DNA from: Branchiostoma floridae
Lineage: Eukaryota > Chordata > Leptocardii > Amphioxiformes > Branchiostomatidae
Reading direction: 5' to 3'
Assembly (NCBI RefSeq): GCF_000003815.2
Contig: NC_049989.1
Location: 8,460,251 to 8,524,250 of the forward strand
DNA length: 64,000 nt
Below the pieces are notes generated by a model. It was not told the DNA's origin, did no database searches, and was given only the letters and a program-made list of their open reading frames with translations. Each line of letters begins with the position of its first letter. The first letter of the stretch is position 1. Made by a program: the position numbers and the translations under genes. Shown one piece after another: positions 1 to 64,000 of this stretch.

Positions 1-348
1 TGACTGATAAGCTGTGCGGGACACTGTGCGGGTCCGAGTTTTAAGTGGCTGTTCCATCTGACTTGCGCGGTTTGTAAAACCAGGTAATGTCAAATTGTTC
101 AAGGCTTTACACCAATCATAATTTGTGAAATTCTTTGACTTCTCTGTCTAACTTTGACCAATAGTACGGGGGCACCTTATGTTATGTCAGTAAATTTTGT
201 TGGTCCTAACAAATTAAGTTGTGAAATAGATGCAGAATATACATTCACCCGAAAGTGTAAAGATTACCGAAACTGACAAAGTTTCAGTTGCAAAGTCCAC
301 CGCGCTGTTGCGTTTAATGACTTATATACATTGTTTTATTGCTTTTAG
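1..348. other. Upstream/intronic sequence, no gene seen
   Basis: No recognisable coding signal or repeat. The stretch ends in a pyrimidine-rich tract and an AG at 347-348 that reads as the 3' splice site of the first KCTD-like coding exon, so part of it is probably intron. Confidence 0.4.
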
Positions 349-769
349 GTTCTAAATTTGTTCAAGCAAATACACCGATGAAAGGAAAGATGAGTAGTAA
401 CGATATCGTGCATCTAATCGTCGGCGGTCACATCTACACCACGACCAGATCCACTCTCGCCCGCTACGGTCCGTCCGAATTAAGCACCATGGTGCCCCAA
501 GCACCTTTGAGAGGCCGAGGGAGGGCACAAGGAAGCTCTGCCGCCTTGCGGGACGACCAGAGGCGTTACTTTATAGATCGGGACGGGACGGTCTTCAGAC
601 ACGTGCTGAACTTCCTCCGCATCGGCGAGCTGGTCCTGCCTGACGAATTCAGAGAGTACGATCTGCTGGAGAAGGAGGCTGAGTACTACGGATCCAGGAG
701 CTGATCGAAGCTCTCCGGAAAAAGTTGGGCAAGCAAGACGAGCATTACGGTTATGATGACTGGGATTAG
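349..769 (+). pseudogene. KCTD-like BTB (T1) domain gene copy 1, frameshifted near the end
   Basis: The exon follows a good acceptor (ends at 348), so the ATG at 339 lies in the intron. The likely start is the ATG at 378 or, by comparison with the intact paralogue at 2872, the one at 390 (MSSND). The product would begin with a potassium-channel tetramerisation-type BTB domain: LIVGGHIYTT, then RYFIDRDGTVF, then HVLNFLR and LVLPDEF. These domains oligomerise and often act as cullin-3 adaptors. Two things are odd. The segment after the first helix (about 498-540) is replaced by an Arg/Gly-rich insertion absent from the paralogue. In addition, the frame is lost around 690: the reading frame stops at 702-704, but a second frame from 692 encodes IQELIEALRKK, the expected end of the domain, and runs to a stop at 767-769. 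A missing base, real or an assembly error, explains this. The product is also far shorter than the paralogue (213 aa). Confidence 0.65.
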
Positions 770-2296
770 TTGAACTTTACTTCCAATCCAAATTTCAATA
801 TCCAAGTTTGCCATTGGACCTTATACCTAGCCGCTAGCTTGCTTGGTGATCAGTATTTGTTGTATCTAAATCGACGTCTTTTATGCGTTTCCATATACTT
901 AAATTTCCCGGGGTCGGTATGTTTAAAAAATGTCTGGCTTGGTATGTTTAAAAATGCCTGGTTTTAAAAGGATGTAGACAAAATTCTTCGCAAATTTACC
1001 ATATACTTGAGATTCATTCAGGGCATCTAGATCTGAAACAGATAACTACACTCATCAGCCGTTGCGTTAGATATACATACACATACATGATTATAACAGT
1101 TGACGCTAGCATAAAAGAAGATAAAATGGGGACTTGATAAAAAGATATAAGGAAAAGAATCTTTAAACATAAAGGCCATCGTAGCTACGTGACAGTCCTG
1201 CTTTGAAAGTTCGAATTGAAGGATAGCAATTTAGTTCTCAACGATGAGAACTGCTATGCTAAGTGAGACTGTATTTATGAAAGACATCATAACTTATAAA
1301 TTGGATATATATATGAAAGCGTAGCATAGCTGATAATACTATGATATTCGTACATATATATTGTGTAATTAATCGTTTGACGTTATGAGAAATTACCTAA
1401 CGAATGTTGTTTGTTCTTGCGAGAATTCGATATGCTTTCCAATGGCAAGGAAGCTAACATCCAGGTTTCTCATCTCCTTCTAGCATATGTTTAATATATT
1501 AACGTTATATATTGTCAATAATTTTGGTATTCTGGTATGCCTAGGGATCAGAAGATAGTAATGAAAATATATGTGTATGCTTTTATGAACAACAATGCAC
1601 ATAATGTACCATTAAGGTAGGTTCCTCTTGAAACGACTTTGACATACAACTATACTTTTTTTTTACCAAATGACCGTCTGACCTAGCCTGATTAAATCTC
1701 GCTTATAGCAGCCCGCCAAACATCCGCCGGCCCTCCGCGGGAGGGGCCAGTTACAGCCCTGGACAGCGGAGTTTGTGTTACACAGACTACGTCTGACCGA
1801 ATGACCGTACCCTGAGCACGACGTCATCACGTAGCTTTACTTCCTCTACTTAAGCGCTATGGTTTAGACATCAGTTATCTTGGAGAGGCCGAACGTGAGG
1901 AGCAACATTTCTGTTTTCAAACGTATTCATCTTCCTGTTTCAGGTATTGTCTAATTTTTATGTTACTGGGTGATTTTTACTAAATTTGCTTTCCTAACTT
2001 GGGCACGAAAATTGCTCAAAATTATGGTGGTGACACTGCCGTAGTTTGGTTGTTGTTTATAAAGGCACGTCTAAAAAGAGCAATTCAGGTCTGGTCCCAT
2101 GTTATAACCGTAGCGTTAATTTTCCTATTGTATTGCCGTTTGAAATACGGTAAATTTAGCGCTTAACATACTGACTTTGGCAACGTTTTACTGTGAAAAC
2201 TGGCATACAGACAGCTAGTAAAAGACAGGTCTCGTACACATGTTTACCGCGAAGTCAAAGAAAGGTTACACTCTAACGTTTAACAAGTGCGCTTAT
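770..2296 (+). other. Intergenic stretch with a possible KCTD promoter
   Basis: No gene seen. Most is AT-rich. A GC-richer island at about 1700-1830 contains a CRE-like ACGTCATCA at about 1822-1830. It is followed by a sequence that could be a 5' untranslated exon ending at CAG|gtattg (1943/1944) and splicing to the acceptor at 2836. This promoter/exon reading is speculative. Confidence 0.25.
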
Positions 2297-2760
2297 GGTC
2301 TCAGAACACAGTTTTTCGCCTATGGGGATTTACATGGTTAAGGACCCCAAAGTAAGGTGGTTCGACGACTCAAAACCTATAGTAGGGTGCAGATACAATT
2401 TACAAGAATTTAGTATGTTGAAGCCGAGGGTACAACCTACAAAATATCTGAAAATGAGCATAGATTTGCCTGCTCGTTTTTCTATAAAAGACACTTTGAT
2501 TTGACCCCCAGCGGAGGTCATGGAACTGCAGGCGACGACCAGGAAGTGCCGGTAACAGTATCAATGCGCAAATTCCCGCCGGCCGAAGAAGCAACGTAAT
2601 CCAATTTATACAGTGTCAACAACGATATATTCCTCTACCATTCACCACAGTTTCCACCTCGCTGTTGTGCACGGAAGAATAACTACGGCCTTTCAATGCA
2701 AGTACAGCGGTGCACTATTTTAAGGACGGGGGTCGCGGAGAAATACTGTGTTCTGAGACC
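2297..2760. mobile_element. Non-autonomous DNA transposon (MITE-like), TTAT target duplication
   Basis: The ends are inverted copies: GGTCTCAGAACACAGT at 2297 and its reverse complement ending at 2760, with further imperfect pairing inward (GGACCCC near 2340, GGGGGTC near 2727). Directly outside both ends is TTAT (2293-2296 and 2761-2764), which looks like a 4-bp target-site duplication. There is no transposase-sized open frame inside the 464 bp, so it is a non-autonomous element. It sits just upstream of the intact KCTD-like coding exon. Confidence 0.75.
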
Positions 2761-2836
2761 TTATAAGTTATATGGCAGTTCAAAGTCCAACACGCCTGCC
2801 ACCTCTCGTGACTTATTGAAGTCTTTTTACTTCCAG

Positions 2837-3513
2837 ATTACAGGGTCGTTCAAATTAAATACTGACGAAAAATGAGTAGCTCTGATTCCGTTGTGAGTCT
2901 TAACGTCGGCGGTCACATCTACACAACCGCCCGATCCACCCTGACCCGTTTCCGAGACTCCGTGTTGGGCGCCATGTTTGGCAGAGACTTTGACGCCTTG
3001 CGCGACGACCAGGGGAGGTACTTCATCGATCGGAACGGCAGGCTGTTCGAACATGTGCTCAACTTCCTCCGTACAACCCAGCTAGTCCTTCCTGAAGACT
3101 TCAAAGAACTCCCTCTGCTCGAGATTGAAGCAGACTTCTACCAGATCCAGCCGCTCATTGAAGCACTGAAAAGCTACAAGGCCAGTATTAACCAACCCTG
3201 TGCTCAGGACTTTGTGTCATTTTCTGTTCGACATTCGGGGGGAGATTCGGGTGCACCCTATGTATTTGTAGGTGCTAATACTCAAGAAGTTGAGGATACA
3301 GTGAACAACATGGTACAGACCCTTGGAAGCCAAATGTTTCAAAAATATTTCGCAAGTCGTAAATGTTTACCGTATGAAACGTACGTGGCCACGCTGCTCG
3401 GAAAGCTCCATGAGATGGGATTTACTGTTCAGAGTTTTGTAGCCAGTAGCGGCGTGCCGACATGGGTCATGGTGCGAACAAGACCCAGGAACTCTGAGAC
3501 AAAAGAACCTTAA
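2837..3513 (+). CDS. KCTD-family BTB (T1) domain protein, intact copy
   Basis: The coding part is 2872-3513 (213 aa). A pyrimidine-rich acceptor ends at 2836, so the exon has about 35 nt of 5' UTR before ATG. Residues about 6-105 form a T1-type BTB domain: VSLNVGGHIYTT, MFGRDFDALRDDQ, RYFIDRNGRLFEHVLNFLR, LVLPEDF, EADFYQIQPLIEAL. Residues about 120-205 form a compact C-terminal region (VFVGANTQEVEDTV, WVMVRTRPRN) like the C-terminal domain of small KCTD proteins. By family knowledge such proteins oligomerise and commonly recruit cullin-3 to substrates; some regulate G-proteins or Hedgehog signalling. The exact KCTD subfamily is not assigned. The neighbouring copy at 349-769 is a tandem paralogue. 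A canonical AATAAA lies at 3801-3806. Confidence 0.85.
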
Positions 3514-3905
3514 GACGCACTTCAAAATGTCATAATTTACATGATTTTATTACTTTGTGGTGATTTCAAAATAAGATAATGCCGTAAAGATGATGTAAAC
3601 AACTTAAACCGATTGAGCATTGACTTATAAGCATTTGAGCAAGTGGAATTAGAACTACTGGGTTACATCTGTAGCTGGCTCCGTAATGTCCAACTCCGAT
3701 TTAAGCATGATAACAAGTTTGTTCTGTCGGTACTGTCGCGACTACTTTTACTTTGTCGAGAATGACCGATATCTATACCATGTGGCTTCTGCAATTAACT
3801 AATAAACTTAAGCTGGATATATGTAATGACTCAATTTGTCGTCGGACGTCCATGTACATGTACTTATGGACCGGAGAGTGCCGTATATATTTGTTTAAAA
3901 GGGGT
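3514..3905 (+). other. Probable 3' UTR of the intact KCTD-like gene
   Basis: No coding signal. AATAAA at 3801-3806, about 290 nt after the stop, is the only good polyadenylation signal nearby. Confidence 0.4.
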
Positions 3906-3909
3906 GGGT

Positions 3910-4168
3910 GTACCCTGGAACCAGACTGATACCCAGGGGCGACAGGCGGTTTCTTCGGCGACTCAACACAGTCTGCCCGCCAATCTAATTTAGCGCTTGG
4001 AAGAGGTACAGCCCGATGGAGTTTTGCCGGCCCCTGGTCAGAGAAAACCTCCTACGGGCTAAACTCCCCGCTGCGCTAATTTTAGACCGGCGAGCAAACT
4101 GCCTTGGGCTGCCGAAAAAAAACGACTGGCTGCCCGGTCGGTCTGGCACCCTGGGTAGCAAAGGTGAG
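3910..4168. mobile_element. Long-arm inverted-repeat element (MITE-like)
   Basis: The left arm (ACCCTGGAACCAGAC, about 3911) pairs imperfectly with the right arm (GTCTGGCACCCTGGGT, about 4141-4156). The similarity continues inward through TTTCTTCGGC versus GCCGAAAAAAAACG and TCTAATTTAGCGC versus GCGCTAATTTTAGA. The whole element is therefore a degenerate hairpin. It codes for nothing credible. Confidence 0.6.
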
Positions 4169-4546
4169 ATAAAGAAAATCGGTCACCCAAGACCCGGGGA
4201 AAACGAAACGGAAAAATAAAATAATTGCGACCGAGGTATATATTTCACACAAGCACAATTTGGACTTCTCCAGTTCTTGGTCATACCTACTCTTGCTCTT
4301 AGCATCTGCGTGAATAATCATTTATGACGATGATGATGATTTAGTGAGGATTATCATCAAGGACAAGCAGGGGTTGCACAGGCTGTTGGGGAACAGTCAC
4401 TGTCCTAATTATAAAGGCATAAATATCATTGGGTATTTATTGTTCCGGTATGTTCTAAAGCCTTGAGGCATCTTACACACCATGTGACGATCTCGAGTTA
4501 GTCCCGGAAACTAGTAGTAAGCTAGCAATGACATGTCGTTTATCAA
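4168..4546. repeat. Dispersed repeat family A, copy 1
   Basis: The stretch from AAAGAAAATCGGTCACCCAA (about 4173) through CCGAGGTATATATTTCACAC to the 75-bp tail around CACCATGTGACGATCTCGAG is repeated, diverged, at about 8652-9031. The two copies keep the same order and orientation, so a unit of roughly 380 bp was duplicated or transposed. Confidence 0.7.
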
Positions 4547-5344
4547 GTATGTTAGTGACACTACTAGCGTGCGCGCAATAATTTTCGCCTGTTCTAAAAA
4601 AACTGCATGGCCACATGTACCCCAATAGTCAATCAGAATAATGAAATACAGTCAAACTTTTTCGACCACTCAAGGGACTGATAAAAATGGTGAGGGTAAA
4701 CAGTTGGCCACTATAAACAATATTCGTCATGCTTGACTTCTTGTCACAATGATGACCAATACAGGTGGTCCTTATTCAAAGGCCGTCCGGAAAACAGGTT
4801 GAACTGTAATACTTTCTGATAGCATGCTCTGAATAGCGAAAAGAAATCATGTTCTTTTTCGACACTGCCTGATTGTACAATTAATCATTGAGCAATCTCG
4901 TTAACTTTCTCTCAAATACTATAATTGGATAACACCAAAAGGTGACATCAATCTTTCTGAAGGAAAGGTGATTACAATGTGCCTTGAAGTAATAAGACAC
5001 TATCTAAGACACTAATTACACGTCTATAAATCCATATTCATGGAAGGGTTCAGGTTGTATCTAACCAACGGAAAAATAAAGAACGTTCAAGTCACATTCC
5101 TCTATCAAATAGATCTGTCAACAATATCTTTTCTCTAACAATTACGCCTAAGGCAGATCCTAAAGTCTTGTGACCATCTCGTGATCTCCTTGTGACCGAC
5201 ATACACAATTTACATGTCTACTTGCATAAAAAATACTTACCTGTGATAACATCACCTATAAATACGAAGTTGTCTTTCTTCTTCAATCAGATCAAAGAAC
5301 TCTGTTTGAAGTTGTGTCCACCTTTTTCTTCACGGTGTGAAATC
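4547..5344. other. Intergenic, promoter side of the C1q gene
   Basis: AT-rich sequence with no gene or clear repeat seen. The C1q-domain gene must start transcription in the last part of this interval, but I see no convincing core promoter element. Confidence 0.3.
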
Positions 5345-7753
5345 ATGGAGTTCCTACCGAAAAGTTTACGTGTTCTAGTTGTTGTTGTGTTGGTTGGGCT
5401 GTTAGGGTTGCCGCACGCCAGGTGTGCTGTTTTACAAAGACACCGAAGCCTTGGCAACGAAGACAATACCCTCTATTACGACGGTGAGTGTGAAGAAATA
5501 TATTCCCAGCTTTTTTCATGAAAAATTCCTCTTCGTTTCCTCTGTATACATCCACTACATTAATCCTCATACGTGATAATCCCAATGATGAGCGTTATCT
5601 TTATATGATTATCAATTGTATTTTAGACGCAGAGTTTTCTAACTAGTGATTATAAGACCCCGAAAGTAAATGCTTGAATCTAAATTTTGCAGATTTGTCC
5701 TAGCGCTTCACATACATGTATTGCGATAGTTTGAAATACAAAATACGATACGTGTCTTTCTAGCTATCTCTGTCATCGGGTAAAACCAAGGACGTAAAAC
5801 TTTGCTAACCAACTCGTAGCTGTAGAATGACAATTTATTCACTTTGTCTTTTCTGTTGCGTGTAGATGGAAAGGCAAACAAAATCCGTGAAGAAGCAAAT
5901 CCCGTTTACCTCCCGGATCCGGAGATCGAGGAAGCTACTCTATCGCCAGAGGAACAAACGACAGTGGCGGTTCCCACTACGGTAAAAACGACCACGGCGG
6001 AGGCCCCACCCACAACCACCACCACGACCCAGCAAGCCAACGCAACCACCACCACCGCTGCTACAAGCAACACCACCGCAAACGCAAACACCACCACTGC
6101 TGCTACAAGCAACACTACCGCGAACGCTACCACCACCGCTGCTGCAAGCAACATCACCACCACTGCCCAACCAACGACGCCCACCCCGCGACCACCGGTA
6201 CCGCCCCCGCCCCCGAAGCCGGCCGCTCGGGTAGCCTTCTCCGTCGCACGGCTCACGCCTTTCGGGCCCAGGAGGAGGGACACCGTCCCGCCATTTGAAC
6301 ACATGTTCAGTAACGCGGGGGGAGCGTTTTGCATGCATACCAGCATCTTCACTGCACCTGTAGCAGGTAAGACATAATTATGTTACTGAGCCGACTACTT
6401 ATACTAGTACTGTAGATCATATGATACTGTTGAATTATTTTCGCTTTACAAGGAACTGAAAGAAATATTTCAAGTATTTGTTATATGTCTAGGATTTCCT
6501 ATAATTTGCTCTCCGAAAGAGTGTTTTAGATGTGTAACTATTCTAGAGAATTCTACATGTAGTGAAAAGTACATGTCATCGGGACATGCAATACCAGGGC
6601 CGGGGCGCACGTAGAAAAATCAAGGAAAAGTATTAAACAATGTGCAAAGTGTTAAACTTTCAACCAATAACAAATAGACAACCATACACGTAAATCTATT
6701 CACGAACTATGATAAGGTTTTTGGACAGGGTAATGGTCTTATAGCCTTTTTAAGGCAGTTGGGGTAGTGGATTGCTGATCCACGTAAGTTGGGCACAGCA
6801 CTGGAGGGCGGAGCCCATCAATCTCCTCCCACCACGTGCACCTTTTTACCTCCCCAGCCGAGGTCAGGCATGCATGTACACCTGTATGGACTGGATTGAG
6901 GAAAGTCGTGTTGCTCTAAGTAAGAGGTTTCAGAAATATCTTACAACCCCCATAACTTGTGTGTACATTTATAGGGACGTATCAGTTCTCGTGGAGCGGC
7001 CAGAAGCGGTCGGAGTTGAAGATGTACCTCGGGTTGTACAAGAACGGTGAGGAGATGGCTGGAGTGTACGAGGCGGACATAGACCCGGACAGGTTCCCTA
7101 ACCTGAACCCGCACACCGCCTCCAACACAGTCATCATGCATCTGTACGAGAAAGATGAGGTTTGTCAAGAAAATACGATTTTTGACCTGTTTCTTTCATT
7201 TTTTTGTAAACTTCAGAAACTGTTCTACTCCTACGAGGACGAAAGCTATAACATTCCAATATACATGTATTTCGATACAGGCCAATCGCTTCTATAAAAT
7301 GTCGATATTAGTGATTTCCATTTTAAACTATAGATAGATTTTGGTTTCAGATTGCACTACGAATGTGTTGGCAAGACGGAAATAATTCTTCATTGCTAAG
7401 CTTTCTATACCTCCAAACTGTATACGGTGTCCTCTCTCGCAGTAATACTTTAGTGGTAATTTGCACGAGCCCGTTGGCTACCTAAGCTTCTACCATGCTT
7501 CTACAGAGGCGGTGACCAAGTCTCCATCCAGTGGTTATAGGGAAGCGTGAGATATTATTCAAACAAAGATAATTTCTCCATGTGCTAGCTAGATTTGTCA
7601 ATTCTGGGTTCGCATGCGTGATTTGCTAATTTTGCAATTTCCCCCCAGGTGACAGTGGTGATAGCAGAGGGGGCACAAACTTACAGCACGGAGTTCGGCA
7701 AATACACCAGCTTCTCTGGCTTTCTGCTCTTCCCAGACGACCCAGAAGTCTAG
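5345..7753 (+). CDS. Secreted C1q-domain protein with Thr/Ala-rich linker
   Basis: Four exons: 5345-5483, 5866-6366, 6975-7159 and 7649-7753; phases 1, 1, 0 close to a 309-aa protein. Residues 1-28 are a signal peptide (basic MEFLPKSLR, then VLVVVVLVGLLGL, cleavage near HARC). Residues about 75-150 are a low-complexity Thr/Ala/Asn linker with repeated TTTAATSNTTANA-like units, likely heavily O-glycosylated, followed by a Pro run. Residues about 160-309 form a C1q/TNF-like jelly-roll: ARVAFSVAR, GGAFCMHTSIFTAPVAG, TYQFSWSG, LGLYKNGEE, then TSFSGFLLF at the end. These domains form trimers and bind diverse ligands, often in innate immunity. There is no collagen stretch, so it differs from C1q and adiponectin; the mucin-like linker takes that place. 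The start at 5345 is chosen because the signal peptide begins there; an in-frame ATG at 5192 would bury it. Confidence 0.85.
6745..6960. repeat. Dispersed repeat family B in C1q intron 2
   Basis: The block around TTTTTACCTCCCC, GTCAGGCATG and GGATTGAGGAAAGTCGTG resembles a block at about 57290-57400, which has TTTTACCTCCCC, GTCAGGTAGACA and a CCCAAGTGCACAA followed by a tRNA-B-box-like AATCAAACCCC. Both look like members of one dispersed family. The copy here ends only about 15 bp before the acceptor of C1q exon 3. Confidence 0.45.
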
Positions 7754-7935
7754 ACGTCTTCTGACTACTGAAATTCTTGGCCAAAAAATAGTAATACGCC
7801 GTCTTGTTTATGGTCGATATTTTTTGCCAGAAAATGAAAATGGAGGAATTTTCCCTGCTTAAACGTAATGTGCATGTACATATTATTACTTAGCTTAGTC
7901 ACTTATGTGGTATAAGACGCTGCACTGGTGGATGC

Positions 7936-8510
7936 ACGAAATGGCGCTTAGTCACGTAATGAGACATATGTAGTCTACATTTTGATTGGCAACAACTTCA
8001 GGCGATTTTTGAGGCCTGCTGTGCATATTTGCATATCTATGTCTATTAATGCCGCTAATAACGTAATGAGACATACTTAGGCATCGTTTTGATTGATAGC
8101 ACTCTCCGATAATTTGTGGCCCATTGCGCACATGTAATGTCTGCCTAGTTTTCAAACGAATTCGCGCACATGTAATGTCTGCCCAGTTTTCAAACGAATT
8201 CGACAGTCGCACATGTTTCAAGACGTTTTCATCACAGGCAACTTTAAGGTGTTTGTAATGTCAGAATTGCGATACACGTATATATTGGGGACTGACGGTC
8301 TACTTCCTATAAATAAAGATGTTGTTTGTACAGACTGGTTTCTTTGTATCTGTTCAATCGTGTGGCATCTATGGTTTATTGCTAGAGGGCCCCATTAGGC
8401 TGTTCAACCCGTGTGTCTATAAAATGCAGTACAAACAGGTGCAGACGGTAATTAAGATCTATTTACAGGCCTCGGTATACTTTTTTTTCTGTTGCAATAT
8501 TTGAACAACT
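7936..8510. repeat. Dispersed repeat family C, copy 1 (empty site)
   Basis: This block (TACATTTTGATTGGCAAC, CAGGCGATTTTTGAGGCC, CAAACGAATTC, GACTGGTTTCTTTGTA) is repeated in the same order at about 9056-9680. It contains a local 38-bp tandem duplication of GCGCACATGTAATGTCTGCC...GAATTC (about 8126-8201). Around 8268-8300 it shows the uninterrupted form of a site that carries an insertion in copy 2. Confidence 0.75.
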
Positions 8511-8651
8511 CCGTCATGGTCAGCAAAATTAATATGCCTCAAAACAAGGACAGAATGAACTAGTTTGCTAGTGAATGGCTAAAAGCAATACTTGATTTTT
8601 GTTTTGTTCACTTACGCTTTTTACATTTTTGTATATTTGTTTTAAAGGGGA

Positions 8652-9031
8652 GGTTGATATAAAGAAAATCGTTCAACCAAGACCTTGGGAAAACGAAGTG
8701 GAGAAGTAGAACAAAAAGACCTGTGACCGAGGTATATACTTCACACAAGCACAGCTTGAATTTCACCAGCTTTTCTATACCTATATGCATATGTATCCCT
8801 TAATATATGCTTTAATCATAGAGTGATAACTGACTGAACGAAACGGACAAGCAGGGGTTACACTTATAAATAAATGGTGCTCGGGAACCGTTGCCAAATA
8901 GGCATAAACATCATAAGATATCTATTGGTCCCGTACCTTCTACTGCCTTGAGGCATCTTACACACCATGTGACGGTCTCGAGTTAGTCCCGGAAACTAGC
9001 TGTAAGCTAGCAATGACATGTCGTTTATCAA
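8652..9031. repeat. Dispersed repeat family A, copy 2
   Basis: Diverged copy of 4168-4546, sharing AAAGAAAATCG, CCGAGGTATATA, TTCACACAAGCACA and the tail GAGTTAGTCCCGGAAACTAG. It lies between the two family C copies. Confidence 0.7.
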
Positions 9032-9039
9032 ATAATACG

Positions 9040-9680
9040 GTAATACGGTACGATTTTGTAAGTAGACATACTTAACCTACATTTTGATTGGCAACTTCAG
9101 GCGATTTTTGAGGCCTTCTGTGCATATTTATATGTACTGATGGCAGTAATCACGTAATTGTTTGATTGACAGATGTTTCAGATACTAGCAATTTGTAGCC
9201 CATTTTGCACATGTAATATCTGGTCACTTTTTAAACGAATTCTACAGTCATACATGTTTCAAGATCTTTTTATCACATGTAACTTTAAGGTGGTTGTAAA
9301 CTGAGAATTGCGATAAACAGGGTCTACCTAAACACCTCAACCAACCTCAAACGACTCTAATATGCAGTGTAAATGTATCCAGAGTGCTATACAAGGTTGT
9401 TGCCCATGTACTCTTTGTATTAGAGTCATCTGAGGTTGTTTGAGATCGTTTTAGGTGTTTAGGCAGACCGGGATAAATGTATACCTTTAGGGACTGGGGG
9501 GTTACTTTCTATGTATAAAGCTGCTGTTTGTTAAGACTGGTTTCTTTGTACCTGTTCAATTGTGCGGCACCAAGGTTTATTGCTGGGGGGCCCCATTTCT
9601 TCCAGCAATGTGTCTATAAATGTAGTACAAACAGGTGCAGAGGGACCTAATATGTATTTACAGGCCTCAGCAAAGATTTC
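9040..9680. repeat. Dispersed repeat family C, copy 2 (occupied site)
   Basis: Second copy of the family C unit, parallel to 7936-8510 and interrupted at 9318-9472 by a small inverted-repeat element. Confidence 0.75.
9318..9472. mobile_element. 155-bp inverted-repeat insertion with GATAAA duplication
   Basis: Arms GGTCTACCTAAACACCT (9321) and AGGTGTTTAGGCAGACC (ending 9469) are reverse complements over the first 17 bases with one mismatch, and pairing continues to ACTCTAAT/ATTAGAGT. GATAAA flanks both sides (9312-9317, 9472-9477; the G at 9472 may belong to either). The paralogous repeat at 8268 has the same flanks joined without the element, so it is an insertion. Confidence 0.8.
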
Positions 9681-9787
9681 TTTCTGAAAATTTGAGAAAT
9701 TTCATAAAAGTAAATACCAAAGAATTTAGTCCCAGCATTGTCTTCTTGAGTAACTATGTAATAGTTTCCAGGTTTTTGCATTTGCTT

Positions 9788-9789
<2 letters not shown>

Positions 9790-9862
<73 letters not shown>
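9790..9862. repeat. (TA)n microsatellite
   Basis: About 36 uninterrupted TA units. Open frames of alternating Tyr-Ile across it on both strands are artefacts. Confidence 0.98.
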
Positions 9863-9865
<3 letters not shown>

Positions 9866-10135
9866 TTGTGTGTATATATCATGTTGCCAAACTATTGTCC
9901 ATAATGCCTAGCCTGCAAAATTGCAAGTTGTCCAAAACTTTACCCTGCAAAATATCAGACAGACTGTTGACTGGCAAAAAAAGATTACTAACTGACAATA
10001 CAGCGTGCATTCATCATGAAATTCGAAACAATATCACACAATGCAGAACCTGTTCTTGTTATTGACATTTAAAAACATTGTGAGAATGGATATGACTTTG
10101 AAACACATTTTAAGAACTGCATTCCACTTTCTATT

Positions 10136-13100
10136 CTAAAAGTGGTAGGCACTGTTTTCTTCCAAGTCGTCTCGAAGGCTGCCATCTTGAAACTCATCTC
10201 CCAACTTCTGGTACCACTGTAGGTTCATGGCCCGCATGTGTTCAGCGTGGGAGTGTCGGGCTTTGGCTGCTACAGGGACTGACTTGCTATAATAAAGAAA
10301 GCAAAACACAACTTTCTGTTAACTAACTAGAAACTTTGTATGATAAACCTAAGGTTAATATTGAAACTGCCAAGGGTAGATAATCAGCAGCAATACAGAT
10401 TGTACCACCACGTTGATATATAAAACCCAAAATAGAAGTGGTCTTTCACAAAGATATAAAAGTGAATGCTATGTATTCAATACAATTTCTTCTGCATGTA
10501 CCATAAATTTGAGAAATTGCACACTTAGCTATTTCATCTTTTTATTATACGGTAAATCTTAAAATGTTCATGGTGGTTTTATTTTACAGTTGTTGCGGCT
10601 ACCTCTCTACTGTCAAAATTACTACAAAAATAAGCTTTTCCAAATTACTACTGTTTAAGCTGCAAACTTCAAACATGGTAGAATTATTCTTTCCCCTACG
10701 AAATAAAACTCCCAGGAAGTTTCAGTCCAATTTGTGATAGTATATTCTTGTAGTGACTACACACCTTGAGAACAGTAGGATGTCTTCCTCAGTGGCATCC
10801 CCAAGTTTGGGTGCAGCTATCATCATCTCAGCATCCGTATCCAGGGCTGCCAACAGTACTCTTCTCCTTTAGATGTTGATAAGGAAAGAAGGATTAGATT
10901 AACTTTTGTACTGTTATTACCTGTATCTGTATCTGTATCTGTATCTGTATCTGTATCTAGAGATCCGGTATACCTGCCCACCAGCTTGTGAAGTAGGTAC
11001 ATGAGTATAATGTTTTAAGGTGGTGGCTGTGTATGTGTGCTTGAGGGTATGTGTGTGAGTGTGTGTGTACACTGTACATGAATGCATGTCAACAAGGATT
11101 TGACCTAGTTTCAATTGTGGTTAGATATGGTATGTGTGTTGGTCTTGCAATCCTAAAGATGCCCTTTGTGGGCCTCTCTGTTCAAAGTGTAGTACTTATA
11201 AGTCCTCTTTTACTTGATTATACTAAAATTTTTGATAACATGGCCAAGAATTGTTCAAACAATATGAAAGGCTTTGTACCTTTGAATTTGTTAACTGTAA
11301 ATGCAAAAACGTTTGCGGTAGTTTTATGTTCACAGAACTTAAAACCGCCGCGAACATTTTTCCATTATAGTAAATGACTGCATTCTATGGCACTACCGCA
11401 AACTTAAACCCCCCGCGAACACTCCATTTTCCCGCTACCGCAAAAGTAAATCCCAACAAACTTAAATGCATTTACAATACTTAATAAAGTCTGTATTTTG
11501 TCTAAAAAATGGCATAGTACATAGCCAGAAATGTTGAAACCACGAGTAACATTATTCATTTCTACCAACCGTTGGTCTGCTTTCAGTGATTTTGCTCTCC
11601 TCATCATGTAAGATGCGAGCACGGAATGCGCATTTTCGTGTTGCTCCTTCAACTTTTCCCGCGAGATGCCGTGTACCGCGTGCCTCTCCCGGTACTCCCG
11701 TATCTTTCCCTGCAGCTCTACTCTACGCTCGTCGCTCAGCTGCTGTGAGAACATGAATGACTCGTCCAGTTTCGCCCGCCGCCGTCTCTCCAGCCACAGA
11801 CGCACCTGTCGCTGGATCAAGGATGCCGCACGGTACTGGACTCTGCTGTCTTTCTCTGTCTACAGAATTTGAGTTAGGATGTACAAAACGTTCACTTTTT
11901 TTTAACTAAGACTAACATTATAATATCACAGCAAGAATGACAAGTGAAATGAAAAATAAAATGTTGATAAAATAGTATCAAATAAGCTAAAGCATAAACA
12001 ATTTCATTTCTGTATTTGTAGAATATATCTTTGTTGATTCCTGAATCTATCTGGTTTGCAGTTGAACATGTCCTTTGATTATTTGTTTTCAATGCCATTT
12101 TCTGTATGCAGACTTTGATTTTGTAAAGTGGTAACAAGAATGACCTACAATACGGAAAAAGCACCCTAGCAAAAAGGTGGTTGCAACTTAGTAACTTACA
12201 GGCCATTTAAAGAAGAAGAACATCTTTACCTGGAAGTTTTTGCGAGATTTGTGCCCTCTCCAGACCTTCTGTATCTTGATGGCGGCACTTTTCTGCTGCT
12301 GGTTGATATGTTTGTTGACCTGCGGGGCAGGCAGTGACTCCATCAGGTACAGCTCCTTCCTCCTGGCCTCTCGGAGAGCGCGCTGACGACGGACGCGCAG
12401 CTGGTGCTTCAGCTCGGCCTGCTGCTTCAGGGCTGCCTGCTCCTGTTCCTTGTTTGCTCGCTTCTTCCTGAAACTCCTCTGCAGTGTCGACAGTGCCTTG
12501 TTAGCTTTCTTCAGCTGCGTCCGTGTCTGATACCCCCTGTACATTGCTTGAATCTTCCTCGCGGCATCGTGCAGCTTCTGCGACTCCACTTGCTCTACGG
12601 TTCCTGCGTCAAGTACCTTAGTCAGCTCCCGAAGCTCTTTCTCAAATCCCTTCCCCGACCACTTACCCAGCAGCGGTCTCAAACCCTTAAACCTTGCACA
12701 GAGGATTTCAACTATAGCTGGATGTGCTTCCGTCATGTCTAGGATAGTCCTTGTGGCCGATCTTCCTAACGTACTGTCTGTGCTGGCAGAAAGCTTGTAC
12801 ACAAATTCATCCAAGAGACTGAAGAGGAATTTCTCCTCCAGGGTTCTTAAGGCGGTAGGGTTGGCATGGACGGCGTTCTGGATCAGAGACATGACGCTAC
12901 GAGATGTCTCAACGTCGTCCGTTAGCAGCATCTGTAGGAGATACTGGGAGTGAAGCAGGTGGCCAATGAGAGCAGGGATGGGGCTGATGAGCCAGCTGAT
13001 GGAGTCCAGGACACTACGGAAGTCCTTCAGCAGCTGAAGCTTGATCAGAGAGGATGGGTCCTCGATCTTGTCGTACCGTACCTGGATCCTACGAGACAGG

Positions 13101-14316
13101 ATCAGGAGGTTGTCCGTGGCTGACGGCAGCGTGAGGTCGTAGAACTCGTTGGTTTCCGGAGGGTCAAGTCCGGCGCAGCAGGTGCTGAGGATTTGGGAGA
13201 GTTTGACTGCCGTGGCCCAGCCACCATGGATGGTGGAGAAATCCTGCTTCAGTACCAGCACCAGAACCTATGGATAAATAAACATCAAAGTCAGGGGAAA
13301 TTAGTACTGTATCTCAAACTAAGTTTACAGGGACTTTTATCGGTAAGGGAGAAAAGATATTTGTTAGTATGTAGCAAACCAAGGGGGGCAGTGGCATGTG
13401 GAAGATTTGAAGACCAAATTTTCATCTAATAACTGAAGTTTATATACTTTGGAAGCCAGCACAAAAAAGCGAGCAGCAAAACCCTATCCCTAGAAACTAT
13501 TTCTTGAATTATTAGTATTTATCTGGAAAAGCCCTGCAACTACTGTAAATGCAGAAATGTTCGCGGTGGATTAATATTTGCGGTGGCCGCTTCACCGCGA
13601 ATTTAAAACCACCACGAACATTTTTCCATAACAGTAAGAGACTACAGTGCATGGTGCTACCGCGAAATTAAAACCACCGCGAAAGGTCATTTTCCCGCTA
13701 CCGCGAAATTAAATCCCCGCGAACTTAAATGCATTTACAGTAGATACCTGTAGTAAGTCGTAGGTCCAGATGTCCAGACGAATCTTGCGTGCGTTGGGAC
13801 TCCCAGCTGGGGCCATATCCAGGATGTCCCGCAACTCCAGCAGTAATACTGGCACCTGCAAGGGGGCAGCTCATATCACTACTGGGCAGGCTCTACTGGG
13901 ATGTAGTCTTGTGACATTGTGAGTGCATGACCATGTTAGACTATCAGACTATGTGTGTGTGTGTTTGTCTATCTTTGGAACTGTTGCAAAGCAATATGGG
14001 TTACATAGTATTACGTGATGTCTGATTCCCTTGCTTCGATGAATGAAATTCTTAATCAATTTTTGCTGAAATAGACTACAATAATTTCATAATCTTATCA
14101 GAAGACAGAACTGTCAGTAGCTAGTGTCAAGAGTGATGAGTAATGAAGAAATGCAGCGAAGAAATTAGTTAGGTATCCAGGTTATTATAGGCGAAGTATA
14201 ACACATTTCCGAATAAATAACACTAAAAATACCTTTTTGTCCGGTGAATCAGCAACTTCTGCCGCGAGTTTGAGGATCCTGCCGGGATCATAGTCTCCCA
14301 AAATTTCCGCCGCCAT
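10136..14316 (-). CDS. IQCB1: IQCB1 (nephrocystin-5), IQ-motif ciliary protein
   Basis: Six exons on the minus strand: 14316-14233, 13855-13748, 13267-12230, 11859-11570, 10866-10765, 10286-10136. They close to 590 aa (human protein 598). Similarity to IQCB1 as I remember it runs end to end: an N-terminal RILKLAAEVADSP, then DIWTYDLLQ and a QDFSTIHGGWAT segment, a long helical region, then three IQ-type motifs (about residues 300-320 AARKIQAMYRGYQ, 395-412 AAIKIQKVWRGHKSRKNF, 420-436 ASLIQRQVRLWLERRR), with a basic coiled segment between them and a conserved tail containing VAAKARHSHAEHM. In vertebrates IQCB1 binds calmodulin and CEP290 at the basal body and transition zone of cilia, and its loss causes Senior-Loken syndrome. 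It is divergent from the HDAC6-like gene. A GTG at 13261 is an internal codon, not a start. Confidence 0.93.
10918..10960. repeat. (CTGTAT)n microsatellite in an IQCB1 intron
   Basis: Six to seven near-perfect hexamer units between IQCB1 exons 4 and 5. Its minus-strand Tyr-Arg repeats are not a protein. Confidence 0.95.
11294..11478. mobile_element. GCGGT-rich palindromic MITE, copy 1
   Basis: Begins ACTGTAAATGCA and ends TGCATTTACAAT. Between them are many CCGCGAA and TTTGCGGT motifs in opposite orientation, so the element can fold on itself. It is the most diverged of three copies in the window (see 13540 and 52511) and lies in the IQCB1 intron between exons 4 and 5. Confidence 0.8.
13540..13743. 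mobile_element. GCGGT-rich palindromic MITE, copy 2, abutting an IQCB1 splice donor
   Basis: Ends CTGTAAATGCA and TGCATTTACAG are perfect inverted repeats, flanked by TA on both sides. The interior is built of TTCGCGGTGG and CCGCGAA motifs. On the minus strand the IQCB1 exon 2 donor reads CAG|gtat and the element starts at intron base +5, so most of the 5' splice-site flank comes from the element. Confidence 0.88.
13861..14232. other. IQCB1 intron 1
   Basis: Nothing beyond a short GT-rich tract near 13951. Confidence 0.6.
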
Positions 14317-15347
14317 CGTTGGGTGTGAAAATATTGATACAAAGTCTTTGTAAATCGACCGCCGGCGTAGCCGCCTCCAACAAACGGGGGAGGGGGGTGG
14401 GTACAGCGACTATTTTCTAACTTTAAACCTCCTGTAAACAGTGTCTGACTACAATTACTACGATCTGGTACAAACAGTCAAACTTTGAGTATAACATTAT
14501 CAAACCTTGAGGTGAAATAACCATCGAAACTTAACTGTATCGAACATTTCACAACATTTAGGCGCCATGATCGAGCTTGGTGTTACCCAGCGACAGTTAG
14601 ACTAGCTCATTGGGGGAAAGGGGGTATGTATTGAAGAGAACAAACAAAATGCTCAAATTATTAATTAATAATCGTAATATAGGGCTATTGAAACATTATT
14701 TTAAAATGATCGTTATGCTTTTTAAACAGGGATGTCTTTTGTTTNNNNNNNNNNNNNNNNNNNNNNNNNNNNNNNNNNNNNNNNNNNNNNNNNNNNNNNN
14801 NNNNNNNNNNNNNNNNNNNNNNNNNNNNNNNNNNNNNNNNNNNNNNNNNNNNNNNNNNNNNNNNNNNNNNNNNNNNNNNNNNNNNNNNNNNNNNNNNNNN
14901 NNNNNNNNNNNNNNNNNNNNNNNNNNNNNNNNNNNNNNNNNNNNNNATATTCACATCCAGAGCACGTTATAGAGTAATCGTTGATTTTATTTGTGTGTTT
15001 TATTTGGAAAAGTTTGGTGGACCGTGGATGGGCGTGGCCATTCATTGTTGGACTTGGCCTGGCCACTTGGGCAAAGTTCACGTAACAGTTTTGTCATCTT
15101 AAACTTCATGATTATATTCATATTTAGATATAGTGTCAGTGTGTATGTGAGTGCATGTGTGGATGTATGTATGTAAGTGTGTTTGTGTGTACTGTGTTCA
15201 TACATGCATGCGTGTCACATATGCATAGGTGCAAATAATTACAACTGTTCATGACTGTACATTGCAAAATTTCAGATCCTTCAATCGCTACATCCCAGTG
15301 CCATAGGAATGTGGTAAGATAACTTTGCCATATATCAAACAACAAAT
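14317..15347. promoter_or_regulatory. Divergent IQCB1/HDAC6-like intergenic region with assembly gap
   Basis: The IQCB1 start codon (14316, minus) and the HDAC6-like start codon (15348, plus) face away from each other with about 1.03 kb between them, so the region must hold both promoters. The unknown bases at 14745-14946 hide part of it. A G-rich tract (about 14386-14400) lies near the IQCB1 side and a (TG)n-like tract at 15135-15200. No TATA box was identified. Confidence 0.55.
14745..14946. other. Assembly gap (N)
   Basis: 202 unknown bases; any frame across them is meaningless. Confidence 1.
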
Positions 15348-18300
15348 ATGGAAGGGGCTGTACAACAACCACCAGATAGTGTACAACCCCTGGACAGAGA
15401 TGTGCAACCACCATTAGATGTACAACCCCTGAGCAGTGATGTGCAACCACCACCAGATACTGTACAACCCCTGGGCAAAGATGTGCAACCACTGCCAGAT
15501 AGTTTACAACCCCTGAGCAGAGATGTGCAACCACCAACAGATAGTGTACAACCTCAGTCACCACCCAAAGATGGAGAAACATCATCAGGAGAACATGGGA
15601 CATCCTCCAATGTGCTTTCCTTTGACAGAACTGGAAATCTAAACCAACCAACTAGTACAGTAGACATTCCAGAACTGGACTACACTTCTCAGGGAGAAAT
15701 TGCAGCGATTTCCACACATGTGACAGTGCCAACTGCTGGTGCGCAACTTGTCTCAAGGGGCAATGACAACCAAGGTGATAAACCAGCAAGCATGGAGAAT
15801 GCAGAACAAATCACATTTCCAGCATCGGACAATCAACCAACCACAGAAGGCTTTGACAGCACAACAGAAGCAAGCAGTATTTCTCCGTCTGTCCCTGAAA
15901 ACATTCCTCGCCATCCCACAATTCCACCTGCAGCTGAAGGTATTGTTGATGTCGTCACACCAAACCAGACGAAAGATGACAGTTCACCAGAGGACAAGAA
16001 TAGCGAGCAGGGTAAGGGGACAGGATCAGGCAAGAAAAAAGGAAGAGGTTCCAAAAAGAAGAATGTCACTCCCACCGGGGTGGGGAGGGGAAACACTCAG
16101 TCACTTCAAGAAGCAAAGAAGAAGGGAAGAAAAGCAAGAAAGGCTGAAAAAGAGCTGGACCTCCTAGATTTGAGTGGACTGAGCCTGGAGGAAAGGCCTG
16201 TACCCAAAGGGACGGGGGTGGTGTTTGATGAGAGAATGGCAGATTACCACTGTCTGTGGGAGGACCTGAGCGACTGTAAGGCAGAACGGCCAGCAAGGTT
16301 CACTGAGACGCTGACATTACTGCGACAGAGAGGCTTGCTGGACAGGTAATGAACAACTTTTTATGCTTTGCCTATCTCTTCTTTTTCTGTATAGATACCG
16401 ATAGTATTGTACATATAGCTGGTATAGTCACCCTTTTAAGTACACATATGAAAGCCCCAGAAGTGCTGCAACTTGCAGTGCAAGGATATTTTTGAGAGCT
16501 GAACAGTTCAATACATGTACACATTTCTTGACAAAATGGGTTGTATTTTTGCAACAATCATGTAATTGTTGACTATACTAGTACTATTTTGGGTATCTGT
16601 AGTTTCTTCCATGAAAAAATACCACTGAATATATTAGTTATGATTGATAACATCTTGTCCTGCAGATGTGTCACCATCCCCTCCCGCCCTGCCACTAGAG
16701 AAGAGGTCCTCAGTATTCACTCTGAGGGTCTCCTGGGGAAACTGGAGAGCAGTGTTACCATGACAACAGACCAGCTAAGACAGCTCTCAGGTACCCAGCA
16801 TCTATCACTGTAAAACCCTGAGGGAGCCATCCTGATATGTCATGTTTTTTCTTTGGATGTTTAATTTTGAAAAAGGAAGTTTTCTTGACATTTTTGTTCT
16901 GATGTTAACATTTCATTAGAAATTATATATCATTTCAAAGGGCAATAAACAAGCTTTCTAATGAGTTAAGACACAATCATATTAAAAAAGCAGACATTTG
17001 AGAGAGCAAAATGGGGCACTTTTAAAATTTTCACTCACATAGTAAGCCCCAGCTTTTCTCTCCCAAATAATAATTACAACATGTGGGTATCATGGTTTTT
17101 TTATTTTGATTTGATCAATTTGGCTGTAAAGAGAAAAAAAAGCCAGGGCTACCCAACTAGCCGAAGGCTATCATCAAAGGCTAGCTTAAGTGTAATAGAT
17201 AAGCTTTCAAGTGATGTACAATACAGTATAATAGAAAAAGTAGCAATGGAGATATGATTGCCTAAACTTGGGCTAATGGGCTTTAAAGTTTAAAACTTTT
17301 TTGGAGGGGAGAGGTTAGATTTTGAACTGTCATGTTTATATTTTGAAGTAAACTGTCTTGTATGCCCTCTTGCAGAGACTTTTGAAGACATAGCCATCCA
17401 CCCCAAGTCTCTTGAATGTGCTCGTCTGTCTGCTGGTTGCACCCTCCAACTTATGGACCAAGTCCTCACCGGGAACGTACGCAACGGAATGGCCGTCGTA
17501 CGCCCTCCCGGTCATCACGCCGACCGAGACCAATCCTGTGGCTACTGCCTCTTCAACAACATCGCCATCGCAGCCAGACAAGCGTTGACAAAGTACAGTT
17601 TGGAAAGGGTGCTGATAGTCGACTGGGATGTCCACTTTGGGAACGGAACCCAAGACCTTTTCTACGATGATCCGAGGGTCCTCTTCTTCTCCATCCACCG
17701 ATACGAGCACATGGAGTACTGGCCACACATGGAGAGAGCCAACTACAGCTTTGTCGGGAGGGGGGCTGGAAAAGGCTATAACGTGAATGTGCCATGGAAT
17801 AAGATAGGGCTGGGAGACCCAGACTATATGGCTGCATTTCAACAGGTATGCATGAAACCTTGGTACATGTATAGACTGAATGATAGTAGCAGTAGTAGTA
17901 GTTGTAGTAGTAATAGTAGTAGTATGTACAATAGTAGTAGTAGTAGTAGTGTGTAGTAGGCAAATTTATTTTTGCTGCGATGAGTTGCTTGCTACATAAA
18001 ACTTTAGCATGTAATTTCAGATGCATCAGATTGCTTTTGATCAATAACAACATTATTTTAACTATGTCAAAAATCAATGCTTCAATTCATGTAAAATGCT
18101 TCAATACACTTGCCTGTGTTCCCTGTAGGTTCTTATGCCGATGGCGTATGAGTTTGATCCGCAGCTTGTGTTGGTTTCTGCTGGGTTTGACTCAGCAGTG
18201 GGAGACCGTATGGGAAAGATGGTCACGTCTCCTGTCTGCTATGCTCATTTACTTCACATGCTAACAGGTAGTTTTAACCTAAACTCAGAACAACATCAAT

Positions 18301-21300
18301 ACTGAAACAGCCACAAAAATGACACTAGCATTTGATGTCTGTTGGGAAAAAAAGTTGCATTTTCTTCTTCTGAAACCTGAAATTTATTTATTAGTTTCAT
18401 TCTTACATTTGTTTTCTGTAAAACAAAAAAATCTTCAGTAGCAAAAGACAACATAGCAGCATTGTTGGGTTGTGACGTCTCTACCCAAATGTTAGTTTGG
18501 AATTCTTGTGGCTCATTTCAGGCTTCTGTGGCTCATTTTCGCTTCTTCATGAGTGTTGCTTGTACATGTGTCTAGGTCCTCATGCCCATGGCGTATGAGT
18601 TTGACCCCCAGTTGGTTCTGGTATCAGCTGGTTTTGACTCAGCTGCCGGGGATCCCAAGGGAGAAATGGACACGACCCCATCAGCTTATGCACACCTCCT
18701 ACACATGCTGAAAGGTACTGCAGCATGGTTAGGTCTAGGAGAAAAAATGTTTAGTTGTCTGTTTCCTGACCTTCCCTAGAAAAACCAATAGCTACAAAGT
18801 CGGCCCCAGTCTTTTTTTGGTAGGCAGTGGAGTCAGATAGTTTCCAGTTTTGATTTTTATTCAGCCTGCTTCCTATTCATGGCAAAAGTTCTTGTCATAT
18901 ATCTAATGAAGGATAGATGCATCTAGAAATTTATAGCCAAATATTGGGACAAAATTGAAGTTCGACATCGAAAAGTTTGTTAGTATCCTCTGTCTATGGA
19001 AACTGTTATGAGACCAAGTGTACTGATGGCAAAAAAACTATGTAACTGTTATTCCTCTTTTGACTCATAATCTGTCTTCTTTTTTGAATTTGAATTTTTA
19101 TGTGTGTTTTGTTTATACATTCGAAAAGCAAACGCAGAGTCCTATTGTTTTTTCAGGTCTCGCTGAAGGAAAAGTTTGTGCCATTATGGAGGGAGGGTAC
19201 AACATACAGACATTGTCCGAGTGTGTCGCCATGTGTGTGGAAACTCTGTTGGGAGACCCCTGTCCGCCCCTCCCCCCGCTACGGCCTGATCCCAGCTCCG
19301 TGGAGACCATACGGAACGTTCTCGGAGTTCATCGTAACAACTGGAAGTGCTTTCAGTACCCAGTAATAAGCTTTAATCCTGCAGAATTTCTTTTATGACT
19401 TTTGCATTAGGATTGATGAATGATCTTTGTAGGAACTCATAAGACTAGGTTGAATTTGAGATTATCATATCAACTTATTTCATTGCCATCTAGGTTTCAA
19501 CAGAAACCAGCGAGGAAGATCAGCATGTGCAACAAAACTCCGAAGACAAGTCCCTCTGGAGATCCGTTGGAAGGGGTATGTTTACATCAAAATCTTTTAC
19601 TATGTCTCAAATAACCCTAAGACCATAGCAAGTAAATTTTATGAATGACGTCCTCTGCAGAATTAAAAAATGATGAGATTGGGTAAAAAAAAAACATTGC
19701 TAGATTTCCAAAATAGACATCATAGTATAGTCATGGCTACCTTGCTAGTGCCACTTCTAGTATGGCACTAGGCTACAGCACAACATGTTTTCCCATTTTT
19801 GTACTTTATTGTTATGCGGACCATCTCTCAGAAGAAGAAAAAAATTCCTGTTTTTTTTTCTGAAATCGGATAAGATTTATTAATAAGTGTGTGGATGTCA
19901 TCTATGAAATTTGGTTGTTCCGGCCTAACACAAAATATGATTAGTACTAATATCTCTGTTATTTTTTTCATGAGTTGTTTAGTATTAGTCATTACCTTTT
20001 GAAATAATATCATATAGTCCTTATCCTTCGACAATAAACAAGTAACAATAAACAATCCTTCAGTACATGATTGTTGCCCCGTTGGATCAGGTACCTGTAC
20101 ATTAGGGCGTGAGGTGGGGCTGGTACATGATGAAGCCATGATGAACCATGATTGTTGCTCTGTTTGTATCAGGTACCTGTACATTAGGGCGTGAGGTGGG
20201 GCTGGTACATGATGAAGCCATGATGAACCATGATTGTTGCTCTGTTTGTATCAGGTACCTGTACATCAGGGCGTGAGGTGGGGCTGGTACATGATGAAGC
20301 CATGATGAACCATGATTGTTGCTCTGTTTGTATCAGGTACCTGTACATCAGGGCGTGAGGTGGCGCTGGTACATGATGAACCATGATTGTTCCCCTGTTT
20401 GTATCAGGTACCTGTACATCAGGGCGTGAGGTGGGGCTGGTACATGATGAAGCCATGATGAACCATGATTGTTGCCCTGTTTGTATCAGGTACCTGTACA
20501 TCAGGGCGTGAGGTGGGGCTGGTACATGATGAAGCCATGATGAACCATGATTGTTGCCCTGTTTGTATCAGGTACCTGTACATCAGGACGTGAGGTGGGG
20601 CTGGTACATGATGAACCATGATTGTTCCCCTGTTTGTATCAGGTACCTGTACATCAGGACGTGAGGTGGGGCTGGTACATGATGAGGCCATGATGAACCA
20701 TGTCAACATCTGGATGCCCGGCCACCCGGAACAACCGTACAGGATCCGCAGGATCATGCAGGCACTGGACAGGCACAGGCTGCAGGACAGGTCAGACTAA
20801 ACGTTCCTGTTGTAAAAACTTAGGAAAATGCATTCCACTCTTTATCTAGATATATTCCATTCTCATACTGATAGTTTTATTCAGTCCCATGGACAGGTGT
20901 TCCACTCAATACTGTGGACAGTACTGAGATGTTCCATTTCAGTACCATGGACAAGTGTTTCAATTCAGTACCATAGGCAGGTGGTCTGTTTCTCTACCAT
21001 AGACAGTTGTTCCATTTCAGTACCTTGGACAGATGTTCCATTTCAGTACCATGGACAGATGTTCCATTTCAGTACCATGGACAGGTGCTCCATTTCAGTA
21101 CCATGGAAAGGTGTTCCATTTCAGTATGATAGACAGTTGTTCCATCTCAGTACCATGGAAAGGTGTTCCATTTCAGTACCATGGACAGGTGCTCCATTTC
21201 AGTACCATGGACAGATGTTCCATTTCAGTACCATGGACAGGTATTCCATTTCAGTACCATGGACAGGTATTCCATTGCAGTGCCATGGACAGGTGTTCCA

Positions 21301-24300
21301 TCTCAGTACCGTGGACAGGTGTTCCATCTCAGTACCATGGACAGGTGCTCCATTTCAGTACCATGGAAGGGTGTTCCACTTCAGTATAATAGACAGGTGT
21401 TTCAATTCAGTACCATGGACAGGTGTTCTGTTTCAGTAACATGGACAGGTTTTCTGTTTCAGTACCATGGGCAGGTGTTCCATTTCAGTACCATGGAAAG
21501 GTGTTCCATTTCAGTACCATGGAATGGTGTTCCATTTCAGTATCATAGACAGATGTTGACTTTCAGTACCATGGACAGGTGTTCCATTTCAGCACCACGG
21601 ACAGGTGTTCTAATTCTGACCCTTCTGTACCAGGTGTGTTAAGTTAGAGTCGAGACTGGCTACAGAAGAGGAGCTGTTGTACCTGCACACAGCTGAACAC
21701 CTGCAGCTGATGCAGGAGACAGCAGAGATGACACCCCGACAGCTGAACAGAACACAGGCAGACTTCAACTCCATCTTCCTATGTAACGACACATACAAGG
21801 TAAGGGAGGGGTGAAGAAAGTCATTTATGGTTGTAGAATGGTATACAGGAAAACAGTGTAGCCAGCTATAGCGCGGGAATTCGTTCATTGAAATTAACTT
21901 TACCTTGATTTGCATACATTCTTAACTTTGTATTTTTTTTGGTCAAAATCTGCAAAAAAGGAGACAAACCTAACCCTCCCCATTTCTTGTGATTGAGGTA
22001 TACTCAAACATAGCAGTTAAGAGGAAATACACAGGTTTTATTTATGCACAGGTCCTAAAGTTGCTTCTTTGACATCTTATATATAATTAGCAACTAAAAT
22101 GTTGTTGTTTGTCCAGTGCTGGTGATTGGAACTGATGTTTCCAACAATTTCATAAGATTCCTAACGAGTATTTTACAATGTAACCAAAAGGACAATTTTC
22201 TCCCTTCACCCCAAGAGTGCCTGTCTAGCGGCAGGGTGTTCCATGAACGCCGTGGAGGCGGTCGCCACCGGGAGCGTACGTAGTGCCGTTGCTGTCGTCC
22301 GTCCGCCGGGTCATCATGCAGAGGTGGACAAACCCTGCGGCTTCTGTATCTTCAACAGTGCCGCCCTGGCAGCTCGCTTCGCTCAGAAGAGACTGGGGGT
22401 AGGGAGGGTACTGATACTGGACTGGGATATTCACCATGGTAACGGTACACAACACATGTTTGTGGACGACCCAACAGTGCTCTACATATCTATACACAGG
22501 TAACCATAACAACAGCACTCAGCTTTTAACCATTTTGTTGGCAATGTCTCTGGGAAGGAGTATACTACTAGTGAAGAAATTGAAACAACTATGAGGTGAA
22601 TTCCTGTGAAAATTGGTTTTGATTTAGGTCAAAGTGACTGAAGAAAAGTTGAATAGATTTTTTTATAAAATTTGAACTATAAGTATAACAACTGTATTTT
22701 GTAAACAAAACCAAGGACAAAATGGCCCTCTAGCAACTGTCTTTGGTAATGCAGCTTAACTCAAGTTTCCATATACATGAAACTTTGTTAAAGAAATTAC
22801 AATATTCATCTCAAGCCTAGATTTTCAATCCTTTTGCTGTAATAATCTAATCTGTTATAATTTTCAATCCTAGTGTCAAGATCTAACTTGAACTGTACAG
22901 AAAATTAATACTCAATATTATGCATTTTTCATCCAGGTATGACAACGGCATGTTTTTCCCTGGGAGCCCCGATGCTGACTGTACCGTGGTGGGGAGCGGA
23001 CCGGGGGAGGGGTTTACTGTCAACGTGCCATGGAGTAGGGGAGGCATGGGGGATCCTGAGTACATGGCTGCATTTCAACAGGTCAGGGGATGGACTAAGT
23101 CTAGGTTCTCCAGCTACTTATTTATCTATCTGTCTTATAAATCGTTTAGAATGTTTTCACTAGTTTGCACACCAATAAAGAAGGCAGGTGCTGGCCACCA
23201 TATTGGTGTCCCTATTTGCATTTCAAGGGACTTAAGCCAAAGCCTACACAACACTTTTGTGTTTAATCAGTAAAATTTAGAGTATTCTTCTAGTACTCTC
23301 TTCTGTGAGCTGTAGGCATTTAGAAGTAGTTATTTGTATCTGATATAAGAGAATACACTTCAGCAGTGATTTACAGAAATATGCAAATATGGACACCGGC
23401 ATAATGAAAGACACAGTAATGATACTCTGTATTAACTGAATCATTGTGATTTTTTACACAGAAATATATGGGTCTGTAGACAATTTCCATGGACTAAGAA
23501 TGATAAGACCTTCAAACTAAAATGTTTGATTCATTATCTACTGTCTTAAATTGTCTTTTTTTTGTGTGTTCCACGTCCAGGTTGTGATGCCCATAGCGTA
23601 CGAGTATTCCCCCGAGCTTGTCATCATCTCAGCAGGATTTGATGCGGCGAGGGGGGACCCCCTAGGCCACTGTGATGTCACCCCCCCAGGCTATGCCCAC
23701 ATGACCCACATGCTGAGCAGCCTGGCAGGGGGGCGGGTCGTACTACTGCTGGAGGGGGGGTACAACCTGTCATCCATCTCCGAGTCCATGTCAGAATGTA
23801 CCAAAATCCTCCTGGGGGACCCCTGCCCTCCATTAGAGTACTCCCCTCCATGTGAAGAGTAAGTACATCCATTATTAGTTCTTCATAGTCTCACACCCCC
23901 CTTTATTTACTTAGTATATTCCAAACTTTCCTTTCTAATGCAGTCAGCTGTTGACTTATGTGCTTTTTTGTTTCAGTACACTTTTAACTTTCCATATACT
24001 TTTCTTTACATATGAATTTTAGTCTTGTGAAAAAGCTATTTCGAGTATTGAATACTTGATTACCTTGGAACTGAATGAGATGTGTAAAATCTTTACAACC
24101 ATATTTCATGTCTCTATGATATAGTGTATGACAACTTTGTTTATAAGTAATATTCATATTTCCTTACAGGGCAGTACAGTCCATGTTGAGCACCCTTCAT
24201 GTTCATCAGAAGTACTGGAGAAGTCTGGCTTTCCAAGGTAAAATTATGCCTCTGTTTTTGAATGATGGTTAATGTGCCATAATGTAGCTGGCTTCCCTTC

Positions 24301-26752
24301 TAGTCCAGTCCCCTTTACTATTTTGATAAGAAATTGTGTTGAAATATGATGCTACACCTTGTGCTTCAATGCCAGGCAGCGTATGGACTGAAACTTTTAA
24401 CATTGTACGAGTGATATTTTGGGGACATTTCTATCTTAACTCAGTTGATGTTGGGACCAAAGATGTCTGCAGTGATGAGGGAGGCGATGAGAGTAGTACC
24501 ACAGGAACAGAGAGAGAACCAGACAGGTATATATGGTTTATATGTGCTTTATCTGCAGATGCATAAGATTGGTTTTGATCAAGAGCAGGAATACCCTTTA
24601 ATGATCAAACTATAATTTTATGATTTTCTATCAAAATCCATGTGTACTGGCACCACACTCTCGTTCAACCATTGTTAAAATAACCTGTCTTAATACAATG
24701 TGCACTTCAGGTTTCTATTTCATATGTGCATGATTTTTTATTGCAGCCACCCCGGTACAAGCTTCGTCATCTGGCAATATCGGAATAATGATTTGCCGTT
24801 ATTTTCCTGTTTCTTAGACCAGCATTGATGGACCTCAATCTTCAGATGGAACAACTCAGCATTACAGGGGAGGAAAAGGACAATCAGAATACTGCAGGGG
24901 GGATAGAAGAGAAGATGCCAACAGATGGGACTGGAAGTGATGCAGCAGCGCCACCTGTCCAAAATCATTTGCAACTGCAGCCCCCAGGTTTGTGGAACTT
25001 TAACACTGTTTGAATGATAAAAGACATGTATCACATATTTCCCATCATATTTGTCATATATTTGTATTTGTTGATGTATACATTGATGAAGTTGGATATC
25101 CAGGTAATAAGATATGCCAAAAGCAGTTACTCAAGCAACTGGATATGGCTTTGGAAACAGTCAGCCTGACTTAATTTTCTTACAATGTTTCGTATGGGAC
25201 ATCTAAGATTGCCTTCATTCATAGTTAGGATATTAAGATACCAGTTTTTTGTCTTTCGCCGCGCTTCCGCGGCGAAAGGCAATCAGACCGATATTAGATT
25301 TCTGTCCGTCTGTCCGTCCGTCCGTCCGTCCGGGTCGACCATGCCATACCGTGCTAGCGAGATATTCTACCCTGTAGATTCGACGGTATGTAACGTTATG
25401 ACATACGTATCGGCCTACCATGAATGTGCTGCTTGGTTTGCGGTCCATGCCATATCGTGCTAGCGAGATATTCTACCCTGCAGATTCGACGGTATGTAAC
25501 GTTATGACATACGTATCGGCCTACCATGAATGTGCTGCTTGGTTTCTGTATGGCTTATAAGCAGGAATTTGCAGAGACGGATGTGAACGGTGAGGATTTC
25601 TTCGTAAGATTGTATACAATTTATAAACTAACATGTTCGCTGTTTGGTTATAATAAAACAGACATTGTAGAGAACAGTTTGACATGTCATTTACTTTGTT
25701 TTATGGAAAATCACCGCTACAAAATCTAGAATTGTGTAAGATGCGTGCGCCGCATCTGACATGGTGTGGGAGGGGGGCGTATTCGGAAATTTCTTACTCT
25801 AAGAAATTTCAGGCTATTTTCGTGTAACAAACTTCTTTCAGCAAAATAGTAGCCCTCGGATGCGTTGAAAATAGAATTACCCACATTTAATTTATAATTT
25901 CGAAAGGGAAGATTCTGACCGAGCTCGACGGAGTGAGTCTGACGCGTGACGTCACGACTCCGTCAAGTAAAAGCATAATTGCGTTACTAAAAGAAACGAA
26001 ACGTTCCATTAAACATACCACGGACCTGTTTTAGTTTAAAATATCTACCTTTCACATGATCTTGCCATTAAAAAAAATATTTCCATTACTGTATATGCCA
26101 TGTTAATATTTTATGTTCAGTTGTTTATGGTGACAATACTTTGTTTGTTCTTGCAGAAATTCAGGACACATCTACTGATAAATTTGATTACTACAGTGCA
26201 CTTTCATAAAACCCTGTTGTACTGTAACAGAGCCGTTCTTAACAGCGAAACAATCCGAATAAAGTTAACATCATTCATGCAGTTGTGTTATTATACAGTT
26301 CAAGTAAAATATACTCTGTGAGAACCACTACCTTACTAAACAGTTATATAACCTAGCACTTGACCAAACTGTGCCAGAGCTGCCAACGTTGCAGACTTGG
26401 CACCCACGCTTGACCAAACTATGCCAAACAATTTTACCTACACAATATAAGTAAGCGAAAGACTAGCTTTTTTCAGAAGCTCTTGTTTCAGATCACTTCA
26501 GTGTCACTGATGAAAACTACTGGATGCTAGTTGAAACGTCAGACCATTTCCCAAATCATGCATATCCAGTTGCTTGAGTAACTGCTTTTTGGCATATTTA
26601 TATTTTATGTAGAGATAAACTTATATAGGTCATACAAATACATGTACAGTTTCTTAAAGTTAGTAAAGCTGTTTTTAATATAAACTGTTTCCCTCACAGA
26701 AAACATGGTTGATCAACCACCAACACCTCCAGTAACAGAGTCATCTATTTGA
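15348..26752 (+). CDS. HDAC6: HDAC6-like tubulin/protein deacetylase with two catalytic domains
   Basis: Exons 15348-16345, 16666-16790, 17376-17845, 18576-18714 (or 18129-18267), 19157-19362, 19494-19575, 20643-20790, 21634-21799, 22216-22499, 22937-23081, 23581-23858, 24170-24237, 24445-24526, 24818-24987, 26700-26752 close to 1137 aa. The N-terminus has six VQPP/VQPL repeats (residues about 5-65), a Lys-rich patch (about 225-270) and an NES-like [14 protein letters not shown] before domain 1 ([14 protein letters not shown]). Domain 1 has RPPGHH (421-422), zinc ligands D459, H461 and D552, and the EGGY tyrosine (Y592); its DVHH motif is DVHF. Domain 2 has [21 protein letters not shown] and EGGYN. 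Two complete domains in tandem are characteristic of HDAC6, a mainly cytoplasmic enzyme acting on tubulin and HSP90. No C-terminal ubiquitin-binding zinc finger was found: the frame ends with a short acidic tail. Confidence 0.92.
17880..17955. repeat. (AGT)n microsatellite next to an HDAC6-like donor
   Basis: An imperfect trinucleotide run begins about 35 bp after the donor of exon 3 (17846). Confidence 0.95.
18129..18267 (+). other. HDAC6: HDAC6-like exon 4a, alternative copy
   Basis: 139 nt between a good acceptor (tag, 18128) and donor (gtagtt, 18268). It encodes [20 protein letters not shown] followed by the zinc-ligand Asp, the same segment as exon 4b, with identical start and end phases (0 and 1). 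After AGFDSA it diverges: [15 protein letters not shown] instead of [15 protein letters not shown]. The frame is open. Confidence 0.85.
18576..18714 (+). other. HDAC6: HDAC6-like exon 4b, canonical copy
   Basis: 139 nt, acceptor tag (18575) and donor gtactg (18715). It carries the family-typical [14 protein letters not shown], so it is taken as the default exon. Because 139 is not a multiple of three, including both 4a and 4b would shift the frame; only one can be used. Confidence 0.9.
20083..20700 (+). repeat. Tandem array of partial HDAC6-like exon 7 copies with their acceptors
   Basis: Seven upstream units of about 82 or 71 bp precede the true exon 7, which forms the eighth. Each unit has GTATCAGGTACCTGTACAT, containing the 3' splice site, followed by exon sequence for [18 protein letters not shown] and then a short linker (ATTGTTGCYCTGTTT). 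The short units lack 11 bp (AGCCATGATGA). Only the last unit continues into the rest of the exon ([18 protein letters not shown]). Minus-strand frames through the array are artefacts. Confidence 0.9.
20887..21610 (+). repeat. 26-bp minisatellite filling HDAC6-like intron 7
   Basis: About 28 units of ATGGACAGGTGTTCCATTTC plus AGTACC, with point variants. Since 26 is not a multiple of three, three frames are open with a 26-residue protein period; this is not coding. Each unit carries a pyrimidine tract plus CAG resembling a 3' splice site. The true acceptor of exon 8 (CTGTACCAG, 21633) lies just beyond the array. Confidence 0.95.
25254..25280. repeat. Perfect GC-rich hairpin inside the transposon-like element
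   Basis: CTTTCGCCGCG, loop CTTC, CGCGGCGAAAG: an 11-bp near-perfect stem with a 4-nt loop in otherwise AT-rich DNA. Confidence 0.8.
25302..25332. repeat. (GTCC)n tetranucleotide tract
   Basis: Runs of CTGTCCGTCCGTCCGTCCGT inside the intronic transposon-like element. Confidence 0.9.
25341..25546. repeat. Two tandem 106-bp units
   Basis: ATGCCATAYCGTGCTAGCGA at 25341 and 25447 begin two nearly identical units that share CGACGGTATGTAACGTTATG and CGGCCTACCATGAATGTGCT. Confidence 0.9.
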
Positions 26753-28490
26753 GAAGTAGCTGTCAATTTGCAAGCAACAGATCCAAGAATGCAGCCCCAA
26801 ATAAGGACAGTGCAAATTTAGAGCTAAGTTTACAATTGCAGGTGATGAAAATACCTCATCAAGCCAGATACCTTCCTTTGAAATTATGGATTTTTATGAA
26901 GGAATATGATATAGAAATGTCTCAATGTGTGCAAATGACAATTGTAGCCATATGTTAGATAGATATGTTTGAGATTTCTATGTAGCTGTGATCTATATAT
27001 GATTAAGTATGACATTTGTGATTTATTTAATCATTGAACATTCAATTTTGAATTTAATATGTAGAAGATCCACCGTTAGTTGATGTACATAACCTGTGCA
27101 AGTAATTGTGCCATCATTTATCTGTCCTGATGGGTACGGACAATGCTGTGATTGCCACTGTGCCATCAGTCTATATATGAAACAAGTCAAAACTTTTCTT
27201 ACAGTCACTAGCAGATGATATGTGCATATAGCCAGACAGATCCCTGTATACCAAAACTGTGTGCAAGACCAAGGAGCTTTTATCATCTTCTTGGTACGAC
27301 TATATATTGGTCTCAGTACTTTTGGGCATCAGACAACTCAGCTGTATAGCCTCACAATATACATTATGTATGTATCAGCCGTCTTGTGTTCAAAACATTA
27401 TGACGACAAAGCAATAGCTGGTAAATTTCATCTTCATACTGTGTTACATAATGGTTAATATCCTTTCTATCTAACATTTGTAAGATTTTGTTAACATTGT
27501 GAAGTACTGTTCAATATACATATAATGTAGCTCAATTGGCTGTTTGATACCATATGCTTTTCTTGTGCAAAACCACATTTTGAGAGTTGTATTGTGAGAA
27601 GTAGAATTCAACATCTAACATTACTATAACAATTATTATCAAATGGGACATTTTTATTATTTAACCAGTAATTATTTTGAGGTGCATACTCTAGACTTTT
27701 CTTTGAAAGTGGATAGTTATGGTTTCCTTTATTGCTGTTATGATTTATTTATATTATGTTTATTGCACCACAATCTACTTTTTCCTGTTTTTGCTTCATC
27801 AATAATAGTATTTTTATAAACATTTTAATTGTGGGACTTATATTTTAATTTGCTGATCGATGATGATCTGCCTAAAATCATAAAGAATACATCACAAAAC
27901 ATTCATACTTAATGGCTGTTTTCTGTTGTGTAATTTTGCTTTTGACTTTAACATAGTTGGTGTCATGCAGATATGTTTTGTAAACCAAAGACGTTATGCA
28001 AACCAAGTAAATAATAATTCCAAGTCCAGTTTTGCAGTATTCCATTAGTGTTGTATCAACATATGCATGTATCCATAGAGATTACTGGCAGTATACACTG
28101 GCTCACCGTTCCATGTTTTTGGAGAGGATGTGACTTCCGAGTATAATTTGCAGAAAAAATCCCTGTAACCTGTACATCTGCAGAGTGTTTGGAGCATACA
28201 AATCAGAAGCAGCTGATCGACTGGAGGTGAGGTAAGCCCTAAGGTTAAGATTATCCAGGTATTCTGGAACATTGTATGTTATATCTTCCCATCAAAGTAA
28301 CGTTACTAAAGCATTCCATATCTATTCCACACTTCGTATCAATCTAAAAATCGGTACCTTCTCTGCGTGTCAAGGGCGCCGCTTAGCGAACTAGAAAAGA
28401 AAGACAGAAGAGTAATACTGCAAATACGATTTTACATTGATTATTTAAGAGCGACCCCTAGCAGTCAGTGAAATAAATGCTGCAGATGGA
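26753..28490. other. 3' flank of the HDAC6-like gene, no other gene seen
   Basis: AT-rich with no coding similarity or strong repeat. The 3' UTR of the HDAC6-like gene must start here, but no clear AATAAA was found close to the stop. I looked here for a zinc-finger UBP exon (spaced Cys/His residues) and did not find one. Confidence 0.4.
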
Positions 28491-28492
28491 CT

Positions 28493-29060
28493 ACCGTATG
28501 ATAGCGTATGGGCAAGTAGGTACACAATGATTGGTCATTTAATTCCACTTGACCAATCAGCACGTAACTTTTTTTGATGTGCAGTACTATATCAACAGAA
28601 TTACCTGAATGTACATCCACATGACCAATCAGCGTCAATACCACCTGTAGACCGCGCAACACAGTTATCATCCGCAGTACAAAGTAGTACGACTAAAATC
28701 TTGAAATTATTCAGCTTGTAGTTGTATAATCACCGCCATTTGTACACTATTTGCTAACACTTCAACATGAAATCCAGTGATGCTTTAAACTTACTATGTG
28801 GTGGTATAATAAGTCAGCTTTTAGATCGTATGTGGAGTGTCATAGTAGCTGCACATTGATTTGTCAGTTTATTCTACTCGACCAATCAGCACGTAACTTT
28901 TTTTGATGTGCAGTGCTATATCAACAGAATTATCTGAATGTACATCCACACGACCAATCAGCGTCAATACCACCTGCAGACCGAACAGCACAGTAATTAT
29001 CCGCGGTACAAAGTAGTGCGGCCGAATCTTGGGAGCTATTCACCTTGTTGTTCATCGAAA
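28493..29060. repeat. Duplicated ~325-bp block, each copy with two CCAAT boxes
   Basis: The segment around GACCAATCAGCACGTAAC and TGACCAATCAGCGTC (28551, 28623) recurs almost identically about 329 bp downstream (28880, 28952). In both copies the two GACCAATCAG motifs are exactly 72 bp apart. The motif matches the NF-Y (CCAAT-box) consensus. No adjacent coding exon was recognised. Confidence 0.75.
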
Positions 29061-31403
29061 GTCTCGCTAATGATCTAGTGGTGTTGGTCCGAGTAGTGAT
29101 GATTCTCGTGGGCTCTGAACAAACATGCTGTGGACAGAAGTTGGACCGGCAATATGGCATGCTATACTGCTCTTGATGCTATGATACTTTTGGTCACTAG
29201 TCGGCGCTTTTGATCCATTTAGTTTATCGTCGCATAAGATGGCTTGTCTACGAAACCATCATAGAATCTATTTTTGTGAGCTGTTGCATGCCACGTAGCA
29301 TAAACTGGTTTTATAAAATAGCATCAAACTGGTCTCTTCTGAAGATATGTAACTGTTAGCTGTAATAAACAATGGATTACAAGTCTGAGTACATGTATAA
29401 TAATGACACCAACAGGTCATGTTTGAATGTATTTACAGAAACGTGCAAGGAGCGATCATAGGAGCGAAACAGGGCCGGTATAGGGTAACACTAACTATAA
29501 GTCTTGTCCTTTCCGTCCAGGGCCCATCAAAACGATTCCCCAGGCGCTTAAGGTTGAATTACATCACAAGTGATATACACCGCTTACAACATTTTGAAAT
29601 AGAATTTGGATCTATTGATAAAAACAGAAAATCGTCACTTTTGTTGTTAAATGTTGAACGTCGACATCGTCTTTCCCAAAATAGAATTGGAAGTTGGATG
29701 TACATGGTATGACTGTATGCTGTAAATTGCCAGCAGACAATTTACAGGACATTTACTCTATCAAACATGTCATTTCCGACATAATATCCCGTATTTCTGT
29801 TGGTGAAATACCTTAGATATTGCCATTGTTAATCTCAAATGATGACAGGGTGAAAGACACAGTCGATTCAGCCGCAAAAATTCAAACCCTTTGCGAGCCT
29901 CCCATCATTTCCCCATTCCCGAAAACAGCGTAAATTGGCAATTTGACGGTCGTTTCAGCCACTTTTCAGGACGCGCCTGAGAGCAGTACTGCAGTTTGGG
30001 CTCTAATGGGGTATGTAGTCCCGACCTTTAAAACATGAAAATAAACAAGAACCTATTCTTAATGCCTGTGAAAACTGTCCTATATGGGTCTAAACATCCT
30101 AACACGCATCTGGAATGACGTTTCAGACACAACCTGACATAAAAAGGATAGTTTTAGGCGCCGCGCGAGGAGCCTCTGTAACACCATGTCCGCCCGTCGA
30201 AGCGCCGCCTACATTCATGTCCAGATTCATGTCTACATCATATACTGGACATTACCAGTTTCCCATTTGGCCTTTTACTCAATTGTCCATCTGCTTACAT
30301 GAGAAAATAGACTATCCTAGAAGTACGTCCGTCGTCACTCAGAAAACATTACGATCTTCATCGCCAACATCTGCTTGAAAAGTTTATCCGATTTGCTTTG
30401 ACACCTTTGGCTTTCTACTTGCTTGCTTGCTTTGTGCCTCTACGATGTACTTATTAAGTTGATAACGTTGTATCTGTGTTTACATATTCGCGAGATGTTG
30501 TATTATTCAGGTCATGCAGCGGTTCCGAACGCCACGACTTCTAAACAAGTTCTCCCGGACGGGACACGTTTTCAGACACAAACTACCTAGTACCTACAGT
30601 AGTACCACCACCTTCCTTTTACCTGTCTTACAAACACACTTGACCTCAAGTTTCCTTCGCCATTTCCTGTCTATGTCTGTTTCTTTCATAAACGGTGCAA
30701 GTTTTATCATCGTACATGTACGTGTAGCCACAGCTGCAACAGTGTGTAAATGAGCCACCCTCGTACCCCTCATGTTGAGTTTCAGTTCAAGTCACTGTTA
30801 TGATGATGTAAAGACCAACTAGACTGGCACACTTAACATGGCGTTCAGGACGCATTGTGTAATTGTGAATATTGTAAGAAAGTGGAATGTCTTTGAATAC
30901 AAAATTGGTTTATTTACATATAAAATACTATAACAGTTATAGAGCAGTAAACAATCTTGTCAACATTAGAACGCTCTTTAAACAGCCACAATTATAAGGC
31001 TTCACATTTGCATGAAGAACAAGAAAACTCCAGGTTACCCTTTTCTGTAGTTTTTCATGTTCTGATCTTTACAAGTACAAGTATCCTTCATGTATGTGGC
31101 GACTATACATGCATTGCATTTCAAAGACCTATATCCAAAGTTACAACAAAGTACAAGAGGAACAACAAAAGAATACAGATATTCAAACTTAAAATATTGG
31201 ATGACAAATCTTTATATGTTTTGTACATAAATGGCTTTATAATGCAAATAAATAAACAAGGTATTAGATCCCATTTATTTTCACTCTAGTTTGGCAACCA
31301 GATGGAATTCAGATTTGTTTCATATTAAACCTAAACCTTTGTGGAGATATGGCAACAAATGATGACCTCTACATGAAATTTACCTTGTATTCTAAATAAT
31401 GGG
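29061..31403. other. Intergenic stretch, nothing recognised
   Basis: Several open frames of 60-110 codons occur on both strands but have no domain similarity, no consistent exon structure and no codon-usage signal that I can see. Confidence 0.4.
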
Positions 31404-31409
31404 TTTATT
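31404..31409 (-). terminator. Polyadenylation signal of VKORC1
   Basis: Minus-strand AATAAA about 120 nt after the VKORC1 stop codon. Confidence 0.6.
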
Positions 31410-31530
31410 AGTTCTTAAAGGGATGGTACATATATCTGATTTTCTTAATTATCTTCCCACATATCTCTCTTTGTTCTACACTCCATCCTATGACTGTAAG
31501 GTATATTTTATATAAACTAATACTCCAGAT

Positions 31531-33022
31531 TTATAAGGTAATGAAAGTTTGATAGTTGACGAACATGATGGCAAAATTGACCACATATGTAGAGATGCAG
31601 ACCACACAGGTGTCCTTCAGAATGAAGTAGAGAACATACGACAGCCACACACACCCCAGACAGGACAGGAGGGATGTGTAGAACAGGAGATGAACACACA
31701 CGGAGCCGCCGACATATCCTGTGGAGGGGAGAGTGAGAAAAAAAGATTAGTTCTAGACTTCTAGTTAAACTTGTGTTCAAATCACCTCATACATGTAGGT
31801 ACTGAAAGTTAGATTCATTAGTGTTTGTGACACTTAAATTTTGTGGCATGTTAAAAAGAAAACTTGAAGTAGCAAGCATCAAGTTAACAGGACTGGTACA
31901 TAGTACGGTACAACCGTTTTTTTTCTTGTTGGACTGGTCCAGAAATACCGAGCCTGAAAAAAATCAGTGGACTGGGTTTTGAGAAAATGACCAGCTTGGA
32001 TGTATATCGGCAAGCGTTCACATGTTTTTTAGCTTACAAGCCCAAGAAAAGAAAACAAGAGTAAAATATTGTAGTGTTTTAAGTCATTCTACCGAGTTTG
32101 GTTTAACACTTGGTTTAACATTGTTTACATGAAGATAGGAATTTAGAATGCCAGTGGGATACTACATTTTGTAACTTCACCACAAAGATTCCTTTGTAGC
32201 AAAATGGAACATTATTTTGAGTATTGTCTATTCACAAGTTTTCACAATTCCAGGTCCTGGAGGTTCTGGTCCGGACCGGGACCTGATCCCCTGGACCTGA
32301 ACCAGGCTTGCGCCTGAATGTTCTCTACCACTACCCGTACCTAGTCATAATCATTATAACAAGTGGAATCCCCCATTGTTTTATATTATATTAAATATAT
32401 CATATCATATTATATAAAACTTACCCAGCACAAGTTGAAGCACATAGAAGATGATTCCCAGTACACTGTTAGGCTGAATCAGGATGCTGTCCTCCCCTAC
32501 GATGTGTTGGAGTAGTCCAAACCCTTTGCCATAACTGTTTTACAAGTGTACAAATAAAAATATGACCATGTGATGTCTTCCTACTATCCGCTAAATACCC
32601 CTATGTACATGAATGCCTTATACGATGTAAACAGCAAAATCACAAGCTTCGACGGACAGCAACATTTGGACCACCCATTTATATGATTCTTTAAACTATG
32701 TACAACAAACTTTAAATTGCTTAGTATACGCGAGGCGGGAAAATGGTTGTTTTTCATGCAAATGGCATAACCCATATAAAACCTTCCGTATGGTTCTGAA
32801 TATGTCTGCTTCTCTGCCCCTCCCCCTTGAACTATATTTTCCAAGTCCAACAACTTACTATGAACTGAAGGCCTTGGTACAGCTCACTCGGTCACTGAAG
32901 TCACAGAACGCCACATAGCTCTTGTTCTTCTCCTTCTCCAACTCCACGTGTAAAGCGTAGATAGACAAGATGATTCCTACAACACACAGGCTAGCGTGGA
33001 GGGATAGAAACTCGACGATCAT
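31531..33022 (-). CDS. VKORC1: Vitamin K epoxide reductase complex subunit 1
   Basis: Three exons on the minus strand: 33022-32859, 32534-32425, 31718-31531, closing to 153 aa (human VKORC1 163). It is a four-helix ER membrane enzyme that reduces vitamin K epoxide for gamma-carboxylation. Helix 1 is about residues 6-25 ([20 protein letters not shown]). The luminal loop has the shuttle cysteines C40 and C48 ([12 protein letters not shown]). The [16 protein letters not shown] segment and two further hydrophobic segments follow. The active-site CXXC is C129-V-V-C132. The human warfarin-binding TYA motif is TYV here (135-137). No dilysine ER signal is seen at the short C-terminus. It could equally be the orthologue of both VKORC1 and VKORC1L1, which are vertebrate duplicates. 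Confidence 0.93.
31885..32345. repeat. Dispersed repeat family D, copy 1, in VKORC1 intron 2
   Basis: Shares with 51808-52240 the order GGACTGGTCCAGAAA, CCTGAAAAAAAT, a central CCTTTGTAGCAAAATGGA, and a terminal GACCTGATCC-CTGGACCTGAACCAG block. A short reverse-oriented fragment occurs at about 61981-62078. Confidence 0.75.
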
Positions 33023-34324
33023 GGTGCCACTGACTGTAAACAGAGCACTGAAGGTATGAACTGTTGTGTCGAAGTATGAAATCTGGAAGCAACCCGGAAG
33101 TACTGATTCTAGCTGATTCCACTCTCGGTATAGGGGTGACTTTTCAGGTTACTGAGAGGAAAGATACTAAGTAAGCAGTGAATTAATCTGATGTGCATGG
33201 CAGCATGTCACACTAAGATCAATGTAGAAAAACTGTCGTAATCTATTACATGTAAAGTTTTAGACTGAAAAGTAGTAATTGGTATCACTGTAAATACAGT
33301 ATACCTATTATTCATGATGGTATAGTCTATGCCCATATACGGTGTTCTATTTATAACTTGCAGCCAATGAAGTTTGCAGACTGATAAAGAAATGTACGAA
33401 TAGCCGTTTAATGCAGTTTAGGTACCCAACTACGTGCCTTTTGATTAATAATTATGACGCTTGGGTGACAATCAATATTGAAAGATAAGAATTCTGAAGA
33501 AAGAAAAAGTGGTGCCTCGTTTGCTATCGATTTTTATTTTATATCACTTTATTGATATTGCATTCTACTGCAAACTTTATTAATAATTGTCATTGTGTTG
33601 TAAAGTTTTAATGGCGTTGTCAACCATTCATTCATTTGATTTGAACATAAACTTCCAATTGCCACTATAAAAGAATGCACACATATATACGAATCGACAT
33701 TAGCTGTTTGCATATACCATTGTCAATTTTACTCAAACACAAACTTTGAAAGTATATCAACAAAACTTCATCAAACCATCTATTCCTTGTGTTTTTCCAT
33801 ACATTCGAGCTTTCACAGCGTATTCAACATGTATTCCGAACTTGACTTAGTATGATTTCAATCAGTTTTATAATTCTTCAGAAACGCTGATAAAAGAATC
33901 TGACACAAACCAATACATTCCTATCTCTTCACTGTACGAGTATCACCTCTTTTTTTTCTTTTTTACAATCATTTAGCACTGACGATTACGTAAAAAATCA
34001 AACAGGACTGACTCCGCATTTATGGATACAATCTTCAAAATTACCTATCTTAGCCTGCACGAAACATAAAAGTGACTGATTATAACTGCAAGCAAACAGT
34101 AGGCTATCCAGTCAGCCCAATACGAACTATGTTTGGAGATTGAATATGAAAAATACTAGCCCCAAAACATCTGCTAGGAGAATATAGTGACTGGTTATTG
34201 GGTATTCCATGAATGCCATAAAGTCTATCCTGATCATCTCATACTCCTAATAATGATGTAGTATTATCACACGGAAAACGGAAGTGTTTGAGTCTATGAC
34301 TCGGAGCGAGAGCTCTGAGCAGAC
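33023..34324. other. Between VKORC1 and the secreted Cys-rich gene
   Basis: Holds the VKORC1 upstream region and the 3' flank of the next minus-strand gene. No coding similarity or clear repeat was seen. Confidence 0.4.
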
Positions 34325-37300
34325 CTAGCAGGAGAAGACATCGTTGGACCCGTCCCATTTGCAGGGTTTGTCCGGCTGGTCACGCTGCAGCACGTCCTCG
34401 TCATCAAACTTCTTCTGGGAGCGCGAGCAGATGACGACGTCGTCCTCGCCAACTTTGCAGCGCACCTGGCGGAAAGACAAAACACTGCGCGTTAGCTAGA
34501 AAGTTTGCGTCAGTGCCAGTGATGATATCACTCCTGAAGAAGGTCGACGGAAGTGCGACTGAAGCAAGTTTTGGTGTTGTAAGACAGTGGAAAATCTTCA
34601 ATGTGTACTACATCAACACAGATGAGCTTTCATGCTAACACAGATCTTCGTTTTTCAACCACCCCTAGCTGGTTCATGTTTTTAAAACCTCACTATCCTT
34701 CCTAGTTAGAGTCAACCTGATATAAGTACAAAGCCAATCCAATACAAACGGATACGAACCGTACACCAGATTTAACTTTATTATGTGTTTTGCAGCACGT
34801 ATGTGTGATGATATGGATTTGTTATAGATCCATCAGGACTTAGATGATGTGATCTGTATTTTTCTTACACATATTCTATCAGATCCTTACGTCTTGTCTC
34901 ATGCATGGCGTCAATGAAAAGTAGCCTGTAGGCGATTTTGAGCTTCCCGTGGATAAACAAATTTCAATTAGACAAACAAACAAGCGGAATACATTACGTC
35001 AGATACTAAGTAGTCACAAGAAGTAGTCACCTTCTCCTCATAAACTTTGACGGGGAACGGCTCCGACACGTCTGTTTCGCCCTTGGGTCTCTCCACCGCC
35101 CCCTCCACCCACGTGATCTCGGCATCCTGTCCCTCGGGCTCCCCGGCCTCGGGATGCGGCTGGCGCCCTCGGCAGTGGTAGTCCAACATCAGGCCGCTGT
35201 CGTCACAGTCCAGGGAATCCTCGGTCACCGGATCATCAGAGTCGGGACAGAAAACGGCAATCTAGAAACGGAAGACGAGAAGAATTGAATAATTCTTAGA
35301 TCAACTTTTGAGACGCTTGTGTGAAAATACTAGAACCAGAACGGTTAGTAACGGTATCCTTTCTAGTTTTCATGCGGCATATCATAAAAAAGTACTTCAA
35401 TCATATGTGCATTTGTACTGTATCAATTTCAACTGTCCATATGCGTTGAAAAGATTTTTATTACCCTTCAACATACATTTGCAGGACAAACATTATGTCT
35501 GAGTGAGCTGGAGTAAGTTGTAGTCATTTTTGTCGTTTATGACATTGCACTGCAATGAACCTTTTTGCAAAAAGTTTACTTGTAATTATCTCCCTGGAAA
35601 GAAGTTGAATATAAGCTAAGTGAGTCAACAAAACACTATCTCTCTTCTTCTAGTTAGTACGGCCATGTTACTGCAAATGTTAACAGGGAATGCAAAGCCC
35701 TGGCCAAACTTAATTGTACAATGTCCAAGCTGCATTTCGTAAGCTTTAAATGACCCTTGGTACATCGGTAGCCTTCGGACATTGTACTTTGGTCATGAGA
35801 CGAAGCTATACTTACATGACCCAGATATAGTTTATCAACTCATCTCTCCAGCTAAAAATCAACCTAACTTTGGTCCAAAATGAGAGAAATCTAATCCAAC
35901 TTGAGACTAGTCGTAGAAAGAATCACCACACAGGTATATGTATCTTTATACTTTGATTCCGAAACTAGTAGCTGTTCTGTTAGATCCATGATCCGCACAC
36001 ATGTTTACATCATTGGTGGTTAGATAATGTTCATTTGCATAGCTTGTCATGTCTACAAACATCAACTGAATCATCAGGTATGTAGACCGCCCACTGGGAA
36101 ACATACAACCCTTACAAAGCCTGACACACTTTAATCTGACCCGGCAGGTCAGGATAGAACACAGCCATGGCCCTCCTGCCTCATCCTCTGCTCGTAGTTC
36201 TGGCAATACTGGGTTGTAGTACCTGCGGGGGGAGTGCGCCGGATGGTCCGGTCGTTCAGACGTCGCAGGGCCCTGTCATGGGAATCTATGCCGAGGAGGG
36301 GAGAATCTTTTACGGTATCCCCTTTGCAGCTCCTCCAACGGGAAACCTAAGATGGCGCCCGCCCCAGCCTGCTAAACCATGGGGACCTGACACCTATAAT
36401 GCCACCAAACGGAGTCCGATGTGCATCCAGGTTATGTGCGGGCCCGATGATCCGGATTCTATTGCCCAATGTCCCCCTGTCGCGGAAAGGGTAATAAGCG
36501 AGGACTGCCATTACCTCAACGTTTTCGTACCGACCACCGCCAGCCCTGAGTCAAAGAAACCAGTCATCATCTTCATCCATGGGGGGAATTTCTTTGAATT
36601 CTCCGCCATGGGTGTCATGTATGATAGCAGGTTCTTTGCTAACAAGACTGACGCTGTTGTTGTGGCAGCCAACTACCGAATAAGCTCTCTGGGCTTCCTC
36701 CGGGCGGGGACTGGGAAGGACGCCGCCATGGGCAACTACGGCCTCCGCGACCAAGTAGCAGCGCTTCAGTGGGTGCAGGACAACATCGCAGCCTTCGGCG
36801 GAGACGAGAACCAAGTCACACTGTTCGGGGAAAGTGCGGGCGCGTACTCCGTTCTATTCCACCTGGTCAACAAAGGAAGCGACAAGCTGTTCCACAAAGC
36901 TATCGTGGCAAGCGCACCTACAGGCCTTTACTTCAGAAGTCAGCTGGAGGCTATCCTGTTTGGAAACGACTTTGCCGCAGCCCTGAAATGTTCAGTCGGA
37001 GACATGGCATGCATGCGAGCAGCTGACGCCTCCACGGTCAAGGGAGCCCAGTTCTCTATTCGAGAAACGATCGTCAATCCGCTGCACTTAACTGAAGCAT
37101 TTGAACCATGGGGACCAGTAATTGATGGTGACATGATCACCAGGCAAATGGTGGAAAGCTTCTCTACTGGAAACTTTCAGAAGAAGCCTCTCATCATTGG
37201 AACAAACACGGAAGAGGCAATTCTCTTCATACACGAAGCTTTATCATCACCCCATGCAACAAATAGATATCAAGAAGCAATGCTGGCAATCTTTAAGACG

Positions 37301-40300
37301 TCAAGCTTCTCAGTTCTCAGGGAATACCCACCTTCTAATACAGGAGACGAGCGTCCGATCCTGGCAACACTGACCACCCATTTCATATTCTCATGCCCGA
37401 CGCGTAACATTCTGAAGAGCGCTCTGAAGTACGGCCATTCGAACACATGGCTGTATGTCTTTGCTCATCCCCTGTCAGTCCATGCAGTTTGGAGTGACTA
37501 CCCGTACTGCGATGGCCACGTCTGCCATGGCGCCGATCTACCCTTCGCGTTCCAGTCCATTTCGCTGAAAGGTTACAAGTTCACCCCTGAAGAGCAGGTC
37601 CTAGCTGACTCCATTGCGTACTACTATGGAAACTTCGCTCACACAAGCGATCCCAACACTCCTGGCACCCGACACACCGGCCCATCTACCACTGGTCCGG
37701 CTTGGCCTTCTTTTGGATCTACCCAGAACTACACCCACCTGGTCTTCGATGTTCCCAAGAACAGAGTTAGTCAAGGCTACCTACAAGACAAGTGTGACTT
37801 TTGGGACGAGGAGAACCAGTACCCGTAGCAGCCACGCACAGTAAAAATGTAACGAGCCACATTGCCGGTATGGATTATCATCAATGTGAAGTCATGTCCA
37901 CCAACTTACATTTTCTTGGAACTGCCTTGATAGACTTGACAAGGACAAGAATTTGACTTGTGAGTTGACATTTTCCCATATATAACAGTTTACTAGTACT
38001 GTACTGATGGCTATTGTCAAAACGTACTATGTGCTATTTCACAGTTCTGAGTGCGCATGTGCAGGTATAATGCATTGTAGTCAAAAGTCAAAGCTCCTGG
38101 CTTGTACAAACCATTCCTTAGCTACATGCCATAGTTTATCATGACTGAGCATGCGCACTCGTATCTATGAATGGCTAATTCCTGATAGCAAAACACACAG
38201 TGTCCAGATGACAGCGAGTTTTGCGTAGCTCTTGCTGCAAAATACCAATCATTTGCCATTATTTACAAATCTTCTGTACATCTCTGAGTGTCTCTTGTCT
38301 GCAAATGTGCTGATATGTCTCTCAATTCTAAACTAAGCTTAAGCTGTGAACAGCCAAAGAATGTTAATACTGTTTTTATAGAACTAATATTCCAAAACTC
38401 AAAAGTAGCATATTTATATGAATATTACAGAGATGATACTGGTTTCATGGTGTTTGTATGTGTGGCATGAAAATAAATAAACACGTGTAAGAAAAACACG
38501 CAGAATTGTTATCATCCGTGTGTGTACATTAACCGGTGTCACAGCGACACCCCCCCCCCCCCCGCCATATCTCTTTCTCCATGAAACCAAATAACAAGCG
38601 ACCAACCAAGTAACTAACGACTAACGATGATAAATGGATTATCAATGATTAACCAAATAACTAGCGATAAATTCAGTGATCTTTTGGACGTTTTTGAATG
38701 AAATAAATACAATTACTAGTATCAGACATAATCAATTTGCACATACCTCTAGAATGAAACTTGCCAAGTGACCACAATGTGTTGTTTTGTCAATCTGGAT
38801 AAAGTCAAAGACAATCTTACTCTGACCTCATCTTGCGGCCTGACTTATATTAACTATGCATGAATAACGGCCTAGTCTGAAAAATTTAGTCTACGTTTAT
38901 ATATATACTAAATTTAGTATACTTACTGCAGTACCAAGGTCAGTGACCAGGAGGCTAAAATGGACCTTGAACTACATTTTTATGGAGGTAACGCTGGTTC
39001 ATCTTTATCCGAGGGTGACCTATATTCGTTGCTTGTAACGTAAACGTAATGTAAACGCATTTATTTAGGGATATGAAGTCGACGGACGGTGGTTTCAAAT
39101 CGGAACATTTTGAAAATATTGCAAATTTGAAACCACTGTCCGCAGACTTAATACTCCTAAATGTGCTGTTTTCAAAGACAACGGATAAAGATCACCCCAC
39201 GGATAAAGGTGAACTAGCGTTAATGAATAAAAGGTATATCGTCTATCATCCATCATACTAACGGTACGACTGTGAGAAACTGGAGTTTGGTCATCAACGA
39301 CTGACCTGTAGTGGCCTGAACAGGCAGTCCGGCACGTGGCGGTCCAGCACCTTGACCAGGCCGAAGTCCGTGGGCTGGACAGGTGCCCCAGGACAGGTGC
39401 GCACTCCGTCCTCTACGGTACAGTTCCCGGACACCTGCGTGGTCTCCTCCCTGCCGTCTTGTTTCCGGAAGGTGGTGCAGTTGTAGGTTCCCGCCTCCCA
39501 TACACACTTGGTGGACTGGACCTGTCGTTAGAAGTCATCTTATTAAACTGACCCAAATTTAAATTTCTACCAAATAATTTCATTTATCCAAGAAAGCTAT
39601 CGCTCTTACCTGAATTCCTTTTTCTAAATACAGAAGAAGTCAGTTAATTACACAGTGGATAACCGCAGACTTCCGTTAATTGCACGGAATCCCACAAACC
39701 CAAACCAGTGTGGTCCAGCAGTGTTGCACCGCCCTGATAACTGCATTAAAAATATACCGACAAATGGGGTGTGCAATTAAGCGGTTTCTGCAGTAAAATC
39801 ACTATAAGCTTCGACCCCTACACTACAGTCATCTCTTAGAAGATGTTGGGATGGAAAACCTAAACGTTCAATCTGAACGGGAAGCTTTTCTGGCAGTCCA
39901 CGGAACCTCCACATCTCCTCGATTATAGATCATACGAAAGTCGCTGTACTTTTGTCGTGTCAATACAGATTATCATTTATAGCACCAATAGTCTGTGAGG
40001 TTTTCATAATCAATTTACATCATTTCCTGCTTCTGTGATTTCAGCAAATTTCACAGCACGTAATTTCACTGGACCCCGTCTTTGAATACAATAGGCAAAC
40101 GTTATACATCTACCTGTTATAACAGGTTTTATTCCAGTACATAATGCTTCCCCATATATACTTACAGTGACGGTGGAGGTAGCATTGCCAGTACAGTTTG
40201 GCCTCAGGTTGTCCCAGTCATAGCTACAGCCGAACGATCCGGCGCTTGTGTGAACGAAAACACTAGCACCATCAAAGATATCTGTAGTCAGTAGGGAAAA

Positions 40301-43300
40301 AGTAGCGTTAACGTTCGAACTGCAACTAGTAAATTGTTCATTTTACACCAGGCATGAAAAAAATTCCCATGCCCTTCATTCGTTATATTTCTTCATTTCT
40401 CTTCTTTTAGTTCAATTGTTATCCTTTTCCATGGTGAAAATTATTTTCGATTAATAGAACAGAGCATGAACAGAAACTAAGGTTATCTTGACTGTATAGA
40501 TTGCTATTACCATTCTGATTCCTTGACTTTTGACCTCCACTTTGCCCTTCACCTCCATAGATTTGACCTTGGAAGGGCTAAGACTTTGAGTTAAGACAAC
40601 GACTTTTGTTTTGACAAATCGAATCTTATCTGTTTTCCTGAACATCGTCAACTGTCACAGAGTATCCACCTGACTGTGACATGCCTTGTCCTGGGTGTAC
40701 CGGACCCTCTTAGAAATCAACTTTAAAACGTTGTGAACCCCAGCAAGTTGTATTGCAACGAAATAAATAGATAAACAAATACGCAATTCTCCGTTTGCAT
40801 TGTTGAAACATTACTTACCGTCCGTAGAGTTTCGGTCCAAGCCGGGGAAACCGCCGAGTCCTGAGAACATCTCACTCCATGTCTGGGTGAAGAGAGCTGT
40901 CAGGCGAAATTATCGGACATATGTTTAGACATAGAGTCTTCCAAGACTAGCAGAGGCAATAATGAGTTAGTTACATGGATGGCATCCTCTGAGCACCCAA
41001 AACTGATGCGAACGTAAATTTATACCAAACAGATTATTTCTTTTCGATCTTACACATTTTCTTCTTTGACTTTGGAAGTCTTCGTTCATTTGTGTCAATT
41101 GTTCGATTTTTTTCCAATTTACATTATCTATTCGATCACTTTTTTAGCTTCTTTGTATGCCTTACGGTATAACTATAATCGCAAACGTTTCATAGGGGTG
41201 GGACGAAAGTTGATCCGTTTGCTGATGTCATCCGTATAATCATGTCAGTGAGGCATTGTTCTGCCTTAGGGCACAGGTACTGTGCGAACCTGGATAGACT
41301 GCTAGGTTTAGTGATTACATTGAACTTAAAAGCAGTCATACCATTTCGTTCAGATGAAAATCAAGGATGTTATACACAGCGTCCTTCGTAAAAATGAAAA
41401 TGGTAGCGTCCAGGCAAGTTCAAAATCAATTTCATTACGTATACCACATATGTTAAATTGTTTATGACACACGCACACTACGCTTTGAAAAAAGGAAATA
41501 AAGCGTTAAAAACACCCCTACGTGAACTTTTGAAATAGAAAATTCCCCTTTACGTGGCAACGCGTGTCAAGGTTCAGTAAAAGTCCAAAGGCCATCAACT
41601 AGACCCATTCCGTGTGCTAACATGTCGGACTTACAGGTCAAGTCACAAGAAACGACAGGGCCATTTGCCGAAGACTTCGTGTTTTTAGCGGAGATGAAAG
41701 ATTTCGTTCTGTCGCAGGTCAATCCTGCAGGCGCTAAATTACCTGAAATAACCGACGCCATGAAAGGAACGTTTTACGAGCTGAGTGACGGTAGGAAAAT
41801 ACAATGTGTTTTCCCTAACGGGAAACGCAGACTTCAAGAATGCTCGTCTAAAGGTAGGTTTGGTTTGGTATGGTTTGGTTTGGTTTGGTTTGGTTTGGTT
41901 TGGTTTGGTTTGGTTAACGAACTCAGCTAACGGTAGGGAGGTTTCAATCAATGTTAGGGGCGTAACTTCTGTGTTGTACGTACACAAAAAGTATCTTGGT
42001 TGTTTGAGCATTTAATTATTCATGAGTGGCCTCGATGGCGAGAAACGACCTTGACTTTCCAGTGAACTTTGTCCGCGGGCCATCGGTTCCTGTGTTAAAA
42101 AATTGCGCCTATTCCTGAATACAGATGCATAATTCAGCGATCCCTGAAAGATAGAAACTGTAATATTTTTTTCTTAATTTTTGCTCTTTTATAAATTTCT
42201 AACTCTTTTCTAAACTGCAACATTCTAAACTCCGAAGACATAATTTTTTAAATGTTCTATATTAGAATGGTTATTTGTGGGATTCTTGGGAAGAAAACTG
42301 CCACGTGAAGACATCCCCTTTGAAGTGGAAAGTTCGGTGTGGGAGAGTAACACGGGGCTGGTCTCACAACTACAAACACATGGGGACATTCTGGCTTACT
42401 GCTCAGCGGAGAGAGAGTCGGGCGGGGACTGGGGGAACATTATCTTCATGGCCAGCCAGGCGGCGCTGCTGCACTGGCGACAGTTAGAACTGCACAGTGG
42501 CACGGTCAGGTTGGTGGATCAGTTTGAAACTTACGATGCAGTCCTCGAATGACAATGTTTTTCTTTTTTTTCAGATATGTATTATACTCTAGTATTGCCA
42601 TTGTAATTATTGCATTGGAAATACAGTTTTCATTACTTCATTGTCGCGATGTTTTTTTTCCGCAATTTTTTTCCACAAGTGTAACATAATGGAGGGGGAC
42701 ATACTAGTAACTTGTTCTTCTTTTTCTTGAAAACTAACACATTCTCTTCACACCATCTCCAGAGATCTGTCACCCCGGTATTACAGAGATATACGGATCC
42801 ACTGCGGTCTACTGAAGCATTGGGAACGGGCTGACTGTTTCCTGCACCAAAGGACCATCTTTCTGGACTACAGGGACTTTTCAACCACCGGTAAAATCAA
42901 CAGGGTCGAAAAATACTGGGGAACGGGCACGGCAGAGCACAAACAGCCAGAGAACGCGTAGATATTATAAAGAAAATGATATAGGATAACGGTCCTTATG
43001 TTACGATAAAGACTCAGCTATAGTGTAGAAAAAATTAGCTCATTATTCGGATACGTATGTGAGGTACCGGTAAACAAGGGACTTGACGTTAGAATTGTAG
43101 ACAAATACTGTTACATAAAACGTAAAACCACAGTGTATCGACTTTGATGAAAAAAGATGCAAATCTATGCAAAGAGCATAACGTGACGACTCTAATAATA
43201 CTAATGAGATGTAAACGTAGGCAAAACAGATATTGTAACGACTCTGATAAAATAAACGGATGCAAACGTATACAAAAACACGTTTAAAAACACGAGGGAA

Positions 43301-44353
43301 TACGAATTGAGCTCTGTGTGGTACATATCGGTACATATGCCGGGACAAAAGTGGGAGGGGCTGCGGTGGGAGTGGCTGTAGTGTAAGTTTTTCCCTCTAC
43401 ACATGTTATTTTCTTTAAAAGAATGTGCGTAGTTTGATCGGAATCTGCATTTGGGTAGGAAGCGGGAAGGCTTTATCTGCTCCGAAAGTAGTAAAACAAA
43501 TTGTAAGCACTCACCTGACATCCTATCCCAGAAGCTCTGACCGAACGGGCTGAACCCCGCTCCTGGTGAGAAGATGCTGGGACGTTCCGGGTCCGGTGTG
43601 GGGTACTCGAACTCATCCTGAAAACGGCCTGTTGAAAAAAGGCATTCATTGTCATTATGCTATGTTTTAAAATGGTTCTATACAACTCAGAAACTTGGTG
43701 ATCTTCTTGGAGATTTACTGTGTGCAAAGGATATGAGACGAATAATATTGTTGAATCAACCGAGATAGGAACGTATATTCAGTGCATAAAGTTACATAAC
43801 CATAAAGTAAACAGTGGAGTTTATTGCTTTGACGGTAGCTATCTTTGCATTTTTTTGGCGACGTAAATTTTATCATTGCCCGGTGCCTTCTGTAAGGGAA
43901 TGAATGCAGTCAAAACATAGACGTATGAAGACCTAGATGGTAACGTTATTACGTGAACAGCAGATACTGATCATGATATAGTTTATTAATTGACTGATCC
44001 GGTATCAATCTCCGGGCACACATTGCAACATTTCAAACACACTGTATTGCATAGCTGCCTTTAAAAAAAACTTTGAACAGAATAAAGAAAAATAAAACTG
44101 TGACATCTTTCCTTAAGAATGTTCATAATATGTTCAAACAAATGGCAGGTTGAACATTTTACACTAAAAATCTGCCCCCGTCTAAATGAATAACAACGCC
44201 GAACAAACTTTACTGATAACAGTACATCATAACCTATCGAACATACAGTAAAAGAAATCAAAGAGCAAAGTGTAATCTGTACTTACGCCAGAAACTGCTC
44301 GGCCAGGCTTGTGCAGCCACGAGAAAACAGCATAGCAAGAACACAGTCTTCAT
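34325..44353 (-). CDS. Secreted cysteine-rich glycoprotein, unrecognised family
   Basis: Seven minus-strand exons: 44353-44287, 43628-43515, 40896-40819, 40281-40166, 39521-39306, 35261-35031, 34465-34325. They close to 320 aa with consistent phases (1,1,1,0,0,0). Residues 1-16 are a signal peptide (MKTVFLLCCFLVAAQA), followed by an aromatic and Pro-rich segment (EFEYPTPDPERPS). From about residue 85 there are paired cysteines and several N-glycosylation sequons (NST, NCT, NAT). The modules contain CSYDWDN, KCVWEAGTYNCTTF, GNCTVEDGVRTC, an acidic CPDSDDP segment and a final CKVGEDDVVICSRS to CKWDGSNDVFSC end. No transmembrane segment is seen. I do not recognise the family. A TATA-like element lies at 44489-44499. 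Introns 2 and 5 each contain a complete gene on the other strand. Confidence 0.75.
36167..37828 (+). CDS. Secreted carboxylesterase/cholinesterase-family protein, single exon
   Basis: One uninterrupted frame of 553 aa with a signal peptide (LLVVLAILGCSTCGG). It is an alpha/beta-hydrolase of the type-B carboxylesterase family: an N-terminal GIPFAAPPTGNLRWRPPQP, the EDCHYLNVFVP motif, the oxyanion-hole HGG (about residues 139-141), NYRISSLGFL, and the nucleophile elbow GESAG with S223. The acid is probably E350 (GTNTEEAI) and the histidine H454 (CHGADLPF), so the catalytic triad looks complete. Sequons (NAT, NKT, NYT) and paired Cys fit secretion. No membrane anchor, GPI signal or tetramerisation tail is evident. 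It lies wholly in intron 5 of the minus-strand Cys-rich gene and lacks introns, in contrast to the usual intron-containing esterases, which suggests a retrocopy or intron loss. AATAAA follows at 38472-38477. Confidence 0.93.
   Translation: MALLPHPLLVVLAILGCSTCGGSAPDGPVVQTSQGPVMGIYAEEGRIFYGIPFAAPPTGNLRWRPPQPAKPWGPDTYNATKRSPMCIQVMCGPDDPDSIAQCPPVAERVISEDCHYLNVFVPTTASPESKKPVIIFIHGGNFFEFSAMGVMYDSRFFANKTDAVVVAANYRISSLGFLRAGTGKDAAMGNYGLRDQVAALQWVQDNIAAFGGDENQVTLFGESAGAYSVLFHLVNKGSDKLFHKAIVASAPTGLYFRSQLEAILFGNDFAAALKCSVGDMACMRAADASTVKGAQFSIRETIVNPLHLTEAFEPWGPVIDGDMITRQMVESFSTGNFQKKPLIIGTNTEEAILFIHEALSSPHATNRYQEAMLAIFKTSSFSVLREYPPSNTGDERPILATLTTHFIFSCPTRNILKSALKYGHSNTWLYVFAHPLSVHAVWSDYPYCDGHVCHGADLPFAFQSISLKGYKFTPEEQVLADSIAYYYGNFAHTSDPNTPGTRHTGPSTTGPAWPSFGSTQNYTHLVFDVPKNRVSQGYLQDKCDFWDEENQYP
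38472..38477 (+). terminator. Polyadenylation signal candidate for the carboxylesterase
   Basis: AAATAAATAAAC, about 640 nt after the stop; the first good signal on this strand that I found. Confidence 0.4.
38550..38563. repeat. Poly-C tract
   Basis: Fourteen consecutive C; the length may be unreliable in assembly. Confidence 0.9.
38991..39220. mobile_element. Palindromic MITE with TA flanks
   Basis: Ends ACGCTGGTTCATCTTTATCC and GGATAAAGGTGAACTAGCGT are inverted, with TA directly outside both. Internal arms GGACGGTGGTTTCAAA and TTTGAAACCACTGTCC also pair, so the 230-bp element is one long hairpin. It resembles Tc1/mariner-type target choice (TA). Confidence 0.8.
41622..42961 (+). CDS. Nested gene for an unrecognised 224-aa protein
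   Basis: Three exons, 41622-41853, 42266-42509 and 42763-42961, with phases 1 and 2, close exactly to 224 aa. No signal peptide or transmembrane segment, so probably cytosolic or nuclear. Exon 1 encodes an N-terminal module (MSDLQVKSQ, DFVFLAEMKDFVLSQVNPAG, YELSDGRKIQCVFPNGKRR). Exons 2 and 3 encode a compact Trp-rich region (FVGFLGRKLPREDIPFEVES, ILAYCSAERESGGDWGNIIF, ALLHWRQLELHS, HCGLLKHWERADCFLHQRTI, FLDYRDFSTTG). The alternating hydrophobic pattern fits a small alpha/beta fold, but I cannot name a family. It lies wholly in intron 2 of the minus-strand Cys-rich gene. AATAAA at 43251-43256 could end it. The first intron starts with a GGTTT microsatellite directly at the donor. Confidence 0.75.
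41858..41914. repeat. (GGTTT)n microsatellite at a splice donor
   Basis: About 11 pentamers starting 4 bp after the donor of the nested gene (gtaggtttgg). The same pentamer occurs briefly near 60475. Confidence 0.95.
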
Positions 44354-44488
44354 CCTGTAACTTCACTGCTTCAAGAAGACACAGGAAAGCAAGCACGCGC
44401 TACTGCTAGAGGTTCTCTGGGCTGGGACGTCCCGGGCGCACCGTTATCCTGAGCTGGGGTTCTGGCACACTCACACAGATCACAGCTG

Positions 44489-44499
44489 GTATTTATAGA
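44489..44499 (-). promoter_or_regulatory. TATA box of the secreted Cys-rich gene
   Basis: Minus-strand TCTATAAATAC about 136 bp upstream of the ATG at 44353, a typical TATA-box distance if the 5' UTR is about 105 nt. Confidence 0.55.
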
Positions 44500-47215
44500 C
44501 CAGTCGGTACGTCTCCATGGAGACGGGGGCGCGGACCTCTGGACCTGTTTATCGACCTTCTGGAGAAATCCTGGCACGGAAATCTCGCTGACAGAAGCAG
44601 AAAAACAGGAAGTCAAGACGATCTGTTTTAACAGACCGCAACTTCCAAGAAAGCTAAGCTTTGCCAAGTTCGCTGAATGGAGTAACAAAATCTATGACCT
44701 ATTATATTAAGAGAAATATCATATTTGAGCGTTATCTAAGTGTGTACAGGACAGTTCGGCGATCAAAATTTCAAACATTATCGAACCGTTGTAAGACAGG
44801 GGTAAAGATCAAAGTACTTATGAATCCGCCAGATTTTATGAAATCAATAATTTACAGATGAACATTGATAACCGCGGTCATAATCTATTGTCGTACGCGA
44901 AGACGCCTCATACACGCTGGGTTCTATGATCCTCATGATGACAAAAGCAGGTCCAGACTCAAATCTCATTTTGACCAGTATCAAATGCTCATTTTTGTTC
45001 TGAATATTGATTCCAGAGTAATAAGAAAACATTGACCTGTGAAATATGGTAGAGAAAATGTTTTCATGCGCCCATTAAAAGACACACAAAGTCTGCATAT
45101 ATCATTAGACAATCGGGCCTCTCTCGTATGAAATTTACATCCAACCGTGTACCCTTCTAAGATCTTCTAATATTCTTCTTCCAATTCTGGCATTTTTCTT
45201 TTAACATTTCTCCTACTTCAAGTCACCAAAGGTAGCACATTGATGACCTTTGCCATCATTCATTACATAAAGCTAGAAACATGTCACACGCCCACACGTG
45301 TCACATTTACCGCACGTTTCTCAGCTTCTCGCTATGAGAAAACATCAGGCTAGTGAGAGAACTTGCTGACTTGTCATAAGTCTAGCATGGACAGAGTTGG
45401 CGGTTTGCCTAGATGCAGGTCACCCGGCACCGCCAGGCACAACAAGCCACAAACTGGGACAAATTTATGTTGTTTTTTAAGGGAAGAGTTGGATTCAGTC
45501 AGACCACTGTATGAGTCATTGAGGTTTGTGTTGCCAAGATGATGTGGCTATCTCATGGTGGTACTGGGACGACCCTGTGCCTGGCACGTTTTACTCTCCA
45601 AGCAGAGGTTAGGCTCCGACTGTTTTTAAAAACATTTTAGGCGTTCTTGTCGGGCTTTCTATTTTGTAGTGTTTTCTTTATGTCTCGCGGCCGATCCCGA
45701 AATCAAGAAAACAGTACAAAATAGAAAGCCCGATAAAAACGCCTAAAAACCAGCCGGAGCCTGACTTCTGTTTGGAGAGTGGGTACTTTTGACAACGTTG
45801 TCATGGATCTCCAAGCAGATACGTGGTTTGATCCTGTGCGCCTTTTCATTGTGAGAGTAAATACGCGTACGTGGGCTGTTCAACAAAGATTTCACCTGAC
45901 CCACTTTCGGTTATTTTCCAGGGAATTGCGCAAATGTATAACTGTTACAATACATATCTCTTCTAGAGTTCTAATTTCGTAGACTGGAACAAAATGTGTG
46001 ATGTGATCGTAAATGTCCTACCTGTAAAATGTTAGAGTTATAACTCTACTACGTTACTTTACTACTGTGTTATGTCTTTAACATGTGTAAAGTTTTAGTG
46101 CCTGAATATGCAATTCAGCACCCTAGGGTGCTGCAATGTATTTGGAAATTGATGGTACTGCAATCAATAAACAAAAATTATTATTATAAAACAAGCCAAA
46201 AGTTTATATCTCTATATCTCTCATATATCTCTCATTCAACCTGAACAGAAAAACAACATCCTAAGAGTTCAGATATAATCTTCATTTTTGAATTGTGCCT
46301 AAAATACAACAATATACATGTATTACAGCGTACTTATCAATATATAATTTCCACCTTACAAAATAACATGGGTGTCCTCAGTATAAAAATATACAAAGAA
46401 TTACTCTGAAATTGCATGCTTAGTAGAAGCTTATTAAGTTTTCTTTGAAGAACATTGATTTTGCACCTTTAAGAATCAACTTAACAAATATATTAATAAT
46501 TGTTAATATTCGTTAAGATTAAAAGCTTCAAATCATGCAATTATGTCAGCACAAAATAGAAATATTTCACTATGTAATATCATCATAATTGTACATCATT
46601 TGGGTCACAATTATCCAGTTTCCTTGTTATCGGACTTTTGAAGAGAAAACAATGGAATGGAGCAGGTGAAATAAAATGAAAACAGGCATAATGCTATGTA
46701 AAACATTACATAACATTACCATGCTGGTAGACATTTCAATGTATTTACAACTTTCATTGCAAACCAACAGATGATCTTTGTTTTTTACAGACTTCAGGAA
46801 AAAAACATTTTTTTATCATTCAAAACCATAAATATATGTTACTGTTATATATGGTGTTAAACTATAAAAAGGTAAAAAAGCAGAATGACAATGGAAAATT
46901 GTCATACAGATATATTGTCAAATCAAAAAATTAAAACTGTCCTTCTTCAATCAAAGGTAGCATAAATCTCAATACTACCAAGAAAACTATTAAAACATAT
47001 ATACTTTGTTTTCTATTAAGTAATTTGTAGTTAACCATACAAAAGTCACTGTACTGTATTTCTGGACGATAAAGCTTCTTCTATAAGGTGCAGGTTCAGG
47101 TCCAGAAGATCAGGTCCAGGTCTGTTTAACAGACTGGGTATATCACAAGCTGAGGGACAGATGGAATGACTTTCTGGTCCAGTCCCGGTCCAGTGCACCA
47201 GTACCCACCTCTAAT
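44500..47215. other. Intergenic stretch with one MITE
   Basis: AT-rich. The only structures seen are the hairpin element at 45593-45780 and a CAGGTCCAGG-type fragment near 47090-47205 related to repeat family D. The distal part should hold the 3' UTR of the laminin-G gene. Confidence 0.4.
45593..45780. mobile_element. 188-bp hairpin MITE
   Basis: ACTCTCCAAGCAGAGGTTAG begins the element and its imperfect reverse complement ends it at TTTGGAGAGT. The arms pair for about 70 bp, down to CTTTCTATTTTGTA/TACAAAATAGAAAG, around a short loop. No clean target-site duplication. Confidence 0.85.
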
Positions 47216-50200
47216 CTACACATCTAATGCCTCTAAGCTCCCAGGAGGTGTTTTAGAATACTCCATGAAACTGTCATAGGCAGGAGGAGGCGTGACAGGT
47301 GACATTTGACCTTCAAATGGAACCTGATTACCCTCATATGGAGTTGGAAGACCGTTTGTAGAGCTTGGTAGCGACAATGGCCGTACTGGCCGTTCGACAC
47401 TTCTGTCGTGGTTGGACAGTTCTATTTGCTGGTTGGCTGGTGGTGGCTGGCTATCACTTTGAACATTGTTGTACACTGGTGGTTCTGTGATGGACAATTC
47501 CGTCAGGGAGGGGTTGACATCTGTAACCGCAACAACCTCTTGGTAGGCGGGCGGGTTCAGGTCGAAGGCAACTTCACTGGGCGGTGTCTGAGTCATAGGT
47601 AAGGCAGCTGTGGCTGTGGGGAGACAATGGTAAGTCAAAAGTCAAAGGTTTGTAGGGAAGCAAAATATGTTGAAAAGATGTAAATACAAAGTATGTTACA
47701 ACAACCAAAATAAATGACTTTCAAAATATTGAGTGGTAACTACATTTGTAAATACATGTATAATTATATGGGCACACAAGATTTCCCAAGTTCTCTGACA
47801 TTTTGAAGGTGACTGAGGTTTTAAGTTCAGTTTGGGGAAATTATGGACATTTCTGCATTTTTTTTTTCATCTTTTCGAGAATAAATGGATGATGATGCAA
47901 CCTTTACTGTATTATAAATTTTGAATTTTTCGTATTGCAGTTTTTACAACAGTCTCTCACTGCAAACTCCTCACAACTTCTGCAAACAGATGTTCTGTCT
48001 TCCATTGTGTTTCTGCATTCAAACTAATAAACTTTACTAACTACTAGTAGCACACACTGAAGATCTTACTTTGCGCATTCTGTGGAGGTTTCTTCTTCCT
48101 GCATATACAGAGAAACAGGCCAAGCACAGCAAAGAAAGCGAGGGGAATCAAGGCCCAGAAAGGGAATCCACCATCCTCATTGCCAACTCCACTGGGACGA
48201 CTGTTCTCTGAGAAATGAAATACATCAATTTTAGATTTTCAAGAATAGAAACTAATTTTTTGTTTGTGTTTGTCAGAGAACTGGGGAAGGAACATGTGTA
48301 TTGCCCAAAATATGTAGGGGCTTACTTGTGTTGGGTTCTGGACTCTGATTCTTAACACAAAAGCACAAACAGAGCAGAGCCACAAAAATACAGACTGAAA
48401 CGACGATGACCCAGATTATTGACAATCCGTCTTCACCAAATGAGGAGTCAAAATTGTTTCTGTTGTCTTTGTTGTCAGCATTGCTGTCTGAAGGAAAATA
48501 AATTACACATAAGAAACTTACCATAATTATTACTAAAAGATTAATGTATTGCAATGTTATCCCTACAATGAGTAACATACACTGTATGATTGAGTAAAGT
48601 TTGAGTTTGAAAAGAAAAAAAGAAGGATTCAAATAAAAAAATAAAAAAGTTTAAAAAATCAGAAAATTACAAAGTTGTACTTGTGAGATGAGATACTGGC
48701 TGGTTTAGAATTGTTACATTTACTTATAATAAATAAGGCTTCAATGAACATTATGTCCAATTTCATTTTTCTTGAAGATGAACAACAAAGATAACAATAT
48801 GTACAACACTCCTTTAGAAGAATTCATTCCATTTTCCAGACTATCTATTTCTTTCCATTCACTACTGTTTAACATACCGGAATGCTATAAACATTGAGTT
48901 TGTACATGTCCAGAAAGCCGATATCAAACCAGAATGTTGACAAATTAAGAAATCGCCAGAGAATGAAGCATCTTTTTTCGCCTCAAAATGTAGCATTACA
49001 TCAGATGGCACTCGGTGGCCTGTGAGCATTGGCCAAACCCTAAGAGTCATGCAGTGATCAAGAGGACACTTGCAGGTTCACAATGCTCCCTTTAGCTTGC
49101 TTGTTGGGAGAGCTTCTTTACAGCTGTGTGATGCAGGCTTTCAGAAACACTACTAAAAACCAGTATGAAAGTACCTGTAGTTGTGCCAACTGGGTCCAGA
49201 GTTCGAGGGTTCCTGTGACAGACTAACGGATCCTCAGACACAACGTGGTAGAAAGATAGGCACTCGCAGGCACCTAGGTTGCAGCCCTGTCCCATAGTTA
49301 GACACTCCAAACCACAGGATAATATCGGGATACAACCAGACAGGTATGCAAACCTGGAACATGAAAGAATGCTCTGTTGGTACAAGGCTTGTACTAAATA
49401 GAACTGGTGCTAATCACCATAAGGTGAACAATAACCTCCTTGATAACTCTGAATAGATGTTCTCACATTTAAAAGGTAGCGCTCACAATGTTATGCAATA
49501 GGTGTAATTTACTGGGAAAACAGAGGTCAACATTTACAAGAACACAACCACCCTCAATAAACAGGGGGAAGGGAACACACACATTGGACACCATCATCTC
49601 AATTTGATTAATAGTATTCGTACACTTCAATGAATCACTACAAACAAATATCTTCTAAGAATCTTGTATATCATTCTAGAATTGATGTGTTAATTTCAAC
49701 AAGGAAACAAAGGACTGAAATTTAAAATAAACTACCTTTTCTGTGCTCCTGATCATGACCCAGCAAAGAAAAGAAAGGCTTTTACCATTACATACAGCAA
49801 CAGTGTAAAATATCTCAGTCTTTAAAAGCAATCATTATGGTGCCATAGGTTTACATGTTGTGTGCATATATATGTACTTACCCAGAAAAGGAATCTCCAT
49901 GAAAATACAAGATGTCTTGATCCTTGGGGTCATAAAACATGTAAGATGCAAAGCGAACAAGTCCAAGGCAACCACGGAAGGATGACCTCGTCTCAAAGTC
50001 CACTGGAAGGACATCATCTGGCACATCACCAATAAATAATTGATCTGTTTGAAGCTCTTTGTTGATGTCATATTGTCCTGTTGAAAAAGATAATATATGA
50101 TTTTGAAATTAATAAATGCAATATCTTGAATTTGTACAACACAAGCTTTTTTTCAAAACATGAAATGATAGTGTATCACAATATATCAACAATATAATAA

Positions 50201-51742
50201 TCTTAAATTATCATAATTACCATGAGTGACACGAGCAACAGTAATGTTTGTACTGTCGTGCAGTGTAGCTGTGTTCCCATTTCTGCGCACAGTAATCTGC
50301 TGCCAGTACCCATCATTGAAGTCTCTCCCAACAGTTTCTGCACTAACACCTGTCCTGCTTCCCTGCATGTGAGAATTCAGTCAAAACTGATGAGAAACTC
50401 ACCTGCTCACCTGGCATGTAACAATATGATAAAATGATCCATGTTAATGTATTACATACTGTTGGGATTTCTTGCAATTATATTTCCAGTGTTACACTAT
50501 CTCTGGCTGCATGCCCAAGGCTAAATAGGGGCTGTTTAGAAGGGTATAGGAGCGTGACTTTGTCAGGCTCATATTCTGGTAGGACGACTTCAACAGCATA
50601 GAAATGATGTTCAGCATGGAAAAAAAATCATTTGAGAACGATACACGCAACGAAAGCAAACAAACAAACAAAAGCAATGTAGGTAACCATTGCTTTTGCA
50701 CTTGGCTATAATTTATACCAACCATTAAACTTTAAAGGGGATTAAAAGTGAGCTTCCAGGGAAAGGTGGTCAATGAAAGACAGGATCTTCATGCTTGGGT
50801 TTAACAAGAAAAAACGACAGAAGATTTAATGACTACCAAAAAGTATCCAAAATGGTCAGGTGGCCTTTAACCAGAGGTAGTCACTAAAACAGGTTGTAGG
50901 CTGTAGCTTGTACATATATATATTTCTATAGCTAACCTGAGTATTTAGATGCAGTACAAGGCCTCCTCCTTGCAAGTATACAGCAAGATATGTTGGACCA
51001 CCAAAGAAGAATAACAACCCATCAGAAATTCTGTTGGCATAAATTTAAAAAGAGTTATGATAATACCACCTGGCATTGTCATTTTGCAAAAAGATATTCA
51101 TCTTAAATTGTACATTACAAAAGTTACAAATGTAGATGAGTACACACTGCTAATACATGTACAGGACATACTAACTGTATGGGCAAAACTAAAGTAAACC
51201 TGAGAAGACATTCTAAAGTACATTACTGGTATGAAAAGTGTTACATTGTTCCATGACCCAGGATGATAAGAAAATTACAATTAGAAAACATTGGTTAATT
51301 TTGTCATATTCTATACATAGCATGGGTATAAAAAAACAACACAATAAATATTCAAAATAGTTTAAATCTAATTGAATGATGCTAATAGCTCCTGATCACA
51401 AATTTCAGTAACTATAATCATACATAATTTTGGTAGACTGAATTCATATGCATGTCACAGGTCAGTAGAGACAACACATTGTAAGACTTAAGATGTATGA
51501 AATACCTTGTCTTAAACCTAAGGCTGATGACGGTATTGGTTCCGGACATATTGCCGATCCTCATTTGTGCGTATCCAGAATCTGGTGTGAAGGTTGCCGA
51601 CAATGCACCTTCGGGTACAGCCGGTGTTGCGGTGCTGGTTTCTGGAGTGGTCACACAGGTGGCCAGAGGTGGACACACAAGAGTGACCACCAAACTCCAG
51701 ACAATTATCATCTCCATGGAATACTTAGCAGTTGCTGCAAAC
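47216..51742 (-). CDS. Type I membrane protein with laminin-G domain and PPxY tail
   Basis: Coding exons on the minus strand: 51717-51506 (exon begins 51742), 51030-50937, 50362-50221, 50077-49882, 49353-49175, then 48487-48326 and/or 48207-48070, then 47613-47216. With only the first transmembrane exon it is 460 aa, with only the second 452 aa. A signal peptide (IIVWSLVVTLVCPPLATC) and a Thr/Pro-rich segment come first. Next is one laminin-G-like domain of about 170 residues (FTPDSGYAQMRI, ISLRFKTRISDGLLFFFGG, YWQQITVRRNGNTATL, LFIGDVPDDV, FRGCLGLVRF). A Cys-rich membrane-proximal segment (CGLECLTMGQGCNLGACEC) follows. The 130-residue cytoplasmic tail has three PPxY motifs (PPAY, PPVY, PPAY), the class bound by WW domains of NEDD4-type ligases. 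A 5' non-coding exon may end near 53318. I do not match it to a named gene; the layout is reminiscent of a reduced neurexin/CASPR-like receptor. Confidence 0.8.
48070..48207 (-). other. Alternative transmembrane exon 2 of the laminin-G protein
   Basis: 138 nt, phase 1 at both ends. Encodes a short Gly/Ser stem and a hydrophobic helix (PFWALIPLAFFAVLGLFLCI) followed by basic RKKK, a complete membrane anchor. Confidence 0.8.
48326..48487 (-). other. Alternative transmembrane exon 1 of the laminin-G protein
   Basis: 162 nt, phase 1 at both ends. Encodes an Asp/Asn-rich stem (DSNADNKDNRNNFDSSF) and a hydrophobic helix (GLSIIWVIVVSVCIFVALLC) with a Cys-rich end, also a complete anchor. Confidence 0.8.
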
Positions 51743-51807
51743 CTATATGATGACAAAAAAATCCTTAGCCACATATTGCATACTGCCACAGAAAGTCAAT
51801 CACAGTA

Positions 51808-52240
51808 CTAGGGCTGGGTATCGGTATAGCGTACCTGTACAAAACTGGTTTTTCTTATTAGACCGGTCCAGAAAAACCGGACCTGAAAAAAATAGGTGGA
51901 CCGGATGTTGGACCGATTAGAAAATTAACAGATTATTTTATCAGGCATTCACACGTTTTGGCGCTTGCAGATGGAAGAAAATAGCGAAGTAGAGTTTATA
52001 GTAATTTCTAGCAAGTTTGACAGCCAATCGTACGGGTGCAGTTAGCGTTGTAGGATTTTAAAACGCCAGTGTAAGTCTAATACTCCACCAAACAGATTTC
52101 TTTGTAGTGAAATGGACCATTGGTATGAGTCATACTGCATCATATGCAGGTCCAGGTTCAGGTCCGGACCTGGACCTGATCCTCTGGACCTGAACCAGAC
52201 CTGGACCTGAATTTTCTGTACCGGTACCACCCCTACACAG
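51808..52240. repeat. Dispersed repeat family D, copy 2
   Basis: Parallel to 31885-32345. The outer ends (AGGGCTGGGTATCGGTATAG and CTGTACCGGTACCACCCCTA) are imperfect inverted repeats, suggesting a small DNA element. The inner end is a run of GGTCCAGGTTCAGGTCCGG-type motifs. Confidence 0.75.
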
Positions 52241-52510
52241 TACTTCTGTGAATCTATTTGCCCTGAAAAAAGAGATTCTAATGCATTTGCAGCGATAGGA
52301 ATTCTAGATAATATGTCAAATGCCTATTGCCTAGAATTGCTGTCGCTGGAAATGAGTTAGAACCTCTGTGAAAATTTCAGTTTGTGGCTCAGTAAAAAGA
52401 AACTTAGAAAGAGTTCACATTCTGTGTCAAGAGCTATTTAAAAAATCAAACCACTGCATGGTAACAGCATTGAAGATTAAGGATTTCTACTGTAAAGAGT
52501 TTGTGGTGAC

Positions 52511-52724
52511 CTACTGTAAATGCATTTAAGTTCGCGGGGATTTAATTTCGCGGTAGCGGGAAAAGGGACTTTTCGCGGTGGTTTTCATTTCGCGGTAACA
52601 CCCTCGACTGCAGTCTAATACCTTAATAGAAAAATGTTCGCGGTGGATTTAAATTTGCGGTGAAGTGGTCGCCGCGAAAACCGCGAACATTAATCCACCG
52701 CGAACATTTCTGCATTTACAGTAT
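52511..52724. mobile_element. GCGGT-rich palindromic MITE, copy 3
   Basis: Third copy of the element at 13540, in the opposite orientation: CTACTGTAAATGCATTTAAG at one end and CTGCATTTACAGTA at the other, with TTCGCGGTGG and CCGCGAA inside and TA flanks. Confidence 0.9.
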
Positions 52725-54412
52725 TAGAAACCTAAGAATGCATCAGAATTTCAAAATTTATCTAGGTCAGTAGGTGCACCATGTGTTTATTCCTGGCGCC
52801 AAAATGCAGAGAGCCCTTCACCCCATATTTTCAGGTATTGATGCTTATCAAAAACAAATTATCATGATGCGGCCTAAGCCTTTGATTCAATGATATCATT
52901 CTGGTTCTATTTCTAGATATTCCTGCACTGTTGACATGCACTAAGATCATGATGATGTAACCATGCGGAATTTGCAATTAGCTACATCTGGTTTACTCTA
53001 TGTCTTACACGGCTATATTCGGATCTTAATGACAAATTGTGCTCCTATCTGTTTACTGATTAAAATATAGATTGTCAAAACTGCGCCACCTCGTTCAATG
53101 ATCGATTTTCTACTTGTATACTCTTCTAAGAATGAGAAGGGGGAGGGGGGCGGAGCTGATCCCGGAAGTAAAATATTGACCAAGTAAAACGTGTTCAGAA
53201 CTTGTTGTCAAACGACAATTTGCTGAATCAAGGTTGTCTGTAGATTTTATCGTGTACATTTCAGTGGTCCTGTGTCCTTAAATATTCGCAAAGCGCGATA
53301 ATTTGTAGTTTTTACTCACTCATATTTCTGTACCATGTCCCGATGTCGCGCGCCACGAAATGATATAACGCTAGATCTGACAGATCTGACAGGCCCCACC
53401 CTAGCACGTGACATGTGACGTCACGCATGAGCGTCATGGAAAACACCCGTGAGGTCATGGGGTCAAGCCTGGGGTCAATGACCGTCAGCTCACTAAAAGC
53501 AGATGTTTGGGAGCTTTCATACAAGAAAAACGGGGCCAAAAAATAAGTGAATAAGCCCGGCAATGCCTGCGTTAATGTATCGCCTTTGGTGAATTAAACA
53601 CCTTTAAAATATTTTTTTCTGCAGTTTTTGAAATGATATTTTAAAAAGCAATAAAAGTATTGAATTCTATGAAAATTCTGTAAAATAACTAACGTTAGCC
53701 CCACAATATATTTTTCACATAGAAATATGTTGTTTTTATAGATAGTGGAGAAAGGCAAAAGATTTGCTGTGGTGAAGACTATAGTGCAGAAATATAATGA
53801 GAGACAAACTTTGTTGTCAAGGGAAGTACAACATGTTACTCATTTTTTCTCACCAACATAATTTATTCATGATCATTGATATATAGATGGCAATAGCTGG
53901 GACAATGGTGTTTGACAAATTCAAAGCAAATTCATATCAATATGACACAAATTCAAAACTACTTTAAAAAGCACACATCATCCCAATATCAAAATGTATA
54001 TTACATTGCTGTAAGGACATTATATAAGTAATGTTAATGTCATTGATTGCTGTTTATTTATCATAATTCATCAGATGGTGAAAAACAATAAATCAGATTA
54101 GGAATCAAATATTGGAAATCAAATATTATTTTGAATACTTGTATACATTATATCTCCTTTTGTTATTATGCTTAGGCTTACACCAACAAGGACATGGATA
54201 CACCAACATAGTCAAAAGTGAATATCTTCAATTTGCAGCTTTTTACTTTGGTTTCACATCATTGTTATGATTTTAATCAATTTATCAACTGTTCTTCCAA
54301 CATTTTCAATCTTACAAATTAGATTGTGAAACTTTCTTGACAATGGCTTCTGCTTGGAGCACGTATACATGAACAGCTCGTACCCATGGCCAGTGTAGCA
54401 GGCTACATACAT
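52725..54412. other. Upstream region of the laminin-G gene
   Basis: No coding exon recognised. A minus-strand sequence ending at ATATGA|gtgagt (about 53318) could be a 5' untranslated exon, and GACGTCACG-like text near 53415 could belong to a promoter. A GA/G-rich tract lies at about 53130-53150. Confidence 0.3.
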
Positions 54413-54815
54413 CAGGGCTCGAAATACTACCTGCATATGCACGTTATTAGTGCAGGTGATTTTTCTGCTATGCAGGTATTTCAGATGTCTACCTGCACCA
54501 TGCATTATTATTATTATAAAGTAAATTTTTCTTTGTTGTACTGGTTGTCATTCTGCAAAAAAGAGATGCAATAAATAATAAAGATGTCAAATGAACAGCT
54601 TCCAGGGTGATTTTTCATAAAAAAAATCCGTAAATAAAGGTATACCTATTTTGTTAGAAAAGAAGGTAGTAAATATGTGACTGTATAAAGTGTGGGTTGT
54701 TTTATCTACTTTTTGATTATTTTTGAATGGTGCAGGTAAAATTTCTCTGGTGCAGGTAACTTCAAAAGCTACCTGCACCAGTGCTGGTAGACAGGAAAAA
54801 GTATTTCGAGCCCTG
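54413..54815. mobile_element. hAT-like non-autonomous transposon
   Basis: Perfect 16-bp terminal inverted repeats CAGGGCTCGAAATACT / AGTATTTCGAGCCCTG. The CAGGG...CGAAA start is typical of hAT-superfamily ends. Subterminal copies of TGCAGGTA/TACCTGCA occur at both ends, a feature of hAT transposase binding regions. No open frame of transposase size. A clean 8-bp target duplication is not obvious (the flanks are CATGTATG-like on both sides). Confidence 0.85.
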
Positions 54816-55035
54816 TACATGTATGTACATGTATGTATGTACCTGGCTGCATTCTGGCCAGGGGTATAGTATGGTAAGTAAACTACATATTTCTACAGGA
54901 CACAAAATCATTTACCTGGATATACAGCACAACAAAATACACTGTAAGACATTCCAGAGGGAAATGTCATATATGAACATCAATATGTTCACTAAAGCCA
55001 CTCGTAAGCCAAATTGCTGTCTTGACAGGAATAGC

Positions 55036-55041
55036 TTTATT
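55036..55041 (-). terminator. Polyadenylation signal of the ACAD10-like gene
   Basis: Minus-strand AATAAA 79 nt after the stop codon at 55120. Confidence 0.65.
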
Positions 55042-55119
55042 TGAGTTTCATTCTGAGTGATGTCTAGTTGTGTTTGTTCATTGTTTTTCTAAGTCTTAAG
55101 TAAGTGAGTAGCTTGTATT

Positions 55120-58100
55120 TCATTTTCTTCTCTTGCGAATTTCCATCTTTGCAATAGCCTGCCTGTGGACCTCATCAGGACCGTCCGCCAATCGTAAAAT
55201 TCGCGCCCAAGAGTAGAACATAGCCAATGGGGTGTCTCCGCTCAGTCCCATCCCACCAAATGCCTGCAATGGACAAAAAACAATTACAGTTGCACTAAGC
55301 TTGTCTTTCAATTCGTGTCAATTCTGATGAAGATTACTTAACAATCAATTACATGTACTATTCTAATTACACAAGGCTGTGGTCTGGTCCACTGACTTTG
55401 TTTGTTTGATACGTGTAGTTTATACACTTGCAGTGCCCAGTGGCAAAAAGCGGGGTACTGCATACTGTATAAGTCATGAAAATTGAATATCTGATGTAAT
55501 TAAACTATGTGCTAGACACTTGCCTGCATGGATCTGTCAATCACTCTCTGTGCCATCCTGGGGGCAACGACCTTGATCATGGCTATCTCTGGTGCAGCAG
55601 CCTGAGTAGGTATGAGGAAACATCTTATAACACAGTACAAAATTAGCAGTAAAGTCTTAAAATTGGTAGGTTGACATGATTGCCATTTTCAAACTTTCTA
55701 TCCATCATCTACATACATGCTTGGATTTCTATAAAATGATGTCAATTACAATATCTTCAGATTCCATTCAAATACAAAGCTTAGATTCCTGTTGATAGCT
55801 TCTTGACAATATGACTGCTTTTACTCTGAATTAGCCTGGTATCTAGCCGTATTACAGTCTCTTATGTCAGTCTCTTATGACAAATACGGTGAAGACAGAG
55901 AAGACTTGCAATTAGCTATAATACGGCTGGATACCTGGCTAATTCAAACTAACAATGAACTGAAAGTTTTATCAACTATCTAATTATTGCCCAAATGTGT
56001 AAGCAATACAGACACGATGAAAAAAAGATAAACTCTGCAAAGAGAAGGTTAGTTGAGGTACAAACCTTATTTCCCACAGTATCCATCATGTGAGCGGCCT
56101 TTAGTGTCAGGAGCCTCGCCTGGTCGATCTCTATCCGAGACTCCGCGATGTCTGCCATGATGGTCCCCTGATTCGCCAAAGGCTTTCCAAATGCCACCCG
56201 CTCTTGTACCTTATAACAAGATAAAAAAAGTTATTAATGTTTTCCAATGGCCAATATATTTTTGCTTCTTCAGTGCTAGCGATGAATAGGATGCAGTGGA
56301 AAAAGATGAAGGAAGACTGAGTGCTGATGCAGTGTGTCCAGACCACTGCATCAGCAGAACACAGTGTACTACTACTACTAGTGCTTGACCTGCAACTTGA
56401 GATAATGCTTCACAAATAAACAAATGATCAGCATAAAAGACAAAAATGAAAAAGACACTTTGAACATTTTCAAAAAGTGGGCCAAAAGTTGAAAACATCA
56501 AGGAAAACAAATTTTCAAACACTGTTATTTCAAATAGTAAGTTTTACTGAATGAATTGATGACAAGCAGATAAAGAAATTTAAAAGAAACAACAAGGGGG
56601 GACTATGCTTTTTTTTTCAAACATCTTTCAAGACTTTTAGACAGGGTTTTTGCGGGATAGAAGACAGCAGTGTTTCCTACCCTGTCGATCATCAGTTCCA
56701 GAGAGCGCTCTGCTGAACCAATCAGACGCATGCAGTGGTGGATGCGTCCCGGCCCCAGACGTCCCTGGGCGATCTCGAACCCTCTCCCCTCCCCCAGGAG
56801 CAGGTTCTTCGCTGGAACTCTGACATTCTCAAAAATGACCTCTGCATGACCCCCTGTATGGCAAAGACCCATTGTAACAATGTGTCGCTATTGATGTTTA
56901 CCTGTACCACTCACAGTTTAATATTACGACAACCACATAGCCCCTAAAAATTATTCTTAGGACCACAGCCTTTTTGAGGTTGTAAGAGCAGTGGCTGTAG
57001 TTTTTTTTCTTATTCCCGTTGACATAAAAGACAGGCATAGTGGTGGCGCACTCAAGTTGGCAACTTATATTCACGCCACCACTATACATATATACAAAGA
57101 CATAGGCATACACTGAACTAAGCGAAATACAAAATTAAGAAAGATATAAATAATACTGACAACAACTAAAAATTAAAATTAATGATGTGTATAACAAAAG
57201 TTGATATGTGCACATGCCATCCCCTACCCCAGTAACATTAAAGATCAACTAAGTTGGTATGGCAGTGGAAGGTAAAGCCTAAGTCACTTCTTCTACCACC
57301 TTTTACCTCCCCCGTACTTGTTAAGTCAGGTAGACATTTATATTATACCTCAGTGAAGTTATGTTAAATCCCTTTCCCAAGTGCACAATGTCTAGCAGGA
57401 ATCAAACCCCAGACTACTCAATCCTTTTTTTCTGCTAGCCTAAGCACTCAATACCACATAAATGCATTAACACCCATTGATTCCAAAGGGTTAAATGTTA
57501 AAGACATTAGTGAGTGCTTTACAGTTCAGATACCAGTATAACTGAAAAGGAAAATAACACTTATATGAAACATAATTACCCGGAGCGTCGTCATAGCCAA
57601 AGACAGACAGTGGCCTGACGACCTTGACCCCCGGTGTGTCCATGGGTACTAAAATCATGGACTGCTGCTTGTGCCTGTCTGCTGCTGGGTCTGTCTTCCC
57701 CATGAAGATACACAGTTTACACCTGGGGTCCATACCACCTGAAAAACACATTTAAGGACTTTTTCAAACAGACAAACATGAAACGGTAAGGCCTAGAACC
57801 AACAAATTCAAATTGCAGAATTAGGAATCAATTACGTCTAGGAAAACAACCAAAGAATAAGTCTGTGTAATGCTTTTGTCACATGGAATTGTTAAGACGG
57901 AACCTGCCGGGCACTTCACAGGGTTTTTTTTTGGTCACTTTTGTGTGCTAGCCCTTCCATGGGACACCCTGTAGCTACCAGGCTATATATGGGCTTGGCT
58001 AGGCCTTGGATTTGGGAGTTAAAATCAAGTCAGGACATGGCGACAAAGCGACGCTGTGAACTAACTGTAAGATCACCAAGAGGTACCCCCCAGCACCCAG

Positions 58101-61100
58101 CAGTCCACTGGTAGAAATTTGGGACTTCGGAGCCCAAAGGACGCCAGTGCAGTTATTGTGATCGAAGCATTAACCTGCATGTTGTCGTTAATACCTGAGG
58201 TCCACCATTTATGCCCATTCAGTACATAGGTGTCCCCTTCTCTCACTATAGAGGCCTGAATATTGGTGGCATCAGAGGAGGCAACCTGTGGAGCAAAGAA
58301 AAGGAAAATCTCCCTAAATACTTGCATGACAGGACAGAGCGTGGTCAAACATTCAGATACCTTAATCTAAGACAGCCTACATAATAGATATATAATATGT
58401 TCCTAACATATGAAAAACAACATATAAAAGAAAACTAAATAAGTGCGGCAATAAAAATTATTGCCATGGCGGACGGTTTTATTGTTTATAAGTATTAATG
58501 ATTTTTGTTGTAGGTCTGTTGTATTTCCTTTCGCCTGGCTGTATGTATGAACATATGCACCTCTGTACCAAATTTTAGGTCATCTGGTTGTAATACAAGG
58601 GCACAGGGGCCCAAAATATACATTTTTAGTCAAAAATGGCCGAAAACCCCAAATTAACTTATATTGAGAAGTTGTCGAGGGGGTCCTGTGAGCATATATT
58701 CAATGCACCTCTGTACCAAATTTTAGGTCATTTGCCTTCAGGTATACAAGGGCATAGGAGCCAAACATATAAATGTTTAGTAAAAAAAATGCCCCAAAAC
58801 CCTAAAATGACTCATTTTTTAAGGAAGGAAGTGTTGATGGAGTCCTGTTGTCATGTACCTATGCACCAAATTTCAGGTCTTTAGGTTGTAATACCAGGGC
58901 ACAGGGGCCCAAAATATATATTTTTGGTGTAAAAATGACCAAATTATAACAATTTCTAAGGCCTCTATCAAAAAAATTATTTAAAAAACGACTGGGGTTC
59001 TAACAGGTTGAAACTGGTTCTAACTGGTTCAAACCGGTTCTAACAGGTTCTAACCGGTTCTAACCTGTTTAAACTGGTTCTGAGCGGTTCTAACCGGTTC
59101 TAACCGGTTCAAACCTGTTCTGACCGGTTCAAACCGGTTCAAACTGGTTCTGACCGGTTCTAACTGTTTTTGACCGGTTCTAACTGGTTCTAACTGGTTC
59201 TGACCGGTTCAAACTGGTTTTGACCGGTTCTGACCGGTTCAAACTGGTTTCGACCGGTTCTAACTGGTTCTGACCGGTTCTAACTGGTTCAAACTGGTTC
59301 TGACCGGTTGTAACTGGTTCTGACTGGTTGTAACTGGTTCTAACCGGTTCAGACCGGTAAAACCGGTTCTGACCGGTTCAAACTGGTTCTGACCGGTTCA
59401 AACTGGTTTTGACCGGTTCAAACTGGTTCAAACCGGTTCAAACTGGTTCTGACCGGTTCTAACTGGTTCAAACCGGTTCTGACCGGTTCTAACTGGTTTT
59501 GACCGGTTCAAACTGGTTCTGACCGGTTCAAACTGGTTCTAACTGGTTCAAACTGGTTCTGACCGGTTCAAACTGGTTTTGACCGATTCTGACTGGTTCT
59601 GACCGGTTCTAACTGGTTCTAACTGGTTCTGACCGGTTCAAACTGGTTCTGACCGGTTGTAACTGGTTCTGACTGGTTGTAACTGGTTCTAACCGGTTCT
59701 GACCGGTTCAAACCGGTAAAACCGGTTCTGACCGGTTCTAACTGGTTTTGACCGGTTCTGACCAGTTCAAACCGGTTCAAACCGGTTCTGACCGGTTCTA
59801 ACTTTTTTTTATTTATTATTGAACAACAAAGTACAGACAGGACAGAGATACACTCTAGTAGTAAGCTAATATTCACATCACCTTTTAAAAAAAGGATGAC
59901 TAACAAGAACAAATAAAGTGACAATATCGAAACAAATAATTCACAGCTATTTACATATAAGTCAGGTTACAAGGTAGTTGCAAAACGTTTGGTATGTACA
60001 ATATATGACTGGGTCAACTTTAGGATACTGCAGTTTGTATGATATGACAGAAAAGTTGAACCCCTTAAAAGTAAATGGATACGTGCTGATTCGGATAAAC
60101 TATTGAAATCAAGAGAATTGCCTAGCAGGTTCTGAAGATTGCGAAAAAAATGGTTCTGTATTGTTGGTAGGTAGTTCTGCTGTTCCCCATGGACAGGTCA
60201 ATTAGCATGCTTCAACCTTCGGGGAACTTCGGAAGGGGCTTTCAACCAACAGAAACCCTATTTCAGAGACATTAAGTCTCGGTATTCCTTGGGGCCATGC
60301 CTTCTATTTGGTAAAATACAACTACAATAATACTTTGAGGACATGTGTTGATACGTAGGTTATTGTTTGTGACAAAATTTTTGGCAAGTTTCGCATGTTT
60401 TCAGGCACTAATTTTGTCACAATCGGATAGCTTTCCAGATGTTATCTTTGCCCTGGCTGGCTGGAGTATCAGTTTGGTTTGGTTTGGTTAATGCCCTTCG
60501 GGGAACGGAAAAATGCAGATTGCAGATAAGCAGGATGCAACTACGCATGCCTGTGTAAAAATTCCACAGATGCCTGCGGAATTCTGGGAATTCTTGTCAA
60601 ACGGACGCACACTATAATGTTAGGCGGAGCCCCTGAGGCGTCCGCCAAAAAAAGGACCAACAAGACGTCAGCATGCCAAGGGAATCTCTCAAACTCTGAA
60701 ACACTCAATATCAGTAATTGTTGATAGCCATGCTCTTAGGACACAATTCTTCTGGCTTAGAGATGCTGCACTAATAGAGGAATAACAATTCAGAGGGCTG
60801 CAATTTCATCAGGTGTATATACACTACTGACCTTTGGTTCAGTCATGGCAAAGCATGACCGGATACTTCCATCCAACAGTCTGTCTAGCCACTCCCTCTG
60901 TTGTTCAGGGCTCCCATACTTCACTAGCACCTCCATGTTCCCAGTATCAGGGGCAGAGCAGTTAAACACCTGCAGCAAATCATCATGCAAAGCTTTTTCA
61001 TTTATTCTGAATAGAGGAAATTATCATGCCATTAGACAGGGTTGGTAAATAGATTCCCCGTATGTGATGACTTGTTGTTTTTTTGTACACTTTGATGCCT

Positions 61101-64000
61101 TAAATTATATCAATGCTGATTATCATTTATCATTGTGAGAAAGTCACCAAGTATAGAGAAACTACAAATCTGTGTATTAGCTTAGATGCTATCAGTTTAG
61201 ATTCAACCAACTTTCTATCTGTGTTTTCTTATGTTATTCACTCAGAAATCAGAAAAACCTAATTTCAGCAAAAATATATGTTTATTCACTGCACGGTCTG
61301 GCTGAAAATGTTGTACAGCAGCCTGTAGCCCAATTAGCCTGTCATCATTAAAGGGCATGTCACATGCAGACAAGTCAACACAGGATATAACATTTAGATA
61401 TAGACATAAAACAATTTAACTGGTACAATACGATGAAGACAACCATATCTACAGTATCTATACTATATAGTATCTTTGGTAGCAAGATCTATAACGCTAA
61501 AGATATTTTAAAAATTACCTCTGGTGCAAATACGGACCGCCCCATGGTCTCACACAGGTGTGCATACTCCACATTAGTGAGACCAGCCCCAAACTTGACC
61601 TCAGGGTCAGCTTCCCTGGGTAGGAACAAGTTCCACAGCCCACTGGCCTTTGCCTCTGCCTGTAGGCAATAAGTCAGCCTGAATATTCAACTTAATGTAC
61701 TGTCAGTAGTATTTAATTTGTGAGAGATCATCCTAGGAGACCCAACTTTCAGTGTTTTAATAACAACAGTTAATTGTAAAATGCACCACTGTAAGAAGGA
61801 GACATGAGTCTTGAGTTTTCAGTCGAAACAATTAAGTTTGACCGTAGAAACTTGGCTGAAATTACAGCTATAAACTCTACTCTACTTTCTTCTTGTTACT
61901 TTCTCGAACCGGTAAGAGCCCAAATGTGTAAACCCCTCCTAATATAAACTGGTCATTTTCCACTTGCTCCAAAATCCAGACCACTAATTTTTCAGGTAAT
62001 TTTTTTTCGAAACAGTCCAATAAGAAGGAAAAAAACCAGTTTTGTACCAGTATGTCATACCTTTACCCACCCCTGTATGTGACATGAATGTGGACTTATT
62101 ATAAGTACCTTCAGCTCCTCCACAAGAGGATGTGGGTTCCACCTCTCTGCTGAGTTCTGGTGAGCCTCCAGTGTCTCCTCGTTAGGGTAGATGTGTTTGT
62201 CCATGAACTTTTTCAGTTTGTAATGAATGTTCTTCACATCCTCGAGCAGACTCTCAGGGGTGACAGCTACAAGTCCTGAAACACAGTACACACAATCATG
62301 TTATGTTGCACACGATGAAAGTTTCTTTTTCAGTCAAGCAAATCAATGTTTGACTGATAATGGTACAAAGCAGGTGCTGGTAACATTTTGGACATGCTAA
62401 GGAAGAAAATGACTTCTGCTGTCTCAAAACTGATCATTGTTAAAACATGAATGTACAGTTACAGTGCTAGTTAAGGCTAAGAACACAGAAATTATGGCAC
62501 AGTACATGTATGTCAATAGCAAAAGTACTTGACCGAAGAAGAAGTCTCATTAAAAAATACACCTTAAGAGGCACTTAAGAATAATAAAATAAGTTTTTTA
62601 TCATAATCTATATGACGTTAGGATAAAAATTTCATAAAATGACTGTCAAGAATAATGTTCATGAGCGCACGTGCCAATGACCAGCAAATACATTCAATTT
62701 GGTGTAATAACTTGCAAGTAATTGTTAATGATGGCAGTGGGCCAGTGGCATAAAAACTATTTAATAAAATGCCAGGTATAAAATATGATGTAAATAGATA
62801 AACTGTCACTTCTTGCTAAATTGAAACCTAATAACAAAAAATATCACATCAAATCAAATATACACTGCTCTGAAATCTAAGATTAATTATATACAGTATA
62901 ATACCATGGCAATGACATGCACATTGCATAATATAATATGTACATGTAATGTTGCCATGTCCTACCAAGAACCCACTTTTGGAAGTTACCACAAACCTGC
63001 TGGGGTTCCCTCATGACCAGCATGCCTCAACTCACTACCTATCCCATCAGTCCCTCTGTTACTGGCATGTACGTTACTGAGAGAGCTGTAGTGCCGTGTA
63101 CCAGAATTGTCCTGCGGCGTGTTGAAGACTCGGAAGCCCTCCCGCGTGGCAAACTTCCAGGCTAACTCGGCTGCCTCCTTTGCCATGATGCCCACTGAAA
63201 TGGCCTGTTTGGAGCTGGCTTGGCCTATTTACGGAGACACATTTTTGAAGGTTAGACACCCAGGAAAACAATGTCTAAAGGCACATAAATCCCTACAAAT
63301 TAAAGGTACATCTGTACAGATCTAGAGAGTCAATTTCAAGTGACATCCATTGCTCTTCTTCATCATTACTACTAGAATGAACTGGCATAAAAAATTAAGA
63401 CTAGTACATAACATGTAATTAAATAACTGGGGAAAATGTCACGGTCACTAACTCAGAAAAGTTGTGAAAACCATGGCAAGAAAGTTCTCTCTCACTTGTA
63501 ATAATTATATAAAGATTAGGACCTCATTTTAGCTGTAAGAAAGGTTCTTTACAAAAATTAGGAATTTCTAGGATAACGCGAGAGAAGGAAAAACTAATGA
63601 TCATTTTCAATCTTTTCAAATTAATTTGCAGTTCATGGAAGACATACTTTGAGACACCAAAAGTGATTAATAAATGTAATTACATACAATCACAACATAT
63701 GTATTGTAACATGAGCCATGGTGCTGGATTCCAAACTGTTTTCCTTATTCACCATGACGTCATCTGTGCACAACCAACTTAATTACCTGACAGCAGGTAA
63801 TTGTTCCATAAATATATTCATGGTGAGAAGTTCCATATAACAGGAGGGGGTACAGATATGGCCCAAAAGTGTTAATTGAATGATGCAAATTGGTGTCATC
63901 AACCTCCTTGATCATAAGCATTGTTAAGTTTTCACACATGTATACCTTGTGTAGCTCTCTTGTACACTCCCTGTAGAATAGCAGCCACACGGAAGAAACT
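55120..64000 (-). CDS. ACAD10: ACAD10-like acyl-CoA dehydrogenase, 5' part outside the window
   Basis: Eleven minus-strand exons in view: 64000-63946, 63224-62997, 62275-62109, 61659-61519, 60969-60832, 58285-58195, 57738-57580, 56853-56681, 56209-56066, 55601-55524, 55263-55120; 505 aa in a continuous frame. The first ([15 protein letters not shown]) is the end of an aminoglycoside-phosphotransferase-like kinase domain, which precedes the dehydrogenase in ACAD10 and ACAD11. A linker ([14 protein letters not shown]) and an acyl-CoA dehydrogenase follow: [92 protein letters not shown]. The Glu of the MCAD YEGT motif is Asp, as I recall for ACAD10/11. The [15 protein letters not shown] segment looks closer to ACAD10 (mitochondrial) than ACAD11. 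The C-terminus (RKRRK) has no peroxisomal SKL signal. Intron 10 is GC-AG. Confidence 0.92.
55827..55946. mobile_element. 120-bp inverted-repeat MITE in an ACAD10-like intron
   Basis: TGAATTAGCCTGGTATCTAG at one end and its imperfect reverse complement CTGGATACCTGGCTAATTCA at the other; the middle has CAGTCTCTTATG twice. Confidence 0.8.
57190..57445. repeat. Dispersed repeat family B, second copy
   Basis: Contains TTTTACCTCCCC, a GTCAGGTAGACA block, CTTTCCCAAGTGCACAA and AATCAAACCCCAGACT, the last resembling a tRNA-type B box, as in SINE-like dispersed repeats. Compare 6745-6960. Confidence 0.45.
58562..58950. repeat. Three tandem units of about 148 bp
   Basis: CTGTACCAAATTTTAGGTCA at 58563 and 58710, and a diverged GCACCAAATTTCAGGTC at 58861, each followed by GGGCAYAGG-GCC and AAAATG-CC text. 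Confidence 0.8.
58996..59802. repeat. 10-bp minisatellite of ACCGGTTCNA units
   Basis: About 80 units of GGTTCTGACC / GGTTCAAACT / GGTTCTAACC at an almost exact 10-bp period over 800 bp, in the intron between ACAD10-like exons 5 and 6. Minus-strand open frames (repeating Glu-Pro-Val-Arg-Thr) are artefacts. Confidence 0.97.
59803..60195 (-). mobile_element. 3' end of a non-LTR retrotransposon (truncated)
   Basis: On the minus strand an open frame of about 67 codons from about 60197 to a TAA near 59970 reads [11 protein letters not shown], then [12 protein letters not shown] and a terminal IVHTKRF, like the extreme C-terminus of LINE reverse-transcriptase proteins. It is followed by a short 3' UTR, AATAAATAAA and an A-run directly abutting the minisatellite. 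A 5'-truncated LINE copy fits. The family cannot be named. Confidence 0.55.

What the first reader, a model, noticed from the sequence alone, without database searches (positions are those of the whole stretch)
18129..18714. Duplicated HDAC6-like exon forced into mutually exclusive use
Exons 4a (18129-18267) and 4b (18576-18714) are both 139 nt, share splice phases 0/1, and encode the same segment of catalytic domain 1, including the zinc-binding Asp. Including or skipping both shifts the frame, so only one per mRNA keeps the protein intact. After AGFDSA, 4b has the family-typical [15 protein letters not shown], whereas 4a has [15 protein letters not shown]. The switch would change a loop next to the active site, perhaps substrate choice or activity of domain 1. 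I know of no such switch in vertebrate HDAC6.
Basis: partly seen in the sequence, partly recalled or inferred. Interest (0 to 1): 0.85.

Follow-up and report, generated by a model that had tools for sequence, protein, structure and literature searches.

The report
Swappable exon resets HDAC6-like enzyme gatekeeper
This animal gene carries two interchangeable copies of one exon that differ almost only beside the active site, including the residue known to set substrate choice in this enzyme family, so splicing could change what the first catalytic domain acts on.

Summary
Exons 4a (18129-18267) and 4b (18576-18714) are each 139 nt with the same splice phases. Either one gives an open frame through both catalytic domains; including both stops at 18596, skipping both stops at 20691. 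4a does not look like a dead copy: codons 1-23 have 12 synonymous and 0 amino-acid differences, synonymous sites are near saturation, and 0 of 3000 neutral simulations at each of five mutation loads kept that block unchanged. No intron similarity was found, so the duplication looks old. Eight of nine amino-acid changes lie in codons 24-37, just after the zinc-binding Asp. In papers whose passages I read, this residue sets substrate choice. Best reading: mutually exclusive splicing switches CD1 between a C-terminal-acetyllysine form (4b) and a form without the lysine gate (4a). The splicing and the change in activity are inferred; no RNA or related eukaryote genome was available. Closest precedent: coq-2. 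Five paper searches showed no such HDAC6 switch.

The parts
15318..16345 (+). exon 1 reading frame (start of the exon not fixed; first ATG at codon 11), N-terminal extension with VQPL repeats
   Evidence: open frame, donor CAG|GTAATG
16666..16790 (+). exon 2, start of catalytic domain 1
17376..17845 (+). exon 3, CD1 core: [18 protein letters not shown]
   Evidence: Pfam PF00850 on the spliced segment
18129..18267 (+). exon 4a: [20 protein letters not shown], Met at the gatekeeper position
18576..18714 (+). exon 4b: [20 protein letters not shown], Lys at the gatekeeper position as in HDAC6 CD1
18210..18212 (+). codon 28 of exon 4a (ATG, Met), gatekeeper position
18657..18659 (+). codon 28 of exon 4b (AAG, Lys), gatekeeper position
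18268..18575 (+). 308-nt intron between 4a and 4b, ordinary GT-AG
19157..19362 (+). exon 5, common, with the EGGY motif
19494..20790 (+). exons 6 (19494-19575) and 7 (20643-20790), linker into catalytic domain 2
21634..24237 (+). exons 8-12, catalytic domain 2; CD2 counterpart of exon 4 starts at 23581 with GDPLG
   Evidence: PF00850 hits

Best explanation
The gene is a two-domain HDAC6-like deacetylase with an old tandem duplication of one CD1 exon. An intact protein needs exactly one copy per mRNA, because both or neither breaks the frame (shown from sequence). Both copies have been kept as protein sequence (shown, from one genome). They encode the same first 23 residues with the zinc-binding Asp, and a different loop behind it (shown). 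Exon 4b gives CD1 the lysine gatekeeper of vertebrate HDAC6 CD1, which favours acetyllysine at a protein's C-terminus. Exon 4a replaces Lys with Met and the preceding Pro with Arg, and moves the loop from net charge -2 to +1, so 4a-CD1 should lose the C-terminal preference and accept other, probably internal, acetyllysines (inferred). Which exon is used is probably set by splicing regulators in tissue or stage, with nonsense-mediated decay removing double-inclusion products (inferred).
For: Frame logic and intact 3139-nt frame with either exon. Selection: 12 synonymous and 0 nonsynonymous codon differences in codons 1-23; dN by block 0.019, 0.416, 0.102 with 0.74-0.87 synonymous differences per site; 0 of 3000 neutral runs at each of five loads left block 1 unchanged, and 43-75% of runs put a stop into the copy. 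Clustering: none of nine changed residues in the first half, P 7e-4. Age: the repeat between the copies ends within 3 nt of the exon edges in an ungapped search. Splice sites of 4a score 9.12 (acceptor) and 5.74 (donor), above 4b's 6.34 and 3.90; 4 of 596 decoy AGs and 22 of 582 decoy GTs in the gene reach 4a's scores (4b: 34 of 596, 58 of 582). Gatekeeper: PDB alignments place codon 28 on the Lys of HDAC6 CD1 (9k91, 5g0h), the Leu of CD2 and the Glu of HDAC10. Role of that residue: PMC5454378 (K330 in CD1 sets specificity for an anionic, carboxy-terminal acetyllysine substrate; other human HDACs have Leu or Met, HDAC10 Glu; E274L in HDAC10 lowers polyamine activity 20-fold and raises acetyllysine activity about 100-fold); PMC10157890; PMC11532494. 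With the exon peptide as query, the CD1 chain with Leu there (6uo7) beats the Lys chain 5eef for 4a (53.2 vs 51.9 bits) and loses for 4b (52.0 vs 55.3). Precedent: coq-2.
Against: No RNA evidence that 4a is ever spliced in, and no related eukaryote genome. Neutral simulation at the lowest load (20 mutations per copy) gave 9 or fewer amino-acid changes over the whole exon in 6.6% of runs; only higher loads (0.03% at 30, 0 at 40-80) or the block-1 test reject it. 4a's sites are among the weaker ones of the gene (fourth lowest of 12 acceptors and of 13 donors; 4b second lowest of each). Nothing found in the introns enforces exclusion: the gap is 308 nt, all sites are GT-AG, pairing energies were matched or beaten by 31, 46 and 50 of 100 shuffles, and short inverted repeats are at shuffle level (4.5 against mean 3.1; 17 of 60 shuffles as many). 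CD1 has Phe for the second His of HHG, so CD1 may be weak with either exon. PMC10157890 found no activity of human HDAC6 on its peptides when CD2 was inactivated. PMC5454378 calls the gatekeeper necessary but not sufficient; the Trp that narrows CD1 stays in both forms. 4a also adds Arg and another Lys, so a preference for acidic substrates may remain. With the whole CD1-4a as query the Leu chains do not stand out: the chain 6wyo, Lys-type by its exon scores, gives 355.9 bits, Leu chains 355.6 and 355.4, 5eef 354.2.
Confidence: 0.6

Rival explanations
1. Mutually exclusive exons are real, but 4a makes CD1 catalytically silent or a binding-only module, so the switch is on/off and not a change of substrate.
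For: 4a changes the Pro of GDP to Arg and inverts the loop charge; CD1 already has an unusual HFG motif.
Against: The AGFD Asp, GHHA, DVH and EGGY are intact with 4a. GDR-hydrophobic-G occurs in HDAC1 and HDAC2 (GDRLG), so Arg there fits the fold. The Pfam score falls only from 276.7 to 271.2 bits.
Confidence: 0.22
2. 4a is a poison-type exon: its inclusion together with 4b lowers protein level through nonsense-mediated decay, and its peptide does not matter.
For: Double inclusion stops at 18596, upstream of many later introns. 4a has the stronger splice sites of the pair.
Against: The first 23 residues of 4a equal those of 4b while synonymous sites are near saturation; a pure poison exon needs no such conservation.
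Confidence: 0.08
3. 4a is a dead or dying duplicate exon.
For: No transcript evidence here; 4a departs from the family-typical loop.
Against: Neutral drift is rejected by the block-1 simulation; open frame and usable splice sites. A very recent death after long function cannot be excluded from one genome.
Confidence: 0.07
4. Assembly artefact: two alleles of one exon placed in tandem.
For: The window contains an N run at 14745-14946, so the assembly is not gap-free.
Against: Synonymous divergence near saturation, and no intron similarity found between the copies, are not allelic.
Confidence: 0.03

Closest known systems
coq-2 mutually exclusive exons 6a/6e (C. elegans, helminths, annelids, molluscs; PMC7434440, passages seen)
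   Same: Two same-length (134 nt) exons, only one per mRNA, remodelling the core of an enzyme near its substrates; two residues beside the substrates differ and the forms make different quinones.
   Different: Unrelated enzyme (polyprenyltransferase); there RNA sequencing and removal of the exon support splicing and function, here both are inferred.
HDAC gatekeeper residue (HDAC6 CD1 Lys330/353, HDAC10 Glu274, Leu/Met in others; PMC5454378, PMC10157890, PMC11532494, passages seen)
   Same: Exon codon 28 is this position; Lys in 4b matches CD1, Met in 4a matches the Leu/Met class.
   Different: In the cases seen in those passages the residue is fixed per gene or domain; here one gene encodes two versions.
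Vertebrate HDAC6 (solved chains 9k91 and 5g0h; species human and zebrafish recalled)
   Same: Two catalytic domains in tandem; CD1 with Lys gatekeeper (4b) and conserved Trp, CD2 with Leu.
   Different: No zinc-finger UBP found in this window; HFG instead of HHG in CD1; duplicated exon.

Membership tests
Histone deacetylase family (PF00850) | Hist_deacetyl domain above curated score | tested here: met
   CD1-4a 271.2 bits, CD1-4b 276.7 bits, two CD2 pieces 138.7 and 81.6, cutoff 27.9
HDAC6 (class IIb) | two tandem catalytic domains | tested here: met
   one open frame through CD1 and CD2; PF00850 in both
HDAC6 (class IIb) | CD1 Lys and CD2 Leu at the gatekeeper position | tested here: met
   met with 4b (GDPKG) and CD2 (GDPLG); not met with 4a (GDRMG)
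HDAC6 (class IIb) | C-terminal zinc-finger UBP domain | tested here: inconclusive
Mutually exclusive tandem-duplicated exons | adjacent homologous exons of compatible length and phase | tested here: met
   139 nt each, phase 0/1, 38 of 47 residues identical counting the glycine completed by exon 5
Mutually exclusive tandem-duplicated exons | inclusion of both or neither breaks the frame | tested here: met
   stops at 18596 and 20691
Mutually exclusive tandem-duplicated exons | transcripts with either exon, not both | not testable with these tools
   no RNA data
Mutually exclusive tandem-duplicated exons | known cause of exclusion (pairing introns, steric limit, U2/U12 mix) | tested here: inconclusive
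   308-nt gap and GT-AG ends argue against the latter two; intron pairing not above shuffles
Class I HDAC (HDAC1/2) | GDRLG loop | tested here: not met
   4a has GDRMG, similar, but the best matches of the domain are HDAC6 chains

The most novel reading that the evidence does not exclude
A deacetylase chooses its substrate class by alternative splicing: exon 4b yields a C-terminal-acetyllysine enzyme and exon 4a, with Met and Arg in a class-I-like GDRMG loop, yields a CD1 that acts on internal acetyllysine, so one HDAC6-like gene makes two CD1 enzymes.
Probability: 0.35. Interest if true: 0.85.

Novelty: new variant of a known kind. Interest (0 to 1): 0.72.

Why it matters
CD1 of HDAC6 is, to my knowledge, the less understood of its two domains, and its natural substrates are unclear. 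A natural exon pair that swaps its gatekeeper is a ready-made test of what that residue does in an animal: the tissue and stage of each form would point to CD1 substrates. It would also add deacetylases to the enzymes known to change substrate by exon choice.

Tried and rejected
Dead exon, allelic misassembly and poison exon were considered and judged unlikely. A docking/selector RNA structure was sought: a 12-nt inverted repeat links 18101-18112 (just upstream of 4a's acceptor) to 19015-19026, but such repeats are no more frequent than in shuffles (4.5 observed, mean 3.1, 17 of 60 shuffles as many or more) and whole-intron pairing did not beat shuffles, so I do not claim it. A third copy of the exon was sought in the whole window with both exons; none (one search printed only 40 rows, all for 4a, so one search repeated it). 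Structure prediction was not used, because the spliced protein is not contiguous in the window and that tool asks for letter-for-letter window proteins.

Literature on an HDAC6 or histone-deacetylase exon switch: 27 papers, 15 listed; 0; 7, all listed; 1; 32, 12 listed; seen as titles and abstract starts only, none on point. Other searches: gatekeeper (6), K330L (15, 0 papers), C-terminal acetyllysine (23), precedents. Subscription papers are mostly not held, so absence from print is not shown. In one search several splice-site rows used wrong coordinates, and the ends of exon 6 and the start of exon 9 were off by one; both were corrected and only corrected values are used.
Full report
What is there. 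The window is animal-type DNA with introns; I guess amphioxus from memory, which no call tested. A gene on the + strand from about 15318 to at least 24237 encodes an N-terminal extension and two histone-deacetylase domains. In CD1 the exon after 17845 is present twice: 4a at 18129-18267 and 4b at 18576-18714, 139 nt each, AG before and GT after, phase 0 to 1. With either exon the twelve-exon mRNA reads 3139 nt with no stop. With both, the frame stops at 18596; with neither, at 20691.

Is 4a alive? The two exons differ at 29 of 46 codons: 20 synonymous, 9 amino-acid changing. Codons 1-23 have 12 synonymous and 0 amino-acid changes. Nei-Gojobori dN by block is 0.019 (codons 1-23; non-zero only because of a multi-step leucine codon, as no residue differs), 0.416 (24-37) and 0.102 (38-46), with synonymous differences at 0.74-0.87 per site, that is near saturation. 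In neutral simulations with 4b held to its protein and 4a free, 0 of 3000 runs at each of 20, 30, 40, 60 and 80 mutations per copy left codons 1-23 unchanged; the weaker test of nine or fewer changes in the whole exon was passed by 6.6% of runs at 20 mutations, 0.03% at 30 and none above. The mean number of synonymous codon differences in those runs was 6.6-8.4, against 20 observed. The direct repeat between the copies runs from 3 nt before the exon to 3 nt after it, and the ungapped search lists no intron repeat at the same spacing, so the duplication looks old and not allelic. 4a has been maintained as coding sequence. A single genome cannot exclude that it died very recently.

What differs. 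Eight of nine changed residues lie in codons 24-37, right after the Asp of [20 protein letters not shown] in 4b, [14 protein letters not shown] in 4a. Aligned to solved chains, codon 28 falls on the lysine of GDPKG in HDAC6 CD1 (9k91, 5g0h; species human and zebrafish recalled), on the leucine of GDPLG in CD2, and on the glutamate of GDPEG in HDAC10. This is the residue called the gatekeeper. PMC5454378 (passages) says Lys330 of zebrafish HDAC6 CD1 sets specificity for carboxy-terminal acetyllysine, that all other human HDACs have Leu or Met except HDAC10 with Glu, and that changing that Glu to Leu turned zebrafish HDAC10 from a polyamine into a lysine deacetylase. [quoted passage not shown] PMC11532494 (passages) gives the Lys of a PKG motif as the reason for the C-terminal preference. 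PMC10674519 (one passage) says CD1 is highly specific for C-terminal acetyllysine while CD2 is broader. A solved CD1 chain with Leu at this position exists (6uo7); I could not read the paper behind it, so the effect of that change in CD1 is not cited. With the exon peptides as queries 6uo7 scores higher than the Lys chain 5eef for 4a (53.2 against 51.9 bits) and lower for 4b (52.0 against 55.3); with the whole CD1-4a domain the difference is lost, as 6wyo, Lys-type by its scores, gives 355.9 against 355.6 for 6uo7.

How it most likely works. With 4b, CD1 keeps the lysine gate. With 4a the gate is a neutral Met, the residue before it is Arg (as in HDAC1 and HDAC2 GDRLG), and the loop moves from net -2 to +1. 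The rest of the CD1 site is unchanged by the swap: GHHA, DVH, the Trp of YWPHM, the Tyr of CGYC and the EGGY motif come from common exons. That this Trp and Tyr are the W284 and Y225 of the papers is my reading of the alignment; zebrafish CD1 has Phe at the Tyr. I infer that 4a-CD1 loses the need for a free carboxylate after the acetyllysine. Rivals are a silent CD1, a poison exon, a dead exon and an assembly error, in falling order of likelihood.

What speaks against it. There is no RNA evidence. No related eukaryote genome was available to me, and the own-genome search did not complete. No element that enforces exclusion was found: intron pairing energies were matched or beaten by 31, 46 and 50 of 100 shuffles, and short inverted repeats are at shuffle level. 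CD1 has HFG where both domains of HDAC6 in the PDB alignments have HHG, which may weaken CD1 in both forms. Human HDAC6 with inactive CD2 showed no activity on the peptides of PMC10157890, so CD1 may do little on internal acetyllysine whatever the gate. The gatekeeper paper itself calls the residue necessary but not sufficient.

Known or new. Mutually exclusive exon pairs are a known kind, and coq-2 (PMC7434440, passages) is a close parallel: two 134-nt exons that switch the substrate of an enzyme. I saw no report of such a pair in HDAC6 or another histone deacetylase (listings only; two searches listed 15 of 27 and 12 of 32). I therefore rate it a new variant of a known kind.

Noticed in passing
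20066-20702: About eight tandem copies of an 82-nt unit that carries the 3' splice site of exon 7 plus the start of that exon. ATCAG|GTACCTGTACAT occurs 8 times and the longer TTTGTATCAG form 7 times; the last of each is the real exon 7 start, so there are up to seven upstream decoy acceptors.
   Followed up: partly
20930-21610: 26 copies of a 26-nt unit TGTTCCATTTCAGTACCATGGACAGG in the intron before exon 8.
   Followed up: no
17376-17845: CD1 reads DWDVHFGNG: Phe replaces the second His of the usual HHG motif; CD2 of the same gene has HHG.
   Followed up: partly
   Followed up: partly
15359-15553: Tandem 42-nt repeats in exon 1 encode VQPL-type repeats in the N-terminal extension.
   Followed up: no
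36158-37828: Long single frame of 556 aa that looks like a carboxylesterase (by eye).
   Followed up: no
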